The notes beneath the pieces were generated by a model, which was not told the origin of the DNA, did no database searches, and saw only the letters and a list, made by a program, of their open reading frames with translations. Source: Peptoniphilus phoceensis (lineage in GTDB: Bacteria; Bacillota; Clostridia; Tissierellales; Peptoniphilaceae). From it: a stretch of 64,000 bases of DNA. Every line of letters begins with the position of its first letter. Within the stretch, counting starts at the first letter, position 1. Position numbers and translations under genes: made by a program. Shown one piece after another: positions 1 to 64,000 of this stretch. The DNA lies in assembly GCF_001517665.2 (NCBI RefSeq), contig NZ_LN999809.1, positions 484,501-548,500 on the forward strand, read 5' to 3'.

Positions 1-1485
1 ATTAAAGAAATATGCACTTTCGTAAGTGACATCGCTGAGGAAATCGGAAAAGAAAAATCTGAATACGAAGTATTTAAAGCTGATGAAGAAATTGTTGCCA
101 AAGTAAAAGAATTTGGAACAGACTTGCTTGTTGATGCTATAAGACAAAAAGATAAAGTTGTAAGAGAAGAAAAAACTGAAAAAGCTAAAGAAGAAATTAA
201 AGAACACTTCGAGGACTTAATGGAAGAACACGCTAAAGATGTCTCAGCAGCTATAGATGAAATCGAAGTAACTGAAATAAGACGTGGAATAATTGAAGAG
301 GAAAGAAGACCTGATGACAGAAAGCTTACTGAAATAAGACCACTTTCTTCAGAAGTTGGTGTTCTACCTAGAACTCATGGATCAGGCTTATTTACAAGAG
401 GACAAACTCAAGTGCTTTCAATAGCAACTCTTGGAGCTATTTCTGAAGAACAAGTAATTGATGGTCTTGGTGATGATAGACCTAAGAGATATATTCATCA
501 TTATAACTTCCCTGGTTTTTGTGTTGGAGACACTAAACCATCAAGATCTCCAGGTAGACGTGAAATTGGACATGGAGCACTTGCTGAAAGGGCACTTTTG
601 CCAGTTATCCCAGATCAAGAAACTTTCCCTTATACAATTAGAGTAGTTTCAGAAGTTTTATCTTCCAATGGATCATCTTCTCAAGCTTCTATATGTGGAT
701 CAACTCTTGCACTTATGGATGCAGGTGTACCTATCAAAGCTCCAGTTGCAGGTATAGCAATGGGACTAATAGAAGAAGAAGGAAAAATAAAAATTTTGAC
801 AGATATTCAAGGTTTAGAAGATCATTTTGGTGATATGGACTTCAAGGTAGCTGGTACTAGAAAGGGTATTACAGCTATTCAAATGGATATAAAAGTTGAA
901 GGAATAAAAAAAGAAATTCTTGAAACAGCTCTTGATAGAGCAAAGGATGCAAGATTTGAAATTTTAGATCATATTGCTAAAACAATAGAAAAACCAAGAG
1001 AAGAACTTTCTAAATATGCTCCAATAATTCATATGATAAGTATAGATCCTGAAAGAATCGGCGAAGTTATCGGTGCTGGTGGTAAAATAATTAATAAAAT
1101 TATTGAACAAACTGGTGTTAAAATTGATATCGATGATGATGGAAAGATTTCTATCCTATCAGATAGTGATGAAAAAGCTAAAGAAGCAATTTCAATTATA
1201 GAAGATATTGTAAAAGAAATTGAAGTTGGAGAAATATATGTTGGAAAAGTTAAGAAAATAGTCAAATTTGGTGCCTTTGTAGAATTAAAGAAGGGAACTG
1301 AAGGCTTGCTTCATATATCAGAAATTGCTCACGAAAGAACTAAAAATGTTGAAGATGTTTTAAAAGTTGGAGATTCAGTTGAAGTTAAGGTAATAGATAT
1401 TGCCAAAGATACAGGAAAAATCTCTTTATCAAGAAAAGCTCTTTTAAAGAAAGAAAACAACAAAGAAGAAGAAAACAATAAATAA
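1..1485 (+). CDS. pnp: Polyribonucleotide nucleotidyltransferase (PNPase), 5' end outside window
   Basis: This is the C-terminal 494 residues of the phosphorolytic 3'-5' exoribonuclease that degrades mRNA in the cytoplasm; family members are about 700 residues, so roughly the first 200 lie before the window. The frame is open from base 1. What is visible is the linker helices, the second RNase PH domain (RGQTQ, GDDRP and [17 protein letters not shown] motifs), a KH domain around residue 353 ([15 protein letters not shown]) and an S1 domain from about residue 414, followed by a Lys/Glu-rich tail. An intrinsic terminator starts 9 bases after the stop codon, just ahead of dut. Identification is secure. 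Internal ATG or TTG codons should not be taken as the start. Confidence 0.97.
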
Positions 1486-1493
1486 GATTTTGG

Positions 1494-1525
1494 TCGCATT
1501 AAGATTTATTTTAATGCGATTTTTT
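1494..1525 (+). terminator. Intrinsic terminator of pnp, abutting the dut ribosome-binding site
   Basis: A perfect 9-bp stem (TCGCATTAA at 1494-1502 with TTAATGCGA at 1511-1519) has an 8-nt loop and is followed by six T. The dut Shine-Dalgarno AAAGGAG begins at 1526, directly after the T run, so there is no room for a promoter between terminator and dut. dut must be reached by read-through or from a promoter inside pnp. Confidence 0.85.
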
Positions 1526-1537
1526 AAAGGAGAAATT

Positions 1538-1969
1538 ATGAAATTAAAAGTTATAAATAAAAGCAAACACCCATTGCCAAATTATCAAACAGATGGCTCT
1601 TCAGGTATGGATTTAAGGGCAAATTTAGACGAAAAGATGGTCTTAAAGCCACTTGATAGAGTTTTAGTTCCAACAGGACTTTATTTTGAATTTGAAAAAG
1701 GATATGAAGCACAAGTAAGAGCTAGATCTGGGCTTGCTCTTAAAAAAGGTTTAGGACTTCCTAATGGAATTGGAACAATTGACTCCGATTATAGGGGTGA
1801 ATTAAAAGTTATTTTAATTAATTTGAGTAAAGAGGATGTTGTTATCGAAGACGGCGATAGAATTGCTCAAGTTGTTTTTATGAAAATTGAACTTCCAGAA
1901 GTAGTTGAAGTACAAGAGATTAGTGAAACGAAGAGAAGTGATGGAGGCTTCGGTCACACTGGTCTTTGA
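1538..1969 (+). CDS. dut: dUTP diphosphatase
   Basis: Hydrolyses dUTP to dUMP and pyrophosphate, keeping uracil out of DNA and feeding thymidylate synthesis. The 143-residue product is normal for the trimeric dUTPase family and shows all five motifs: GSSGMDLRA, RARSGLALKKG, NGIGTIDSDYRGE, GDRIAQVVF and the C-terminal RSDGGFGHTG arm that closes over the active site. The start chosen is the ATG at 1538, six bases after a strong AAAGGAG. The frame is open further upstream, from 1490, but that stretch encodes the pnp terminator hairpin and is unlikely to be translated. It sits between pnp and ftsK on the same strand. Confidence 0.96.
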   Translation: MKLKVINKSKHPLPNYQTDGSSGMDLRANLDEKMVLKPLDRVLVPTGLYFEFEKGYEAQVRARSGLALKKGLGLPNGIGTIDSDYRGELKVILINLSKEDVVIEDGDRIAQVVFMKIELPEVVEVQEISETKRSDGGFGHTGL

Positions 1970-2007
1970 GAGCACAAATTGTTATAATATTAATGAGGTG
2001 CTAACTC

Positions 2008-4389
2008 TTGAAAAGGAATACGAAAAACAATAAAAAATCTACAAATAAAAAAAATAATAAAAAGTTTAAAAATAGAAATAATCCTTCTAACCTTGGAAGC
2101 GGACAAGAAATAATGGGCTTGTTTCTAATAGTTATAGGTATAGTTTTTTTCATATGTCTATATAGTCAAAGAATGGGAATAATAGGTTCTCTAATTTATA
2201 AGCTGTTCTCTGTTTTATCAGGATCAGCAAATTTTGTTATACCTCTATTATTAATATTTTGGGGAATTCTATTTAATATTCAAGCTACTAAACTAAATAT
2301 GAAACGATATATAGCTTACTCACTTTTAATTTTTTTATGCATCCTAGTTTTCTTAGATGGATTTAAGGAAATGGACATGACTCTTATAGAGAGAATAATA
2401 AAATCTACAGAGTATATGGATATAACTCGAAGTGGTGGAATAATAGGAGCAATTTTTGGTTTTTTCTCCTATAAGCTTTTAGGATCCCTAGGTACTTATT
2501 TAATATTAACTATAATAATTTTTGCGTCTATTTATTTAATGTTAAGACCAAATATGGATCAAATTATTATGGCTTTTGAAGATCTTGGGGAACATATTGA
2601 AGATAAAAAGAAAATATTAGAAGAAAAGAAAGCTCAAAAAAAATTAAAGCTTGAAGAAAAAGAAAAGAAAAAAGCTTTAAAAGAACTTAATAAAAAAGAA
2701 AAGTCTAAAAATCAAGTTGCTTCTGATTCAGTAGTTGAAACAAACGAATTATCAGAGAATTTAGTAATAAAAGATTATTCTGATGAAATAGATTCTGAAG
2801 ATACAGATTTTATAAAGATAAATAATTTTGACAATAATAATCAAAAAAATTCAAGTTCAGAAAATGAAAATAATGAGAATTCTGAAAATACTGAAGAGGA
2901 AATAGTTGATACCATAAAAGACGATATTGAACATAAAAAAGAAGAGGAATTTGTCTATACTTATCCTGATACAGCTCTTTTGGAAAGAGTTTCATCAAAA
3001 GGAAATTTTTCTAAAGATGAAGTAGTTGAAAAAGGAAAGATTATCGAAAACACAATGAAGAACTTTGGTATTGATTCTAAAGTTGTGGCAATAAATCGTG
3101 GACCTGTAATTACTTCTTATGAATTGAAACCAGCACCAGGAATAAAATTATCAAGAATTGTCAGTCTTAGTGATAATATTGCCATGGCTCTTGCAAGTTC
3201 TGATTTGCGTATTGAAGCTCCTATACCAGGGAAAACTGTTGTAGGAATTGAAGTTCCAAATAAAGAAAAAGATTCAGTTGGATTAAAAGAAATAATAGAA
3301 TCAAGGGAATTCAAAAGTATTAAATCTGATATACCTCTAACATTAGGTAAGGATGTTGAAGGAAATATTTTAGTATCAGGCATGGAAGATATGCCCCATC
3401 TTTTAATAGCGGGAGCAACTGGATCAGGTAAATCTGTTTGCATTAACTCAATTATAACTAGTGTCATTTATAAATCATCTCCTAAAGATGTAAAACTTAT
3501 GTTAATAGATCCTAAAGTTGTTGAGTTAAGTGTTTATAACGGAATTCCACATCTTTTAATTGACGTAGTCACTAATCCTAAAAAAGCTGCTTTCGCACTT
3601 AATTGGGCTGTTGATGAAATGGAAAAAAGATATTTAGCCTTTGCTGAAAATCATGTAAGAGATTTAAAAGGTTTTAATAAAAAAATGATTTCTGAAGGAA
3701 GAGAAAATGAAAAACTTCCTAAAATTTTAATAATAGTAGATGAATTAGCAGATCTGATGATGGTTGCTTCAAAAGAAATTGAAGAATATATAGCAAGGCT
3801 CGCTCAAAAGGCAAGAGCTGCAGGTATGCATTTGATACTTGCTACACAAAGACCTTCAGTTGATGTTATTACAGGTACTATTAAAGCTAACGTTCCTTCT
3901 CGTATAGCATTTTCAGTAGCTTCTGCTGTGGATTCTAGGACTATACTGGACATGGGTGGAGCAGAAAAACTACTTGGAAAGGGAGATATGCTTTTCTATC
4001 CAAGTAAATATCCAAAACCTAAAAGAATTCAAGGTGCTTTTATAAGTGATGGCGAAGTTGAGAGACTTGTTGATTTTGTAAAAAATAATAACGAAATTAA
4101 AAATAATGTTGAATCTAAGATTGAACAAGCTATAGAAGATAAGAAAGTAAAAATCGATGATGAAAAAGATCCACTTTTTAAGGATGCTGTTGAACTTGTT
4201 ATAAATGACGAGCAAGCTTCTATTTCTTATATTCAAAGAAAGTTAAAAGTTGGATATTCTAGAGCAGGAAGAATAGTTGATCAAATGGAAGAAATGGGAA
4301 TAATTGGTCCTCATGAGGGATCAAAACCTCGTAAACTATTAAAGACAAGAGAAGAATTAGATATGATTTTAGGTGATGAAGATGAATAA
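2008..4389 (+). CDS. ftsK: DNA translocase FtsK/SpoIIIE
   Basis: A membrane-anchored hexameric DNA pump that clears chromosome from the division septum. The 793 residues comprise four hydrophobic segments in the first 180 residues, a Lys-rich then Asp/Glu/Asn-rich linker (about 195-315), the motor with Walker A GATGSGKS near residue 468 and Walker B IIVDELADL near 575, and a C-terminal winged-helix gamma domain (about 725-790, containing VGYSRAGRIVDQMEEMGIIG) that reads orientation sequences. The start is TTG at 2008 behind GAGGTG. It overlaps rimO by 8 bases and probably shares a transcript with it. Whether it acts like division FtsK or sporulation SpoIIIE cannot be told from sequence; non-sporulating relatives would use it at division. 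Confidence 0.96.
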   Translation: MKRNTKNNKKSTNKKNNKKFKNRNNPSNLGSGQEIMGLFLIVIGIVFFICLYSQRMGIIGSLIYKLFSVLSGSANFVIPLLLIFWGILFNIQATKLNMKRYIAYSLLIFLCILVFLDGFKEMDMTLIERIIKSTEYMDITRSGGIIGAIFGFFSYKLLGSLGTYLILTIIIFASIYLMLRPNMDQIIMAFEDLGEHIEDKKKILEEKKAQKKLKLEEKEKKKALKELNKKEKSKNQVASDSVVETNELSENLVIKDYSDEIDSEDTDFIKINNFDNNNQKNSSSENENNENSENTEEEIVDTIKDDIEHKKEEEFVYTYPDTALLERVSSKGNFSKDEVVEKGKIIENTMKNFGIDSKVVAINRGPVITSYELKPAPGIKLSRIVSLSDNIAMALASSDLRIEAPIPGKTVVGIEVPNKEKDSVGLKEIIESREFKSIKSDIPLTLGKDVEGNILVSGMEDMPHLLIAGATGSGKSVCINSIITSVIYKSSPKDVKLMLIDPKVVELSVYNGIPHLLIDVVTNPKKAAFALNWAVDEMEKRYLAFAENHVRDLKGFNKKMISEGRENEKLPKILIIVDELADLMMVASKEIEEYIARLAQKARAAGMHLILATQRPSVDVITGTIKANVPSRIAFSVASAVDSRTILDMGGAEKLLGKGDMLFYPSKYPKPKRIQGAFISDGEVERLVDFVKNNNEIKNNVESKIEQAIEDKKVKIDDEKDPLFKDAVELVINDEQASISYIQRKLKVGYSRAGRIVDQMEEMGIIGPHEGSKPRKLLKTREELDMILGDEDE

Positions 4390-5698
4390 TGTGCATATAG
4401 TTACTTTAGGATGTTCTAAAAATGATGTAGACTCCTCTATGATGTACTCACTTTTAAATAAAGATAAATATAAAATGGTTAAAAGACCAAGTGACGCAGA
4501 TATTTTAATAGTTAATACTTGTGGATTTATTGATTCTGCAAAGGAAGAATCAATTGACACTATATTAGAATCAGTAGAATATAAGAAAAATGGAAGATGT
4601 AAAAAGGTTCTTTTGTCAGGATGTTTGGCACAAAGATATCCAGAAGAACTTATAAAAGAAATACCTGAAATTGATGGAATTATAGGAACAGGAAATATAA
4701 ATTATATAAACGAGCTCTTAGATAGAAGTCTAGAAGGAGATTTATTTATAAAAACAGATAATTTGAACTCAGCTTATATTGAAGGTGTAAGAAAAGATCA
4801 AGTTAATACTACTGAATATGTAAAAATATCTGAAGGTTGTAATAATAATTGCTCTTATTGTATAATACCTTCTCTTCGTGGAAAAAATAGATCTAGAACA
4901 ATTGAAGATATATATAGTGAAGTTGAATACTTAGTTGATAAAGGAGCAAGAGAAATCATTTTAATTGCTCAAAATACAACAGACTACGGTATTGATTTAT
5001 ACTCAAAGTATTCTTTATCTAATTTAATAAAGGAAATTTCTAAGATTAAAAATCTTAAATGGATAAGAGTTCTTTATCTTTACCCCGATCATTTTACAGA
5101 TGATTTAATTGAAGAGTTTAAAAATAATGATAAGCTAATTAAATATGTTGATATGCCTCTTCAACATATTTCAGATAATGTTTTAAAAAGAATGAATAGA
5201 AAAACAAGTAAAGACCATATAATAAAAACATTAAAAAGCCTTAGAGAGTCTGTAGATGGTATTGTAATAAGAACTACATTCATTGTTGGATTCCCAGGAG
5301 AAACAGAGGATGATTTCAAAGAATTAATTAATTTTATTAAAGACGTTAAGTTTGATAAGCTTGGAGTTTTTGAATATTCTAAAGAAGAAGGAACAAGTGC
5401 ATCCTTATTAGATAATCAGATTCCAGATGAAATTAAGGAAAATAGAAAAAATGAAATAATGTCTATTCAAAATGAGATCTCTAGTGAAGTTCTTTCAGAA
5501 AAGATAAATGAGAAATTAGAAATTTTAATAGAAGAGAAAATTGATGGAAATAATTATGTGGGAAGAACATACATGGATGCTCCAGAAATTGACGGAGTGA
5601 CTTATATAACTAGTGATAGAGATTTAAATATCGGTGATTTTGTAGATGTTAAAATAATAGATAGTCTTGATTATGATTTAGTAGGTGAATTGATATGA
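4382..5698 (+). CDS. rimO: Ribosomal protein S12 (aspartate) methylthiotransferase RimO
   Basis: A radical-SAM enzyme that adds a methylthio group to a conserved aspartate of ribosomal protein S12. The N-terminal UPF0004 domain carries three cysteines (GCSKN, NTCGF, SGCLA) for the second 4Fe-4S cluster. The radical-SAM C-x3-C-x2-C lies at residues 153-160 (GCNNNCSYC), and a TRAM domain occupies the end. The LGCSKN start and the PSLRGKNRSR segment distinguish it from MiaB, which is present separately at 25890-27290. I chose the ATG at 4382 after AGGTGATG; GTG at 4373 and ATG at 4376 are also in frame. It overlaps ftsK and, by the ATGA arrangement, pgsA, so translation is likely coupled. Confidence 0.95.
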   Translation: MNNVHIVTLGCSKNDVDSSMMYSLLNKDKYKMVKRPSDADILIVNTCGFIDSAKEESIDTILESVEYKKNGRCKKVLLSGCLAQRYPEELIKEIPEIDGIIGTGNINYINELLDRSLEGDLFIKTDNLNSAYIEGVRKDQVNTTEYVKISEGCNNNCSYCIIPSLRGKNRSRTIEDIYSEVEYLVDKGAREIILIAQNTTDYGIDLYSKYSLSNLIKEISKIKNLKWIRVLYLYPDHFTDDLIEEFKNNDKLIKYVDMPLQHISDNVLKRMNRKTSKDHIIKTLKSLRESVDGIVIRTTFIVGFPGETEDDFKELINFIKDVKFDKLGVFEYSKEEGTSASLLDNQIPDEIKENRKNEIMSIQNEISSEVLSEKINEKLEILIEEKIDGNNYVGRTYMDAPEIDGVTYITSDRDLNIGDFVDVKIIDSLDYDLVGELI

Positions 5699-6228
5699 AC
5701 ACTCCAAATAAGTTAACTCTTATGAGAACTATAATGGTTCCTATTTTTGTACTTTGTATGTATTTAGATTTTAATAATTCTAGAATTATTGCAACAGCTA
5801 TTTTTGCTATAGCTTCTTTTACTGATTTTCTTGATGGACATATTGCAAGAAGGGATAATTTAGTTACTAATTTTGGCAAATTTGCAGATCCACTAGCAGA
5901 TAAAATATTAGTTTGTTCAGCTATGATAATGTTAGTAAGCACTGGCGAGATGCCTGCATGGGCTGTTATAATCATAATAGCTAGAGAATTTACTATTACA
6001 GGATTTAGAATAATTGCAGCTTCAGAAAACATTACTATTGCAGCAAGTCCACTTGGTAAATTTAAAACAGTGACTCAGTTAATATCTAATATTTTACTTT
6101 TGAGTGGAATAAGTAGCCTAAGAAATTTTGGAATGGTAATATTTTATCTTGCAGTTATATTTACTGTTATTTCTGGTGCAGATTACCTTATAAAAAATAA
6201 AAAAGTTTTAGATTTAGAAAATATTTAA
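5695..6228 (+). CDS. pgsA: CDP-diacylglycerol-glycerol-3-phosphate 3-phosphatidyltransferase
   Basis: Integral membrane enzyme making phosphatidylglycerol phosphate from CDP-diacylglycerol and glycerol 3-phosphate, the committed step to phosphatidylglycerol and cardiolipin. The 177 residues carry the CDP-alcohol phosphatidyltransferase signature D-G-x2-A-R-x8-G-x3-D-x3-D (from LDGHIARRD through FGKFADPLADK) and several hydrophobic helices. It starts within the stop of rimO (ATGA overlap at 5695) and is followed by cinA and recA, the usual Firmicute order. Confidence 0.96.
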   Translation: MNTPNKLTLMRTIMVPIFVLCMYLDFNNSRIIATAIFAIASFTDFLDGHIARRDNLVTNFGKFADPLADKILVCSAMIMLVSTGEMPAWAVIIIIAREFTITGFRIIAASENITIAASPLGKFKTVTQLISNILLLSGISSLRNFGMVIFYLAVIFTVISGADYLIKNKKVLDLENI

Positions 6229-6248
6229 GAAAAAATTTAAGGAGAAGT

Positions 6249-7484
6249 ATGAAAGCAAGTGTTTTAACAGTTGGAACAGAAATATTAATTGGCTCTATAA
6301 CTAATACAAATTCAAAATATATTTCTGAAAAACTAACTGATATGGGATTAGATGTAGTAAGACAAGTTTCAGTTGATGATGAATTAGATGAAATAGTGAG
6401 TGAACTAAAGTACTTATCAAAAACATCTGACTTAATCGTAATAAGTGGAGGTCTTGGTCCTACTAATGATGATATAACCAGAGATGCTGTTGCAAAATTT
6501 CTAAATAGAAAGATTTATCTTGATAAAGACGAAAAAGAAAAATTGGAAGATAGATTTAATAGATTTGGAAGAAAAATGACTCCAAATAATTTAAAGCAAG
6601 TTATGTTAATAGAAGGGTCAGAAAAAATAGAAAACCACTGGGGTGTAGCATTAGGTGAATATATTGAATTTGACAACAAAAAAATAATTTTACTACCTGG
6701 ACCACCAAATGAAATGGAACCAATGTTAGATTATTATTTTGCCAATAAATCTTTTACTAAAGACAATATAATTGTAAAATCTATTGATGTTATCGGCTTA
6801 GGAGAGTCTATAATTGAAGATAGAATCAGAAAAATGACTTTTTCAGATAAAGATATAAGTATAAACACCTTTGCTCATGGGACTCATACTGAAATTAAGA
6901 TAATTGGAAAAAATTCTAACTTTGAGAAACTTCAAAGTTCGATCGATGTCACTGTAAGTTCTCTTTATAAGGAATTTAACACTCATATTTATTCAGAAAA
7001 TAATGAAGATGTTGCAAGACAAATTGTAAATATACTTGAAAAAAACAATTTAAAAATTTCTTTTGCTGAATCTATAACTGGCGGCTTACTTAGTTCTGCT
7101 ATAACAGATATAAGTGGAGCTTCAAAGGTAATAGAAACATCCTTTGTTACTTATTCAAATGATTCAAAAAATAAAAATCTTAATGTATCAAATAATACTT
7201 TAAGAGATTTTGGAGCAATTAGTGATAATACAGCATATGAAATGGCAAAAGGAATAAGAGAAAGATCTAAATCAAATATTGGTGTAGCTACTACTGGAGA
7301 AGCAGGACCAAACTCATCAGAAACTGAAGTGGGAAATGTTTTTACTTGTATATTTTTTGGAGAAGATAATTATAAATTAAATCATTATTTCTTTAGTGGA
7401 GATAGAAATAAAATACGAAGAAGCACTGTAAATAGAGTTTTATCAGAAATTCTATATTTACTTAGAAAAAATTATAAGGAGTAA
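6249..7484 (+). CDS. cinA: CinA-family protein (putative nicotinamide-nucleotide amidase)
   Basis: A 411-residue two-domain CinA. The N-terminal molybdopterin-binding-like domain (about 1-170: [35 protein letters not shown]) is linked to ADP-ribose pyrophosphatase activity in family members. The C-terminal domain (about 255-405: [29 protein letters not shown]) is the NMN deamidase fold used in pyridine-nucleotide salvage. It is preceded by AAGGAG and lies 2 bases before recA. The historical link to competence comes from this cinA-recA arrangement; nothing else in the window is a competence gene. Confidence 0.94.
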
Positions 7485-7486
7485 TT

Positions 7487-8542
7487 ATGAAAGACAATAA
7501 TTTAAGTAAGGAAAAACAAGAAGCTCTACACAATGTTATTTCAAAAATTGAAAAACAATATGGTGAAGGATCTGTTATGATTCTAGGTGATGACGTAAAG
7601 CTAGATATCGATTCTATTCCAACAGGATCACTAGCACTTGATATTGCTCTTGGCATTGGCGGTATACCTAAAGGAAGAATTATAGAAATTTATGGACCTG
7701 AATCTTCAGGCAAGACAACATTAGCTCTTCATATGTTAGCTGAAGCCCAAAAAATTGGAGGTACGGGAGCTTTTGTCGATGCAGAGCACGCACTTGATGC
7801 TGGTTACGCAAAAAACTTAGGTGTTGATATTGAAAACTTAATTATTTCACAACCTGATACTGGTGAACAAGCTCTAGAAATAACAGAGGCTTTGGTTAGA
7901 TCTAATGCAGTAGATTTAATTATAATTGACTCTGTTGCAGCTCTTGTTCCTAAAGCTGAAATAGATGGTGATATGGGTGCTGCACAAATTGGTCTTCAAG
8001 CTAGGTTAATGTCACAAGCCTTAAGAAAGTTAACAGGTGCAATTAATAAATCAAAGTGCACTGTTGTATTTATTAATCAACTTAGAGAAAAAGTTGGAAT
8101 TATGTTTGGTAATCCTGAAACAACAACAGGAGGTAGGGCGCTTAAATTTTATTCTTCAGTAAGACTTGATATAAGAAAATCTGAAAATATAAAAAAAGGT
8201 GACGAAATTATTGGTAATAGAGTAAGAGTTAAGGTTGTTAAAAATAAAATCGCTCCACCTTTTAGACAAGCAGAATTTGACATTATGTATGGAAAAGGCA
8301 TATCAAGTGTAGGAAATATTCTCGATGTAGCTGCTGAAGCTGATATTGTTAAAAAAGCTGGTGCTTGGTATTCTTATGGTGAAGAAAGACTTGGACAAGG
8401 TAGAGAAAATGCTAAAGAATATTTAGAAAACAATGAAGATTTATTAAAAGAAATTGAACACAAGGTAAGAGTTTACTATAACTTAATAGAAGATGACGAA
8501 TCTACAGAAGAAAATATAGAAGAAAGTCCAAAAGCTGATTAA
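7487..8542 (+). CDS. recA: Recombinase RecA
   Basis: ATP-dependent strand-exchange protein and co-protease for LexA. The 351 residues show Walker A (GPESSGKTT, about 66-74), the [15 protein letters not shown] segment, Walker [17 protein letters not shown], the L1/L2 DNA loops and the acidic C-terminal tail ([12 protein letters not shown]). It is separated from cinA by only 2 bases. No LexA-box-like promoter was seen immediately upstream; the only one could lie inside cinA or further up. The following gene is an Mre11-like nuclease 17 bases away, where Firmicutes often have rny or recX. Confidence 0.99.
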
Positions 8543-8559
8543 AAACAAGGTGTGATTTT

Positions 8560-9537
8560 TTGAAATTACTTTACTTAACAGACACCCATATAAGAGGAAC
8601 TAGTCCTAAAAATAGACTAGATGATTATTATGAAAGCTTAAAAGAAAAATTAAAAGAAATTTCAAATATTATTCGTGAAGAAAAAGTTGACTATGTCTTA
8701 CATGGAGGAGATTTATTTGATCGTCCTGATGTTTCGGTTAGTATTGTTTCTGATTTTGCAAAAATTTTTCAAGACTTTGGTGTGCCTATATATATAATAA
8801 GCGGAAATCATGATATTTTTGGACATAATCCTGATACTTTAGATAGGACTATGTTAGGTTTATTGTGTAATCTTGGCATAATGAATTTAGTTAATTATAA
8901 GAAAATAATATTAGAAAAAGATATAAAAGTACAATTGACAGGTTCACCATATATTTATTCCATGGACGAAGCATCAAACAAAGAAAATTATATTATAAAC
9001 GAAGTTGATGAGACTTGTAAGTACGCAATCCATATGACACATGGTTTTTTAATTGATAAGCCATTTTTAAAAGAAGTACCTCATACTATTATAGATGATA
9101 TTAGAAATACTAAGGCAGATATAACTTTAGCTGGTCACTATCACTTTGGTTTTAAAACTGTAGAGCTAGATAATAAATATTTTATAAATCCTGGAGCTTT
9201 AATGAGAATTTCTAATTCAAAGATAGAAATAAAAAGAAAACCAAAGGTTAATATTATTACATTAGGAAATGATATTAAAATAGAAGACAGGTTTTTAAAA
9301 TGCGCAAAAGCAGGAGAAGTTGTTTTAGATAGATCTGAAATGGAAAGACATAAATTTAAGGGTATTAAAATGGCAGAATTTAAGGAAAGTATTGATGCTT
9401 CAGCTAATTATAAAAGTTTAGATATTTTTGATTTACTTTTAAAAATTTCTAAGAGCGAAAAAATATCTGAAGATATAAAAAAAGAAGCTCTAAAAAGAGT
9501 TGAAGAAGCACAAATTAATGGAGTTGAATATAAATGA
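8560..9537 (+). CDS. Mre11/SbcD-like metallophosphoesterase (DNA repair exonuclease family)
   Basis: A 325-residue calcineurin-type phosphoesterase with the five nuclease motifs in order: DTH at residues 8-10, GGDLFDR at 49-55, GNHD at 82-85, a single-His MTHGF and GHYHFG. These bind two Mn ions in Mre11/SbcD. The start is TTG at 8560 after AAGGTGTGATTTTT, a leader almost identical to the one before the ATPase C-half at 11224. The stop overlaps the start of the next gene by 4 bases (ATGA), so the two are coupled. Its partner is the divided Rad50-like ATPase encoded by the next three frames. It is shorter than SbcD (about 380-400) and more like phage gp47-type nucleases, so I do not give it the name sbcD. 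Confidence 0.85.
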   Translation: MKLLYLTDTHIRGTSPKNRLDDYYESLKEKLKEISNIIREEKVDYVLHGGDLFDRPDVSVSIVSDFAKIFQDFGVPIYIISGNHDIFGHNPDTLDRTMLGLLCNLGIMNLVNYKKIILEKDIKVQLTGSPYIYSMDEASNKENYIINEVDETCKYAIHMTHGFLIDKPFLKEVPHTIIDDIRNTKADITLAGHYHFGFKTVELDNKYFINPGALMRISNSKIEIKRKPKVNIITLGNDIKIEDRFLKCAKAGEVVLDRSEMERHKFKGIKMAEFKESIDASANYKSLDIFDLLLKISKSEKISEDIKKEALKRVEEAQINGVEYK

Positions 9538-10985
9538 TATATATAAAAAATGTTGAACTTCATAATTTTCAATCTCATAATTATACAGAAATTGAATTTG
9601 ACCGAGGATTAAATGTTATCCTCGGTAATTCTGACGCAGGAAAAACTGCAATACTTAGAGCAATAAAATGGGCTCTATATAATGAACCTAAGGGAGATTA
9701 TTTTATTAGGCAAGGAGAAAAAGAAGTTTCTGTAAAAGTTACCTTTTCAAATGGTGTTGTTGTAGAGAGATCTAGAACTCCTTCCAAAAATTCCTACTAT
9801 CTTATGACAGCTGAAGGTGAAGAGATGAGATTCGAAGGATTTGGTCTAGATGTACCTAAAGAAATAAGAGATGCAACTAATATGTATAAAGTTTCTCTTG
9901 ATAATTCTAACAATAAAAGTATTTTAAATATAGCAGAACAACTTGATGGACCATTTTTGTTAAATGAACAGGCTTCTTTAAGGGCTTCTGCAATTGGTCG
10001 ATTAATTGGAGTAAACTACGTTGATGATGCTTTAAGAAATGTTGTAAGAGATAATAAAAGGTTGAGTCAAGAAATTGATACTTTAAAAAAAAGTAGGGAA
10101 GATTACAAAAATCAACTCAAAGAGTTTGAGTATATAGATGATTATAAAAATCGTTTTGAGAAAATATCTGCTATTCGAAATAAAATCGAAAATCTTCAGC
10201 ATAAACTTGATTTGGCTTCAAAATTAAAAGATGATTATGAAAAAATTGATAATGCTATTCTTGAAACAAATAATTTAGTTTTAAAATTTAAAGATCTAGA
10301 TAAAATTGAAAATATACTTCCAAAATTAGAAAATTATTTAATTAAAAAAAATAGTTTTGAAAATTACCAAAATAGATTGTTAAAGACAGCTAAAGAAATA
10401 GATTTAATGAATCTTAACTTAGATAAGTTAAAGAATATTAATAATTTGTCTGAAAAGACAAAAGTAATTGAAGTAAAAGAAGCTAAATTAAAAAATTATC
10501 TGAGAATTGAAGAGAAGTATAAAATTAATTTTTCACAAATAAATGAATTACTTTTAAATTTAGATAAATTTAGAAATAATGACCAAATCGAAAGCATAAT
10601 TAAAGATCTTGAACAAAATATTAATTTTTATAATAAACTTTCATCTTCATACATAGCATTAAATAAAATATTATCAAATTTAAAAATAGGAAAGGACTAT
10701 ATAAAGAAATTTGATAATAATAAAAATATATCTGATATTTTCAAGAATTTACAGTCAAAGCTAATTCAATTAAATAAACTAAAAGAATTGAATATTAAGT
10801 ATTGCGATCTAAATAATAATATAAAATATGAAGAAAATGAAATAGAAAAAACTATTCAAGACATAAAGAATTATACAGATTCCTATGAAAAGACTATTCT
10901 TGAATTAGGTGTTTGCCCATTTTGTTACAGTGAAATTAATAGTCAGTCTATTGAGCATATAAAATACCATTTAAGGAATGATTAA
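9534..10985 (+). CDS. Rad50/SMC-like ATPase, N-terminal half ending in a CPxC...HxxxH motif
   Basis: 483 residues carrying only the N-terminal half of a Rad50-type ATPase: an FQSH segment, Walker A GNSDAGKT (31-38), a Q-loop region near 145-155, then long Lys/Glu/Asn-rich coiled coil from about 170 to 455. The signature motif and Walker B are absent; they lie in the frame at 11224-11874. The protein ends at C461-P-F-C464 followed by H475 and H479, i.e. C-x2-C-x10-H-x3-H, just where Rad50 would have its zinc hook. In Rad50 and SbcC both halves are in one chain. Coupling to the upstream nuclease by a 4-base overlap supports a nuclease-ATPase complex. Whether the tail dimerises like a hook or folds as a closed zinc finger is unknown. 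Confidence 0.8.
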   Translation: MIYIKNVELHNFQSHNYTEIEFDRGLNVILGNSDAGKTAILRAIKWALYNEPKGDYFIRQGEKEVSVKVTFSNGVVVERSRTPSKNSYYLMTAEGEEMRFEGFGLDVPKEIRDATNMYKVSLDNSNNKSILNIAEQLDGPFLLNEQASLRASAIGRLIGVNYVDDALRNVVRDNKRLSQEIDTLKKSREDYKNQLKEFEYIDDYKNRFEKISAIRNKIENLQHKLDLASKLKDDYEKIDNAILETNNLVLKFKDLDKIENILPKLENYLIKKNSFENYQNRLLKTAKEIDLMNLNLDKLKNINNLSEKTKVIEVKEAKLKNYLRIEEKYKINFSQINELLLNLDKFRNNDQIESIIKDLEQNINFYNKLSSSYIALNKILSNLKIGKDYIKKFDNNKNISDIFKNLQSKLIQLNKLKELNIKYCDLNNNIKYEENEIEKTIQDIKNYTDSYEKTILELGVCPFCYSEINSQSIEHIKYHLRND

Positions 10986-11219
10986 ATGAATTACGAAGAA
11001 AATTTAAAAAATTTAAAAGAACAACTTGATAAACTTAAAAATATGAAATACAAGTCTGAAGCCAGACTTGAACAATTAAATGCACAAAAAAAAGAAATAC
11101 TAAATGAAATTGAAGATTTAGGTATAAAACCAGAGGAATTAGAAAGTGAAATTTCTAAATTAAAAAATGAAATAGATAGTCTATTTAATGAAGCAAATGA
11201 TTTAATGCCAAGGTTGTGA
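10986..11219 (+). CDS. Small coiled-coil protein between the two halves of the Rad50-like ATPase
   Basis: 77 residues, almost entirely predicted coiled coil (Leu/Lys/Glu heptads), broken by LGIKPEELESEI around residues 40-51 and ending in LMPRL. I do not recognise a named family. It begins at the base after the TAA stop of the N-terminal half (TAAATG) and is in the same frame; AAGGA about 10 bases upstream of its ATG gives it its own ribosome-binding site. It ends 4 bases before the C-terminal half. By position it could supply part of the ascending coil that the short C-half lacks, or act as a clamp. That is inference. Confidence 0.6.
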   Translation: MNYEENLKNLKEQLDKLKNMKYKSEARLEQLNAQKKEILNEIEDLGIKPEELESEISKLKNEIDSLFNEANDLMPRL

Positions 11220-11223
11220 TTTT

Positions 11224-11874
11224 TTGGAACTAAAAGATTTAGATAACAAACTCTCAGAATTAAATAATAAAATTTTAAATGATGAGGGAAAAGTTGAAAT
11301 ATTAAAGGATCAGCTTGATAAAGTTGAGCTCAAATTAAGCGACAAGGAGAAATACAGCGATATCTTAACTCAGGTGTCTATTCTATTTCAAAAAACGTCT
11401 GAATTCGCTAGAGAACAATCTAAACGACAAATTGAAGATACTGTGACCAAATGTCTTCAATTTATACTAGAAACTGATATAGAATTTCTAATTGAATTAT
11501 CTGAATCTAGATCTGTGCCTGTTGCAGAATTTTTTGTTCAATCTAATTATCCAGAAGGATATAGCATAAAAACAAAACCAGAAATTGCTCGTGGTGGTGG
11601 AGTTGTCGATATAATTTCTCTAGCACTTAGAATTGCATTCTTGCAACAAAATCAGCCTTTATTATCAGGTCCATTAATCCTTGATGAACCAGGAAAACAT
11701 GTTAGCAATGATTATATTTTTAATTTAGGAGAATTTTTAAAAAGGTCTTCTGGAATTTTTAATCGACAAATTATCATGGTTACACATAATCCTCATTTGT
11801 CACAAATTTCTGACAAAGCATTTCAAGTTTCAAACAAAAGGGGAATAAGTGAAGTAAGTGTTTACGAGCATTAA
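11224..11874 (+). CDS. Rad50/SMC-like ATPase, C-terminal half
   Basis: 216 residues: about 75 residues of coiled coil, then the C-terminal lobe of an ABC/SMC-type ATPase with signature-like ARGGGVVDIIS (122-132), Walker B plus catalytic glutamate LILDEPG (151-157) and the switch histidine MVTHNP (185-190). There is no Walker A; that is in the protein encoded at 9534-10985, so the two must assemble to hydrolyse ATP. The start is TTG at 11224 with AAGG 10 bases upstream. The N-half coil is about 280 residues against about 75 here, an asymmetry not seen in ordinary Rad50. This is the last gene of the operon. Confidence 0.8.
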   Translation: MELKDLDNKLSELNNKILNDEGKVEILKDQLDKVELKLSDKEKYSDILTQVSILFQKTSEFAREQSKRQIEDTVTKCLQFILETDIEFLIELSESRSVPVAEFFVQSNYPEGYSIKTKPEIARGGGVVDIISLALRIAFLQQNQPLLSGPLILDEPGKHVSNDYIFNLGEFLKRSSGIFNRQIIMVTHNPHLSQISDKAFQVSNKRGISEVSVYEH

Positions 11875-11881
11875 GATTTTC

Positions 11882-11910
11882 TTGACTTTAGTGAGTAAAA
11901 TTGTTAGTAT
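11882..11910 (+). promoter_or_regulatory. Promoter of yerC
   Basis: -35 TTGACT (11882-11887), a 17-bp spacer and -10 TAGTAT (11905-11910), with TG one base before the -10 (extended form). It lies directly behind the stop codon of the ATPase C-half and about 65 bases ahead of the yerC start. Confidence 0.75.
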
Positions 11911-11976
11911 ATTAATGAGAATATAGAGCGTTTATATATTATATGAATATTAAGCTTTAAGTCAGGAGGAAATATA

Positions 11977-12297
11977 ATGATTTACGACTCAAAAATAAAA
12001 AATAAAGATGTAGATGGTTTATTTGAAGCCATTCTTTTACTAGAGAATTTAGAAGAGTGTTATAGATTTTTTGAAGATATTTGTACAGTTAAAGAATTAC
12101 AAGCAATAGCACAAAGACTTCAAGTTGTTAAGTTATTAATAAAAAATAAAACTTATCATGAAATTGAAAGTGAAACTGGTGCTTCAACAGCAACTATATC
12201 TAGAATCAATAGATCTTTAAATTATGGATCTGATGGATATAAACTAGTACTACAAAGATTAAATATTATAGACGAAGATGAAGAAGAAAAAGAATAA
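11977..12297 (+). CDS. yerC: TrpR-like protein of the YerC/YecD family
   Basis: A 106-residue all-helical DNA-binding protein of the Trp-repressor superfamily. The centre has the characteristic ELQAIAQRLQVVKLLIKNKT segment followed by the helix-turn-helix YHEIESETGASTATISRINRSL, and the protein ends in an acidic tail. It is preceded by AGGAGG and its own strong promoter. The target is unknown; no trp genes are nearby. In Bacillus the yerC gene sits near pcrA-ligA, which are at 41.5-45.8 kb here and not adjacent. Confidence 0.88.
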   Translation: MIYDSKIKNKDVDGLFEAILLLENLEECYRFFEDICTVKELQAIAQRLQVVKLLIKNKTYHEIESETGASTATISRINRSLNYGSDGYKLVLQRLNIIDEDEEEKE

Positions 12298-12317
12298 GGC
12301 TTACCTTATTCTTTTTT
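12291..12317. terminator. Shared bidirectional terminator between yerC and rqcH
   Basis: AGAATAAGG (12291-12299), loop CTTA, CCTTATTCT (12304-12312), then a T run on the plus strand; A residues upstream give the T run on the minus strand. It overlaps the last codons of yerC and reaches the stop of rqcH, serving both convergent genes. Confidence 0.85.
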
Positions 12318-14037
12318 ATATGTTTACATTTATAGTTTTGTAATTTGTGTATGTGACCAAACCAGGTTTTTTGGCAGGATGTCTTTTAACATTCATTTTA
12401 AAAGTATAATCTACTGGAATATTTTGAGATTTTGAAAGTGAACTATATTTTGCCGCCAGTTTAGCCGCCGTTATTAAAGAATTATTTGAAAAATCTCTAT
12501 TATCATTTTTAAGTATTACGTGAGAACCTGGGGCATCTTTAACATGAAACCATAGGTCATTTTTTTTAGCTTTTTTTAATGTCAAATAATCATTTTGTTT
12601 GTTATTTTTACCTATAAATATATCAAATCCGTCTTCCGTTTTTAATTTAAGATAATTTTCCTGAGAATCTTTTCTCTTTTTATTATTTTTTTTCTTCTTC
12701 TTTTTTAAATATCCTTCTTTTTCAAGTTCTTCGTATAAATCATCAATTTCATCTGGCGTTTCAGCAAATTCAATATTTAATAAAATTGATTCTAAATAAT
12801 TTAATTCAGATTTACCAATTTCAATTTGTTCCTTTAAATAAATCGCAGCATTCTTAAGCTTAGAAAACTTCTTATAATATTTTGAAGCATTAGAGGGACC
12901 ATCAAGCTTTGAATCAAGGGGTATCTCAATTTCTTCCATTTCATTGTAGAAATTTTCAACTTTAACTGATTCTGCTCCTTTTTCTATTTTGTAAAAATTA
13001 GAAGAAATGAGATCCGCATAAATTTTATACTTTTCTCTATTTAAAGCAAGGTTTAGTTCGTTAGATTGGTTAGATAGTTTACGTGAAATTTTATCAATAT
13101 TTTTCTTAACAGATTTTTTTAGTTCTTTACTCTTAGTTCCTAAAGTGTCCCTTAAAAATTTTGAATTATAAAATTCCTCTAAGAGGGAAGAGATGGATTC
13201 GGCTTTAATTTTTTCTTTTTCACTTAACTCTTTTAGATCTATTGAATAGAAATCCTTAAAAATTTCATCTCTATAAATTTTTATCGGAGTAAAATTATTT
13301 TTCCTAATATTAGAAAAGATTTCAATAAAGTTTTTATTTAAAATTTCTATTTCATCACTATTTAAGGCAGAAATATTTCTTTTAAAGTCTATATTTGATC
13401 TATATTCAAGTTCTCTGCACATTTGTGGACTAATACCAGTAAATGTTTTAATAAAAAAAGTTTTTAGATTAAAATTTTCTTCCTGATTTTTTATAATATC
13501 GACAATAGACAAAGTATCACAAGGATTCAATCCATCTGATATATCATCAGCATTATAAATAAGACCTGGTAAAATTTCTCGGACACTAGAAAGATTAAAA
13601 TTAACTCTTTTTAAAGAGTCAATAATTTTTTTACTATCATTATCAATTAAAATTACATTAGAGTGTTTCCCCATAAGCTCTATAATAAGACATTTTTCAC
13701 TAAATAAACCTAGTTCATCGCGAGATTTGACATGAATTTCGATTATTCTATCCATTTTATATTGACAAACTTTTAATATTTGATTATTTTCAAGGTGTTT
13801 TCTAAGTAACATGCAAAATGCAGGGGGATTTTGAGGACTATCAAATATTTCTTCGCTAAAATATATCCTAGGACTACCAGATATTGATATAAATAACCTT
13901 TCTTTTCGTCCATTAGATCTAATATTAATTAAAAGATCATTGTTTTCATTTTGGTAAATTTTATCAATTCTACCGTTAATAATTCTATTATTTATTTCAT
14001 AAACTAAGTTTTTAACTACTGTACCATCTAAAGACAT
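12316..14037 (-). CDS. rqcH: Ribosome quality-control protein RqcH (NFACT / Rqc2 family)
   Basis: 573-residue NFACT protein, the bacterial Rqc2 homologue that binds obstructed 50S subunits and recruits tRNA-Ala to add C-terminal alanine tails. The domain order is visible: NFACT-N from residue 1 (SLDGTVVKNLVYEI), helix-hairpin-helix (TGISPQMCRELEYRS), coiled coil about 290-430, a Lys-rich run, then the NFACT-R domain (DYLTLKKAKKNDLWFHVKD and GSHVIL). Older annotations call it fibronectin-binding protein; no signal peptide or wall anchor is present, so a cytosolic role fits better. It is a single-gene unit with an extended -10 just upstream. Confidence 0.93.
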   Translation of the reverse strand: MSLDGTVVKNLVYEINNRIINGRIDKIYQNENNDLLINIRSNGRKERLFISISGSPRIYFSEEIFDSPQNPPAFCMLLRKHLENNQILKVCQYKMDRIIEIHVKSRDELGLFSEKCLIIELMGKHSNVILIDNDSKKIIDSLKRVNFNLSSVREILPGLIYNADDISDGLNPCDTLSIVDIIKNQEENFNLKTFFIKTFTGISPQMCRELEYRSNIDFKRNISALNSDEIEILNKNFIEIFSNIRKNNFTPIKIYRDEIFKDFYSIDLKELSEKEKIKAESISSLLEEFYNSKFLRDTLGTKSKELKKSVKKNIDKISRKLSNQSNELNLALNREKYKIYADLISSNFYKIEKGAESVKVENFYNEMEEIEIPLDSKLDGPSNASKYYKKFSKLKNAAIYLKEQIEIGKSELNYLESILLNIEFAETPDEIDDLYEELEKEGYLKKKKKKNNKKRKDSQENYLKLKTEDGFDIFIGKNNKQNDYLTLKKAKKNDLWFHVKDAPGSHVILKNDNRDFSNNSLITAAKLAAKYSSLSKSQNIPVDYTFKMNVKRHPAKKPGLVTYTNYKTINVNI

Positions 14038-14054
14038 ATAATCACCTAAAATTT

Positions 14055-14063
14055 ATTATAACA
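14055..14063 (-). promoter_or_regulatory. Extended -10 element upstream of rqcH
   Basis: Read on the minus strand this is TGTTATAAT, a perfect extended -10, 18 bases before the start codon of rqcH. No convincing -35 hexamer is present at 16-18 bp. Identical TGTTATAAT elements precede other genes in the window. Confidence 0.55.
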
Positions 14064-14487
14064 TATTATTAATTGAAAAAAATATAGTTTAAATCTAATA
14101 AAACATATATTTAGAACAAATGTGCTCACTAAAAAACACATTGCATAAAAAATAGAAAAAGTAATTAATATGATATTTATTATTTTATAATCAAAACATA
14201 TTATAATAACAAAACAAAAATTAAATTAAAGGATATAAGCAAGTATTAGAATTATTTTAAGAAATATAATAGAACTTAGTAAGTAATGAAGTTAATTATA
14301 TATTATTAACATGACGAATTTTATAAGCTGAAGAGATTAAATCATACAAAAATAAATTCACTAGTAAATAAAAAAGTTATTTATAATAACGGTATTATTA
14401 TTAGAGTATTATTATATAATTGAAATCTTTAAAAGAAAATATTTGGTGACATTCAGTAAAAAGTCGGATAATATTATAAAATAATTT

Positions 14488-14525
14488 AAAAATAGTCACA
14501 AAATTATTATTTTGTGACTATTTTT
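14488..14525. terminator. Long perfect hairpin, likely terminator of the Xer/surface-protein unit
   Basis: A 16-bp perfect stem (AAAAATAGTCACAAAA at 14488-14503 with its complement at 14510-14525) closes a 6-nt loop. A and T tracts flank it on either strand, so it can stop transcription both ways. It lies about 105 bp beyond the stop codon at 14630. Confidence 0.75.
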
Positions 14526-14629
14526 ATCTTCATCAAATATGAATTTTTTACTTAATTCGCTAGGTTCCCTTCTAAAATAACTTAAAAAATAAAATTCTTT
14601 ATACAAAAGTATATTTATAATATTTTTAA

Positions 14630-15265
14630 TTAATCAAATAGAGAATTTTTAGATTCATTTTTGTTAGTATCTAGAGAATTGTCTGTAGTTTCTTTAATAT
14701 CTTTATATTCTTCATTTTTTACATTTTTGTTTTCTTGGCTATCTTTATTTTCTTCATAATTATATCTTTTTCCCTTAGTCTTAAAGTTTCCAGAAATATA
14801 AACAGAATCATTTTTCCAATCAACATTTAGACCTAAAGTTTCAGAAACAAATCTAATTGGTACATAAGTCCTTCCATCAAATAAAATAGCTGGAGAATCT
14901 AAATTCACAACTGAATCAACTCCTCCATTATTGATCTTAGCCTTAGTTGATTTAATATCAAGTTCTACTAAAACATCAATTGCTCCTATAAGAATTCCAC
15001 TTGTATTAGTTTCTTTTCTTTGATAAAAATTAATATTAGCACCTAAATTTTCAGAAATATATCTAATTGGAACCATTACCCTATCGTTTGTTTTATCTAA
15101 ATAAGCTTTACCCATATCTTCAGGAATTGTTTGTATACTGTCATTTATATAAATGCTAATATTTTTGTCTGAAGCTTCCTTAGGTAGTTTACCAGCTGCA
15201 AAAACTGATGTTGTTAAAAGCATAGTCATAATTCCTATGCCAAGAATTTTTTTAAAATTTTTCAT
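14630..15265 (-). CDS. Secreted protein with copper-amine-oxidase N-terminal-like (stalk) domains
   Basis: 211 residues with a signal peptide (KKILGIGIMTMLLTTSVFAAG) and two copies of the small alpha/beta domain often called copper amine oxidase N-terminal domain: VMVPIRYISENLGANINF and YVPIRFVSETLGLNVDW are the diagnostic repeats. No catalytic oxidase is present; in Firmicutes these domains are surface or wall-associated modules. The C-terminal 55 residues are a charged Asn/Lys/Glu-rich tail. It is preceded by AAGGAGA and follows the Xer gene by 22 bases, so it is probably in the same transcript. Its function is unknown. Confidence 0.82.
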   Translation of the reverse strand: MKNFKKILGIGIMTMLLTTSVFAAGKLPKEASDKNISIYINDSIQTIPEDMGKAYLDKTNDRVMVPIRYISENLGANINFYQRKETNTSGILIGAIDVLVELDIKSTKAKINNGGVDSVVNLDSPAILFDGRTYVPIRFVSETLGLNVDWKNDSVYISGNFKTKGKRYNYEENKDSQENKNVKNEEYKDIKETTDNSLDTNKNESKNSLFD

Positions 15266-15287
15266 AATCTCTCCTTAAATATTATCT

Positions 15288-16277
15288 TCATTTTTCATTA
15301 TCTTCTTTCATAGTTTCCTTTATTCCTGCTAAAGGATTTGATGCCACCATCTTTTTAAGAGCTTTTTTATTTACATGAGTATAAATTTCAGTTGTGTTAA
15401 CTGATTCATGACCTAGAATCTCTTGAAGAGACCTTATATCTGCATTTCCATACTCATATAATAAAGTAGCTGCAGTATGTCTTAGTTTGTGGACTGAATA
15501 TTTATTTGTATCTAATCCTGAATTTTTCATATGTTTTTCAATCATATGTTGTATTGATCTATTGCTCATTCTTTGTTGTCTCATAGACAAGAACATGGCA
15601 TCGTCTTCAATTTGAGGTCTTAGCTTTAAATATTCATTGATTGCATAAATGCAAGCTTGATTTAAATATATTATTCTCTCCTTGTTACCTTTTCCTATAA
15701 CCTTTAGAGTATTGTCCTCTTGGACATGAGAAATATTTATACCTGCGAGTTCTGAAAGTCTCATACCACAGTTTAAAAATAAGGTCACTATTGCATAGTC
15801 TCTCTTTTTATAAACAGCCTTAAGTTTTGAATTTTCTATTGTCTTTAATAAATTTAGACTTTGTTCCAAACTTAAATAAACTGGCAAAGTCTTCTCAACC
15901 TTTGGCATATCTATGTCAATAACAGGATTTACTTTAATTATATCAATTTTTGAGTGCAAATAATTATAAAAACTTCTTATAGAAGAAATCTTTCTAAATT
16001 TTGATCTGTTTGAAATTTTTCTTTCTCTTTCAAGAAAAGCATTATAAGCATAAATATCCTGTTTTGTCACACTTTCAAATAACTCAGCATTTATATCTTC
16101 AATAGGAATATCATCAAAATCAATAGATGAATCTACTAACCCTTTTCTCCTTTTAATAAATCTTACGAACATTCTAAGATCATAATAATATTCTTTTACA
16201 GTATTCTCAGATGCACCTTTAGTAGCCTTCATATAGTCTAGGAAATCATCTATCAAATTAGAATTAATCAAATTCAT
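15288..16277 (-). CDS. Tyrosine recombinase of the XerC/XerD family
   Basis: About 329 residues with an N-terminal SAM-like core-binding domain (1-110) and the catalytic domain bearing GMRLSEL (first Arg), HKLRHTAATLLY (His-x2-Arg), LGHESVNTTEIYTHV (His and the nucleophilic Tyr). This matches chromosome-dimer-resolving XerC/XerD; a single Xer in a window cannot be assigned to C or D. GTG at 16280, ATG at 16277 and TTG at 16271 are all possible starts. The GAAGGTG site is only two bases before the ATG, so TTG may be the real one. The rny terminator ends about 13 bases upstream of the ATG, leaving no room for a private promoter. Confidence 0.88.
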   Translation of the reverse strand: MNLINSNLIDDFLDYMKATKGASENTVKEYYYDLRMFVRFIKRRKGLVDSSIDFDDIPIEDINAELFESVTKQDIYAYNAFLERERKISNRSKFRKISSIRSFYNYLHSKIDIIKVNPVIDIDMPKVEKTLPVYLSLEQSLNLLKTIENSKLKAVYKKRDYAIVTLFLNCGMRLSELAGINISHVQEDNTLKVIGKGNKERIIYLNQACIYAINEYLKLRPQIEDDAMFLSMRQQRMSNRSIQHMIEKHMKNSGLDTNKYSVHKLRHTAATLLYEYGNADIRSLQEILGHESVNTTEIYTHVNKKALKKMVASNPLAGIKETMKEDNEK

Positions 16278-16289
16278 CACCTTCTATAA

Positions 16290-16317
16290 AAATAAAAACC
16301 TGACATTTAGTCAGGTT
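16290..16317 (-). terminator. Intrinsic terminator of rny, abutting the xer ribosome-binding site
   Basis: On the minus strand AACCTGAC, loop TAAAT, GTCAGGTT, then a T-rich run. The stem occupies 16297-16304 and 16310-16317. It lies between the rny stop (16323) and the xer start (16277), with the xer Shine-Dalgarno right after the T run. Confidence 0.88.
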
Positions 16318-16322
16318 CTCAA

Positions 16323-17861
16323 TTATTTAGCGTATTCAACTGCCCTAGTTTCTCTAATTACATTAACTTTAATTTGACCAGGGAAATCTAATTCAGACTC
16401 TATTCTTTTAACAATTTCTCTTGCAGTAATAGTTATTTCTGCTTCAGAAATCTTTTCAGGTTTTACAATTATGCGTATTTCACGTCCAGCTTGAACAGCA
16501 TAGGACTTTTCAATACCGTCAAAATCATTAGCAATCTCTTCAAGTTTTTCAAGTCTTTGAATATATGATTCAACAGTTTCACGTCTTGCACCTGGTCTAG
16601 CTGCTGAGATAGCATCAGCTGCTTGAACCAAAACAGATTCAACACAATTAGGTTCAACATCACCATGATGAGATTGGATTGCATTTATAACAAACTCAGA
16701 CTCATGATATTTTCTTGCAATTTCAACTCCAATATCAACATGTGGAGCATCTAGATTCCTATCAACTGACTTTCCTAAGTCGTGAAGCAATCCACCTCTC
16801 TTAGCAAGTTTAACATCTGCACCAATTTCACCAGCCAAAATTCCAGCTATTTCAGAAACTTCTACAGAATGCTTTAAGTTGTTTTGACCGTAACTTGTTC
16901 TATACTTCAACCTACCAAGATATTTAATAATTTCTGGATGAAGTCCATGAACTCCTGCATCATAAGCAGCTTGTTCACCAGACTCCTTGATAATAGTTTC
17001 TACTTCGTTTTTAGCTTTTTCAACAGTTTCTTCAATTTTTGTTGGATGGATTCTTCCATCATTAACAAGTTTTTCAAGAGCAACTCTTGCAATTTCTCTT
17101 CTAATTGGATCAAAACAAGATAAAACAACTGCTTCTGGAGTATCATCGATAATTAAATCTACGCCTGTTATAGACTCAATTGCTCTAATATTTCTACCTT
17201 CACGTCCTATTATCCTTCCCTTCATTTCATCATTAGGAAGATTTACAACAGCAACTGTAGACTCTGCTACTTGATCTGCAGCACATCTTTGAATAGCTTG
17301 AGCTATAACATTTCTAGCATACTTTCCAGATTCCTCTTTGATTCTGTTTTCGTTTTCTTTAATAATTAGTGCTGATTCATTAGTTATTTCTTTTTTTAGT
17401 TCATTTAGAAGAATTTCTTTACCTTCATCTTTAGTAAGACCAGCAAGTTTTTGAAGTTCTTCTTCTCTCTTTTTAACAAGTTCATCAGCTTGATCTTCCT
17501 TTTCTCTCAAGCCTTCTAATTTTTTGCTAAGTTTCTCATCTTTCTTTTCAACTTGAATAGACTTTTTATCTAACAATTTTTCTTTAGATAAAACGCGATC
17601 TTCTAATTCTTTAATTTCTGATCTTCTTATCTTAGCTTCATTTTCTTGTTCAGATCTTAACTTTTGAATCTCTTCTTTAGCTTCAACAAGCAAAACTTTC
17701 TTTTGAGTTTGAGCTTGATTTTCAGCATCGTATATTATCTTTTTAGATAATTCTTCAGCATTTTTAATTTTACCTTCAGAAATATATTTTCTAATAGCAT
17801 AGCCTATAGCTAAGCCAATAATACCGATTAAAATAGATATTAAAGTACTACTAAAATCCAT
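16323..17861 (-). CDS. rny: Ribonuclease Y
   Basis: Membrane-anchored endoribonuclease that initiates mRNA decay in Firmicutes. The roughly 512 residues show an N-terminal transmembrane helix ([17 protein letters not shown]), a long Glu/Lys coiled coil to about residue 200, a KH domain ([17 protein letters not shown]) and the HD domain with LLHDLGK and SHHGD. The start is the ATG at 17861, eight bases after AGGAGG; an in-frame GTG at 17870 overlaps that site. In many Firmicutes rny follows recA directly; here it is about 8 kb away and inverted. It has its own promoter with a hairpin at the predicted mRNA 5' end. Confidence 0.97.
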
Positions 17862-17910
17862 TCTACACACCTCCTATTTAGTTTTCATGTTTCAAATTTT
17901 AAAATCATAA

Positions 17911-17928
17911 TTAAGGCCAAAGCCTTAA
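17911..17928. promoter_or_regulatory. Perfect inverted repeat at the predicted transcription start of rny
   Basis: TTAAGGC, loop CAAA, GCCTTAA. The rny -10 ends at 17933, so transcription should start around 17926, inside this repeat; the rny mRNA would begin with a hairpin. It could also be a protein operator, or serve as a weak end for the yneA-like transcript coming from the right. Confidence 0.6.
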
Positions 17929-17932
17929 AATA

Positions 17933-17961
17933 ATTGTATATCTTTTAAAAGCATAAGTCAA
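17933..17961 (-). promoter_or_regulatory. Promoter of rny
   Basis: Minus strand: -35 TTGACT (17956-17961), exactly 17 bp, -10 TACAAT (17933-17938). It lies about 70 bases ahead of the rny start codon and downstream of the yneA-like stop. Confidence 0.78.
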
Positions 17962-17988
17962 ACTAAAAAGTGCGTATAATGGCTTAAT

Positions 17989-18285
17989 CTATTTACTTTT
18001 ATAGATAGGTATAGCTAGTTTATATCCTGGTTTTATATCATATGAGGAAATGCTATTTGCTTTTTCAATGTCCATTACAAATTTCATTTTATTCTTATAT
18101 TCGTAATTATTTGAAATACTCCAAATAGTGTCCCCACTCTTAACAGTATAAACATCATAAATTATTTCTTCTTCATTATTATTTAAATCATAATCATTTT
18201 TTACAATTAATCCAGAATTAAATATAAAAATAAATAGCAAAAATAATAATACCTTTGGTTTATTTATTACAATTTTACGTTTCAT
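17989..18285 (-). CDS. yneA: Small LysM membrane protein divergent from lexA (YneA-like division inhibitor)
   Basis: 98 residues: a basic N-terminus, one hydrophobic segment (VLLFLLFIFIFNSGLIV, about 12-28) and a LysM domain (YTVKSGDTIWSISNNY to IKPGYKLAIP). YneA of Bacillus has this same layout, is encoded divergently from lexA and is induced in the SOS response to delay division. The ATG follows GAGGTGATATT. The shared intergenic region carries several LexA-box-like sites. The LysM domain alone would not prove function; the lexA partnership makes YneA the best reading. Confidence 0.72.
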   Translation of the reverse strand: MKRKIVINKPKVLLFLLFIFIFNSGLIVKNDYDLNNNEEEIIYDVYTVKSGDTIWSISNNYEYKNKMKFVMDIEKANSISSYDIKPGYKLAIPIYKSK

Positions 18286-18319
18286 AATATCACCTCAAAA
18301 TGTTGTTTCGTTTTAGTTT

Positions 18320-18382
18320 AAACTTTTGTATCAAACATAAGTATCAAATATAAGTTCTAAACATATGTTACATCGTATGTTC
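18320..18382. repeat. Tandem LexA-box-like sites phased at 13 bp
   Basis: Twelve-base boxes of the form AAAC-N4-GTwt begin at 18320, 18333, 18346 and 18359, i.e. exactly 13 bp apart, with a fifth, weaker one at 18371: AAACTTTTGTAT, AAACATAAGTAT, AAATATAAGTTC, AAACATATGTTA, CATCGTATGTTC. The fourth has the core AACATATGTT, as in the Bacillus-type box (GAAC-N4-GTTC). They lie between the yneA-like and lexA genes. Assignment to LexA is inference from context and resemblance. Confidence 0.65.
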
Positions 18383-18412
18383 TATAATGTCAATAGTTTA
18401 GAAAAATTATTT

Positions 18413-18424
18413 AAACTATCGTTT
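18413..18424. promoter_or_regulatory. LexA-box-like operator overlapping the lexA -35
   Basis: AAAC-TATC-GTTT, symmetric half-sites separated by 4 bp, matching the GAAC-N4-GTTC class with one conservative change in each half. It overlaps the first bases of the -35 hexamer, where a bound repressor would block polymerase. Confidence 0.7.
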
Positions 18425-18451
18425 GAAATACCTGTTCAAGTATGGTATTAT
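18423..18451 (+). promoter_or_regulatory. Promoter of lexA
   Basis: -35 TTGAAA (18423-18428), exactly 17 bp, -10 TATTAT (18446-18451). A GAGGAGG ribosome-binding site and the ATG follow within 30 bases. Confidence 0.8.
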
Positions 18452-18479
18452 GATAGTATAAAAATGAGGAGGTATATCC

Positions 18480-19100
18480 ATGTATGATGAATTAAATCAA
18501 AGAGAACTTGAAATCTTATTTTTTATAAAAAGATTTATTGAGTCCAAGTCATACCCACCTACTGTTCGTGAAATATGTAGAGGTTGTAATATTAAATCAA
18601 CTTCCACTGTTTACTATGCACTTGAAAAATTAGAATCAACTAACTATATTAGAAAGGATGCATCTAAAACCAGAGCTATTGAAATTGTTCCTCAAGATGA
18701 TGACATTTTAATGCTTAAAAAGAAAACTGTTGATGTTCCTGTACTTGGTAAAGTAACTGCTGGCTCCCCTATTCTTGCTGTTCAAAATATAGAAGACACT
18801 ATGCCATTACCTATTGAATATGTTTCAAATAAAGAACTTTTTATTTTAAAGGTTTCTGGAGAAAGTATGATTAATGCAGGAATTTTTGATGGAGATTATG
18901 TAATAATTGAAAAGACAAATTCCGCTAGAAATGGAGAAAAAGTTTTAGCACTAATAGAAGATGAAGCAACTATAAAAACTTTTTATAAAGAAGAAAATAG
19001 ATATAGATTGCAACCAGAAAATGATTCTATGGAACCTTTTTACTTTGACAAAGTCGAAATATTAGGAAAAATTGTTGGACTTTACAGAAAAATTAACTAA
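18480..19100 (+). CDS. lexA: LexA repressor
   Basis: SOS repressor, 206 residues. The N-terminal winged helix-turn-helix (residues 1-65, PPTVREICRGCNIKSTSTVYYALEKLE) is followed by the S24 self-cleavage domain: scissile Ala94-Gly95 in KVTAGSP, nucleophile Ser129 in SGESM and general base Lys166 in EATIKTF. All catalytic parts are intact, so RecA-stimulated autocleavage is expected; recA is in the same window. The ATG follows GGAGG by 7 bases. The single-gene unit ends in a strong terminator. Confidence 0.98.
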   Translation: MYDELNQRELEILFFIKRFIESKSYPPTVREICRGCNIKSTSTVYYALEKLESTNYIRKDASKTRAIEIVPQDDDILMLKKKTVDVPVLGKVTAGSPILAVQNIEDTMPLPIEYVSNKELFILKVSGESMINAGIFDGDYVIIEKTNSARNGEKVLALIEDEATIKTFYKEENRYRLQPENDSMEPFYFDKVEILGKIVGLYRKIN

Positions 19101-19103
19101 AAT

Positions 19104-19140
19104 AAAAACCTTACTGCTTTTAAAAAACAGTAAGGTTTTT
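19104..19140. terminator. Bidirectional terminator downstream of lexA
   Basis: AAAAACCTTACTG (19104-19116) pairs with CAGTAAGGTTTTT (19128-19140), with an 11-nt loop. A and T tracts on both sides serve lexA and the convergent PLP-enzyme operon ending at 19199. Confidence 0.88.
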
Positions 19141-19198
19141 CTAAAATTAAATATTAAAAGATTTAATTTTTTGAGAAGCATAAAGGCATCTCTATTTT

Positions 19199-20494
19199 TT
19201 AATTATCTTTTATTGTAATTAAATTTTCTTTGTCAAGTGCATTTAATAAATGTATTAATGCAAACTTAATGTGATAATAAGACAATCCTCCTTGGAAATA
19301 AACATAATATGGATCTCTCATAGGTCCGTCAGCTGAAAGTTCTATTGAAGAACCTTCTATAAAGTCCCCTGCTGCCATTATTACTTTATCATCATAACCT
19401 GGCATATCCCAAGCTATTGGAGTGAATTCAGAGTCTACTGGAGATGAAAATTGAATATATTTACAAAAAATCTCAAGAATCTCTGGCTTTTTTAATTCAA
19501 TTGCAGTAACAATATCACTTCTAGGGTCAGAGCTTGCCGGTATTGTTTTAAATCCAAGTTCTTCAAAACTTTTAGAAAAAAGAGTAGCCCCTTTTATAGC
19601 ATCTTCAACAATTTTTGGAGACATAAAAAGTCCCTGAAGAATTTGTCTTGTCATCCCAAAAGTTAAGCCACAATCTTTACCAATACCTGGAGCTGTAAGA
19701 ATATTTGCTGCTCTTTCAACAAGTTCTTCTTTTCCAGCTACATATCCTCCTGTATAACAAAGACCACCACCAGGATTTTTAATAAGGGATCCTGCCATTA
19801 TATCGATACCAATTTCACTTGGTTCTAAAATTTCTGTAAATTCGCCATAGCAATTATCAACAAAGATTTTTATATTTTTATTTATTTTTTTTACTTCATC
19901 TATTGCTTCTTTAAGTTCAGATATTGTAAAAGCTCTTCTATTAGAATAACCTGTTGATCTCTGCATTATAACAAGACTTGTGTTCTCTCTTATATAATTC
20001 TTTATATTTTTTACATCTATTTTATTGTCTATTAAAGGAATTTCTGAATATTCATAGCCGCTATTGATTAATGAATCTTCACTATTTCCCCTAATTCCTA
20101 TAACCTTTTGCAAGGTATCGTAAGGTGTTGATGTTACAGATAAAAAATGATCTCCTGGCTTTAACACAGCCTTAATAGCAAGTGTAATAGCATGAGTTCC
20201 TGATACTATATTAGATCTAACTAAACTATCTTCTGTTTTAAAAATCTTAGTATATATGCTTTCTACCTTATCTCTACCAATATCACCATATCCATATCCT
20301 GTTGTCCAATTAAAGTCTGTTGCTTTGAGTCCTTCTTCTTGCATTGCTTTTAAAATTTTAACCTGATTATACTGTGCAATATCACTAACTTTTTGAAATT
20401 TATCTTGTAACTTACTTTCTATATTATTTACAAATTTAATTATTCTTGAATCTATGTCATACTCTTCTTCAAATAATTTATCGTATATTGTCAT
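19199..20494 (-). CDS. ynbB: PLP-dependent methionine gamma-lyase-like protein (YnbB / aluminium-resistance family)
   Basis: About 431 residues of the fold-type I PLP enzyme family that includes Bacillus YnbB. The GTHAITLAIKAVLKPGDHF cofactor-phosphate loop, VDNCYGEF aspartate segment and GSLIKNPGGGLCYTGGYVAG lysine region are recognisable. The reaction is not established for this subfamily. It lies downstream of miaA and mutSL, as in other Firmicutes where ynbB follows the mutSL/miaA/hfq block. The start chosen is ATG at 20494, six bases after TAGGAG; an in-frame ATG at 20515 overlaps miaA and lacks a site. Confidence 0.85.
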   Translation of the reverse strand: MTIYDKLFEEEYDIDSRIIKFVNNIESKLQDKFQKVSDIAQYNQVKILKAMQEEGLKATDFNWTTGYGYGDIGRDKVESIYTKIFKTEDSLVRSNIVSGTHAITLAIKAVLKPGDHFLSVTSTPYDTLQKVIGIRGNSEDSLINSGYEYSEIPLIDNKIDVKNIKNYIRENTSLVIMQRSTGYSNRRAFTISELKEAIDEVKKINKNIKIFVDNCYGEFTEILEPSEIGIDIMAGSLIKNPGGGLCYTGGYVAGKEELVERAANILTAPGIGKDCGLTFGMTRQILQGLFMSPKIVEDAIKGATLFSKSFEELGFKTIPASSDPRSDIVTAIELKKPEILEIFCKYIQFSSPVDSEFTPIAWDMPGYDDKVIMAAGDFIEGSSIELSADGPMRDPYYVYFQGGLSYYHIKFALIHLLNALDKENLITIKDN

Positions 20495-20507
20495 CTTTTC
20501 TCCTAAA

Positions 20508-21419
20508 CTATTCATATAACTTACAATTAATATAATTCTCTATATCTTCTAGCAAATTATCTGATTCCCTGTCAAACCATTTTATCCTATCATCTCTTCT
20601 AAACCATGTTAATTGTCTTTTTGCATAATGTCTTGAATTTTTCTTAATTAAGTCAACCATTTCATAATAATCAATTTCATTATCTAAATATGAAATAACT
20701 TCTTTATAACCTATAGCTTTAAGAGATTGGGAGTTTTTATCTATTCCTTCCTTTAATAGACCTTGAACTTCTTCAACAAGACCTAGATTTATCATTTTTT
20801 CGACACGACTATTTATCTTGTCATAAAGTCTTTTTCTATCCATATTTAACCCAATATAGACTAAGTTATAATCCTTATTCTCTTCTCTAAATTTATTTCC
20901 TTTTATATTACCATCTTTTAAGATTTCAAGGGCTCTAATTATTCTTTGACCATTATTTTTATGAATTTTTTTTGCCATATCACTATTAAGAGCAAATAAT
21001 TTATTATATAGAACTTCACTTCCTTCGTTTTCTAATATTTTATTTAATTCATTTCTATATTGATAATCTGCTTCTGTTTCAGTGAAGTCAAGATTATAAA
21101 CAAGAGAATTGATGTATAGTCCTGTCCCGCCTACGACAAAGGGCACCCTTCCTCTTTTGTTTATGTCGCTAATAATAGCCTTTGACATATTTTTAAATTC
21201 TGCTACAGAAAAAGTTTCATTTGCTTCTACAATATCAATCATATGGTGAGGAATAGTAGTTTTACTAAGGTCTATCTTAGCAGTTCCAATATCTAATTTT
21301 TTATATATTTGCATAGAGTCACTGGAAATAATCTCCCCTTTATATTTTTTTGCAAGTTCTAAAGAAAGCTCAGTTTTTCCTATTCCAGTTGGTCCCGTTA
21401 TTATTACTAATTTTTCCAT
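20508..21419 (-). CDS. miaA: tRNA dimethylallyltransferase
   Basis: Transfers the isopentenyl group to N6 of A37 in tRNAs reading UNN codons. The 303 residues open with the P-loop GPTGIGKTELS, then SSDSMQIYKKLDIGTAK, PHHMID, GGTGLYI and, near the end, the KKNSRHYAKRQLTWFR motif that binds the anticodon stem. It abuts mutL directly (stop of mutL at 21420, start at 21419). MiaB, which methylthiolates the MiaA product, is the first gene of this same operon, so both steps of ms2i6A formation are co-encoded. Confidence 0.97.
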   Translation of the reverse strand: MEKLVIITGPTGIGKTELSLELAKKYKGEIISSDSMQIYKKLDIGTAKIDLSKTTIPHHMIDIVEANETFSVAEFKNMSKAIISDINKRGRVPFVVGGTGLYINSLVYNLDFTETEADYQYRNELNKILENEGSEVLYNKLFALNSDMAKKIHKNNGQRIIRALEILKDGNIKGNKFREENKDYNLVYIGLNMDRKRLYDKINSRVEKMINLGLVEEVQGLLKEGIDKNSQSLKAIGYKEVISYLDNEIDYYEMVDLIKKNSRHYAKRQLTWFRRDDRIKWFDRESDNLLEDIENYINCKLYE

Positions 21420-23294
21420 TTATTCCCTCAAAAATAATTTTGATATCGTATGTTTAGAAACTTCAACAATTGTAGGTCTACCATGAGGACAAGTATAAGG
21501 ATTTTCACAATTTTTAAGATCTCTTATAAGTGATTCAATCTCTATATTTGAAAGATCGTCTCCTGCTTTTACAGAAGCTTTACAAGCTTTTCTCATAATC
21601 TTATATAAATCCGCCTCATAATTTGATGAAATTTCTCTATCTAAAGAATCAATTATATCTCTAATAAAATTTACATATGTTGGCATTCCAAAAATCATTG
21701 GAACTTCTCTTAATACAATTGATTGATCACCAAAATCATCAATTTTAAATCCAAGTTTTATGAATAAATCTATATAATTTATTATCTTATCGTACTCTAT
21801 TTGATTTAACTCAATAATCTCGGGCTTAATTAAAATTTGTGAAGAAATTTCACTAGTTAAATACATTCTTCGAAATTTCTCATAATTAACTCTTTCATGA
21901 GCAGCGTGTTGATCAACTATAAAAGTTTTTCCATCTCTTTGATTTTCAAGTATAATATAAGTTTTAAAAAGCACACCGACAATCCTAGTATTTAGAAGAT
22001 CTTCATCTATATGACTGACTTCTTTATTAAATAAAAAGTTTTTTTCTTCATGAAAAGTTTTGTCTTTATCTTTAGTCTTTTTATCTTCACTATATAAAAT
22101 CGAATCCTCTTTAAGAGAGTCAGAATATAGATTATCGTCTACATTAAATTCATTTTCAAGTTCCCAAATACTTTTTACTTCATTATTACTTTTAATTTGA
22201 TTATTTTCATTGGAGTTACTTACTTTTTCTTCGCTATCCTCTTCATCAAATATATCAAAGATATTTATATTTTCTTCTTTTTCTTCTATTTCAATTTCTC
22301 TAATGGATCTATTAGGAAAAATTACTTCTTCGACTACTTCTGACAATAATGAAGTCAAAATATTTTCATTAGAGATTTTTATTTCATTTTTCTTTGGATG
22401 AATATTAACATCAATTAACTTGGGATCAATATCGATATAGAGTACAAATACTGGATATCTATTAAGTGGAATTAAAGAGGAATAATTTTTTTCTACAGCT
22501 CTAGAAATATTAATATCTCTAATAAATCTTCCGTTAACAAATATATATTGACTATCTCTATTGGATCTAAAAAGTTTGTTATTAGAGAAGAAACCTCTGA
22601 TTTTATAATTTTCAGATTCAAAATATCCTTCATTTAAAGAAGAAGCTATCTCAGAACCCAAAATTGAAAATATTCTATTTATAGGATTTTTATCACTACC
22701 TGTATTTAATATGGTTTTTCCATCTCTTATAAGTGTAAATTTGATGTTATTATTGCTAAGTGCAATTTTTTGTACAATATCTATTATATTACTTATTTCA
22801 GTAGAATCTTTTCTCAAAAATTTTTTTCTTACTGGAGTATTATAAAAAACATCATTAATTATAAAGCTAGTTCCTTTAGGCATGCCTATCTTATTCTTTT
22901 TTATAATTTTTCCATTTTCAATTAATAAAGAATTGCCAGCAAGATCTTCTTCTGTTTTTGTCATCAATTTTATTTTTGATATATTTGCAATACTAGCAAG
23001 TGCTTCTCCTCGAAATCCTAGAGTTCTTATTTTCTCTAGATCTTCTATAAATTCAAGTTTAGATGTAGAATGGCGAAGAAAGGCAATCTCCAAATCATCT
23101 TCAGAAATACCAGAACCATTGTCAGTAATCTTAATGTAATTTGTACTTTCTCCTCTCAATTCTATTAAAATATCATCTGATCCAGCATCAATAGAATTTT
23201 CTACTAATTCTTTAACTATTGAAGCAGGATTTTCAATTATTTCTCCAGCTGCTATTTTTGAAATTGTTGATTCATCTAAAAGTCTAATCATCAT
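21420..23294 (-). CDS. mutL: DNA mismatch repair endonuclease MutL
   Basis: 624 residues with the GHKL ATPase domain (VKELVENSIDAG, DNGSGI, LGFRGEALASI), a central linker rich in Asn/Glu/Ser (about 345-430), and a C-terminal domain with the endonuclease motif DQHAAHERVNYE and the zinc-site CPHGRPT. It is therefore the nicking type of MutL, expected in bacteria lacking MutH. The ATG overlaps the TGA of mutS (ATGA); a second ATG follows immediately and is better spaced from AAGGAG. Translational coupling with mutS is likely. Confidence 0.97.
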   Translation of the reverse strand: MMIRLLDESTISKIAAGEIIENPASIVKELVENSIDAGSDDILIELRGESTNYIKITDNGSGISEDDLEIAFLRHSTSKLEFIEDLEKIRTLGFRGEALASIANISKIKLMTKTEEDLAGNSLLIENGKIIKKNKIGMPKGTSFIINDVFYNTPVRKKFLRKDSTEISNIIDIVQKIALSNNNIKFTLIRDGKTILNTGSDKNPINRIFSILGSEIASSLNEGYFESENYKIRGFFSNNKLFRSNRDSQYIFVNGRFIRDINISRAVEKNYSSLIPLNRYPVFVLYIDIDPKLIDVNIHPKKNEIKISNENILTSLLSEVVEEVIFPNRSIREIEIEEKEENINIFDIFDEEDSEEKVSNSNENNQIKSNNEVKSIWELENEFNVDDNLYSDSLKEDSILYSEDKKTKDKDKTFHEEKNFLFNKEVSHIDEDLLNTRIVGVLFKTYIILENQRDGKTFIVDQHAAHERVNYEKFRRMYLTSEISSQILIKPEIIELNQIEYDKIINYIDLFIKLGFKIDDFGDQSIVLREVPMIFGMPTYVNFIRDIIDSLDREISSNYEADLYKIMRKACKASVKAGDDLSNIEIESLIRDLKNCENPYTCPHGRPTIVEVSKHTISKLFLRE

Positions 23295-25909
23295 AACTCC
23301 TTAGATCGTTTTACTATTTCATCTAATATATTAAAGGCTTGCATAGGATTTATTTCAAGAATATTAATTTCTTTTAATTTATTAATAAAGTTCATTATTT
23401 CAGGATTTTCATGTTCATCTTTAACAAATTCTTTGTTTAGATCTATACTAATGCCTTCATTTTCCTTTTCTATTACCGCCAGAACTTCCTTTGCTCTATC
23501 TATTATTTTATTATCTATACCGGCTAATTTTGCAACATCAATTCCATAAGAATTATTAGTAAAACCTTGAATTATCTTTCTCAAAAAAATAATATCGTCA
23601 TCTTGTCTATCAACTGCTATTGTTAAATTTTCAATTGAATCATATTTTTCCTCAAGATGAACTAATTCGTGATAATGTGTTGCAAAAAGCGTTTTAGCTT
23701 TTATATTTTCTGCAATATATTCAATTATTGCATTTGCAATAGCAAGCCCGTCGAAAGTACTAGTCCCTCTTCCAACTTCATCAAGAATCAAAAGCGAGTT
23801 TGAACTTGCATTTTCAATAATATCTGCAACTTCTTGCATTTCAACCATGAAAGTTGACTGTCCCTTTGCTAAATTGTCGCTTGCACCAATTCTAGTGAAA
23901 ATTCTATCCACTAGAGAAATATTACATGAATCACAAGGAACAAAAGAACCTATATGTGCCATAATTGTTATTAAGGCAACTTGTCTCATATAAGTGGACT
24001 TACCAGCCATATTAGGTCCAGTAATTATATGAATCATATTATTTTTTGTATCAATAAAAGTATCATTAGGTACAAAAAAATCATCTTTCATATATGATTC
24101 GACAATAGGATGCCTTCCTTCCTTTATTTCTATAAAACCATCATTATTAAATTTAGGTCTGGTATAATTATTTAAATTCGAAACTTTTGCAAGAGATAAA
24201 ATGGAATCCAGATCAGATAATTTATCAGCCAATATTTGAATTCTATAAATTTCTTTTCCAATAAAATCCTTTAGTTTGTTATAGATTTCAGCTTGAAGGT
24301 TAAGAGCCCTTTCTTTAGACCCAAGTAACTTTCCTTCCATTTCTTTTAATTTCACAGAAAAAAATCTTTCTGAACCTACTAAAGTTTGCTTTCTTATATA
24401 ATCCTCTGGAACCTGATCTAAGAAAGATTTTGTAACTTCAATAAAATAACCTAGAATTTTGTTATGCTTAACCTTTAATTTTTTTATACCTGTACGCTTT
24501 CTTTCTCTTTCTTCAAAATCAAGAAGCCAATTCTTACCTTCAATTGATATTCTAAATAATTCATCTAAATCCTTAGAATATTCTTCTTTTATTATTCTAT
24601 TTTCTTCAATAATTACAGGTGGATTATCTATTAAGACATTATCTATCTCAGAAGAAATATCGTCTAAATCTATGAAATCTTTTGACAATAAATTTAAATA
24701 AAAATTATCTTGTGATTCTAAAATTTTCTTTACTTTCTTAGAATTTTCAATTGTTGATTTAAGAGAAACTAATTCTCGTGGATTTATAGTTCCATTTGAT
24801 ATCTTAACAACAAGTCTTTCAATATCATAAACTTCTTTTAAAATATTTTCTAATTTATCTAAAAGCAATAAATCTTTTGTAAAAGACTCTATTAGATTTA
24901 GTCTTCTTTCAATTTTTTCCAAATTTATTAGAGGACTCTCAACCCATTTTTTTAATTTTCTTGATCCCATAGATGTACTACATTTATCTAAAACATCTAA
25001 TAGTGAGCCTTTTTTTGTAAATGTATTTAAACCTTTTACTATTTCTAATGTCCTTTTAGAACTTTCATCTAAAAATAAAAAATCAAAATTATTATAATAT
25101 GAAATATTATTTATATGTTTTAAATTTATTTTTTGAGTGATTACTAGATATTGTAATAACTTTTTTAATGAAATATAATCATTAATATTATTTTTGTCTA
25201 AAAAGTTTTTTAAATTATCTTTAAAGGTATCACTAAAATAATCTCCAAAATCTTTTATTAAATTACTTTTTTTTAAATTTTCTGATATATAAGCATTTAA
25301 AAAAGCATTGTCTTTTTTTAGACTCTTTTTGAATTTTTCAATTTCTTCTTCGTTTATTAAGATTTCATTAGGACTTATTCTGTCAACTTGATCCCTTAAA
25401 AAATGATAAAGTTCAGCTTTTGATAGAAAAGTTTTTTCTATAAAATATATTTCTCCAGTTGAATAATCTGAATAAGTGAGATTTATATAATAAGCTTGTA
25501 TAAAAATTGAAAGAAGATAATTATTTAAATCACTTTTTAGATATTCTGTGTCTGTAAAAGTTCCAGGAGTAATAATTTGTGTTACTTCTCTCTTTACTAT
25601 TCCCTTTGCAAGCTTTGGATCTTCAACTTGATCACAAATGGCAACTTTATAACCCTTATCAATTAATTTAGATATATATGACGAAGCAACATGGTATGGA
25701 ACACCACACATAGGTGCTTTTTCTTCTAAACCAGCATCTCTTTTAGTTAGAGTAATTTCAAGTTCCCTAGATGCTAATAGAGCATCATCAAAAAACATTT
25801 CATAAAAATCTCCAAGTCTAAAAAATAAAATAGAGTCTGGATTTTCATCCTTAACAGCAAGATATTGCTGCATCATTGGTGTTAATTTTTCACGATTCAA
25901 CTTTCTCAC
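23291..25909 (-). CDS. mutS: DNA mismatch repair protein MutS
   Basis: 872 residues, normal length. The mismatch-reading FFRLGDFYEMFFDDA at about 29-43 holds the Phe-x-Glu motif. The ATPase has P-loop GPNMAGKSTYMRQ and LLILDEVGRGTSTFDGLAIA, and the C-terminal helix-turn-helix end is intact. The first possible start is GTG at 25909, which overlaps miaB by 20 bases; TTG at 25900 is better spaced from GGGTGA and may be the real start. It is the second gene of the miaB-mutS-mutL-miaA-ynbB operon. Confidence 0.97.
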   Translation of the reverse strand: MRKLNREKLTPMMQQYLAVKDENPDSILFFRLGDFYEMFFDDALLASRELEITLTKRDAGLEEKAPMCGVPYHVASSYISKLIDKGYKVAICDQVEDPKLAKGIVKREVTQIITPGTFTDTEYLKSDLNNYLLSIFIQAYYINLTYSDYSTGEIYFIEKTFLSKAELYHFLRDQVDRISPNEILINEEEIEKFKKSLKKDNAFLNAYISENLKKSNLIKDFGDYFSDTFKDNLKNFLDKNNINDYISLKKLLQYLVITQKINLKHINNISYYNNFDFLFLDESSKRTLEIVKGLNTFTKKGSLLDVLDKCSTSMGSRKLKKWVESPLINLEKIERRLNLIESFTKDLLLLDKLENILKEVYDIERLVVKISNGTINPRELVSLKSTIENSKKVKKILESQDNFYLNLLSKDFIDLDDISSEIDNVLIDNPPVIIEENRIIKEEYSKDLDELFRISIEGKNWLLDFEERERKRTGIKKLKVKHNKILGYFIEVTKSFLDQVPEDYIRKQTLVGSERFFSVKLKEMEGKLLGSKERALNLQAEIYNKLKDFIGKEIYRIQILADKLSDLDSILSLAKVSNLNNYTRPKFNNDGFIEIKEGRHPIVESYMKDDFFVPNDTFIDTKNNMIHIITGPNMAGKSTYMRQVALITIMAHIGSFVPCDSCNISLVDRIFTRIGASDNLAKGQSTFMVEMQEVADIIENASSNSLLILDEVGRGTSTFDGLAIANAIIEYIAENIKAKTLFATHYHELVHLEEKYDSIENLTIAVDRQDDDIIFLRKIIQGFTNNSYGIDVAKLAGIDNKIIDRAKEVLAVIEKENEGISIDLNKEFVKDEHENPEIMNFINKLKEINILEINPMQAFNILDEIVKRSKEL

Positions 25910-27290
25910 CCACTAGAGAAAAACTATTTGCATCTTTAATTTTAACTTTAACTATTTTACCAACGTCACTTTTGTCACCCTTGAAGTTAACAAGTTTAAA
26001 TTCATTAGTTCTACCACTAACATTACTTTCATTCTTTCTTGAAATATCTTCTACTAAGACATCTACATTCCTACCAATAAAAGCTTTATTTTTCTTTTCT
26101 TGTATAGGGTACAAAACATCAAGAAGCCTTTCAAACCTATCATGTTTAATTTTGTCAGGAACTTGATCTTTTCTATTTGCTGCAGGAGTATTCTCTCTAA
26201 CAGAATATATAAAGGTAAAAGATGTATCGTATTCAACTCTTTTTGCTAAGTCTAAGGTGTCAAGAAAATCTTCTTCACTTTCTCCAGGAAAACCTACCAT
26301 TATATCTGTTGATAAGGCAATATTTGGATTAACACTTTTTACCTTATCAATTTTTCTAAGATAATCTTCTTTACTATATTTTCTATTCATCATTTTTAAA
26401 ACCCTTGATGATCCTGCTTGAACAGGAAGATGTAAGAAGTTGCAAAGCTTATCAAGATTTTTAAACGAATAAATTAGCTCATCAGATATATCTTTAGGGT
26501 GAGATGTCATAAACCTAATTCTCTCAATGCCATCAATTGCATTAACTTCTTCTAAAAGATTAGCAAATGTAAATTTATCATCAAATGTCTTGCCATAAGA
26601 ATTTACATTTTGACCTAATAGAGTAACTTCCTTAGTTCCATTTTTAGCGAGTTCTTCAATTTCCTTTATAATTTCACCAGGTCTTCTACTAGTTTCTCTT
26701 CCCCTAGTGTAAGGTACAATACAATACGAGCAGAAATTATTGCATCCATACATAATGTTTACATAAGACTTAAATTTATAAAGTCTGTTAGCTCCAAGGC
26801 TATCATCAATACTCAAAGCATTTTCTTCGATATCAATAGCAAGTTTTTTTCCATCGTAGGATAAACTTAAAAGTTCTGGTAGCTTCCAAATGTTATTTGT
26901 TCCAAAAATTATATCTACATTTGGAAATTTTTCAATAACATAATTTCTTGACTCTTCCCTTTGCATCATACATCCACAAACAGCTATTTTTATATTTCTT
27001 TTTTTATTTTTTAAATTTTTTAAATTTCCAAGTTGACCATAAACTTTATCCTCTGCTGAGTGTCTTACAGAGCAAGTATTTAAAATAATTAGATCTGCAT
27101 CATCAATCTCATTGACAAAAGAATATCCCATTTTTTCTAGCAGCCATGTTATTTTCTCAGAATCATGCTCGTTCATTTGACAGCCATGCGTTATTATAAG
27201 CGCTTTTTTATCATCAACATTTTCTTTTATACTTCTAATATATTCATTTACATTATTATTAATATCATTAATTAGTTCTTTATTTTCCAT
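25890..27290 (-). CDS. miaB: tRNA-2-methylthio-N6-dimethylallyladenosine synthase
   Basis: Radical-SAM methylthiotransferase converting i6A37 to ms2i6A37. The 466 residues have the UPF0004 domain with cysteines in THGCQMNEHDSE, NTCSVR and CGCM, the radical-SAM motif YGCNNFCSYCIVPYTRGRE and a C-terminal TRAM domain. The TRGRE and NEHDSE wording marks MiaB rather than RimO. It leads the five-gene operon with miaA and has its own promoter at 27316-27345. Confidence 0.97.
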   Translation of the reverse strand: MENKELINDINNNVNEYIRSIKENVDDKKALIITHGCQMNEHDSEKITWLLEKMGYSFVNEIDDADLIILNTCSVRHSAEDKVYGQLGNLKNLKNKKRNIKIAVCGCMMQREESRNYVIEKFPNVDIIFGTNNIWKLPELLSLSYDGKKLAIDIEENALSIDDSLGANRLYKFKSYVNIMYGCNNFCSYCIVPYTRGRETSRRPGEIIKEIEELAKNGTKEVTLLGQNVNSYGKTFDDKFTFANLLEEVNAIDGIERIRFMTSHPKDISDELIYSFKNLDKLCNFLHLPVQAGSSRVLKMMNRKYSKEDYLRKIDKVKSVNPNIALSTDIMVGFPGESEEDFLDTLDLAKRVEYDTSFTFIYSVRENTPAANRKDQVPDKIKHDRFERLLDVLYPIQEKKNKAFIGRNVDVLVEDISRKNESNVSGRTNEFKLVNFKGDKSDVGKIVKVKIKDANSFSLVGEKVES

Positions 27291-27315
27291 TTATATCCTC
27301 ATTTCATATCTTTAT

Positions 27316-27345
27316 ATTATAACTGAAAAATAGCCTATTTATCAA
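27316..27345 (-). promoter_or_regulatory. Promoter of the miaB-mutS-mutL-miaA-ynbB operon
   Basis: Minus strand: -35 TTGATA (27340-27345), 18 bp, -10 TATAAT (27316-27321). The -35 lies in the tail of the upstream terminator. Confidence 0.7.
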
Positions 27346-27348
27346 GAA

Positions 27349-27372
27349 AAGAGTATGCATATGCATACCCTT
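27349..27372 (-). terminator. Terminator of the der-to-FAD-protein operon
   Basis: On the minus strand a 10-bp stem (AAGGGTATGC / GCATACTCTT, one G-T pair) closes an ATAT loop and is followed by TTTTCTTG. Its core GTATGCATATGCATAC is a 16-bp perfect palindrome. It begins inside the stop codon of the FAD protein. Confidence 0.75.
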
Positions 27373-28747
27373 AAGATAAAATTTTATTTAAATATCTAGC
27401 TACATAAACTCCACAGGCAGATGCTTGTGAAAGTGAATGAGTAGCACCTCCACCATCACCTACTACAAATAAACCATCAACTGAAGTTTCAAAATTATTA
27501 TCAATTTCAACTCTTGAGTTATAAAATTTGACCTCCACACCATATAAGAGAGTATCATCATTTGCAGTACCAGGAGCAATTTTGTCAAGAGCATATATCA
27601 TCTCAATAATTGAATCCAACTGTCTTTTTGGTATAACGAGAGATAAATCGCCAGGCGTTGCTTTTAAAGTTGGTTCTGTAAAACATTTTTGCATTCTTCT
27701 TTCATCAGACCTTCTACCCTTAACTAAATCACCAAACCTTTGAAGTAAAACTCCCCCGCCTAACATATTACTTAATTTTGCAATAGATTCTCCATATTCA
27801 TTTGAATCTTTAAAAGGTTCTGTAAATTTATTACTAACTAAAAGAGCAAAATTAGTATTATCTGATTGTAATTTTGGATCAGCATAAGAGTGACCATTTA
27901 CCGTTATAATTCCATTAGTATTTTCAGCAACTACTTGACCATAAGGATTCATACAAAATGTTCTTACTAAATCATTATATCCCTTTGTTTGATAAACGAT
28001 TTTTGATTCATAAACCGCATCTGTAATATGTTTAAAAACTTCTGCAGGAAGTTCAACCCTCACTCCAATATCAACTTGGTTAGAAAACAAATTTATATTA
28101 AATTTTTTACAAATTTTTGAAATCCATTTTGATCCACTTCTTCCTGAAGCTAGAACAAGTTTATCACAAAGAAAAGTTTCACCCTTGTCAGTTGTAAGTT
28201 TAAATTTCTCATCTTTATCAACATCGACTATAGTTGTATTAAAAATCATTTCAACTTTACCTCTAGTCCATTCATAAACTTTTTCTAAAATCTTAACATT
28301 TCTATCTGTCCCAAAATGTCTTACTTTAGCATCTAATAAATGTAAATCATGTTTAAGTGCAAGGGTTTTTAAATTAGAGGATGTAGTTTCATAGAGTTTT
28401 GAATTTCCACCATCAAATCCACATAGTACAGAATCAACATATTCCATAAGCTCAATAGAATTATCCTTGCCAAGAAATTCATGGATTTGTCCACCAAAGT
28501 TAGTAGTAATATTATATTTTCCGTCAGATAATGTCCCAGCTCCGCCGTAACCGTTCATTATATTACAAGGATTGCATGATATACAATTTTCAACTTTTCC
28601 TGCCTTTATTGGGCATTGCCTCTTGTAAATTTCATTACCCTTATCAATAACAAGGACCTTTAAATTTGAATTTAATTTTTTAAATTCATATGAAGCAAAT
28701 ACTCCACTTGCACCTGCTCCTACAATTATAACATCATATTCCTTCAA
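27371..28747 (-). CDS. FAD-dependent oxidoreductase-like protein (COG2509-type) with a four-cysteine cluster
   Basis: 458 residues with an N-terminal FAD-binding Rossmann motif (DVIIVGAGASGVFASYEF) and a closing VVGDGGGATHSLSQASACGVYVA. Just after the first strand four cysteines lie at 45, 55, 58 and 61 (C-x9-C-x2-C-x2-C), followed by GYGGAGTLSDGK. This pattern is typical of the uncharacterised FAD-dependent dehydrogenase family COG2509; the cysteines might hold an iron-sulfur cluster or zinc. The substrate is unknown. It overlaps rluD by 14 bases and is the last gene of the operon. Confidence 0.82.
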   Translation of the reverse strand: MKEYDVIIVGAGASGVFASYEFKKLNSNLKVLVIDKGNEIYKRQCPIKAGKVENCISCNPCNIMNGYGGAGTLSDGKYNITTNFGGQIHEFLGKDNSIELMEYVDSVLCGFDGGNSKLYETTSSNLKTLALKHDLHLLDAKVRHFGTDRNVKILEKVYEWTRGKVEMIFNTTIVDVDKDEKFKLTTDKGETFLCDKLVLASGRSGSKWISKICKKFNINLFSNQVDIGVRVELPAEVFKHITDAVYESKIVYQTKGYNDLVRTFCMNPYGQVVAENTNGIITVNGHSYADPKLQSDNTNFALLVSNKFTEPFKDSNEYGESIAKLSNMLGGGVLLQRFGDLVKGRRSDERRMQKCFTEPTLKATPGDLSLVIPKRQLDSIIEMIYALDKIAPGTANDDTLLYGVEVKFYNSRVEIDNNFETSVDGLFVVGDGGGATHSLSQASACGVYVARYLNKILS

Positions 28748-29651
28748 TTTTTATCTCCCCATTAAATTTTGCCATAAAATCTTCAAATCTCTTTGGAAAT
28801 TTGTCCACTATTTCCATTTTTTTACCTGTAATTGGATGAATAAATGTAAGTTTATAAGAATGTAAAAGCTGTTTATTAATTTTAAACTTATTTCTTTTAC
28901 CATACAGCTCATCACCAACTACTGGGTGATTTACATAAGAAAGATGCACTCTTATTTGATGCGTTCTTCCTGTATGAAGGTGAACATCTAATAGACAAAA
29001 ATCATTAAAATTTTTAAGAACTTTAAAGCTTGTAGATGCACTTTTAGAATTTTTTTCAATGACTTTCATTTTTATTCTATTATTTGGATCTCTACCAATT
29101 GGTTCATTGACATCAAAATCATTAAATATATTTCCATGAGCTATAGCTAAATAATGTTTTTCTATTTCACGGTTTTTAAACATATCAACTAATTTATAAT
29201 ATGCTTCCTCTTTTTTTGAGATAATCATTAAACCAGAAGTATCTTTATCCAGCCTATGTACTATTCCTGGTCTTTCAGAATCAATTGGGTTAGATAGTTC
29301 ATCAAATTGATTAAGTAATCCGTTTACCAATGTACCTTTTTTATTTCCCGCTCCAGGATGAACAACTAAATTTTGTGGTTTTGATATAACTGCTAAATAT
29401 TCATCTTCATAAATAATATCAAAATCAATTTCTTCAGGTAGAATTCTAAAATCATCCTCATAAGAAACTTCTATTTCGTCTCCACATTTTAAACAATACC
29501 CTGCTTTGACAACTTTTTTGTTTAACAAAATATTTCCAAGATCAATATTTTTTTTAATTTGTGACCTATTAATATCTAGTTCTTTTTCTAAAAATTTGTC
29601 CAATCTAAGTCCTTCAGAACTTAAATCAACAGTGAAATTATTTTTATACAT
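28734..29651 (-). CDS. rluD: 23S rRNA pseudouridine synthase of the RluD family
   Basis: 305 residues: an N-terminal S4 domain (RLDKFLEKELDINRSQIKKNI) then the RluA-type catalytic domain with GIVHRLDKDTSGLMI, where the Asp is the nucleophile, and HTGRTHQIRVHLSYVNHPVVGD. By family it isomerises uridines of 23S rRNA helix 69. It lies 3 bases after lspA, an arrangement conserved in Firmicutes. RluA-family subtypes are hard to separate, so the exact sites are not certain. Confidence 0.92.
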   Translation of the reverse strand: MYKNNFTVDLSSEGLRLDKFLEKELDINRSQIKKNIDLGNILLNKKVVKAGYCLKCGDEIEVSYEDDFRILPEEIDFDIIYEDEYLAVISKPQNLVVHPGAGNKKGTLVNGLLNQFDELSNPIDSERPGIVHRLDKDTSGLMIISKKEEAYYKLVDMFKNREIEKHYLAIAHGNIFNDFDVNEPIGRDPNNRIKMKVIEKNSKSASTSFKVLKNFNDFCLLDVHLHTGRTHQIRVHLSYVNHPVVGDELYGKRNKFKINKQLLHSYKLTFIHPITGKKMEIVDKFPKRFEDFMAKFNGEIKIEGI

Positions 29652-29654
29652 AAA

Positions 29655-30110
29655 TCACCTTTTATTATCGTGTAGAATTATCCCAATTGAAATTAATATT
29701 GTCCCTATAACAATAAAAACATCAGCAAAATTAAATATTGCAAAATCATGTCCAAAAAATTTCATACTAATAAAATCTACAACATAATGAAGTCTAACTC
29801 TATCGATAAAATTTCCTATAGTTCCACCTATTAACAAACTAAAACTTAATAGATAAATAAAGGGAACTTTATTGTAATTTTTAAACAAAAAAATAATCAA
29901 AGCCAAGAGAACAATTATAGTTATAATAGCAAAAAGTGACCTGAATCCTTGTAAAATCCCAAATGCAGCGCCTCTGTTTTCTATATAGTAAAGCCTTAAA
30001 AAATTATCGATTAGTACCAAAGAATTTTGATTAGCCAAATTTGTAGCAGCTAAATATTTTGTGAATTGATCTATAATTATTAAAATTATGCTAAATATAG
30101 CAACAAACAT
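29655..30110 (-). CDS. lspA: Lipoprotein signal peptidase (signal peptidase II)
   Basis: Membrane aspartyl protease that removes signal peptides from diacylated prolipoproteins. The 151 residues form four hydrophobic helices, with NRGAAFGI, the first catalytic Asp in GNFIDRVRLHYVVDF and the second in FNFADVFI. Normal length and complete. It sits between ylmH and rluD. Confidence 0.96.
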   Translation of the reverse strand: MFVAIFSIILIIIDQFTKYLAATNLANQNSLVLIDNFLRLYYIENRGAAFGILQGFRSLFAIITIIVLLALIIFLFKNYNKVPFIYLLSFSLLIGGTIGNFIDRVRLHYVVDFISMKFFGHDFAIFNFADVFIVIGTILISIGIILHDNKR

Positions 30111-30119
30111 ATTATCTCC

Positions 30120-30902
30120 TTATTTATTTAATCTTACTATCAATACAAAATTACCCTTTTTTGTATTTCCTTCTAAATCGAAAATTCTGAATCTACCATA
30201 TTTTCTCAAGGATACCAGGTCATTAAGTTCAAGTTCAATGTGAGATCTTGTTTCGATAGCATAGTTAACCTTAACAAATTCCCCACTAATCATTTCTTTA
30301 ACTTTAGATCTTGAAATATTAAAAACCTTGGCAATTAAATTATCAAGTCTAAAAGATGATACAATTATTTTTTTATAAGTGTATTCCTTTTTTGGTAAGT
30401 CCGAAACACCATTTTCTCTTGATAGATAAATATTGTATTTTGAAATTTTATTAAGATTGATTTCAACAAAGTTTGCAATTTCTCTTTTAACAAAAAAATA
30501 AGTGAATTTTTCTCCAATTAAAATATCACCTATTTTTCCTCTGTCTATACTTAATCCAATAAGTGAACCAAGTACATCACCATGTTTAATTTTTTTATTT
30601 GATTCAAATTTAAATAGGACAAGATCACTACCTATATTTTCATATATATAGCTGGGGTATATGTAAATTATAGATAATTCAGAATCTTCATATCCCCCAT
30701 CTATTTTGTAAGATATATTATCTTTAAACCTATTTAAAACGGAAATAGATAAATTAATCTCGTGAGGATTTAAAAAATCTGTAGAAGTCGGAATATGACT
30801 ATTTATTACAGATTCCATTTTGTCAATAACTTTTCTAATAGAAATTTTTTCTTCAGGTCTATTAATGTGATTAATTAAATCTATTCTATTTAAATTTACC
30901 AA
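30120..30902 (-). CDS. ylmH: YlmH-family S4-domain RNA-binding protein
   Basis: 260 residues with the YlmH N-terminal domain and a C-terminal S4 RNA-binding domain (RLDNLIAKVFNISRSKVKEMI, VKVNY). The family sits in the division cluster and, in Bacillus, binds peptidyl-tRNA-obstructed 50S subunits as an alternative to RqcH in ribosome quality control. RqcH is also in this window. It overlaps sepF by 7 bases. Confidence 0.9.
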   Translation of the reverse strand: MVNLNRIDLINHINRPEEKISIRKVIDKMESVINSHIPTSTDFLNPHEINLSISVLNRFKDNISYKIDGGYEDSELSIIYIYPSYIYENIGSDLVLFKFESNKKIKHGDVLGSLIGLSIDRGKIGDILIGEKFTYFFVKREIANFVEINLNKISKYNIYLSRENGVSDLPKKEYTYKKIIVSSFRLDNLIAKVFNISRSKVKEMISGEFVKVNYAIETRSHIELELNDLVSLRKYGRFRIFDLEGNTKKGNFVLIVRLNK

Positions 30903-31348
30903 GGAAACATTCCGTTATTTTTAAGTTGCTCTTTTAATCCATCGATTTCAACATTATTAGGTGCAAGAATAAAAATATCTTTATTTACCTTTTGCATCTT
31001 ACCGTCAAGAGCATAAAGAGCTCCACTTACAAAATCAAAAATTTGTCTTTTTACGTCAACATCAAGTTGTTCAAAGTTTAAAACAACTGCTTTAAAATCT
31101 CTTAAATCATCAACAATTAATGGTGATTCGTCATAGGAAAGTGGTTCGTGAACTGTTATAACCATATTGCTAGCTGATAATTTAGACTTAGTTGCTGGTT
31201 TGTGACTAACTGTTTTTGGTGTGTAAGCAGGTTCTACTGCTTCACTTTCATTTACTTCATTTTCAAAATCATCATCAAAATCTTCGTACTCATACTCATC
31301 TGCAAAACCAAAGATTTTCTTTAATTTGTCCATAGTTTTTTCTGCCAT
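30896..31348 (-). CDS. sepF: Cell division protein SepF
   Basis: 150 residues: an N-terminal amphipathic helix (MDKLKKIFGFA region), an acidic linker, and the SepF fold from about residue 60 (MVITVHEPLSYDESPLIVDDL, AVVLNFEQLD, RQIFDFVSGALYALDG). SepF polymerises into rings that tether FtsZ to the membrane. It sits between ylmE and ylmH, the standard context. Confidence 0.96.
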   Translation of the reverse strand: MAEKTMDKLKKIFGFADEYEYEDFDDDFENEVNESEAVEPAYTPKTVSHKPATKSKLSASNMVITVHEPLSYDESPLIVDDLRDFKAVVLNFEQLDVDVKRQIFDFVSGALYALDGKMQKVNKDIFILAPNNVEIDGLKEQLKNNGMFPW

Positions 31349-31357
31349 AATATCCTC

Positions 31358-32068
31358 CTAATTATAATTCCTATTTCCAAATAGTTTAGAACCAACCCTA
31401 ATCATATTGGATCCTTCTTCTATTGCCAATTTAAAATCATGGCTCATTCCCATTGATAAATACTTCATTTCTACGCCCTCATACCCTTTTGATGAGATTT
31501 CTTCAAACTTATTGTTCATTTTTTCAAACAATTTCCTAAGTAATAATTCATCATTTGTATTAGGTGCAATAGCCATAAGTCCTTTAATATTAATGTTTTT
31601 AAAATCTAAAAGTTCGTAAATAAATTTTTCTGTATCTTCATAATTTATTCCAAACTTACTTTCTTCATTTCCAATATTAATTTGAACAAGACAATCAACA
31701 CAAATATTATCTTTATTAGCTCTTTTATTTATTTCTTTAGCTAATTTTAACCTATCAAGTGATTGGATTAGTTTTACTTTATTATAAATATATTTTACTT
31801 TATTCGTCTGCAAATTGCCAATTAAATGGAAATTTATTTTATTATTTTTTACATTTTCTTTTATTTTTTCATCCTCTATCTTAGAAACAAGTTCTTGTAC
31901 TTTATTTTCACCAAATTCAGTAAGACCTAATTTATTAAATTCATCAATCATTTCCACAGGATGAGTTTTAGAAACTGCAATTAACTCCACATCTCTTTTA
32001 AATTTTGATTTTTCCTTTGCAATTTCTATATCTTCATAAAGTTTATTCAAATTGTCTTTTAAATCCAA
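31358..32068 (-). CDS. ylmE: PLP homeostasis protein YggS/YlmE
   Basis: 236-residue PLP-binding single-domain TIM barrel. Visible: AVSKTHPVEMI (the PLP-binding Lys), FGENKVQEL, HLIGNLQTNKVKY, LVQINIGNEESKFGI and YLSMGMSHDFKLAIEEGSNMIRVGS at the phosphate site. Homologues control intracellular PLP level rather than catalysing a reaction. It is immediately upstream of sepF in the division cluster. Confidence 0.95.
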   Translation of the reverse strand: MDLKDNLNKLYEDIEIAKEKSKFKRDVELIAVSKTHPVEMIDEFNKLGLTEFGENKVQELVSKIEDEKIKENVKNNKINFHLIGNLQTNKVKYIYNKVKLIQSLDRLKLAKEINKRANKDNICVDCLVQINIGNEESKFGINYEDTEKFIYELLDFKNINIKGLMAIAPNTNDELLLRKLFEKMNNKFEEISSKGYEGVEMKYLSMGMSHDFKLAIEEGSNMIRVGSKLFGNRNYN

Positions 32069-32077
32069 ATTATCACC

Positions 32078-33325
32078 TCAGTTTAATATTCTTGATTCAT
32101 CGACAGTTTTTGGATTTATCACGATTGCATCGTTCACAGTTAAAGTCTTATAGGATTTATCACCTATACTTATAACTGACTGTTTATTTCCCTTGTTTAT
32201 AAATACGGTATCGTTAGATTCACTTACTATTTCAACTGGAACAAATTTAACAAGTCCTTTTATTTCTTGTACATAAACACCAATTAGATTATTTCTTTCA
32301 ATCAATGTGGATTTAGGAATTTCAAATCCCTTTGTTTTATTTACAATAATTTTTCCTTCATGAACTCTATTAGAATACATATTTTCAAAATATCTATCGA
32401 GACTGACAATAATAACAGCATGATTATCATCTTTGTTAATTTGTTCAACTACTCCATAAATATCTTCGATTTCTGGAATTTGAATCTTTACAGAATCTCC
32501 AACATTGTAATTTGATATATTTGAGGCATTGTTTATTGTACAAGCTAGTTTCCAATTTAAGTTATTAATTATCTTAAAAAGAGGATCTCCATTTTTTACT
32601 CTAGTTTCCATTTCAAGATTTTTAAAAGAATAATTTTTTTCCAAGTATTTATATGTAAACTTGTTTAAATCATCAATTTTAAAATGTTCTTCATTTCCAT
32701 CTATTTTATAAGAAACAATTCCACTAAATTCTGATTTATAAGAAAAATTATATTTTGAGATCTTTTCTTCCAGATCATCTTTTTTAATATTTAATTCTTC
32801 TTCTGAAAGTTCTAAATATTCTTTTAATTCAGCAGCATTAATATTCTCATTAATTTCACTATCAGTAGAATTTAAATCAAAATACACTCCTGAAAAATTT
32901 TTGTTTTTTATTTGTTCTTGTAAATTTTTAGTAAATCCTTTACTATTCTCTCTCTCAACTGGCTCTATACCTTTTTTTATTTTAATAGCTGCATTAATTC
33001 TTGTTAATTCATCATTAAGAGATGACACATCTTCCATTAAATTTAAATTTGCAATCTCATAACCCGAAGGGACTTTTTGACCTTCACTGGCATGAAATAC
33101 AACTATTCCATCTCCCTTTGCAAAATATGCTTTTTCTTCAAAGATATTATAGATTTTTGTGTCAATGTCTTTTTCAAAAGTGGTTAAAGTTGGAAAAATA
33201 GTCTTATAATCACTTATACGATTTCCTCTTATTAACTTTCCGAAAATCATTAGCAAAAATAAAATAATTATACAAGCAATAACTCTTCTTCTAAAATATT
33301 TATTTTTTTTTAAAGATCTACTCAA
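32078..33325 (-). CDS. HlyD-like membrane fusion protein in the sepF cluster
   Basis: 415 residues: a basic N-terminus with one transmembrane helix (VIACIIILFLLMIFGKLI), a beta-barrel/lipoyl-like segment, a charged helical hairpin (about 85-195) and a C-terminal beta domain resembling HlyD/MacA adaptors. No ABC transporter or outer-membrane partner is adjacent. I infer a division or envelope role from its place between gpsA and ylmE-sepF, next to its own extended -10; the biochemical function is unknown. Similarity to HlyD is by layout and is moderate. Confidence 0.7.
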   Translation of the reverse strand: MSRSLKKNKYFRRRVIACIIILFLLMIFGKLIRGNRISDYKTIFPTLTTFEKDIDTKIYNIFEEKAYFAKGDGIVVFHASEGQKVPSGYEIANLNLMEDVSSLNDELTRINAAIKIKKGIEPVERENSKGFTKNLQEQIKNKNFSGVYFDLNSTDSEINENINAAELKEYLELSEEELNIKKDDLEEKISKYNFSYKSEFSGIVSYKIDGNEEHFKIDDLNKFTYKYLEKNYSFKNLEMETRVKNGDPLFKIINNLNWKLACTINNASNISNYNVGDSVKIQIPEIEDIYGVVEQINKDDNHAVIIVSLDRYFENMYSNRVHEGKIIVNKTKGFEIPKSTLIERNNLIGVYVQEIKGLVKFVPVEIVSESNDTVFINKGNKQSVISIGDKSYKTLTVNDAIVINPKTVDESRILN

Positions 33326-33347
33326 AAAACCACCTATTTACTAAATA

Positions 33348-33356
33348 ATTATATCA
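33348..33356 (-). promoter_or_regulatory. Extended -10 upstream of the hlyD-like gene
   Basis: Minus strand TGATATAAT in the 51-bp gap between gpsA and the HlyD-like gene. The -35 is weak. It would allow the division genes to be transcribed separately from der-plsY-gpsA. Confidence 0.5.
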
Positions 33357-33376
33357 TAAAGTCTTCTAATAAGAAA

Positions 33377-34384
33377 TTATTCGAAAAAGATTTGCTCAAT
33401 TTCATCTTTGTTCTTCCTAGTCATCAACTCATAAACAGCTTTATTAGGATCATAACCTTCATATAAAACTCTATATAGTGCTTTTGTGATTGGCATTTCG
33501 ATTCCTTTTACTTGAGAAAGTTTATATGCAGATTTTACAGTTTTCACTCCCTCAACTACTTGACCAACTTCTTTGCAAGCTTCATCCATTGACTTGCCTT
33601 CACCAATTAATATACCTGCTCTTCTATTTCTTGAGTGCATACTAGTACATGTAACTATTAAATCACCAATTCCAGATAGTCCATTAAAGGTGTGAGGATT
33701 TGCTCCAAGAGATATTCCAAGTTTACTCATTTCATAAATACCACGAGTCATAAGTGCTGCCTTAGTATTATCACCATAGCCTAAACCATCATTCATCCCC
33801 GCTGCTAAAGCTATTATATTTTTTAAAGCACCACCCATTTCTACACCAACTAAATCTGGATTAGTGTAAATTCTAAATATAGGTGTTGAAAATTCTTTTT
33901 GAATTAGTTGAGCAACTTCAAGATTTTCTGAAGATGCTACAAGAGTTGTTGGTATATCTTTACCAACTTCTTCAGCATGAGATGGCCCTGATAAAGCTAC
34001 AAAGGGATTATCTTTTAATATTTCTTTGGAAATTTCTGATATTCTATCTAGGCTTTCAACTTCTATTCCTTTGGAAAGATTAACAATAATTGTATCCTTA
34101 GAAATTTTATCTTTTATTTTATTTAAAATTTCTCTTGTACTAGAAGTCGGTACTCCAATTATAAAAGCATCTATTCCATCAAGCACACTTTCTAAATTAT
34201 TTGTTAAGTTAATTTCTTTTTCAAACTTAGCCCCTGGAAGATATTTTGAATTTTCTTTATTTATTTTAATATCTTCAATAACTTCTTCGTTTCGGATATA
34301 AAAATTAACTTTGTGGCCCTTATTAGATAGTAACCTTGCTATTGCAGTTCCCCAGCTTCCTCCTCCACAAAGAGTAAGATTCAT
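33377..34384 (-). CDS. gpsA: Glycerol-3-phosphate dehydrogenase [NAD(P)+]
   Basis: Reduces dihydroxyacetone phosphate to glycerol 3-phosphate for phospholipid synthesis. The 335 residues start with the GGGSWGTAIARLLSNKGH dinucleotide fold and include LSGPSHAEEV and the catalytic Lys in EMGGALKNIIALAAGM, plus SRNRRAG. It overlaps plsY by 4 bases; together they supply and use glycerol 3-phosphate, which pgsA (5.7 kb) also consumes. Confidence 0.97.
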   Translation of the reverse strand: MNLTLCGGGSWGTAIARLLSNKGHKVNFYIRNEEVIEDIKINKENSKYLPGAKFEKEINLTNNLESVLDGIDAFIIGVPTSSTREILNKIKDKISKDTIIVNLSKGIEVESLDRISEISKEILKDNPFVALSGPSHAEEVGKDIPTTLVASSENLEVAQLIQKEFSTPIFRIYTNPDLVGVEMGGALKNIIALAAGMNDGLGYGDNTKAALMTRGIYEMSKLGISLGANPHTFNGLSGIGDLIVTCTSMHSRNRRAGILIGEGKSMDEACKEVGQVVEGVKTVKSAYKLSQVKGIEMPITKALYRVLYEGYDPNKAVYELMTRKNKDEIEQIFFE

Positions 34385-34971
34385 TTTTTACCTCCTATTT
34401 TATTCTCATTACCTGACATAATTCTTTTTATGTTTTCTTTATGTCTTATAATTCCAATAATAGAAATTATATTTATAAGAATAATATTATAAATTGAAAG
34501 GTCTGACATAAAACTGTAGACAATAATAATTGATCCAAAAAATAAAATTGAACCTACAGAAACCATTTTTGAAATTATAGTTGCCAATAACCACACTATA
34601 TAACATATCAATGTTAGCGGAAAATTAAATAAAGCTAATGCTCCTAAAGTTGTAGCTACTCCCTTTCCACCTTTAAAATTCATATAAAATGGAAAATCGT
34701 GTCCAATTACTGCAGCTAGTATTCCAAGAGGAACAAAGTTATATCCAAATAATTTTCTTATTAATATAGTTACAATAGCTCCCTTTAAAAAATCAATTAA
34801 AAAAGTTAAAACTCCTGCTTTTTTTCCAAGAACTCTCATGGCATTTGTTGTCCCAGCATTACCAGAACCGTATTTTCTGATATCTTTATTTAAAAATATA
34901 TTTCCAATAATGTATGAACCTGAAATTGTTCCTAAAAAATATGAAATAATCAAAGTTAAGATATAATTCAT
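34381..34971 (-). CDS. plsY: Acyl-phosphate:glycerol-3-phosphate acyltransferase
   Basis: Membrane enzyme making lysophosphatidic acid from acyl phosphate and glycerol 3-phosphate. The 196 residues have several hydrophobic helices and the three PlsY motifs: SYIIGNIFLNKDIRKYGSGN, the glycine-rich FKGGKGVAT, and HKENIKRI. It overlaps der by 4 bases and gpsA by 4 bases. Confidence 0.97.
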   Translation of the reverse strand: MNYILTLIISYFLGTISGSYIIGNIFLNKDIRKYGSGNAGTTNAMRVLGKKAGVLTFLIDFLKGAIVTILIRKLFGYNFVPLGILAAVIGHDFPFYMNFKGGKGVATTLGALALFNFPLTLICYIVWLLATIISKMVSVGSILFFGSIIIVYSFMSDLSIYNIILINIISIIGIIRHKENIKRIMSGNENKIGGKK

Positions 34972-36308
34972 CTTCTAGGTCCCTTATCTGATCTTACATT
35001 AGTTCTATTTTTTAGTTCTAAAATAATTGGAGTTCCATCAAAGGAATAGGTATCTCTAATTTGATTTTCTATATACCTCAAATAAGAAAAATGGAAAAGT
35101 TCTTTATCATTTACTGATAATAGAAATTTTGGAGGTCTTACACTTACTTGAGATCCATAATAAAGTTTGCCACGCTTACCTTTATCTGATGGTGGTTGAT
35201 TCATTAAAACAGCTTTATTAAGTATGTCGTTTAACACTCCAGTTTGGATTCTATGATTGTAATTATTGTTTACAAGCTCAATCATATCTAAAAATTCATC
35301 AACTCTTTGACCAGTTTTAGCAGATATAAAAACAATTGGAGCATATGAAACAAAAGGAAGCTCTTCTCTTATTCTCTTTTCGAAGTTCTTCATAGTTTTT
35401 GTTTCTTTTTCGAGAGCATCCCACTTGTTTACAGCTATTATAATCGCCTTATTATTATCATGAGCGTATCCAACTATTTTGGAATCTTGTTCCGTTACAC
35501 CTTCGAGAGCATCAATCATAAGGACACATACATTTGATCTTTCAATTGCTGTTAAAGTCCTAATAACTGAATATCTTTCAACTCCTTGAGCAATTTTCTT
35601 TTTCTTTCTTAGTCCAGCAGTATCTACAAATATATATTCATTATCCTTGTATTTAATTAATGAATCAATTGAATCTCTTGTTGTCCCAGGTATATTTGTT
35701 ACAATAGACCTATTTTCGCCAGTCAAATAGTTTAGTAAAGAAGATTTACCAACATTAGGCTTTCCTATTAGGGTTACTCTTATGTTATCATCTTCTTCAA
35801 TTTCATCTAATGGTGTCAAATCCATAACCACTTCATCTAGTAGGTCACCTATACCAGTTCCTTGTTCTGCACTAATTCCTATAGGTTCACCTAAACCTAA
35901 TTCGTAAAAATCATAAATATTTTCTTTTGTTATTTTTGAATCAAATTTATTTACAGCAAGGATTACTTTAGTTTTAGTTTTTCTTAAAAAGTTTGAAATT
36001 TCTCTATCTGTAGGATTTATTCCTTCAGCTCCATCAACAACAAATATAACGGCATCTGAAGTATCTAAAGCTATATCTATTTGTGCCTTAATACTAGACA
36101 TAAATATGTCTTCATCTTTTAAATCAAGTCCGCCTGTATCCACTAATAAAAATTTATAATTAAGCCAAGTAGCAGGCTGATAAATCCTATCTCTAGTAAC
36201 ACCTGGTGTGTCTTCTGTAATTGATATCTTTTTTCCAACTATTTTATTAAATAGTGTAGATTTGCCTACATTTGGTCTGCCAATTATTGAAATTATGGGC
36301 ATTTCCAT
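34968..36308 (-). CDS. der: GTPase Der (EngA)
   Basis: Essential 50S-assembly GTPase with two tandem G domains: GRPNVGKST at about residues 10-18 with DTAG-like DTGGL, NKFD; and GKPNVGKSS near 184 with VDTAGLRKK and NKWD; then a KH-like C-terminal domain. 446 residues, normal. The ATG at 36308 lies five bases after GGGGTG. It is the first gene of the long operon running to the FAD protein. Confidence 0.97.
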   Translation of the reverse strand: MEMPIISIIGRPNVGKSTLFNKIVGKKISITEDTPGVTRDRIYQPATWLNYKFLLVDTGGLDLKDEDIFMSSIKAQIDIALDTSDAVIFVVDGAEGINPTDREISNFLRKTKTKVILAVNKFDSKITKENIYDFYELGLGEPIGISAEQGTGIGDLLDEVVMDLTPLDEIEEDDNIRVTLIGKPNVGKSSLLNYLTGENRSIVTNIPGTTRDSIDSLIKYKDNEYIFVDTAGLRKKKKIAQGVERYSVIRTLTAIERSNVCVLMIDALEGVTEQDSKIVGYAHDNNKAIIIAVNKWDALEKETKTMKNFEKRIREELPFVSYAPIVFISAKTGQRVDEFLDMIELVNNNYNHRIQTGVLNDILNKAVLMNQPPSDKGKRGKLYYGSQVSVRPPKFLLSVNDKELFHFSYLRYIENQIRDTYSFDGTPIILELKNRTNVRSDKGPRR

Positions 36309-36329
36309 ATAATCACCCCTATTTTAAAT

Positions 36330-36358
36330 ATTATATCAAACTAAATTATCATAATCAA
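36330..36358 (-). promoter_or_regulatory. Promoter of the der operon
   Basis: Minus strand: -35 TTGATT (36353-36358), exactly 17 bp, -10 TATAAT (36330-36335), about 20 bases ahead of the der start. Confidence 0.78.
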
Positions 36359-36371
36359 TTTACTAATTAGA

Positions 36372-36400
36372 TTGAGAATAAAAAAACTGCATAGTATAAT
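36372..36400 (+). promoter_or_regulatory. Promoter of the ThrE-type exporter pair
   Basis: -35 TTGAGA (36372-36377), exactly 17 bp, -10 TATAAT (36395-36400). It is back to back with the der promoter. The predicted start of transcription is only about 10 bases before the ATG, with GGTGAT as ribosome-binding site, so the leader is very short. Confidence 0.75.
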
Positions 36401-36415
36401 TGTTTTGGTGATAAA

Positions 36416-37195
36416 ATGGCTAAAGTCTTAAATAATATAAAAGATGCTAAAGATTTAATGAACCTATCATTATATACTGGTGCACTTCTCATCCAAAATG
36501 GAGCAGAAAGTTATAGAGCTGAAGATACAATAGAGCGAATTTGTAAATCTGTTTCTAATATTTCAAATGTTGCGGCTTATGCCCTTCCTTCCGCTATATT
36601 TATTTCTATGGAATTTGAAGGTGAAACTCTTAGCAATTTTAGAAAAATTACAATTTCAGATACAAATCTTTACAAGATTGATTGTGTAAATTCCTTTTCT
36701 AGAGAATTTGTCTCAAAAGACCTTTCAATTAAGGAAGCTTATGATAGACTTTTTGAAATTGACGGAAAAGAAGAAAGTCCATATAAAATATATTTTTCAG
36801 GAGGAATTGCGGCCTCTTTTTTCTCTGTTTTATTCGGAGGAAATATAAAGGATTTTGCTGCTAGCTTTTTAATTGGTATTTTAATCCCGATTGTATTGGA
36901 TAAATTAAGTTATCTGAAACTTTCCTTTTTTATAAATAATATTATCTGTGCTTTTATAACATCAATACTTGCAATTCTATGTGTTCATTTTGAATTCGGT
37001 TCAAATGTGGACAATATAGTTATCGGAGTAATAATGCTTCTTGTTCCTGGAGTTGCTATAACAAACTCTGTCAGAGATATTATGAGTGGAGAATTTATAA
37101 CAGGTGCTATAACCATGATTAAAGCATTTTTCATTGCTCTTGCCATAGCTTTTGGAGTTGGTGTTGGTTTGAAAATTATGAGGTTTATATTATGA
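36416..37195 (+). CDS. Threonine/serine exporter family protein, large subunit (ThrE N-part)
   Basis: 259 residues of the ThrE family (DUF1212): an N-terminal soluble part with LYTGALLIQNGAESYRAEDT and then about five hydrophobic helices, including LLVPGVAITNSVRDIMSGEF. In Corynebacterium ThrE is one chain exporting threonine and serine; many Firmicutes split it into this part and a small partner, which overlaps the end of this gene by 4 bases. Substrate is inferred from family only. Confidence 0.88.
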   Translation: MAKVLNNIKDAKDLMNLSLYTGALLIQNGAESYRAEDTIERICKSVSNISNVAAYALPSAIFISMEFEGETLSNFRKITISDTNLYKIDCVNSFSREFVSKDLSIKEAYDRLFEIDGKEESPYKIYFSGGIAASFFSVLFGGNIKDFAASFLIGILIPIVLDKLSYLKLSFFINNIICAFITSILAILCVHFEFGSNVDNIVIGVIMLLVPGVAITNSVRDIMSGEFITGAITMIKAFFIALAIAFGVGVGLKIMRFIL

Positions 37196-37650
37196 GAAGT
37201 CTAGAACAATTTCTTTTATCGACTTTAGCAACTTATGGTTTTACAATCTATTTTAAATTACCCAAAAGAGTTAGACTCATTACTTCAGCATTGTCAGGTT
37301 TTATTTGGGTTGTATATGAACTCTTATATGATTTTTCTGATAATTATATGATTTCTTATTTAATTTCTTCATTTTTAATAGGTGTCTTTTCTGAAAGTTT
37401 TGCTGTGTATTTTAAAAAACCGGCAACAGTATTTACCTTACCTTGTTTAGTTCCCCTTGTTCCTGGAGCTGGCATGTATTATATTATGTATTATTTTATA
37501 GAATCAAACTATGTAGTAATGAGAGAGCAAGTTATTAAAACAACACTCACTACATCTGCTTTGGCTTTGGGCATTGTATTATCTCAAGGTATTGTCAGAA
37601 TAATAAGAGAATTAATTAGAAATTATAAAAATAATAGTATAAATACTTAA
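37192..37650 (+). CDS. Threonine/serine exporter family protein, small subunit (ThrE C-part)
   Basis: 152 residues, four or five hydrophobic helices, with the family motif FTLPCLVPLVPGAGMYYIMYYF that mirrors the large subunit's LLVPGVAI. It starts inside the last codons of the large subunit (ATGA overlap), which implies fixed stoichiometry. An IS200-type element lies directly behind its stop codon and supplies the first hairpin that could end its transcript. Confidence 0.87.
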   Translation: MRSLEQFLLSTLATYGFTIYFKLPKRVRLITSALSGFIWVVYELLYDFSDNYMISYLISSFLIGVFSESFAVYFKKPATVFTLPCLVPLVPGAGMYYIMYYFIESNYVVMREQVIKTTLTTSALALGIVLSQGIVRIIRELIRNYKNNSINT

Positions 37651-37661
37651 AAAATAAAAAT

Positions 37662-37680
37662 CCACCGGCGTAGCCGGTGG
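37662..37680. repeat. Right-end hairpin of the IS200-type element
   Basis: CCACCGGC, loop GTA, GCCGGTGG: an 8-bp perfect stem followed by TTTT. It is a likely TnpA recognition hairpin and may also terminate the plus-strand exporter transcript that ends 11 bases upstream. Confidence 0.75.
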
Positions 37681-37692
37681 TTTTGCTTTTGC

Positions 37693-37780
37693 GGTCCAAA
37701 GGACCTTTTTTGCTAGCTGCGTCTCAAGGACGCTTGTGGTTTACCACTTGCAATTACTACTAGCTAACCCCTAAAGGGGT
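37693..37780. repeat. Series of short hairpins after the tnpA coding end
   Basis: Four short inverted repeats in a row: GGTCC-AAA-GGACC (37693-37705), GCGTC-TCAAG-GACGC (37719-37733), GTGGT-TT-ACCAC (37736-37747) and ACCCC-TAAA-GGGGT (37767-37780, spanning the tnpA stop). Each differs in stem sequence, so they are not copies of one repeat. Together with the right-end hairpin they would make the end of the tnpA mRNA strongly structured. Confidence 0.7.
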
Positions 37781-38219
37781 CTGTGTTGTCCATTGTTATC
37801 TGACCACTTAATTCATCCTCTTTAAGTTGGTTATGAATATACTCTTTTATTGCTTTTGTATTTTTTCCTGCTGTATCTACATAGTATCCTCGGCACCAAA
37901 ATTGCCTTCCTCTGTATTTGTATTTTAAGCTACCCCACTTATCGTATATCATAATACTGCTTTTGCCTTTTAAAAATCCCATAAAACTAGATATACTCAA
38001 TTTTGGTGGTATTTCTAACAACATGTGCACGTGATCTGGACAAACTTCTGCTTCTATTATGTTAACTCCTTTCCAGTTGCAAAGCTCTCTTAATATTGCA
38101 CCTATTTCTAATCTTTTGCTTCCGTAAAATACTTTTCTTCTATATTTCGGAGCGAACACTACATGATATTTACAATTCCATTTTGTATGTGATAGACTAT
38201 GTGTATGATTTAAATTCAT
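37764..38219 (-). CDS. tnpA: IS200/IS605-family transposase TnpA (HUH, Y1)
   Basis: 151-residue single-strand DNA transposase, normal length. The HUH motif is H63-V-H65 in CPDHVHMLLEIPP and the nucleophile is Tyr127 in KEYIHNQ with Gln131, at nearly the same positions as the well-studied IS608 enzyme (H64, H66, Y127, Q131). All catalytic residues are intact, so it is probably functional. The ATG follows AGGAGG, but that site lies in a stem with upstream ACCTCC (38225-38278), which should hold translation low. Confidence 0.92.
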   Translation of the reverse strand: MNLNHTHSLSHTKWNCKYHVVFAPKYRRKVFYGSKRLEIGAILRELCNWKGVNIIEAEVCPDHVHMLLEIPPKLSISSFMGFLKGKSSIMIYDKWGSLKYKYRGRQFWCRGYYVDTAGKNTKAIKEYIHNQLKEDELSGQITMDNTDPFRG

Positions 38220-38224
38220 AAAAA

Positions 38225-38278
38225 ACCTCCTGTTATTTTTGTGTTCTGGTAAACCACAATTTATTTTAACATGGAGGT
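38225..38278 (-). promoter_or_regulatory. Shine-Dalgarno-sequestering stem in the tnpA leader
   Basis: In the tnpA mRNA ACCTCC-A-TGTTA (38278-38267) pairs with TAACA-GGAGGT (38235-38225), with one bulged base, closing a 31-nt loop. The right arm contains the ribosome-binding site of tnpA. Poly-A/poly-T flanks mean the same structure could end transcription on either strand. IS200 of enterobacteria is known to use a leader stem-loop in the same way. Confidence 0.78.
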
Positions 38279-38316
38279 CTTTTTTTATTAGTTTTTCATC
38301 GCTAAAGCTAAATTGA

Positions 38317-38337
38317 ACCCCTGGTCTAACCAGGGGT
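38317..38337. repeat. Left-end hairpin of the IS200-type element
   Basis: ACCCCTGGT, loop CTA, ACCAGGGGT: a 9-bp perfect stem with a 3-nt loop, upstream of tnpA. Stem sequence differs from the right-end hairpin but loop size is the same. Confidence 0.72.
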
Positions 38338-38351
38338 ATTCTAATTACAAT

Positions 38352-38380
38352 AAACCCTAGTTATATTGTAACTAGGGTTT
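38352..38380. terminator. Hairpin downstream of gatB
   Basis: AAACCCTAGTTA (38352-38363), loop TATTG, TAACTAGGGTTT (38369-38380): a 12-bp perfect stem. It lies 12 bases beyond the gatB stop; the T run on the gatB strand is poor, so termination there may be weak. Confidence 0.6.
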
Positions 38381-38392
38381 TAAAGAATAAGA

Positions 38393-39823
38393 TTATCTTT
38401 CATTAATTTTTTTAACAATCATTTCATTTGCAATTTTTGGATTTGCTTTTCCTCTAGATTTTTTCATAACTTGGCCAACTAAAAATCCAAGTGCCCTGTC
38501 TTTACCTTCTTTAAAATCAATAATAGATTGTTCATTTTCATCTAAAACTTCATCAACTATTTTTTCAATAGCTGAATGATCAGTCATTTGAACAAGTCCA
38601 AGTCTCTCAATTATTTCTTGAGCACCATCACCTGTTTCAAACATTTCTCTTAAAACTTTTTTACCAGCATTATTACTTATTTTTTCACTCTTAATTGACT
38701 TTAAAAGTTCAATAAATTGCTTATTTTCAAATGGAAGTTCAAATTTAACATCATCAGTTATTTCTACTCTTCTTAATATTTCAGTTTGAATCCAATTTGA
38801 AAGTAAAGTGTAATCATAAAAATCTTTTGCAAGTTCTTCAAAGAAATTAGCAAGTTCTCTAGATGAAGTTAATACAGACGCATCTTCTTCTGTTATTTTA
38901 TATTCATCGACAAATCTTTCTATCATTTGAGATGGAAGTTCTGGCATTTTATCAACTATTTCTTTTATCTCTTCATCTGTAATATTAACTATTGGAAGAT
39001 CTCCTTCTGGTGCAAATCTATAATCATTTGCTGTGTATTTAACTCTCATCAAGACTGTTTCATTTTTCGCATCGTCCCATCTTCTTGTTGTTTTAATTTC
39101 ATCTTCATTATTTTCAAGAAGTTTTATGTGCCTATCTACTTCAAAATCAATAGCTTTTTCAACACCTCTAAAGGAGTTAAGATTTTTAACTTCTGTTATA
39201 GATGTCTTTTCTCCAGTTTCCACATTTTTGACATTGACATTGACATCACATCTAAGAGATCCTTCTTCCATCTTACAGTCAGAAATATCTAGAAATCTCA
39301 ATGTTGATTTTAATTTTTCAAGGAATTCACGAGCTTCTTTACCGCTTGATATATCAGGTTTTGTTACAATTTCAATAAGTGGAACTCCACATCTATTGTA
39401 ATCCATAAGGGTTTCATTTTCTTCTGTGTGGAGGCTCTTAGCAGTATCTTCTTCCATTTGAATTTGGAATAAACCAATTTTTTTCTTACCTTCATCTGTA
39501 TCAATTTCAAGATATCCATCAGTACAAATAGGTTCATCATTTTGAGTAATTTGAAATCCCTTAGTTAAGTCTGGGTAAAAATAATTTTTTCTATCAAATT
39601 TAGATTTATTATTTATTTTACAATTAAAAGCAGTACCTGCCATTACTGTATAGTTAATTACATTTCTATTTAATACAGGCATTCCTCCAGGAAGAGCTAA
39701 ACAAACTGGACAGACATTTGTATTAGGTTCATCACCAAAAGTATTCTTGCAAGAACAAAAAGCTTTTGTTTCCGTAGAAAGTTCAACGTGAATTTCTAAA
39801 CCTACAATTGTTTTATATTTCAT
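38393..39823 (-). CDS. gatB: Aspartyl/glutamyl-tRNA amidotransferase subunit B
   Basis: 476-residue tRNA-binding and kinase subunit of the GatCAB complex, which converts Glu-tRNA-Gln or Asp-tRNA-Asn to the amide form. Visible are VGLEIHVELST, the zinc-site cysteines (FCSC...CPVCLALPG), FDRKNYFYPDLTKGFQITQ and the helical YqeY-like C-terminus. It overlaps gatA by 4 bases. Its presence implies no GlnRS or AsnRS-independent route. Confidence 0.98.
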   Translation of the reverse strand: MKYKTIVGLEIHVELSTETKAFCSCKNTFGDEPNTNVCPVCLALPGGMPVLNRNVINYTVMAGTAFNCKINNKSKFDRKNYFYPDLTKGFQITQNDEPICTDGYLEIDTDEGKKKIGLFQIQMEEDTAKSLHTEENETLMDYNRCGVPLIEIVTKPDISSGKEAREFLEKLKSTLRFLDISDCKMEEGSLRCDVNVNVKNVETGEKTSITEVKNLNSFRGVEKAIDFEVDRHIKLLENNEDEIKTTRRWDDAKNETVLMRVKYTANDYRFAPEGDLPIVNITDEEIKEIVDKMPELPSQMIERFVDEYKITEEDASVLTSSRELANFFEELAKDFYDYTLLSNWIQTEILRRVEITDDVKFELPFENKQFIELLKSIKSEKISNNAGKKVLREMFETGDGAQEIIERLGLVQMTDHSAIEKIVDEVLDENEQSIIDFKEGKDRALGFLVGQVMKKSRGKANPKIANEMIVKKINER

Positions 39824-41271
39824 TTATTTAAACTCCTTTCAAAAGCTAATGATGCTTGAAGTAAATCTTTATCTTTAAATCTCTTTCCAGTAAATTCTAT
39901 TCCAACTGAAAGACCATCTTCTCCAGCTGGCATTGGCAATGAAATTGAAGGAGATCCAACAATGTTTGCAGGTACAGTAAATAAATCTGCTTGATACATT
40001 TCAACAGGACTCATGTCATCGTCAATTTTAAACGGAAGAACTGGGAATGTTGGACAAATCATAAAATCATAATCTTTAAACATCCTATCCATATCTTTCT
40101 TAATAAGACCTCTTACTTTTAAAGCCTTATAATAAAATTCGTCTGCATTATCCATAGAAAGAATATGAGTACCAATCATTATTCTTCTCTTAACTTCGTC
40201 GCCAAATCCTTCGCTTCTTGAAGCACGATACATTTCTTCTATTGTTTCAAATTTTTTATCTGTTCTATGACCGTATCTTATAGAATCAAAACGTGCCATA
40301 TTTGATGAAATTTCACCATTTACTAAAATATTATAAGTTTCAATCACATGGTTAAGTGATTCAATTTCATATTCTTCTACTACTGCTCCATTTTCCTTTA
40401 AAATTTCAATAGCTTTATTTAGTTCACCACTTACCCTTTCATTTAAATCCATATTTAAATAAGTTTTTGGAATAGCAAACTTCTTTCCTTTAAGATTTTT
40501 TATTGAATCATCAGAAAAATCAAAATCAAAATTTAACCCAGGATTACCCACAGAGGTTGCGTCTTTTTCATCACGACCTTCTATTACATTAAACATCATT
40601 GTGAGGTCTCTTACATCATTTGCAATAACACCTGGTTGATCAAAGGTATTAGCCATAGTTGCCATTCCAAATCTTGAAATTGAACCATAAGTTGGTTTCA
40701 TTCCTACTGTCTTACAAAAACTAGAAGGTTGTCTAACAGATCCACCAGTGTCGGATCCAATTGATATAGTTGCCATATTTGCACTTACTGAAGCAGCGGA
40801 TCCTCCAGATGAACCACCAGAAACTCTTGTTAAATCCAAGGGGTTTTTTGTTACACCAAAATATGAAGTTCTTGTTGATGCCCCCATAGCGAACTCATCT
40901 AAGTTTACCTTACCTAATATTACTCCATCATTTTTCTTTATTTTTTTTACTAAACTTGCATCATATGGAGCAATATAATTTTCGAGCATCTTAGATCCAC
41001 ATGTCATTTTTACATCTTTAACTGAAATATTATCCTTTATAGAAATTGGAACTCCAGCAAGAGCTGACATTTCTTCTCTATTATGAAATTTTTCATCAAC
41101 TTTTTTTGCTTGATCTATTGCCATCTTTTCAGTAACTGTAATATAAGCATTAATATCTTTATCTTTTTCTTTAATATTATCTAAAAATTCTCTTGTAACT
41201 TCTTCACAAGAAAAATCTCTATTTCTATATCCTTGGGCAATCTCCCAGGCTTTTAATTTACTAAAAGTCAT
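39820..41271 (-). CDS. gatA: Aspartyl/glutamyl-tRNA amidotransferase subunit A
   Basis: 483-residue amidase-signature subunit that liberates ammonia from glutamine. The Ser-cisSer-Lys triad is visible in SIKDNIS (Lys), GGSSGGSAASVSA and ISIGSDTGGSVRQPS (nucleophilic Ser). The ATG follows TAGGAGGAG. It lies between gatC and gatB in the usual CAB order. Confidence 0.98.
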   Translation of the reverse strand: MTFSKLKAWEIAQGYRNRDFSCEEVTREFLDNIKEKDKDINAYITVTEKMAIDQAKKVDEKFHNREEMSALAGVPISIKDNISVKDVKMTCGSKMLENYIAPYDASLVKKIKKNDGVILGKVNLDEFAMGASTRTSYFGVTKNPLDLTRVSGGSSGGSAASVSANMATISIGSDTGGSVRQPSSFCKTVGMKPTYGSISRFGMATMANTFDQPGVIANDVRDLTMMFNVIEGRDEKDATSVGNPGLNFDFDFSDDSIKNLKGKKFAIPKTYLNMDLNERVSGELNKAIEILKENGAVVEEYEIESLNHVIETYNILVNGEISSNMARFDSIRYGHRTDKKFETIEEMYRASRSEGFGDEVKRRIMIGTHILSMDNADEFYYKALKVRGLIKKDMDRMFKDYDFMICPTFPVLPFKIDDDMSPVEMYQADLFTVPANIVGSPSISLPMPAGEDGLSVGIEFTGKRFKDKDLLQASLAFERSLNK

Positions 41272-41281
41272 GAGTCTCCTC

Positions 41282-41563
41282 CTAATCTACAAACTTAATA
41301 AGTTTAAAATAACCGTATTTTTTAGTAGCGGCATTTTCAAGTGCCTCTTCTTGTGAAAGAGACTCACCAGTTTTATCTTCACGAATATTATTTTCTGTTC
41401 CATTAACTTGAAAAACTTTATCGACACCATCAGTATCAATTTCTTTTATCTTGTCAACAAGTTTAATATTTTCTTCAAAGGTTGGTGCAAATTTATCAAG
41501 CTCTTCTTCAGAAAAATCTATTTGAGCTATATTTGCAATATGCCTTATTTCTTCTTTATTCAT
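41282..41563 (-). CDS. gatC: Aspartyl/glutamyl-tRNA amidotransferase subunit C
   Basis: 93-residue stabilising subunit. Typical N-terminus EEIRHIANIAQIDFSEEELDKF and a C-terminal extension with LREDK-like NIREDKTGESLSQEEALENAATKKYGYF compressed as in the family. It overlaps ligA by 8 bases, so the amidotransferase genes are coupled to pcrA-ligA transcription. Confidence 0.95.
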   Translation of the reverse strand: MNKEEIRHIANIAQIDFSEEELDKFAPTFEENIKLVDKIKEIDTDGVDKVFQVNGTENNIREDKTGESLSQEEALENAATKKYGYFKLIKFVD

Positions 41564-43553
41564 TTAAACCTCCTACTAATTCTTTAAGATTTTTTAAACT
41601 TAAAATTTTTATATTTAAAGATTTTGCTTTATCATATTTAGAACCAGGGTTTTCACCAACAACTACATAGTCAGTTTTTTTACTAACAGAACTTGTAACT
41701 TTTGCTCCTAAAGAAATTAATTTTTCTTCTAATTCTTTTCTCGGAATTTCTAAACTTCCTGTTAATACAAAAGTATTTCCTTCAAGCGGCTTTTCTAAAT
41801 CCTCATCATTTTCATATTTTGGTTTTACACCTAACTCAAAAAGCTCACTAACTGCTGTAATTATTCTGTCATCGTGGAAAAATTCTACAATTTCTCTCGC
41901 AGTTATATCACCTATATCTCCAATAGAAATAAGTTCAGCTTCATCTGCATTTCTTAATTTTTCAAAATTTTTAAAATAATTTGCTAAATCTCTAGCAGTT
42001 TTTATACCTACATTTGGGATTCCTAAGGCATATATAAAATTAGCCAAATCCGGATTTTTAGATTCTTCTATTGCATTTAAAAGATTTTTAGTTCTCTTTT
42101 CTTTAAATCCTTCTATTCTTATTATATCTTCATATTTTAACTTGTAAACATCTGGGATTTCTCTCAAATTTACAGTTTCCATAAGTTTTTCAATAGTTTT
42201 TTCACTAAAACCCTCTATATCCATTGCATCTCTTGATGCAAAATGAGTTAATCTTGATACTAACTGTGGCACACAAGAGAGTGTATTAGGACAGAAAATA
42301 TGAACTCCATCTTGATAAAGGTGTGAACCACAATAAGGACAATATTTTGGCTTTTCTATCTCAATTGTCTTCTCATCACTAGGTAAAGTTCCAAGAATTT
42401 CAGGAATTACATCATTAGATCTTCTAATTAAAACTCTTGAACCAATTTTAACTTTCTTTCTAAGTATATCGTCATAATTATTTAAAGTTGCTCTTTTAAC
42501 AGTTACTCCGCCAATTTCTACTGGTTCCAAGATTGCAGATGGTGTTACTTTGGCAGTTCTTCCTACATTCCAAATTACATCTAAAAGAGTTGTTGAAATT
42601 TCTTCTGCTTCAAATTTATAGGCTACTGCCCAGCGTGGAAATTTATTAGTGTAACCAAGAGCCTTTCTAGTTTCAATATCATTTACTTTTATAGTAACTC
42701 CGTCAATTAGTATATCAAGTTTATCTCTATTTTCTCCTATTAAATTAATTTTTTCTAATATTTCAGAGAATTTTTTCACTTTAAAATTATATTTTGAAAC
42801 TTTAAAGTTGTTATCTTTCAAGAAATTTTTAATATCATCATCTGATTTAAATAAATCTTCTTCAATATATCCAACATTATAGAAAAAAGCTGTTAAGTTC
42901 CTCTTTTTAGTTACTTTAGGGTCCAAGTTTCTCAAGGCACCTGCAGCAGCATTCCTTGCATTTTTTAGTTTTTCTTCATTATTTTCATTATACTTTTCAA
43001 GTTCAGATAGAGGCATTAAACCTTCACCCTGAACCTCAATTTTACCCGAATAATTTATACGAAGTGGAACTGAATAAATTGTTTTAACCTGTTCTAATAT
43101 TTCTTCACCGACACTTCCATTTCCTCTAGTTGATGCCATAATGAGATTTTTATTATTATAAGTTAAATTTATGGTAAGCCCATCAAATTTAAGTTCTACT
43201 ACAAATTCTGGATCAGGCAATTTATTTATATTGTTGTTGTTATAATCTTTAACAAAATTTATTATTCTATTATACCAAGCTAGAAGTGAATCATCACCTT
43301 GTGCTTTATCCATAGAATACAATCTTGAAAGGTGAATGTGTTTATTAAATTTATCTAAAACCGCTCCGCCCACTCTTGTGGTTGGTGAATATGAGAGGAC
43401 AGTCCCAGTTTCATTTTCTAAATTGACAAGTTTATCATATAACTTATCATATTCTCCATCTGAAAGAAGTGGATCATCAAGGGTATAATAATGGTAATTT
43501 AATTTATCAATTTTTTGAATTAAATTTTCCATTTCTTTTATCTTATCATTCAT
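41556..43553 (-). CDS. ligA: NAD+-dependent DNA ligase
   Basis: 665 residues with all LigA parts: Ia domain (YHYYTLDDPLLSDGEYD), adenylated Lys in VELKFDG, OB fold, four-cysteine zinc finger (CPYCG...CPNTLSC), helix-hairpin-helix repeats (IEGFSEKTIEKL, IGDIGDITA) and a C-terminal BRCT domain (NTFVLTGSLE). It seals nicks in replication and repair. It is 10 bases behind pcrA in the widespread pcrA-ligA pairing. Confidence 0.98.
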   Translation of the reverse strand: MNDKIKEMENLIQKIDKLNYHYYTLDDPLLSDGEYDKLYDKLVNLENETGTVLSYSPTTRVGGAVLDKFNKHIHLSRLYSMDKAQGDDSLLAWYNRIINFVKDYNNNNINKLPDPEFVVELKFDGLTINLTYNNKNLIMASTRGNGSVGEEILEQVKTIYSVPLRINYSGKIEVQGEGLMPLSELEKYNENNEEKLKNARNAAAGALRNLDPKVTKKRNLTAFFYNVGYIEEDLFKSDDDIKNFLKDNNFKVSKYNFKVKKFSEILEKINLIGENRDKLDILIDGVTIKVNDIETRKALGYTNKFPRWAVAYKFEAEEISTTLLDVIWNVGRTAKVTPSAILEPVEIGGVTVKRATLNNYDDILRKKVKIGSRVLIRRSNDVIPEILGTLPSDEKTIEIEKPKYCPYCGSHLYQDGVHIFCPNTLSCVPQLVSRLTHFASRDAMDIEGFSEKTIEKLMETVNLREIPDVYKLKYEDIIRIEGFKEKRTKNLLNAIEESKNPDLANFIYALGIPNVGIKTARDLANYFKNFEKLRNADEAELISIGDIGDITAREIVEFFHDDRIITAVSELFELGVKPKYENDEDLEKPLEGNTFVLTGSLEIPRKELEEKLISLGAKVTSSVSKKTDYVVVGENPGSKYDKAKSLNIKILSLKNLKELVGGLNE

Positions 43554-43563
43554 ATTTCACCCA

Positions 43564-45768
43564 CTAATCAACTAGCTTAATAGGAGCAACAGATAGCATA
43601 AGTCTTTTTAATCCTTTTTTGTCAAAGGATATTACAACTTCAAAATCACCATTCTTTTCTTTCTTTTGAACTACCATACCCTTGCCAAAAATCTTATGCT
43701 TAACCTTATCGCCAACATTTATATTTTTATCAGTAGCTGAAACTTTTTCTTTTTTTGTCTCAACTTTTTTATCAAGTCCTGAGAATCTTTTAGGTCTATT
43801 GATAGAATATTTATTTCCCTCATTGTAATCTCTTACTTCCAATAATTCACGATTTTTATCTTCAATTATTTCTACTTTGTCTCCCATTTCCTCTATAAAT
43901 CTACTTCTTTTTGCTGGCGTTAACTTACCATACATAGATCTTGTCCTAGAAGATGATATAAATAGATTATTACAAGCTCTTGTTACTCCTACATAGCAAA
44001 GTCTTCTTTCTTCTTCAATTTCTTCTTCATCTTCAAGTGATCTACTAGTTGGGAAAAGTCCTTCTTCTAGTCCAACTAAGAAGACAGTACCAAATTCAAG
44101 TCCCTTTGCTGCGTGCATTGTCATGAGATTAACACCAATATCTTCAGAAGTTTTATCAACATCCGAAAGAAGAGATAGAGTATTTAAATATTCAGCTAGC
44201 TCAACGCCTTCCCTATCATATTCCATAATATTGGAATGAAGTTCTTCTATATTTTCTAGCCTTGTTTTCGCTACAATAGTATTTTGATTTTTTAAATCAA
44301 GAACATAACCACTTTCATAAAGAACCTCTTCAAAGAGTTTTCCTATGGAAAGATTTTCTGATCTATCTTTTAATATTTTCAAAACACTTCCAAATTCTTT
44401 TACATTCTTTCTTGCTCTTAGATTTAAATCTTCAAACTTATCAATGTTAGTCACAAGATCATAAAGTGAAATACCATTCCTGTCTGCATAATCCAACATA
44501 TCTGAAAGAGAAGTGTCGCCTATTCCTCTTTTTGGTCTATTAATTATTCTTGACAAACTCACATTATCATCACTATTATTGAGAACTCTTAAATATGCCA
44601 ATACGTCTTTGACTTCCATTCTGTCATAGAACTTTAGTCCACCAACTATTTTATAGGGGATTCTCTCTCTAACTAAATCCTCTTCAAAACCTCTTGATTG
44701 AGCATTGGTCCTATAAAGAATTGCCATGTCTTTAAATTCTTCACCTTTATAATGTAGACCAATAATTTTATTTACAACTCCGTATTCTTCTTCATTTGAA
44801 TGTGGAAATTCTCTATAAACGACGTCTTTTCCACCATCTCTAGAAGTCCAGAGATTTTTGTCTATCCTAGTAGAATTATTTTCAATTATTTTATTTGCAA
44901 CTTCAAGAATTTTTTGAGTTGACCTATAATTTTGTTCTAGTTTAACAATTTTTGCACCTGGAAAATCCTTATGGAAATTCAAGATATTATTTATATCTGC
45001 TCCACGCCACTTATAAATAGATTGATCATTATCACCAACTACTGTTAAATTAGGTGATTTACCAGAAACTAATTTAATAAATTCATATTGGATTTTATTA
45101 GTATCTTGATACTCGTCGACAAAAATATATTCAAATTTTTCTCTACAAAAATCTCTCACTTCTTTATAATCTCTCAATAATTCAACTGTTTTTATTAAAA
45201 GATCATCAAAATCTAGAGCGTTATTATTTATCAATTTCTTTTCGTATATTTCGTAAATTTTAGCAAGATTTTCTTTGAAAAAATTTCCCTTATTAACATT
45301 TAAATATTCGTGTGGGCTAAGTCCATCACTTTTTATATTAGAAATATCATTAACTATTGCCCTAGCTTTGTAAACATCTTTGTCAAGATAAAGTTCAGCA
45401 ATAGCTTCTTTTGCTACTGTGATTTGGTCATCTCTATCATAAATTGTAAAACTAGACTTATATCCAATTTTTTCTATATTTCTTCTAAGTATTCTCACAC
45501 AAATTGAGTGAAAAGTTCCGATCCACATTGAGGAGATATCTTCATCAATTAATTTTGCAACTCTCTCCCTCATTTCATTGGCAGCCTTATTAGTAAAAGT
45601 TATTGCCAAAATCTTCCATGAAGGAACTTTTAATTCTTCTATTAAATATGCGATTTTAGAAGTAACAACTTTAGTTTTACCACTTCCAGCACCTGCCAAA
45701 ATTAATAGGGGCCCTTCAGTCGCTAACAAAGCTTCCTTCTGTTTATCATTTAATGTATTTATATCCAT
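43564..45768 (-). CDS. pcrA: ATP-dependent DNA helicase PcrA (UvrD family)
   Basis: 734-residue SF1A helicase. Motifs: LNDKQKEALLATEGPLLILAG with Walker A GAGSGKT, AITFTNKAANEMRERV, DEYQDTNKIQYEF, VGDNDQSIYKWRGA, LEQNYRST, and LMTMHAAKGLEFGTVFLVGLEEGLFP. The C-terminal tail (VGDKVKHKIFGKGMVV) is the Tudor-like RNA-polymerase-binding end typical of PcrA rather than UvrD. It is driven by its own promoter at 45790-45818. Confidence 0.97.
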   Translation of the reverse strand: MDINTLNDKQKEALLATEGPLLILAGAGSGKTKVVTSKIAYLIEELKVPSWKILAITFTNKAANEMRERVAKLIDEDISSMWIGTFHSICVRILRRNIEKIGYKSSFTIYDRDDQITVAKEAIAELYLDKDVYKARAIVNDISNIKSDGLSPHEYLNVNKGNFFKENLAKIYEIYEKKLINNNALDFDDLLIKTVELLRDYKEVRDFCREKFEYIFVDEYQDTNKIQYEFIKLVSGKSPNLTVVGDNDQSIYKWRGADINNILNFHKDFPGAKIVKLEQNYRSTQKILEVANKIIENNSTRIDKNLWTSRDGGKDVVYREFPHSNEEEYGVVNKIIGLHYKGEEFKDMAILYRTNAQSRGFEEDLVRERIPYKIVGGLKFYDRMEVKDVLAYLRVLNNSDDNVSLSRIINRPKRGIGDTSLSDMLDYADRNGISLYDLVTNIDKFEDLNLRARKNVKEFGSVLKILKDRSENLSIGKLFEEVLYESGYVLDLKNQNTIVAKTRLENIEELHSNIMEYDREGVELAEYLNTLSLLSDVDKTSEDIGVNLMTMHAAKGLEFGTVFLVGLEEGLFPTSRSLEDEEEIEEERRLCYVGVTRACNNLFISSSRTRSMYGKLTPAKRSRFIEEMGDKVEIIEDKNRELLEVRDYNEGNKYSINRPKRFSGLDKKVETKKEKVSATDKNINVGDKVKHKIFGKGMVVQKKEKNGDFEVVISFDKKGLKRLMLSVAPIKLVD

Positions 45769-45789
45769 GACTTCTCCTTACTGGTAAAT

Positions 45790-45818
45790 ATTATATGTGT
45801 TTTTTGATATCATTTCAA
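45790..45818 (-). promoter_or_regulatory. Promoter of the pcrA-ligA-gatCAB operon
   Basis: Minus strand: -35 TTGAAA (45813-45818), exactly 17 bp, -10 TATAAT (45790-45795). The -35 overlaps the last codons of tcdA. Confidence 0.8.
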
Positions 45819-46495
45819 CTTTTTAGGATATCAGTTATTACATAAGATGCAAGAACCATGCCACATACTGGTGGTACAAAAGAAATTGAACCTGGAGTTC
45901 TATCACTGGTTTTTATTGGTAATTCTTCAGAGCAAACTACCTTTAATTTCTTTATGTTCATTTCTTTTAGTTTTTTTCTCATTATTCTAGCAAGAGGATC
46001 ATTTTTCGTCTTTTCTATATCCATAATTTTAAACTTTGTAGGATCAAGCCTATTTCCTGCTCCCATTGCAGAAATGATTTTAATATCCTTATCATAGGCT
46101 TCTTTTATTATCAAAAGCTTAGATGTTATAGTGTCAATTGCATCTACAACATAATCATAATTTTCAAAATCAATATCACTTATATTATCTTCAGTTACAA
46201 ATAAATCATATTCTTTTATTAATAAATCTGGATTTATATCGAGAAGTCTTTCTTTACAAGCATCAACTTTTCTCATTCCGATAGTTTTCATAGTTGCAAA
46301 AACTTGTCTATTTACATTTGTTATTTCGTATTCATCACCATCTACTAGACCAATTTTACCAATTCCTGCTCTTACTAAAGATTCAGCTAGCGAACCACCA
46401 ACACCACCTAAACCAAAAACTAATACCGATTTTGAATTTATTTTTTCTATATCTTGATCTGAAATCATTCTTTTTGTTCTACTTAAAAATTCCAA
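45815..46495 (-). CDS. tcdA: tRNA threonylcarbamoyladenosine dehydratase (TcdA/CsdL)
   Basis: 226-residue E1-like enzyme that cyclises t6A37 of tRNA to the ct6A form. ATP-binding VLVFGLGGVGGSLAESLVRAGIG, DGDEYEITNVNRQVFA and the VVDAIDTITSKLLII segment are visible. The C-terminal SFVPPVCGMVLASYV is typical of the family. The start is TTG at 46495, five bases after GGAGG. A hairpin (46511-46537) lies directly upstream of that site. It could transcribe onwards into pcrA, but pcrA has its own promoter. Confidence 0.9.
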   Translation of the reverse strand: MEFLSRTKRMISDQDIEKINSKSVLVFGLGGVGGSLAESLVRAGIGKIGLVDGDEYEITNVNRQVFATMKTIGMRKVDACKERLLDINPDLLIKEYDLFVTEDNISDIDFENYDYVVDAIDTITSKLLIIKEAYDKDIKIISAMGAGNRLDPTKFKIMDIEKTKNDPLARIMRKKLKEMNIKKLKVVCSEELPIKTSDRTPGSISFVPPVCGMVLASYVITDILKS

Positions 46496-46510
46496 TTTTC
46501 CTCCAATTTG

Positions 46511-46537
46511 AAAGGGCCGTCATAAGAACAGCCCTTT
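46511..46537 (-). terminator. Hairpin between the smaller SLH gene and tcdA
   Basis: AAAGGGC (46511-46517) and GCCCTTT (46531-46537) with a 13-nt loop. It lies 5 bases after the SLH-gene stop and about 10 bases before the tcdA ribosome-binding site. The following T run is short, so it may attenuate rather than stop transcription. Confidence 0.6.
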
Positions 46538-46541
46538 AATA

Positions 46542-47573
46542 TTATTTCAATTTTATGTTTGTAAGACTATTTTCGCCAAGAGTTCCACTACCCTCAACTA
46601 TGTCATTTATATTATGTTTTCTAAAAGTATTTACAGTTACAATTTCTCCTGTATTAAAGCTTGTTGAATCAGATTCTATTATTCTAAGTTTAATAAAATT
46701 AACTTTTTCACTACTAATTATTTCTATAACTTCACCTTTAAAATTAACATTTGTGCTAATTTCTCCAGCTTCTAAATCAGCTTTATCCATACTATTATTA
46801 TTTAAAATCGAATCATTATTTTCATTAACAGGATTTTTATTTTCTTCAGAATTTACAATAAGATCTTCAGCTTTTACTTCATTATCAAGATTATTTTCAA
46901 CTATTGGTTTATAATTTTCTAAATATTTTAAAGAATTAGAAGTTATAACTGCAATTTCACTTCTTCTTATCGCTAAATTACCGTTAAATTTTCCATCTGA
47001 ACCAGTAGAAGTAAATATTTCTTTATTTACAAGACTTGGTAAATATTCTAAAGTAATTGGATGAATCTTTTCTATATCTTTATAATTTAAATTTGATTTA
47101 TCTTTGGATTTTTCCATAGTAAAAGCTCTTGCAAAATAAACAGCAATTGTATTTCTATTTGGAAAAACTTTATTTTCTAAAAATCCTCTTTCTCGTGCAC
47201 TTGTTAAAGTTTTTTCTGTTATTGTCCCATGATAGAGATTATAAGATACTGCATCTTTTGCCCAATCCAAAACTCCATTTGAGTTCACAATCTCCATATT
47301 AGCCTCTCTAGCTAATTTTAATTCTTCTTCACTAGGATTTAAAAGAGTTTTTATAATTTGCATAGTTTCTAGAAAGCTAACAGGGTTATTAGGTTTAAAA
47401 GTTCCATCTTCATAGCCATTTAAAATATTTTTATTAGATAATTCATCTACATATTTGTATGCCCAAGAAGTATTACCAGTTTCTTTAACATCTTTAAAAG
47501 ATTTCGCAAATAGACTTGCTGGTGCTAACAAAATAGCTAGAACTAAATTTATTGCTATTATTTTCTTTTTCAT
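46542..47573 (-). CDS. SLH-domain surface protein (smaller paralogue)
   Basis: 343 residues: a signal peptide (KIIAINLVLAILLAPASLFAKS), then three S-layer-homology repeats to about residue 220 (FKDVKETGNTSWAYKYVDEL, ILNGYEDGTFKPNNPVS, FTSTGSDGKFNGNLAIRRSE), then an Asn/Glu-rich linker and a small C-terminal beta domain of about 75 residues. SLH repeats bind pyruvylated secondary wall polymers. It is a paralogue of the next gene with a much shorter effector part. It has its own extended -10. Confidence 0.9.
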   Translation of the reverse strand: MKKKIIAINLVLAILLAPASLFAKSFKDVKETGNTSWAYKYVDELSNKNILNGYEDGTFKPNNPVSFLETMQIIKTLLNPSEEELKLAREANMEIVNSNGVLDWAKDAVSYNLYHGTITEKTLTSARERGFLENKVFPNRNTIAVYFARAFTMEKSKDKSNLNYKDIEKIHPITLEYLPSLVNKEIFTSTGSDGKFNGNLAIRRSEIAVITSNSLKYLENYKPIVENNLDNEVKAEDLIVNSEENKNPVNENNDSILNNNSMDKADLEAGEISTNVNFKGEVIEIISSEKVNFIKLRIIESDSTSFNTGEIVTVNTFRKHNINDIVEGSGTLGENSLTNIKLK

Positions 47574-47585
47574 TTTATCACTCCA

Positions 47586-47600
47586 TGCTAAATTATAGCA
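47586..47600. promoter_or_regulatory. Inverted repeat enclosing the -10 of the smaller SLH gene
   Basis: TGCTA-AATTA-TAGCA; on the minus strand it contains TGCTATAAT, an extended -10, about 20 bases ahead of the start codon. A protein bound to the repeat would cover the promoter. Confidence 0.55.
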
Positions 47601-47611
47601 TAAAATAGGAT

Positions 47612-47641
47612 AAAAAAATAGAAACCCCTAGAGGTTTCTAT
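47612..47641 (-). terminator. Terminator of the larger SLH gene
   Basis: On the minus strand ATAGAAACC / GGTTTCTAT closes a 6-nt loop and is followed by a run of seven T. It lies 13 bases past the stop at 47654. Confidence 0.85.
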
Positions 47642-47653
47642 CTCGTGATTTAA

Positions 47654-49690
47654 TTAATATTGTCTTGCTCCACCATTATAATAGTTATTACTATTATTAT
47701 AACTACGACGGTGACTATTTAAGAAATATCTGTAATCTTTAAAATCACTTTTTCTTGTAGTACCATTAGCATAATCTAAATATTCTCCTGGATTTCCAAG
47801 ACTTCTATTGTTTGAATCTGAAATTATCTCTCCATCGTAATTTAAATATCCGTCAAGTGATAAAACTTCATATAATCCTAATTCTTGACTTGTTTGGAAA
47901 TATAGAGTGTTTCCTGGATTTAATCTGGCATTATCTGATTGTATAACTTTTAATCCAATCTTATAAATTCTATTATTATCAAAACTAACATCTTTTCTAC
48001 TTACAACTTGAAACATTGCACTGAATTGAAGATTAGAATCTACTATAGTAATAGTTTCAACTTCTCCATAATTATTCAATGTTAACAAAACATTTTTACC
48101 TCTAAGATAGGATTCAGTTACTTGAGTTTGTCTTGTTCCATTGTAATTTTTTATTTCAAATCTATTAGCTAAATAATATTTTTTTGTATATCCATCAACT
48201 GTTCTTATGTCAATGTAACGGTTTCTATAATCGAAAGAAGACTCATCGCTACTATAACCAATTACTTCTCCCATTAGATCGTTTTCTCTATTATTATCAG
48301 AAGCAAGTCCTTTTGCAACTTTATAATTTACAAATAAATTAACTTCATCTCTAAAAGTTATATTATTTAAATCTTTTGTTTCATTTGTAATGTAGAATTC
48401 GTAAGTTTTTCCATCACTTAATTTTAACTTTATAGATGATTTATCTTTATTAGAGTTATCTATAGAAACTATTTGTCCTTTTACATAAGCTTCTTTAGGA
48501 TAAACTGTCATTTCAGTAATTTTATTATCATTATTAGTCTTGAATTCAACTAAATCGTCAATAGCTATATCTTCAAGTTTCAAATCTTTTCCATAAGCTT
48601 TAATTTTTACATTTGTGTCAAGATCAAAAGTCTTTGTATCTGATGTTGAAATCTTTGATGTAGTTCTAAAGTTAAGTGTGTCAGAATTGCTTCTGTATCT
48701 AAGTGTTATTTGATTATTTCCCTTAGAATTTACATATCCAACCATGTCAAGCATTGCATTTGTAACATTTATTGTCTTTGCAGTGCCTTCTCTTTCTCCA
48801 CTATTTGCTTTAACATATTCAATTTCAACTTCTTGTCCTGCTTTAATATCTTCAAGTTTAAGATCTTTGTCTTTTAATTTATATTTTGTATTGTTGTCAA
48901 TATCAAAAGAATATTTTTGATTATTTGATTCAATAATAATTACATTTACATTGTTAAGTTTTGAAGAAAGGACAACAGTACCTTTTTTCTTTTCGGTTTT
49001 TGCATTTATTGTATTTTTTTCTGCATAATCAAAAGAAGCTTTAGTAATTATTGCAGTTTCGGCACGAGTGATAGGTCTATCTCCTTCGAAGTTTCCATCA
49101 GATCCTGTAGAAGTGAAAATATCTGCTTCAACTAATGATGCAAGATATCCCTTTAGAGTTTCACTCATCTTATTTTGATCCTTGTGTTTTAATAAGTTTG
49201 TATTTCCTTTTGAGTTCAAGTTAAGAGCTCTTGCAAAGAAAATTGCTATGTCTCCTCTACTTGGATATTCTCTAGAATCAATATTAAAGAATCCTCTTTC
49301 ATAAGCTTTTTTAAGAGCGCTTTCATCTAAGTAACCTCTATCAAGAGCTAGACAAACAGCATCTTCAGACCAAGATTTTACACCATTGGCTTTTGCAGTT
49401 TTTGCATATTTTTCTTTAGCATCTTTTAATTCCTTATCACTTGGATTTAAAACTTGTTTTATAAGTTGCAATAGTTCTTCAAGTGATACAGAATCTCCTG
49501 GTTTAAATTCTCCATCTGGATGTCCACTTATTATATTTTTATCGCTTAATGTATCAATTGCATTGTAAGCCCAAGAATATTTATTATTCTTTTTTACATC
49601 TTTAAATTCTTTTGCAAAAGTTGCACTTGGAGCTAACATTAAAGTAGCAAGACCAAGAGCAGCTGCTCTTTTTAAATTATTAGATTTCAT
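47654..49690 (-). CDS. SLH-domain surface protein (larger paralogue)
   Basis: 678 residues: a signal peptide (RAAALGLATLMLAPSATFAKE), three SLH repeats (about 25-225: FKDVKKNNKYSWAYNAID, IISGHPDGEFKPGDSVS, FTSTGSDGNFEGDRPITRAE), then about 430 residues of beta-rich repeats of small OB-like units (such as LEDIKAGQEVEIEYV and LEDIAIDDLVEFKTN), ending in a Tyr/Asn/Arg-rich tail. It is probably an exposed wall-bound structural protein; I recognise no enzyme. A strong AACCTCC-type site and an extended -10 precede it. Confidence 0.9.
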   Translation of the reverse strand: MKSNNLKRAAALGLATLMLAPSATFAKEFKDVKKNNKYSWAYNAIDTLSDKNIISGHPDGEFKPGDSVSLEELLQLIKQVLNPSDKELKDAKEKYAKTAKANGVKSWSEDAVCLALDRGYLDESALKKAYERGFFNIDSREYPSRGDIAIFFARALNLNSKGNTNLLKHKDQNKMSETLKGYLASLVEADIFTSTGSDGNFEGDRPITRAETAIITKASFDYAEKNTINAKTEKKKGTVVLSSKLNNVNVIIIESNNQKYSFDIDNNTKYKLKDKDLKLEDIKAGQEVEIEYVKANSGEREGTAKTINVTNAMLDMVGYVNSKGNNQITLRYRSNSDTLNFRTTSKISTSDTKTFDLDTNVKIKAYGKDLKLEDIAIDDLVEFKTNNDNKITEMTVYPKEAYVKGQIVSIDNSNKDKSSIKLKLSDGKTYEFYITNETKDLNNITFRDEVNLFVNYKVAKGLASDNNRENDLMGEVIGYSSDESSFDYRNRYIDIRTVDGYTKKYYLANRFEIKNYNGTRQTQVTESYLRGKNVLLTLNNYGEVETITIVDSNLQFSAMFQVVSRKDVSFDNNRIYKIGLKVIQSDNARLNPGNTLYFQTSQELGLYEVLSLDGYLNYDGEIISDSNNRSLGNPGEYLDYANGTTRKSDFKDYRYFLNSHRRSYNNSNNYYNGGARQY

Positions 49691-49725
49691 AATAAAACCT
49701 CCATTTTTTATAGCTTCTTTTACTT

Positions 49726-49734
49726 ATTATAACA
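49726..49734 (-). promoter_or_regulatory. Extended -10 of the larger SLH gene
   Basis: Minus strand TGTTATAAT, about 35 bases ahead of the start codon. The -35 region is AT-rich without a clear hexamer. Confidence 0.6.
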
Positions 49735-49812
49735 CAAATAAAAATCTGTTGAGTTTTTAATTGTTAAAATATTATTAAATTAACATTGAAAAGTTTTAAT
49801 AAAATAATTAAT

Positions 49813-49843
49813 TTGAATATTTTACTCTTATATTTGGTATAAT
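49813..49843 (+). promoter_or_regulatory. Promoter of the siroheme-synthase-like operon
   Basis: -10 TATAAT (49838-49843) preceded by TGG (extended form); TTGAAT at 49813-49818 is a possible -35 at a long 19-bp spacing. About 50 bases of leader precede AAGGAG and the ATG. Confidence 0.6.
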
Positions 49844-49895
49844 TAATTTAAAGGTTACATACATTAATGTAAAAATTTTATAAAGGAGTGATAAT

Positions 49896-50708
49896 ATGCG
49901 TTACTTGCCAGTGAGCCTTGACACTGAAGATAAAAAAATCCTCATTCTCGGCGGTGGTTACCTTGCTTTTTCTGCCTTAAAATCTGTAATAGATACTGAA
50001 GCTGAAATATACATGATAGCTGATTCTTTCACAAAAAATATTTTGCAAAAAGCTGAAGATTCACAGGGTAAAATTAAGATAAAGGAACATGAAATCGATA
50101 AAGATTTTATGTTTATGGGTTATGATTATGTCTTAATAGCAACTGAAGATTTCGAAATTAATGAAGCATTAGAAAAAAGAGCAAACTCAAGAAATATGAT
50201 TTATCAAAGGTTTGATATTCTATCAAAATCTTTAATGTCAATAAATAAATCAGTTGAACGTGGCCCTCTAACTTTTTCTCTAAACAGTTCCAGATTAAAT
50301 CCAACTGTAACTGACATAATTTTTGAAGACTTAGAAAAATTTACAGAAAAATATAATCTTGAAAAATTAAATATTTTAAATGAGATTAGATCTGAATTGG
50401 TTCGCAAAAATTCTCAAAATATAGATGAAATTATCAGAAGGCTTTATGAAAGTGAAACAATTAATCTTTCTACTTTCTTAGAAGAGATGCCTGAATACAA
50501 AATTGAAGATTTAAAATCTTCAGAGGATTTAATTAAGCATATTGAAAATGGCGATGAAATTAAAGCTGAAAAAGAAAGTACAATGGAAGAAGATCAAATT
50601 ATTAAAAAGAATTTGGATGAAGCAAAAGATATGTCAAGAGATAAAGATTTAGACAAATCTAATTTAAATTTGGAAAGTTTTAACAATTTAGATAAATTTG
50701 AAAAGTGA
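49896..50708 (+). CDS. Siroheme-synthase-like (precorrin-2 dehydrogenase) protein with acidic tail
   Basis: 270 residues. Residues 1-150 match the N-terminal half of CysG/Met8: MRYLPVSLDTEDKKILILGGG with a GGGYLAF dinucleotide loop, DYVLIATEDFEINEALEKRA, and GPLTFSLNSSRLNPTVTDIIFEDLEKF. This domain oxidises precorrin-2 and can chelate Fe or Co. The last about 80 residues are a charged Glu/Asp/Lys extension not typical of the family. No other tetrapyrrole gene is in the window, so whether it makes siroheme or serves another redox or metal role is open. Confidence 0.72.
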   Translation: MRYLPVSLDTEDKKILILGGGYLAFSALKSVIDTEAEIYMIADSFTKNILQKAEDSQGKIKIKEHEIDKDFMFMGYDYVLIATEDFEINEALEKRANSRNMIYQRFDILSKSLMSINKSVERGPLTFSLNSSRLNPTVTDIIFEDLEKFTEKYNLEKLNILNEIRSELVRKNSQNIDEIIRRLYESETINLSTFLEEMPEYKIEDLKSSEDLIKHIENGDEIKAEKESTMEEDQIIKKNLDEAKDMSRDKDLDKSNLNLESFNNLDKFEK

Positions 50709-50747
50709 AAGTTTTGACAGCATTTAGTTTTAGAAAGGAAGTATAAA

Positions 50748-51035
50748 ATGATAGGTTATGTAGGAAGTATGCCCGGAAAAGTATTTAAAGAAAAAGAATT
50801 TACTCTTGTAAAGAAGGTTTTAGAATCAGGAGAAATTATTGAAAATCACAACCATCCTGGTTTTACTGTTCTAGTAACTATTGTTAAAGGTGAAATAAAA
50901 GTAATCTTAAATGATACTGAAGACAGAGATTTCAAACCTGGCAAAGTTTTAAAATTCGATGGAGACAATTATATTTCCATTGAAGCTGTAAAAGCGAGTG
51001 AATTTTTTGTTACATTAATAAAGAAGAGTGAGTAA
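50748..51035 (+). CDS. Small cupin-fold protein
   Basis: 95 residues forming a minimal single cupin barrel. Motif one has ENHNHPGFTVLVTIVKGEIKVIL, where two histidines could bind metal; the second motif FKPGKVLKFDGDNYISIEAV is weaker. It has its own AAAGGAAG site and overlaps the next gene by 8 bases. Function unknown; grouped with the siroheme-synthase-like protein and a Cys-Cys protein. Confidence 0.7.
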   Translation: MIGYVGSMPGKVFKEKEFTLVKKVLESGEIIENHNHPGFTVLVTIVKGEIKVILNDTEDRDFKPGKVLKFDGDNYISIEAVKASEFFVTLIKKSE

Positions 51036-51339
51036 TTTGAAGATAAACATTTCAAAAGATGTCTTAGATTTTTTAGAAAAGAAATCTGAAAAAGACATTT
51101 TTATAGATAAAGTAAGTAGTAAACAATGTTGTGCTAGTGGTCTTCCCGAATCAGAAGTTTATCTTGGATCTTCAAAAAGACGAGATAAAGATTACAATAT
51201 TTTTGATTATTTAAATTATAAAATTTATATAGATAAAGAACTTATCTTTATTGACGATATTTGCAACATTGTACTTGAGAAATATGCTTTTACAAAAACT
51301 TTAAGAGCAGATTTTCTCGATTATAAGAAATTAATATAA
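51028..51339 (+). CDS. Small protein with adjacent cysteines (possible CC/Se-motif family)
   Basis: 103 residues beginning with an IscA-like stretch (LKINISKDVLDFLEKKSEKDIFIDKV) followed by a vicinal cysteine pair in KQCCASGLPES. This recalls the CC/Se-motif (seleno)protein group, in which one cysteine may be selenocysteine; here both codons are ordinary cysteine. The family call is tentative. The start is GTG at 51028 overlapping the cupin gene, or TTG at 51037. It is the last gene of the three-gene unit before a strong terminator. Confidence 0.6.
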   Translation: MSNLKINISKDVLDFLEKKSEKDIFIDKVSSKQCCASGLPESEVYLGSSKRRDKDYNIFDYLNYKIYIDKELIFIDDICNIVLEKYAFTKTLRADFLDYKKLI

Positions 51340-51378
51340 AAAATAATAACTGAAGAAAGTCTAAAAAGCTTTTTCATA

Positions 51379-51412
51379 AAAAAATCTCATGAAATTAATC
51401 ATGAGATTTTTT
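51379..51412. terminator. Bidirectional terminator between the Cys-Cys protein and ppsA
   Basis: AAAAAATCTCATGA (51379-51392), loop AATTAA, TCATGAGATTTTTT (51399-51412): a 14-bp perfect stem including A/T flanks. It serves convergent genes on both sides. Confidence 0.9.
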
Positions 51413-51431
51413 ATGTGTTTAAATATAAGTT

Positions 51432-53780
51432 TTACATTTGTCTAAGTTTTTTTAGAATAATTTTTTGTTCTACACTAGCAACTAATCTTCTTGTGTATTC
51501 AACAGTATCTGGATTAACTGACATTGATGTAATACCGCATTCAACTAAGAATTCAGCAAGTTCTGGATATTGACTTGGTCCTTGACCACATATTGAGCAT
51601 GTTATACCCTTTTTATTTGCTGCATCAATAATTGTTTTAAGAGCAATTTTTACAGCATCATTTCTTTCATCAAAATATCCCATATTATTTAAAATTCCAG
51701 AATCTCTATCTGCACCCATTACAAGTTGAGTTAAGTCGTTTGATCCAATAGAGAAACCGTCAACTAATTCTGCAAATTCTTCTGCTTGAAGTACAACTGC
51801 TGGAACTTCTGCCATAATCCAAATTTTAAAGTTTTTAGATTGTACAAGACCTTCTTCAGCCATAATTCCCTTAACAACTTTAAGTTCTTCAGGAGTTCTA
51901 ACAAATGGAAGCATTACAATTACATTTGTTAGACCGTATTCTTCTCTTACTTTTCTTATAGCTCTACATTCTAGTCTAAATCCTTCTTCATATTCAGGAG
52001 AAATATATCTTGAAACACCTCTCCAACCAATCATTGGATTTGCTTCGATTGGTTCAACTTCATCTCCACCTTTTAAACCTCTAAATTCATTTGTTCTAAA
52101 ATCACTTGTTCTTACAACAAGGTTTTTAGGATAAATTGCTTGTGCAACTTTGGAGATACCTTCGGCAAGTTTTTCTATCATCATATCTCCTTGACCTGTT
52201 TTTACAAGATACATAGGGTGAGCACCAATCATATTTGTGAATATGAATTCAGTTCTCATAAGACCTATTCCATCCATTGGGAGGTTTTTATATTTTTCAA
52301 TTAGTTCTGGCTCACCAAGATTCATATAAATCTTTGTAGCTGTTGTAGGGGCAAAGAGATTTCTAAGTTCGTCAAGATTAGCAATACTTGATACATTTCC
52401 TTGACTTTCAGTTTTCTTTTCTTCTTTTTCTTTAAGAACTTCACCTTCGTAAACAATACCTCTTACTGCATCAACTGTTACAGTATCACCAGTTTTAAGT
52501 GATGTTGTTGCGTTTTTAGCCCCAACTATACATGGTATTTGTAATTCTCTAGATACAATAGCAGCGTGGCAAGTTCTTCCACCTTCGTCAGTTACAACAC
52601 CAGCACATTTTCTCATAGCTGGAACCATGTCTGGGTTTGTCATTGCAGTTACTAGAACATCGCCTTCTTCAACAAGGTTTATTTCAGAAATATCCTTTAT
52701 AAGTTTAACCTTACCTCTACCAATTCCTGGAGAAGCTGGAAGTCCCTTACAAATTGTTACTAGTTTTTCTTCTTTTTCTTCACTTCCACCAAGTGTTGTA
52801 ATTGGTCTTGATTGTAGGAAATAAAATTCCTTTGTATCTGTGTCAAAACCCCATTCAGTATCTTGAACAGAGCCATAAAGTTTTTCAACTTTAAGTCCTC
52901 TTTCGATTAATGTATCAAGTTCCTTTGCTGAAAGAGCTTCTTCTGTAACTGCATCTGAACCTAAAATATCTTTTACACTTACAGTTCTAGTTCCAACACC
53001 ATTTTCGTTTTTAATTACCATGTATTCTTTTTCAGCGATATTTTTTTCTATAACTTTCTTAGTTTTTTTATCAATAATATATTCATCAGGAGTAACAATT
53101 CCAGATACAACAGCTTCACCAAGTCCATAAGATGCATTTATCATCATTTCGTCTTGGCTGTTATTTATTGGATTTGCAGTAAACATTACACCAGATTTTT
53201 CAGAATTTACCATTTTTTGAATTACAACTGATAATGCAACATCAAAGTGATCATAATTTTGTTTTTCTCTGTAATAAATTGCTCTTGATGTCCAAAGTGA
53301 TGCGAAACAATCTCTTATATGATTTAATAATTCTTCTTCACCACTAATGTGTAAGTAAGTATCTTGTTGTCCTGCAAATGATGCATCTGGTAAATCTTCA
53401 GCAGTGGCAGAGGATCTTACTGCAACTTCAGGATCTTTTACGCCAATATTTTCAGAAAATTCTCTATAAGCTCTTAAAATTTCTTCCTCAAGTTCTGGAT
53501 CAAAATCTTTTTCCTTGATTTTCTTTTGGATTTCTTTTGAAGCATTAGTTAAGTCATCAACATTTTCTACGTCAACAGCTTCCATTAAAAATTTTACAAC
53601 TTCATCTAATTCTGCGTATTTAATAAATTTAGTGTAAGCTTCTGCTGTTACACAAAATCCTGGAGGCACTGGTAGACCAAAACTAGTTAGTTCTCCTAGA
53701 TTTGCTCCCTTTCCTCCAACAATTCCTACATCCTTTTTACCAATTTCATCAAACCATTTAATATAATTATACTTAGACAT
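51432..53780 (-). CDS. ppsA: Phosphoenolpyruvate synthase
   Basis: 782 residues. An ATP-grasp nucleotide-binding domain (VGGKGANLGELTSFGLPVPPGF, AVRSSATAEDLPDASFAGQQDTYL) is followed by the swivelling phosphohistidine domain (GGRTCHAAIVSREL, the His being phosphorylated) and the PEP/pyruvate-binding barrel (LVVRTSDFRTNEFRGLKGG, SIGSNDLTQL, CGQGPSQYPELAEFL). Normal family length. It converts pyruvate and ATP to PEP, AMP and phosphate for gluconeogenesis. Transcribed alone from the promoter at 53806-53833. Confidence 0.95.
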   Translation of the reverse strand: MSKYNYIKWFDEIGKKDVGIVGGKGANLGELTSFGLPVPPGFCVTAEAYTKFIKYAELDEVVKFLMEAVDVENVDDLTNASKEIQKKIKEKDFDPELEEEILRAYREFSENIGVKDPEVAVRSSATAEDLPDASFAGQQDTYLHISGEEELLNHIRDCFASLWTSRAIYYREKQNYDHFDVALSVVIQKMVNSEKSGVMFTANPINNSQDEMMINASYGLGEAVVSGIVTPDEYIIDKKTKKVIEKNIAEKEYMVIKNENGVGTRTVSVKDILGSDAVTEEALSAKELDTLIERGLKVEKLYGSVQDTEWGFDTDTKEFYFLQSRPITTLGGSEEKEEKLVTICKGLPASPGIGRGKVKLIKDISEINLVEEGDVLVTAMTNPDMVPAMRKCAGVVTDEGGRTCHAAIVSRELQIPCIVGAKNATTSLKTGDTVTVDAVRGIVYEGEVLKEKEEKKTESQGNVSSIANLDELRNLFAPTTATKIYMNLGEPELIEKYKNLPMDGIGLMRTEFIFTNMIGAHPMYLVKTGQGDMMIEKLAEGISKVAQAIYPKNLVVRTSDFRTNEFRGLKGGDEVEPIEANPMIGWRGVSRYISPEYEEGFRLECRAIRKVREEYGLTNVIVMLPFVRTPEELKVVKGIMAEEGLVQSKNFKIWIMAEVPAVVLQAEEFAELVDGFSIGSNDLTQLVMGADRDSGILNNMGYFDERNDAVKIALKTIIDAANKKGITCSICGQGPSQYPELAEFLVECGITSMSVNPDTVEYTRRLVASVEQKIILKKLRQM

Positions 53781-53805
53781 AAGTTCCTCCTTATTCGATA
53801 AAAAT

Positions 53806-53833
53806 ATTATAACACATTTATTATATATGTCAC
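53806..53833 (-). promoter_or_regulatory. Promoter of ppsA
   Basis: Minus strand: -35 GTGACA (53828-53833), 16 bp, -10 TATAAT (53806-53811) with TG one base before (extended). Confidence 0.75.
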
Positions 53834-53834
53834 A

Positions 53835-54368
53835 CTATTTTTTTAAAGATTTTCTAAGTTCATCAATTGACATTGTCGAAACATGTTCTCTATCCACATC
53901 AAGTTTATCTACAAGATTATATATCTCTTCCATACTTTGAGCTTCTATTTCAACATAAGGCTTTGGATAAGTAAATTTATCCCAAGTATCAATATCAATT
54001 ATAAAATTCTTATAAGAATATTTTCTTCTATTTTTATAACCAGTGTGATAAATATCATATCCCAAACACTTTAGAATATTAATTAAATCTTCTTCACTAC
54101 TTATTTCAGTTGTGTGTTCTATATTGTCTCTAACTTTAAAATCAGAAATATTTTCCTTAAATGTAAAATATTTTTTCTCACCTTCAAGTGACTTAGTTAT
54201 CCTAATTCTTAAATAACCTTTCTTTTTATATATTTTATGAGCAGTAGAATTTACTGTAATATTTGTCTGATCTTCTTCCTTAATAAAAACTCCACCAAGT
54301 TTTAATAATTTATTTTCAAAATCTTCTATATCAATATCAAGAAGCTTAACTTCAATTTCTCTTTCCAT
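53835..54368 (-). CDS. CYTH-domain protein (class IV adenylate cyclase / triphosphatase-like)
   Basis: 177 residues opening with EREIEVKLL, the E-x-E-x-K signature that binds divalent metal and triphosphate in the CYTH tunnel fold, followed by alternating charged strands (YLRIRITKS, KYFTFKE, IDIDTWDKF, PYVEIEAQS). The family includes thiamine triphosphatases, inorganic triphosphatases and CyaB cyclases; the substrate cannot be chosen from sequence. It starts one base inside the stop of the upstream phosphoesterase, behind GAGGAGG. Confidence 0.85.
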   Translation of the reverse strand: MEREIEVKLLDIDIEDFENKLLKLGGVFIKEEDQTNITVNSTAHKIYKKKGYLRIRITKSLEGEKKYFTFKENISDFKVRDNIEHTTEISSEEDLINILKCLGYDIYHTGYKNRRKYSYKNFIIDIDTWDKFTYPKPYVEIEAQSMEEIYNLVDKLDVDREHVSTMSIDELRKSLKK

Positions 54369-55051
54369 TAGTCCTCCTCAAGTTTCTTTAACTTAAAATT
54401 CAAAAAATCACTTGCTACAAAATGATAATCAACGCCCATCAAATCACCTTCAAAGGAATATTTGTGACCCTTACCATGAAGATGGCCGTATACGCACTTT
54501 TCTACCTTGTAATCTGCAAGAGTTTGTGAAAATTCATTTACTCCCAAATCCTGATTAAAGGGTGGATAATGTATCATTGCTATTATTTTTTTATTAACAC
54601 ATGTATCTAAAGAATTTTTTAATCTTTGAACTTCTCTTAAATAAATTTTTTCATCGTCTTCTGAAAATTCAAAGGAATCTCGTGATGCCCAGCCTCTTGT
54701 ACCACAAATTGAATAGTCTTTATATTCAAAAGAATTGTTGTGAAGAAAATGTATGCTCTTAAAATCTAAATTATTCATCTTGTTTAAAGAAGACCACCAA
54801 TAATCGTGATTGCCCTTAGAAATTATCTTTATTCCTGGGAGTTCATCTATCCTTTTTAAATCAAAAGCAGCAGTCCCAAGTTTAAGGGCCCAAGAAATAT
54901 CTCCTGGCAATAGAACAAGATCATCTTCTTTAACTACTTCCCTCCAATTTTCAATTATTTTTTCTTCGTGATTTTCCCAATTATCACCAAAAATATTCAT
55001 GGGTTTCTCTTCTGTATAATCGAAGTGAAGATCTCCAATTGCGAATATCAT
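54368..55051 (-). CDS. Calcineurin-type metallophosphoesterase
   Basis: About 227 residues with IGDLHFD, LLPGDISWA, KGNHDYWW, MIHYPP and VYGHLHG, the complete dimetal phosphoesterase set. The family member is of the small stand-alone type; the substrate is unknown. The start chosen is ATG at 55051 after GAGGTGTTT; GTG at 55057 is in frame. It lies between yhaN-like and CYTH genes, overlapping the latter by one base. Confidence 0.88.
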   Translation of the reverse strand: MIFAIGDLHFDYTEEKPMNIFGDNWENHEEKIIENWREVVKEDDLVLLPGDISWALKLGTAAFDLKRIDELPGIKIISKGNHDYWWSSLNKMNNLDFKSIHFLHNNSFEYKDYSICGTRGWASRDSFEFSEDDEKIYLREVQRLKNSLDTCVNKKIIAMIHYPPFNQDLGVNEFSQTLADYKVEKCVYGHLHGKGHKYSFEGDLMGVDYHFVASDFLNFKLKKLEED

Positions 55052-55058
55052 AAACACC

Positions 55059-57305
55059 TCAAAGTTTTATTAATTTATATGTCATATTATTTTTATCTAA
55101 AATATCTTTTTCTCTATTTGAACTTGCAAATATTAGAACTTGTTCTTCATCTTGCAAAATTTCCAATGTGTTTTTAAGTCTATCATCGTCATAAGAATCA
55201 AAATGACTATCAAGCACAATCGGAATTTTTTTATCGGTTATTATTTTTGAAACGGCCAATCTAAAAGCAAGATAAATTTGATCTAGTGTTCCAATACTTA
55301 AACTTTCCAAATCAATATAATCACTTATGCTTTTATCATAAACCCTAATAGCTAAACTGTCATCTATTAATATCTCACTGTACTTATTGTCTGTAATTAA
55401 GCTTAGATAATTTGAAATTTCATTTTTCAAAATAGGAAGGGTACTTCTTCTTTTGGATTTCATAAAATTTTCAATTTTTTCTATTGAAATCTCCAGTAAT
55501 TTCTTTCTATAATCAAGTTCTTCTAGTTTTCTATTTAATTCAAAAGTTTTCTCTTCCAAAATTCTTAATTTTTCTAATGAATCTTCTAATGTTCTTAGAC
55601 TTCCTTCTAAATTAGAAATTTCTCTTTTTGTTGTAGAAATATCTTTTGATATCTCTTCAATTGAACTCTTCTTATAAATCTCACCACTTAGGCTTTCTTT
55701 TTCAAGTTCATCTATTCTATATCTGTATTCACTTGATCTATCATCACTCTTATTTCTTTTATCATGAAAAACTTCTTTTAAATCTTTTATATTTTTTACC
55801 TTATATTTTTCAAAGATTATTTCAAGTTCTCTCTCATAATCAATGATTTTTTTCTTAATTTCTTCTATTTCAAATAAGTTTTTTTCTTTAAGCTGGTCAT
55901 TGTACTCATTTTTAGATTTATTTTTTAAGTTTTCTTCTACCTTTAAATCCAAAATTTGTCCAAGCTCTCTTGAATCTTTTGCATTGTATTTTAATAGAAT
56001 ATCTTTGATCTCTTTATCAAACTCTTTTTTTATAAAAGTTTTATCTCTTGATTTCTTTTTAAAATCATTGAGCTTTCTATTTAATCTCTCTAATAGATCC
56101 TTATTTTCCCTAAATTTTACAAACCTAAAATAAGAATAAGTAAAAAATAAGACAGAAAAAATGGAAATAAAATATTTTTTATAATGGATTGATGCAATTA
56201 TAATTCCAATAGCTATAATAAAGCTTGAAATAAATTTTATGAGATACTTCATTATCTCTATATTAAGACTTTTTATATCCCTGGAAATAATTTCTATTTC
56301 TTTTGAAAAATTATTTTCATTTAATACAAAAAGTTCCCTGTTTATCTCCTTATATCTCTTATAATCATTTTCCAAATCTTTGTCTACTTCAAACTTTTCT
56401 CCTTCTAATGATATCAAATCATCAAGTTTACTAGAATAAATTCCCAAAGATTTATTTAACTCAATAGCTTCTTCAAGATCTGTTAAATTGTATTTATTTT
56501 CATTAGAATTATTATTTTCAATTTCATTTAATTCTTTTCTTAAATTCTCTAATTCGAAAATTTTTCTACCTCGAAGCTTATCTTCTAAGTCCTTTAACTT
56601 TTCCTTTGCTTTTTTATATTCATCAGTAGACTTATTATAAGAATCTTTTAGGCTTATATAGTTTATTTTCTCAAGAGAAATTTTATCTAATTCTTCTGTG
56701 AGTCTTCCTATTTCAGAAGTCTTTCTTCTTTTGTTTCCCAGTTTATAGAGATCATCATTCATTTTGTCGACGACTTTATTTAAATCAATATTTTCATCTT
56801 CCGAAACAGAAAAATTATCGATTCTATTTTTTAACTCTTCTCCAGCTTCATTTTCTATTTGGCTTAATCTTTGAGAAATAAAAAAAGAAGACTTATAAAT
56901 TTTTCTATTTATATCAAAAAAAAGTATGCCAGGTTGAGGAATTCTAGAATTTAAATAATTTTTATCGTCAAAGGAAAAGTCTTCACCAGTTTCAATATTC
57001 ACTATAGAAATTTCGTCTTTATCAAAATCTCGGCTTATTCTATATTCCTTATCTTCATCTTTAAGGATAATATAACCCTTATATAAATTAGATCCCCAAG
57101 GTCTTGATTTCTCAAAAAGGTCATCTCTTATCTTTCTTGCCAAAGAGTCTTTGCTAAATCCATAAAAAATACCATCTATAAAATTAACAATAGTGGATTT
57201 TCCCCTTTCATTTTCACCAAAAATTAAATTTATTCCTCTGTGAAGCTCAATTGTTTTATTTTCAAACTTAGCAAAATTTAAAAGTCCTAATTCTTCAAAT
57301 ATCAT
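55059..57305 (-). CDS. yhaN: YhaN-like Rad50/SMC-family ATPase with central membrane segment
   Basis: About 748 residues: N-terminal ATPase lobe with Walker A GENERGKST (30-38), coiled coil, then two hydrophobic helices near 355-400 (SSFIIAIGIIIASI and FISIFSVLFFTYSYF), more coiled coil, and the C-terminal lobe with signature LSIGTLDQIYLAF (about 665) and Walker B IPIVLDSHFDSYDDDRL (about 693). After the Walker B Asp stands Ser where relatives have a second acidic residue. Hydrophobic centre and pairing with yhaO match the YhaN family. The ATG at 57305 after TTGGAG is better than earlier in-frame starts inside yhaO. Confidence 0.85.
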   Translation of the reverse strand: MIFEELGLLNFAKFENKTIELHRGINLIFGENERGKSTIVNFIDGIFYGFSKDSLARKIRDDLFEKSRPWGSNLYKGYIILKDEDKEYRISRDFDKDEISIVNIETGEDFSFDDKNYLNSRIPQPGILFFDINRKIYKSSFFISQRLSQIENEAGEELKNRIDNFSVSEDENIDLNKVVDKMNDDLYKLGNKRRKTSEIGRLTEELDKISLEKINYISLKDSYNKSTDEYKKAKEKLKDLEDKLRGRKIFELENLRKELNEIENNNSNENKYNLTDLEEAIELNKSLGIYSSKLDDLISLEGEKFEVDKDLENDYKRYKEINRELFVLNENNFSKEIEIISRDIKSLNIEIMKYLIKFISSFIIAIGIIIASIHYKKYFISIFSVLFFTYSYFRFVKFRENKDLLERLNRKLNDFKKKSRDKTFIKKEFDKEIKDILLKYNAKDSRELGQILDLKVEENLKNKSKNEYNDQLKEKNLFEIEEIKKKIIDYERELEIIFEKYKVKNIKDLKEVFHDKRNKSDDRSSEYRYRIDELEKESLSGEIYKKSSIEEISKDISTTKREISNLEGSLRTLEDSLEKLRILEEKTFELNRKLEELDYRKKLLEISIEKIENFMKSKRRSTLPILKNEISNYLSLITDNKYSEILIDDSLAIRVYDKSISDYIDLESLSIGTLDQIYLAFRLAVSKIITDKKIPIVLDSHFDSYDDDRLKNTLEILQDEEQVLIFASSNREKDILDKNNMTYKLIKL

Positions 57306-58314
57306 AATATTGCTCCAAAATATACTTTTTTGACAATTCTCTAGCATCACTTTCTATTTGGCTATTTGAAAAATTCCCTAAAAGATCTAATATAAATTCA
57401 TCTTTGATCTTAATTTCAGAATCATCTTCACTAATATTATTTATAATTTCAAAATAGAAAACAGATAAATTTTCTCTTAGAAAATTTTCTAAATCCAGTG
57501 AGTGCTTATTATTTCCAGATAAATTTATTCTGTATAAATTATTCTTTTCAATTTTCTCTTGTATTAGTGATAAAATTTCAGAAAATGTCATTTCATTAGT
57601 AACTTTTATCTCTAAACTTATAAATTCTCTCTTAGAAAAATTTTTAAATTCAATAATCTTTTTATTATCATCTAAAAATATAATTCCTCTTTTTCCTTTG
57701 TCTTTAAAAGAAAGTGGAATTAAAGATCCTGAATAATAAGTGTTTTCTAATACTTTTTCTCTTTTATGAATATGACCAAGTGCCACATAATTAAATTTTT
57801 TAAGGAATTCTATATCTAAAGGCAAGTATCTTTCGTCTTTTAAATCTGAATGAAATAATCCTATATTTATAAATTTTTCATCTAAATCTAATTCTTTAAA
57901 ATCCCTTTTAAAAGAATAATTGTCATAAGATATACCATATATTCTTGTATTTAGTTCACTCAGTTCAAAATAGTCTAGTTCATTTTTGAAAAAATATAAA
58001 TTATCTGGTAATTCTACTTTTAAAAATAGATTATCTCCTGAAAGATAATCATGATTTCCAAAGGCAAGAAAAACTTTTGCTCTTACACATTTAATTAAGT
58101 CCAAAAATCTATTCAAATCTTTCAAATTAAAAAATTCTCTTTCGAATAAATCTCCAGCAATCAAAATAATATCTGCGTCAACTTCATTTGAAAAATCAAA
58201 AAGTTCGCCCAAGGCTCTCCATCCATCTTCCAACAGCTTATTTGAAACTTCAAGTGGAAGACTGCCCTTATAAAATTTTTTTAAATGCAAATCACCAGTG
58301 TGAATTATTTTCAT
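57295..58314 (-). CDS. yhaO: YhaO-like DNA repair exonuclease (Mre11/SbcD family)
   Basis: 339-residue calcineurin-type nuclease with TGDLHL, LIAGDLFER, FGNHDYL, LFHSD and LGHIHKRE. The C-terminal 100 residues form the small accessory domain that contacts the ATPase partner. It precedes and overlaps the yhaN-like gene by 11 bases, the usual YhaO-YhaN pairing. It is the second Mre11-type nuclease in the window; the other follows recA. A GGTGATAAG site precedes the ATG. Confidence 0.87.
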   Translation of the reverse strand: MKIIHTGDLHLKKFYKGSLPLEVSNKLLEDGWRALGELFDFSNEVDADIILIAGDLFEREFFNLKDLNRFLDLIKCVRAKVFLAFGNHDYLSGDNLFLKVELPDNLYFFKNELDYFELSELNTRIYGISYDNYSFKRDFKELDLDEKFINIGLFHSDLKDERYLPLDIEFLKKFNYVALGHIHKREKVLENTYYSGSLIPLSFKDKGKRGIIFLDDNKKIIEFKNFSKREFISLEIKVTNEMTFSEILSLIQEKIEKNNLYRINLSGNNKHSLDLENFLRENLSVFYFEIINNISEDDSEIKIKDEFILDLLGNFSNSQIESDARELSKKYILEQYYDI

Positions 58315-58329
58315 CTTATCACCAAAATA

Positions 58330-58338
58330 ATTATATCA
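58330..58338 (-). promoter_or_regulatory. Extended -10 of the yhaO-yhaN-phosphoesterase-CYTH unit
   Basis: Minus strand TGATATAAT, about 16 bases ahead of the yhaO start; no clear -35. The predicted leader is very short. Confidence 0.5.
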
Positions 58339-58353
58339 CAGTTTAAAATCAAA

Positions 58354-58383
58354 AAAAGAGTCTCCATATTTGGAAACTCTTTT
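58354..58383 (-). terminator. Terminator of the ybaK-to-isochorismatase operon
   Basis: On the minus strand AAAGAGTTTCC pairs with GGAGACTCTTT (one mismatch), loop of 6-8 nt, followed by seven T. It lies just past the isochorismatase-like stop at 58391. Confidence 0.8.
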
Positions 58384-58390
58384 ATTAATA

Positions 58391-58942
58391 TTAGATTATT
58401 AATTTTTGGATTTTCTTAAATTCGTCTGTTCCAGCTATTCCTGCTAGATCAAATAATATTGTTTCAGTATTGGAAATAACAGCTCCCACTTCTCTTAGAA
58501 GTTCGATGCCATTTTTAGAATTTTTTTCAGTTCTTGATCCCAATGCATCTACAGCAACAAAAACATCATATCCCGCTTCAACAAGGGATCTAACAGTTTG
58601 AAAAACACAAATATGAGTTTCCATACCACAAAGGACAACTTGTTTCTTAGCTAATCTTTCGAATTCTTTTTTTATATCTTCATCTCCATAGGAATTAAAA
58701 GTAAGTTTAGGAAATTCTTCCTTATCCTTTAATGGAGCTTTTACTTCTTCATTTGTATAACCAAGACCCTTAGGATATTGGACCGTATAAATTGCTTCTG
58801 CATTAATTATATTTGCTAAATTAGCTAGTACAGTAGAGTTTTTTATAATTTCATCGCTATTATACATAGCTTTTAACAATTTATCCTGAATGTCTACAAA
58901 TACAAAAACAACATCATCTCTATTTAAGTGAAAATTCTTCAT
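58391..58942 (-). CDS. Isochorismatase-family cysteine hydrolase
   Basis: 183 residues of the YcaC/nicotinamidase-like fold: catalytic Asp in FVFVDIQDKLL, Lys in KAPLKDKEEF or nearby, and nucleophile Cys in VVLCGMETHICVFQTVRSL followed by GYDVFVAVDALGSRTEKN. The cis-peptide and Cys are intact, so it is probably an active hydrolase; the substrate is not known. It is the last gene of an operon with a PfkB-like protein and phosphoglucomutase. Confidence 0.87.
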   Translation of the reverse strand: MKNFHLNRDDVVFVFVDIQDKLLKAMYNSDEIIKNSTVLANLANIINAEAIYTVQYPKGLGYTNEEVKAPLKDKEEFPKLTFNSYGDEDIKKEFERLAKKQVVLCGMETHICVFQTVRSLVEAGYDVFVAVDALGSRTEKNSKNGIELLREVGAVISNTETILFDLAGIAGTDEFKKIQKLII

Positions 58943-58950
58943 TCTTCCTC

Positions 58951-59859
58951 CTAAATTTCTTCAACCTCTACGCTACTCATTAATTTCTTTATAGCACTCA
59001 TTTCAATTTTATCTTTATCAACAAAATTTTCCCATACTCCACATGAGATTGCAAGTTTTATTGAAGTTATAAAATCATAATCTCTATCTATTGCTATTGC
59101 TAGCCCTGCTAGAGATAAACTTGTATCAAATTTTTCAGTTAAGATCTTTTTTTCTAGCTTGTCCTTATTTATATAAGCTCTATAATTCTTATCTTCTGTG
59201 GAAATTATTGTAGCTCTTTTACTATTTACAAAAACTATTTTAGTTCCAGCTTCAATAAATTTCTTATTATATTCAATTACCTCACCTGTGTAGTTTATTT
59301 TCTTATTTTTTTCTATGTCCTTTTTATCAAACATCAAAATATATGGGTTGGTATTTTTTACATCTTCAAGATTTTTTGGATTAACTGCAACTTTTATATT
59401 GTTTTTGTAACATATTTTTACAAGTTTCTCATAAATATTTTCATCAAGACCCTTTAAATCAATTTGGGGAATTACAGCAATTTTTTTTTTAAATAAAGAC
59501 CTTTCAAAGGAATTTAAAATATATGATCTGTCTTCCATCGTTATCCTAGGGTCTTCAGTCCTATAAATTGTATTTTGATTTTCAGATTTTATTAAAACTT
59601 CTTCGACATTTTCATCTTTTAAGCTAGTAAAATTAACATCAATAGCTAACTGACTCAAGGCAAGAGCAATTTCCTTTCCCCTATTATTCCCCTTCAACAT
59701 AAAAACTTCAGAATCTACTCCAAGTTTTTTTGAAAATAAGGACATATAAATTCCATGTCCGCTAGGATAAATTTGAGATTTTTCTATGATGTTCTCAGAA
59801 TCACTTTTTAAATTAAATTCTCTTACAATCTTTGGGTTAAAGTCACAAAATAGTATCAT
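58951..59859 (-). CDS. PfkB-like (1-phosphofructokinase-type) protein, active site degenerate
   Basis: 302 residues with the FruK/LacC-type fold: CDFNPKIVREFNL at the start, PSGHGIYMSLFSKKLGVDSEVFMLKG replacing the usual GGKGINVA pattern, and a C-terminal SLSLAGLAIAI helix. The catalytic Asp (245) is present, but the GAGDS anion hole reads EKFDTS, lacking both glycines. Kinase activity is therefore doubtful; it may be regulatory or have a different chemistry. It lies between pgcA and the isochorismatase-like gene, 4 and 8 bases from them. Confidence 0.72.
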   Translation of the reverse strand: MILFCDFNPKIVREFNLKSDSENIIEKSQIYPSGHGIYMSLFSKKLGVDSEVFMLKGNNRGKEIALALSQLAIDVNFTSLKDENVEEVLIKSENQNTIYRTEDPRITMEDRSYILNSFERSLFKKKIAVIPQIDLKGLDENIYEKLVKICYKNNIKVAVNPKNLEDVKNTNPYILMFDKKDIEKNKKINYTGEVIEYNKKFIEAGTKIVFVNSKRATIISTEDKNYRAYINKDKLEKKILTEKFDTSLSLAGLAIAIDRDYDFITSIKLAISCGVWENFVDKDKIEMSAIKKLMSSVEVEEI

Positions 59860-59863
59860 TTTT

Positions 59864-61528
59864 TCACCTACTTGTTTGGATTTTATCCATAATCTCTTCT
59901 TTCATCAATTTAATTCTTTCTTCCGCATCTATTTTACTATCGGATACAGCATAGGCATATATTTTTAATTTTGGTTCTGTCCCTGAAGGTCTAAGTGCAA
60001 ACCAATTTTGTTCATCAAAGTAGAATTTTAAAAGATCTTGAGGTTTTTCTGAGTTATTTATAAAATCTTCTTTTCTTATTAAATCTCCTATTTTTTCAAA
60101 AGAATCAATTTGTCTAAAACTATCCATAATTTTTTTCATTATTGATTTTCCGTCTTTACCTTCAAAGTAAACTGAATCAAGATATTCTTCATAATATCCA
60201 TATTTTTTATATATTTCTTCTAAATAATCTTTTAATTTTAAATTTCTTTTTTTAAGATATCCAGCTAGTTCAGCTATAATCATTGAAGTCCCAACAGCAT
60301 CTTTATCCCTTATATTATTTCCAATAACATAACCAATTGATTCTTCATAGCCAAAGACAAAGTCTTTTTCATGATTTTCATCCCAAATATTAGGCATATT
60401 ACAAATATTTTTAAAACCTGTTAGTGTTTCAAAAACATCAACACCATAATCTTTTGCTATTTTTTTTATTAAATCTGCAGTAACAACTGTTTTTACAATA
60501 GCTGGATTATCAAATTTTTTGTGAGCTTCTCTTTCTAAAATAAAGTATCCTAGAATAAAACCCATTTGATTTCCTGTAATTCTTAAAACTTCATCATCCA
60601 TTTCAAGAACTGCAACTCTATCAGAATCAGGGTCTGTTGCAATAATTATATCCGCATCTTCTTTTTTTGCTAGTTTGATTGCTTTGTCAAAAGCCCTTAT
60701 ATCTTCTGGATTTGGATTTGTAACATTTTTAAAATCTCCATCAGGATTTTCTTGCTCAGCTACTACAAAAACATTTTTAAATCCACGCATATCTAATATA
60801 TTTCTTACGTATTTATTTCCACAACCGCTCAAAGGTGTGTACACAATTTTTATGTCCTTATCTATATCATCAGTTAAAGAAATTTTTAAAATATCCTTGT
60901 AGAAAGACTTAATTACACCTTCTCCAAGAAATTTTATATTTTTATAATTAGATAATTTTTTTAATGTCTTAAAGTCATAGTCCAAAATATTAATTTTTTG
61001 TGATCTTTCTTCTATTTCATCTGCAATATCTGATAAAATTTGAGATCCTTTTTCCCAGTAAAGTTTAAAACCATTGTAATTTTTTGGATTATGCGAAGCT
61101 GTAATCATTATTCCTGAAATAGTTTTTAAATATCTAATTGAGTAAGCTAAAAGTGGAGTTGGACAAATTCCTGAAAATAAATAAACCTTAATTCCATTTT
61201 CAGCTAAAATTTTTGCAGTTAAAATGGAAAATTCGTAGGATTCATGTCTTATGTCACGACCAATAACTACACCCTTATTTGCCGCATCTTCTCCAAGATT
61301 TTTTATAAAATTAGCTAGAGCAAGAGCAGTCTTAGAAACAGTCAAATAATTCATTCTATTTGTGCCTGGTCCAAGAATACCACGAAGACCTGCTGTCCCA
61401 AATTCTAAATTTTTATAAAAACTATCTTCAATTTCTTCTTCATTGTCTTTCATTTTTTCAAGTTCTATTTTTAATTTTTCATTAACATTTTCGCTTTCCA
61501 GCCATTCATTATAGATATCTTTATACAT
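59864..61528 (-). CDS. pgcA: Phosphoglucomutase/phosphomannomutase (PgcA-like)
   Basis: 554 residues of the alpha-D-phosphohexomutase family: FGTAGLRGILGPGTNRMNY, phosphoserine loop TASHNPKNYNGFK, metal loop ATDPDSDR, sugar loop GYEESIGY and phosphate-binding RPSGTEPKLKIY. Long form, as in Firmicute PgcA that makes glucose 1-phosphate for wall and glycolipid sugars. It may also act on other hexoses. It is 2 bases after ybaK. Confidence 0.93.
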   Translation of the reverse strand: MYKDIYNEWLESENVNEKLKIELEKMKDNEEEIEDSFYKNLEFGTAGLRGILGPGTNRMNYLTVSKTALALANFIKNLGEDAANKGVVIGRDIRHESYEFSILTAKILAENGIKVYLFSGICPTPLLAYSIRYLKTISGIMITASHNPKNYNGFKLYWEKGSQILSDIADEIEERSQKINILDYDFKTLKKLSNYKNIKFLGEGVIKSFYKDILKISLTDDIDKDIKIVYTPLSGCGNKYVRNILDMRGFKNVFVVAEQENPDGDFKNVTNPNPEDIRAFDKAIKLAKKEDADIIIATDPDSDRVAVLEMDDEVLRITGNQMGFILGYFILEREAHKKFDNPAIVKTVVTADLIKKIAKDYGVDVFETLTGFKNICNMPNIWDENHEKDFVFGYEESIGYVIGNNIRDKDAVGTSMIIAELAGYLKKRNLKLKDYLEEIYKKYGYYEEYLDSVYFEGKDGKSIMKKIMDSFRQIDSFEKIGDLIRKEDFINNSEKPQDLLKFYFDEQNWFALRPSGTEPKLKIYAYAVSDSKIDAEERIKLMKEEIMDKIQTSR

Positions 61529-61530
61529 AC

Positions 61531-62001
61531 TTACTCCTTTTTTATATCTGAAAATTCTCCATCTATTAGAGAAACTAATTCTTTAGGATTTAATTTTATT
61601 TGCATCCCAACTTTTCCACCACTTATATAAAAAAAGTTAAGATCTTCTGCCGAAGAATCAATATATGTTTTGAATTCTTTCTTCATTCCAACAGGTGAAC
61701 ATCCTCCATGAACATATCCTGTCAAAGGTAAAAGTTTTTTTTGAGGAATCATTTCAATTTTTTTTGAATTAGATGCCCTTGCAGCTTTTTTTAAATCTAA
61801 TTCACTAGATACAGGTACAACAAAAACGAAATTTTCACCCTCTTTAGATTCTGTCACTAAGGTCTTAAAAACTTTGTCTTTATTTTCGCCTAGCTTTTCT
61901 GCCACATCTGTTCCAGATATTCCATCCTTAGTTGAATATTCGATAATTTCAAAATCTATATTTTCACTTTTAAGTATTCTCATTGCATTTGTCTTTTTCA
62001 T
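61531..62001 (-). CDS. ybaK: Cys-tRNA(Pro) deacylase YbaK
   Basis: 156-residue editing protein that hydrolyses cysteine mischarged on tRNA-Pro by ProRS. Family marks are VFKTLVTESKEG with the catalytic Lys, FVFVPVSSELDLKKAARAS, and LTGYVHGGCSPVGMKKEFKTYIDSS. Complete and of normal length. It is the first gene of the operon with pgcA, preceded by AAGGTGAT; the functional link to pgcA is unclear. Confidence 0.95.
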   Translation of the reverse strand: MKKTNAMRILKSENIDFEIIEYSTKDGISGTDVAEKLGENKDKVFKTLVTESKEGENFVFVVPVSSELDLKKAARASNSKKIEMIPQKKLLPLTGYVHGGCSPVGMKKEFKTYIDSSAEDLNFFYISGGKVGMQIKLNPKELVSLIDGEFSDIKKE

Positions 62002-62107
62002 AAAATCACCTTTTCATCTATATTAATTTTACAACAAAAAAATCTTTTCTTCATCTTTTTAAAAATATATTTTATTTTATTAATTTTTAAAAAAACAAAT
62101 AAAAAAA

Positions 62108-62125
62108 GACTGGAAATTCCCAGCC
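62108..62125 (-). terminator. Terminator of the pab-aroF operon
   Basis: On the minus strand GGCTGG, loop GAATTT, CCAGTC (one G-T pair), followed by a run of seven T. It lies 8 bases past the pabC stop. Confidence 0.82.
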
Positions 62126-62133
62126 TAATTATC

Positions 62134-62847
62134 TTAAAAACCAATATTTTTTAAATCTTTTTCAATCTTTAATTTAATCCTTTGATTATTAAAAATATTA
62201 TCATCTATTGCTAATACAGATCTTACGCCCATAAGAGAATTTGAAATAAATACTTCATCAAAATCCTTGATTTCACTATTAGATATTACTTTTTCACGTA
62301 TCTTGTAATTATTTATTAAATAATCTCTCATAGTACCCTTTAATAATCCAGAAGAAAGTGTTGGAGTAAAAATTTCATCATCTTTAACAAAAAATATATT
62401 TGCAAAGGAAGTTTCTGCCACTTCCTCTCTCTCATTTAAAAATAAAGCAGAATCAAAACCCTTAGATATAGCCCACCTGTGTTCTAAAATATTTTCATAA
62501 TAAGAAAGACTTTTGTGATATATCATTTTCGAAGTTGAATTTCTTCTGACAGGTGAAATTTTTAATTTAAAAAGCTTATCTTCATTTCTATAATTATCTT
62601 CTCTAGAAGATAGAATAAAATTTTTATCAGAAACTATTATTTTAAGAGCAAAATTATCTTCATCCGCATTTTTTATATAAGAAATAATTTTTTCTTCATC
62701 TATCTCTTTTGTAATTCCAAAAAAATCCAAACTATTCTTTAGTCTTTTTAAATGAGCGTCAAGAAAAAGTGCTTTTCTATCAACAACTTTAATTGTCTCA
62801 AAAGCTCCCTTCCCAAAAGAGAAACCATCATCAAATTCTATTTTCAT
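62134..62847 (-). CDS. pabC: Class IV aminotransferase, probably aminodeoxychorismate lyase
   Basis: 237 residues with the fold-type IV PLP pattern: FDDGFSFGKGAFETIKVVD, PLP Lys in YHKSLSYYENI, EVAETSFANIFFV and GLLKGTMRDYLI. Branched-chain and D-amino-acid transaminases share this fold, but the position after pabB and aroF makes aminodeoxychorismate lyase (release of pyruvate to form p-aminobenzoate) the best reading. It overlaps aroF by 17 bases. Confidence 0.85.
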   Translation of the reverse strand: MKIEFDDGFSFGKGAFETIKVVDRKALFLDAHLKRLKNSLDFFGITKEIDEEKIISYIKNADEDNFALKIIVSDKNFILSSREDNYRNEDKLFKLKISPVRRNSTSKMIYHKSLSYYENILEHRWAISKGFDSALFLNEREEVAETSFANIFFVKDDEIFTPTLSSGLLKGTMRDYLINNYKIREKVISNSEIKDFDEVFISNSLMGVRSVLAIDDNIFNNQRIKLKIEKDLKNIGF

Positions 62848-63619
62848 TAAAATCCTCTACATATTTTGCTATCTTTTCATAAGTCTCATAAGAAATAGTT
62901 TGTGCAGCATCACTTTTTGCTTCATCTGGATTTGGATGGACTTCAATCATAACACCATCAAGTCCAAGAGCAAGAGTTGCTCTAACCATAGGTTCAATTA
63001 ATTCTCTTTTACCAGTTCCATGACTTGGATCGACAATTACTGGATAGCCAGTTTTTTCTTTAATCATATAAGCTCCAGCTAAATCAAGAGTATTTCTCAT
63101 TTCTGTTTCAAAAGTTCTTATGCCTCTTTCACAAAATATTATATTTTTATTACCTTCAACTTCAATATATTTTGCTGCCATTTCCCATTCTTTTAAAGTT
63201 GCAGAAAATCCTCTCTTTAAAATTACTGGTTTATTTGTTTTGCCAACTTTTTTTAGTAAGGCATAGTTATACATATTTCTTGATCCAATTTGAAAAACAT
63301 CTATATAATCTTTAATTAATTCAACATGATCTTCACTTAAAACTTCAGTGACGATAGGTAGATTTGTTTCCTCTGATGCTTCCTTTAAATATTTAACTGC
63401 ATCAAACCCTATACCTTGAAAATCGAAGGGACTCGTCCTAGGTTTAAAGGCACCACCCCTTAATATATCAAGACCTATATTTTTAAGATCCTTTGCTTCA
63501 TTTACTATATGTTCTCTTGATTCAATTGAACATGGACCCGCAATTAAAATAGGATTACCATCACCAAGATTAATATTTCTAATTTTCACGATTTTATTCT
63601 TACTTAATTTTTCTATCAT
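62831..63619 (-). CDS. aroF: 3-Deoxy-7-phosphoheptulonate synthase
   Basis: First enzyme of the shikimate pathway, condensing PEP and erythrose 4-phosphate. About 262 residues with IAGPCSIESREHI, GGAFKPRTSPFDFQG, IGSRNMYNY, ILKRGFSATLKEW, CERGIRTFE and DPSHGTGKRE: the short microbial type without a regulatory N-terminal ACT domain. The start chosen is ATG at 63619, two bases after the pabB stop; GAGGGA about 13 bases upstream is a distant site. It feeds chorismate to the flanking pabB and pabC. Confidence 0.94.
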   Translation of the reverse strand: MIEKLSKNKIVKIRNINLGDGNPILIAGPCSIESREHIVNEAKDLKNIGLDILRGGAFKPRTSPFDFQGIGFDAVKYLKEASEETNLPIVTEVLSEDHVELIKDYIDVFQIGSRNMYNYALLKKVGKTNKPVILKRGFSATLKEWEMAAKYIEVEGNKNIIFCERGIRTFETEMRNTLDLAGAYMIKEKTGYPVIVDPSHGTGKRELIEPMVRATLALGLDGVMIEVHPNPDEAKSDAAQTISYETYEKIAKYVEDFNENRI

Positions 63620-63620
63620 T

Positions 63621-64000
63621 TTAATTTTTGCTTCCCTCAATATATATTTCGTCGAAATTGTTATAGTAAGATTGAAGTGCAAGAAGTGAACCCTTTGCTT
63701 TTAAAACAATTTCATCAAATTCTTCCTCTTCATCCGATAAAAGTATAATTGCTCCTCCAACTCCTATACTAGCTTTATCTTTTTCAATTAAAGCTGTTCT
63801 TATAACAATGTTAAAATCCATAGTGGAATTATTTGATATATATCCAATAGTTCCTGAATAAACACCTCTAGGATAAGTTTCTAGCTCATCAATTATTTCA
63901 AGAGTTCTCTTTTTTGGAGCACCTGTCATAGAACCACCAGGAAAAGTTTTTTCAAGAACATCTATTATATCGACATCATCTCTAATTTTACCTGAAACTG
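63621..64000 (-). CDS. pabB: Aminodeoxychorismate synthase component I (PabB), C-terminal part only
   Basis: 126 residues of the chorismate-binding domain of the PabB/TrpE family, open to the window's end: VSGKIRDDVDIIDVLEKTFP, then the diagnostic FPGGSMTGAPKKRTLEIIDELE and YSGTIGYIS. Anthranilate synthase and isochorismate synthase share this domain; the pabC-like gene nearby points to PabB. The N-terminal part is beyond base 64000. Confidence 0.88.
   Translation of the reverse strand, partial: VSGKIRDDVDIIDVLEKTFPGGSMTGAPKKRTLEIIDELETYPRGVYSGTIGYISNNSTMDFNIVIRTALIEKDKASIGVGGAIILLSDEEEEFDEIVLKAKGSLLALQSYYNNFDEIYIEGSKN

Follow-up and report, generated by a model that had tools for sequence, protein, structure and literature searches.

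The four genes that follow recA in this region of Peptoniphilus phoceensis probably encode a DNA-end-processing complex of the Mre11–Rad50 (SbcD–SbcC) type, in which Rad50 is naturally made as separate chains. The window, i.e. the whole stretch of DNA analysed, comprises 64,000 nucleotides. As a sequence-only reading had claimed, a Rad50-like ATPase was found divided over three consecutive ORFs (N, M, and C), coupled to an Mre11-like nuclease gene (D) behind recA, and motifs and profile matches placed the Walker A lobe and the signature/Walker B lobe in separate genes (Table 1). The same reading had given each gene its own ribosome-binding site; a purine stretch of this kind could be seen by eye ahead of each start.

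Table 1. Features of the recA–D–N–M–C locus (window coordinates)
Feature	Position	Strand	Basis
recA	7487..8542	+	ORF; operon neighbour directly upstream of D
D, Mre11/SbcD-like metallophosphoesterase, 325 aa, TTG start	8560..9537	+	ORF and profile matches
N, Rad50 N-lobe, arm and predicted terminal zinc hook, 483 aa	9534..10985	+	ORF and profile matches
M, small predicted two-helix protein, 77 aa	10986..11219	+	ORF, HMM, model
C, Rad50 C-lobe with short coil, 216 aa, TTG start	11224..11874	+	ORF and profile matches
Walker A GNSDAGKT, N residues 31-38	9624..9647	+	G31, G36, K37 conserved
Six 47-residue arm repeats, N residues 183-464	10080..10925	+	Profile autocorrelation
CPFC zinc-hook motif, N residues 461-464, end of last repeat	10914..10925	+	Motif and 1l8d match
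Divergent signature ARGGGV, C residues 122-127	11587..11604	+	Alignment with Rad50 LSGGE
Walker B LILDEPG, C residues 151-157	11674..11694	+	D154, E155 conserved

N matched the AAA_23 profile at 6e-22, above its cut-off, and an N profile matched archaeal Rad50 structures at 1.2e-14. Among 79 bacterial rows, the Walker A residues G31, G36, and K37 were present in 77 (the remaining 2 gapped) and the Q-loop residue Q136 in 76 (the rest gapped); by these residues, N carries a predicted N-terminal Walker A lobe and Q-loop of the Rad50/SbcC kind. Of 96 N ORFs, 94 had a CPxC motif close to the C terminus, and the other two were N-terminal fragments from broken genes. N positions 414–479 matched the solved Rad50 hook 1l8d at 4.3e-6. 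This motif is the predicted CxxC zinc hook at the arm tip, and because N ends in such a Rad50-type hook, the cut in Rad50 falls just past it. Conserved columns of N were found in the lobe and at the hook. For the family, a terminal C2H2 zinc finger in N was rejected, as a suitably spaced His pair followed the motif in just 42 of the 94 CPxC-containing ORFs.

For C, profile matches all fell under the curated cut-offs, the best NCBIfam match being Rad50_Sulf (1.6e-9); a C profile matched the archaeal Rad50 C-lobe 3qkr_B at 2.3e-14. The Walker B residues D154 and E155 and the H-loop His were present in 80/80 bacterial rows, and the Asp, Glu, and His in 90, 89, and 87 of 90 phage rows, respectively, which identifies C as a predicted Rad50/SbcC C-lobe. 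The ABC signature is divergent: RGGGV aligns with the LSGGE of Rad50, with R123 in 76/80 and each Gly of GGG in 80/80 bacterial rows. Phage rows contained S123 in 33/90 and S124 in 5/90, with a register against Rad50 that is ambiguous by one residue. By this alignment, C appears to have RGGGV and no conserved signature Ser where Rad50 and SbcC have LSGGE/Q.

D matched Pfam Metallophos at 3.5e-13, above the cut-off, and NCBIfam sbcd at 3.2e-10 (40.2 bits, under its cut-off of 77.65). Its eight catalytic positions were conserved in 74–76 of 76 bacterial rows; two of the eight are variable across the 88 phage rows, with Gln in place of N83 in 26 and Asp in place of H193 in 44. D thus carries the Mre11 motifs of the predicted nuclease partner of a Rad50 or SbcC. 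The claim that catalytic residues are intact stood in the bacterial rows for Walker A, the Q-loop, the Walker B Asp/Glu, the H-loop, and the nuclease motifs, but not for the signature Ser, which is not conserved.

Taken as one machine, N would contribute the Walker A lobe together with the arm and zinc hook, and C the other ATPase lobe with a head-proximal coil. M would add a small helical segment, probably picking up again directly after the hook. Two N+C heads would be clamped together by ATP, and the two hooks would share a zinc at the tip; with D bound at the coil base as the nuclease, DNA ends would be held and trimmed for use by RecA. This scheme predicts that the subunits assemble, that zinc is bound, that ATP drives cycling, and that the complex has nuclease activity; the position of M is likewise a prediction.

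The arm of N was examined by profile autocorrelation over positions 195–455, which gave 0.331 at lag 47 and 0.286 at lag 94, the next best value being 0.118. Repeats of 47 residues were sought in six SbcC controls and none were seen, the best lag being neither 47 nor 94. The arm profile also matched designed coiled coils (8qae, 5.1e-8), so part of the arm similarity is generic to coils. An AF2 model of N and M, joined by reading the stop, had a pTM of 0.34 and contained helices at 162–196, 199–251, 255–394, and 399–458, followed by the hook and M. The breaks at 252–254 and 395–398 lie about three repeats apart in the same repeat phase; equivalent positions near 300 and 347 are modelled as continuous helix. 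Coevolution on the stacked repeats, used to distinguish hairpins from a rod, gave, as its two strongest pairs at a separation of ≥8, equivalent positions 47 apart, a result that repeat similarity alone can yield. The arm measures ~295 residues in the model (162–458), close to the ~280 claimed for the N-half coil; the ~75 residues claimed for the C-half coil are the upper end of the ~45–75 estimated by eye. The CPFC hook, the 47-residue repeats, and the RGGGV signature had gone unmentioned in the sequence-only reading.

A return strand made of M and C could match no more than about half of the N arm in length, so the arm cannot be a complete antiparallel one of the classic kind. One tentative and rather unlikely arrangement is a parallel rod, with arms that have no full return strand: the N chains of both protomers would lie side by side as 47-residue modules, with their CPxC hooks pinned by one zinc, M as a cap, and the separate C-lobes exchangeable. 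Such an arm would lengthen or shorten in whole modules and leave M and C as they are.

M was detected by HMM in 83 of 98 loci. The small gene claimed between the two lobes was present, and what had been called a coiled coil appeared in the model as a pair of helices, 42 and 25 residues long (487–528 and 533–557 in model numbering). Its placement past the hook competes with the view that M lies outside the arm and acts independently, as a third subunit or a regulator bound to the head, the hook tip, or the nuclease, by analogy with eukaryotic Nbs1. In favour of that view, M is conserved about as well as D and C and better than N as a whole (dN 0.08–0.10 for M versus 0.29–0.32 for N in six of nine relatives), its length does not track hook position (Spearman 0.03, 77 loci; −0.21, p 0.06, for M+C), and it weakly resembles msmeg_4306 (2.8e-4). 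Against it, an N–M junction profile runs along the solved Rad50 hook through the hook and into ~16 residues of M (6.5e-4 over the full sequence, 0.0046 in the best stretch), a match in which the position of M is set by the query because the stop was read through, and in which a designed coil reaches a similar score (8.2e-4); in addition, L126, a fused relative, has lost M along with the arm and hook. An independent M is a real possibility, though the less favoured one.

The occurrence of ordinary SbcC was compared between 40 of the 48 genomes with the cassette and 40 others, taken as the first in the list without a C match at 1e-20. Canonical SbcC (TIGR00618, E ≤ 1e-15, long chain) was found in 1/40 cassette genomes and in 19/40 others (Fisher p 3e-6), or in 2/40 versus 19/40 if a weak partial match is counted (p 2e-5); the test treats related genomes as independent. 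Eight candidates were scored per genome and none of the 80 genomes gave a score over the family cut-off; a control search detected SbcC in 10 of the 14 known genomes and exceeded the cut-off in one of them. The single exception with SbcC (G397) has a C that groups with phages, and the genome of the window had no TIGR00618 match at 1e-15. This rarity suggests that bacteria with the cassette use it in place of SbcCD.

A role in defence against phages or plasmids, as in Lamassu, rather than in housekeeping repair is improbable. PADLOC LmuB matched N at 5.3e-16, a match that may be expected because N is an SMC/Rad50-like ATPase, and no LmuA was found beside it among the matches listed in a scan of D, N, M, and C. 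Defence is argued against by the scarcity of SbcC where the cassette occurs, by phages themselves carrying the cassette, and by its fixed position in distant bacteria: recA lay upstream of D in 75 of the 75 bacterial loci that had D and sufficient upstream sequence.

The four-gene order was sought in relatives and phages, as had been proposed, and D–N–M–C was found in 73 of 80 kept bacterial loci, with the split present in phages also. Close relatives with one continuous gene were sought and none were found, the best C match lying in its own short frame in 14/14 genomes of the genus. At class level (291 genomes), all 21 strong C matches were in their own frames of ≤264 aa, and at phylum level (299 genomes, 48 positive) 50 of 51 C matches were in frames of ≤282 aa, one of which begins at a contig end and one of which has an internal stop. 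A single Rad50 chain with two arms of matching length was thus not seen in these genomes; the sole fused relative seen, L126, is one D–N–C chain of 700 aa without arm, hook, or M. For D, N, M, and C alike, dN/dS was <0.45 against nine Peptoniphilus relatives, with dS near or at saturation. From conserved order and dN/dS, the split Rad50 looks like an old, working variant and not a broken gene, and a working multi-subunit machine, as first claimed, is still the best reading.

That programmed readthrough or frameshifting joins the pieces into a single chain is very improbable: N and M share a frame in the window, the N stop abutting the M start, but among 82 loci with N, M, and C placed, N and M were adjacent and in the same frame in 28, about the chance level, and M and C in 4, with variable spacing and an own start for each gene. 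Recent disruption or sequencing error, which a few relatives with broken N or D ORFs (L069, L110, L122) and a degenerate extra copy (L055) might suggest, is refuted almost beyond doubt by the conserved gene order and low dN/dS given above and by the same division in phages.

Among 80 kept phage loci, N was found in 78 and a separate C gene in 72; none of the 78 N ORFs also contained C, and 77 of them had a C..C motif 8–34 residues from the end. M had no HMM match in 33 of the 72 phage loci with C. Small ORFs before C in these loci were rejected as evidence of M, as 26/33 have one and 22/33 also have one before N. N, M, and C matched phrog_16465 (2.7e-70), phrog_18563 (1e-5), and phrog_15167 (7.4e-62), with profile lengths of 491, 77, and 211; these are classed as separate families (exonuclease, unknown function, and ATPase, respectively), and three loosely annotated phage families would become parts of one complex. 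D and N are naturally fused in the viral loci L009/L010, L140, L142, and L163, which, with the D–N–C fusion of L126, ties the parts together. Mre11/Rad50 (SbcDC) fusions of Anaerostipes and phage 0305phi8-36 were described in 2011 with one SbcC P-loop segment not observed (PMC3175470). In the retrieved portion of that paper the proteins are treated as fusions, with no mention of a split Rad50; here, L140 has D+N in one ORF and C as a separate gene, and a split Rad50 may explain the ATPase segment missing from the phage fusion. No description of a split Rad50 was found among the matches listed in the open-access literature.

With archaeal and eukaryotic Rad50 and Mre11 the cassette shares the ATPase lobes, the CxxC zinc hook, and the Mre11 partner, and the best solved-structure matches of N and C were to archaeal Rad50, for which structures 1f2t and 1ii8 have two separate chains, A and B, for the N and C parts. 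It differs in its three chains, the terminal hook, the N arm of 47-residue repeats, and the RGGGV signature. In Rad50 itself, a single chain carries two arms of matching length with the hook between them. Bacterial SbcCD likewise pairs a nuclease with an ATPase and apparently fills the same niche, since the two were rarely found together in the 80 genomes tested, but SbcC has its hook at residue 526–586 of 1041–1123 (six controls). Rad50 and SMC proteins are usually seen as hairpins with both arm strands in one chain; an old, widespread Rad50 cut just beyond the hook would mean that the chain need not be continuous, and would offer ready-made subunits with which to probe the roles of the arm, the hook, and each lobe. 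A further nuclease–ATPase pair, which we take to be YhaN/YhaO-like, is present in the same window (55059–58314); its ATPase is one chain with a hydrophobic stretch and, by eye, no CxxC.

The sequence-only reading had described a Rad50-like ATPase split over separate genes, and profile searches against the PDB bore this out: archaeal Rad50 was the best match both of N, the Walker A lobe with its arm and CPxC zinc hook (1.2e-14), and of C, the signature and Walker B lobe (2.3e-14). D, the Mre11/SbcD-like nuclease gene, overlaps N by 4 bases, N directly abuts the small gene M, and M and C are separated by 4 bases. Both D and C have a TTG start codon, with nearly identical leaders (window 8548–8562 and 11210–11226). 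The C protein is 100% identical in Peptoniphilus timonensis JC401, as well as in a same-species genome of the genus set.

Genes of the split Rad50 cassette in the window, and a fused version in locus L126
Feature	Coordinates	Strand	Length	Description
D-N-M-C	window 8560–11874			four tightly spaced genes downstream of recA
D			325 aa	Mre11 nuclease motifs (profile matches and conserved positions)
N			483 aa	Walker A lobe and Q-loop
M	window 10986–11219		77 aa	between N and C
C			216 aa	Walker B lobe
Fused chain	L126 4152–6254	minus	700 aa	D, N-lobe and C-lobe in one chain

The gene division is not decay, in line with the sequence-only reading. A separate genome scan gave 466 candidate stretches and 272 relatives, the best 80 of which were kept for locus counts. 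The same four-gene order was sought in these loci and found, with small gaps, in 73 (counting L044 and L103, in which D reads short), and dN/dS against nine relatives was <0.45 for D, N, M and C, with dS close to saturation and fully saturated in one comparison. Of the 27 values for D, M and C from these near-saturated comparisons, 22 were <0.1. Among the seven remaining loci, three are truncated at contig ends (L074, L079 and L097), three have a broken D or N (L069, L110 and L122), and L055 is a degenerate extra copy. recA lies upstream in all 75 loci having D and enough sequence, within 271 nt in 72 and at 742–813 nt in three. Hosts among the best 80 loci include Peptoniphilus, Anaerosphaera, Tissierella, Aedoeadaptatus, Caloramator, Thermosediminibacter, Tepidanaerobacter and Alkalicoccobacillus. 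C was found in 14/14 genus genomes and, as a strong match, in 21 of 291 class genomes, with the enclosing open frame never exceeding 264 aa; two weaker class matches (~1e-13) occupy longer frames (546 and 558 aa), and no C match was present in two of the nine class-set genomes from the window's own family. At phylum level, 51 matches were obtained in 48/299 genomes, of which 50 lie in frames no longer than 282 aa.

Degenerate extra copies of C and its neighbours occur in Peptoniphilus harei (L055), where both strands of a small contig carry them, and in a further genome (G004:C31); they are possibly misassemblies. In P. timonensis JC401 (L044), D is short (242 aa) and the adjoining rqcH-like gene gives a two-part match, as though the assembly contained frameshifts.

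CPxC lies near the C terminus in 94 of 96 N ORFs, the other two being N-terminal pieces of broken genes. N positions 414–479 match the solved Rad50 hook 1l8d (4.3e-6), presumably that of P. furiosus. A profile across the N–M junction, with the N stop codon read as Gly, tracks 1l8d through the hook and ~16 residues of M (6.5e-4; best stretch 0.0046); the cut in the Rad50 chain thus lies at the zinc hook, N stops ~20 residues past it, and M may continue as the descending helix. The profile lends weak support to the placement of M, since the read-through itself sets M's place and a designed coil scores similarly to 1l8d. M is modelled by AF2 as two helices (42 and 25 residues) and is conserved more strongly than N as a whole in dN comparisons with relatives. 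The M profile also matched msmeg_4306 weakly (5y05; E 2.8e-4).

The N arm is built of 47-residue repeats. Across N 195–455, profile autocorrelation was highest at lags 47 (0.331) and 94 (0.286), the next value being 0.118, and the lag 47 peak recurred in two phage N groups aligned separately (35 and 29 sequences). When three stretches were tried per single sequence, lag 47 or 94 was best in 64/76 split N proteins versus 0/6 canonical SbcC. The hook lies at position 457–464 in 71 of 77 loci, at 409–413 (about one unit less) in four, and at 359 and 388 in two viral loci. In L127, L131 and L134 the N profile match falls into two overlapping segments, shifted by about one unit; in L132 it skips about one unit. 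Neither M nor C length depended on hook position across the 77 loci. Together, M and C hold roughly 110–145 helical residues versus ~295 in the N arm (N and M from the AF2 model, C coil judged by eye), so the genes fall short of encoding a complete antiparallel return arm.

In C, the signature motif is RGGGV. Among bacterial C sequences, R123 is present in 76/80 and each Gly of GGG in 80/80; phage sequences carry Ser (33/90) or Arg (31/90) at position 123. The Rad50 signature Ser falls on G124 in a gapless alignment and on R123 after a one-residue shift, and under either register the bacterial sequences lack a conserved Ser. Because a Ser to Arg change here disables archaeal Rad50, the ATP switch of the split Rad50 may work differently in detail. 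In phage D sequences, N83 is Gln in 26/88 and H193 is Asp in 44/88.

The same arrangement was also sought in phages. Scanning viral sequences with the N alignment yielded 464 stretches, of which 442 were relatives and 80 were kept. Of these 80 loci, 78 encode an N ORF (in 77 with C..C 8–34 residues before the end) and 72 a separate C gene; D is fused to N in three, and in no locus do N and C share an ORF. M was detected by HMM in 39 of the 72. One of the D–N fusions of this kind, with C separate, is L140, which may be phage 0305phi8-36. Bacillus phage vB_BboS-125 (L124) serves as an annotated example; in it, an AP2-domain gene (5152–5724) lies between N and M and an unannotated D-like ORF follows C. 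In a quick C tree of 71 sequences (33 bacterial, 38 viral), the bacterial and viral labels require four changes; bacterial copies from genomes G397 and G408, perhaps prophages, group among phages, and viral L009 and L140–L142 group among bacteria with weak support. The fused L126 chain, unsurely placed in the C tree owing to its long branch, has no arm, hook or M and adjoins an ORF that looks AddB-like; its composition suggests that lobes and nuclease would function there as one unit and that M was lost when the arm was lost.

PHROGs already holds N, M and C as separate families. PMC3175470 describes SbcDC fusions, including that of phage 0305phi8-36, with one P-loop segment not observed. No description of a split Rad50 was found among the open-access matches listed.

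Canonical SbcC, the ordinary one-chain counterpart, was detected in 1/40 cassette genomes (two with a weak partial match) versus 19/40 without the cassette (Fisher p = 3e-6, or 2e-5 for 2/40, treating genomes as independent despite kinship). The sample comprised 40 of the 48 cassette genomes and, non-randomly, the first 40 others by handle; eight candidates were scored per genome, none of which passed the family cut-off, and the control was positive in 10/14 known genomes. This scarcity of SbcC, together with the recA linkage, points to the cassette as a probable replacement for SbcCD in end processing. A second nuclease–ATPase pair, presumably of the YhaO/YhaN type, and a third phosphoesterase are encoded on the minus strand of the same window (54368–58314); the pair comprises a phosphoesterase of 339 aa and a one-chain ATPase of 763 aa that contains a hydrophobic stretch.
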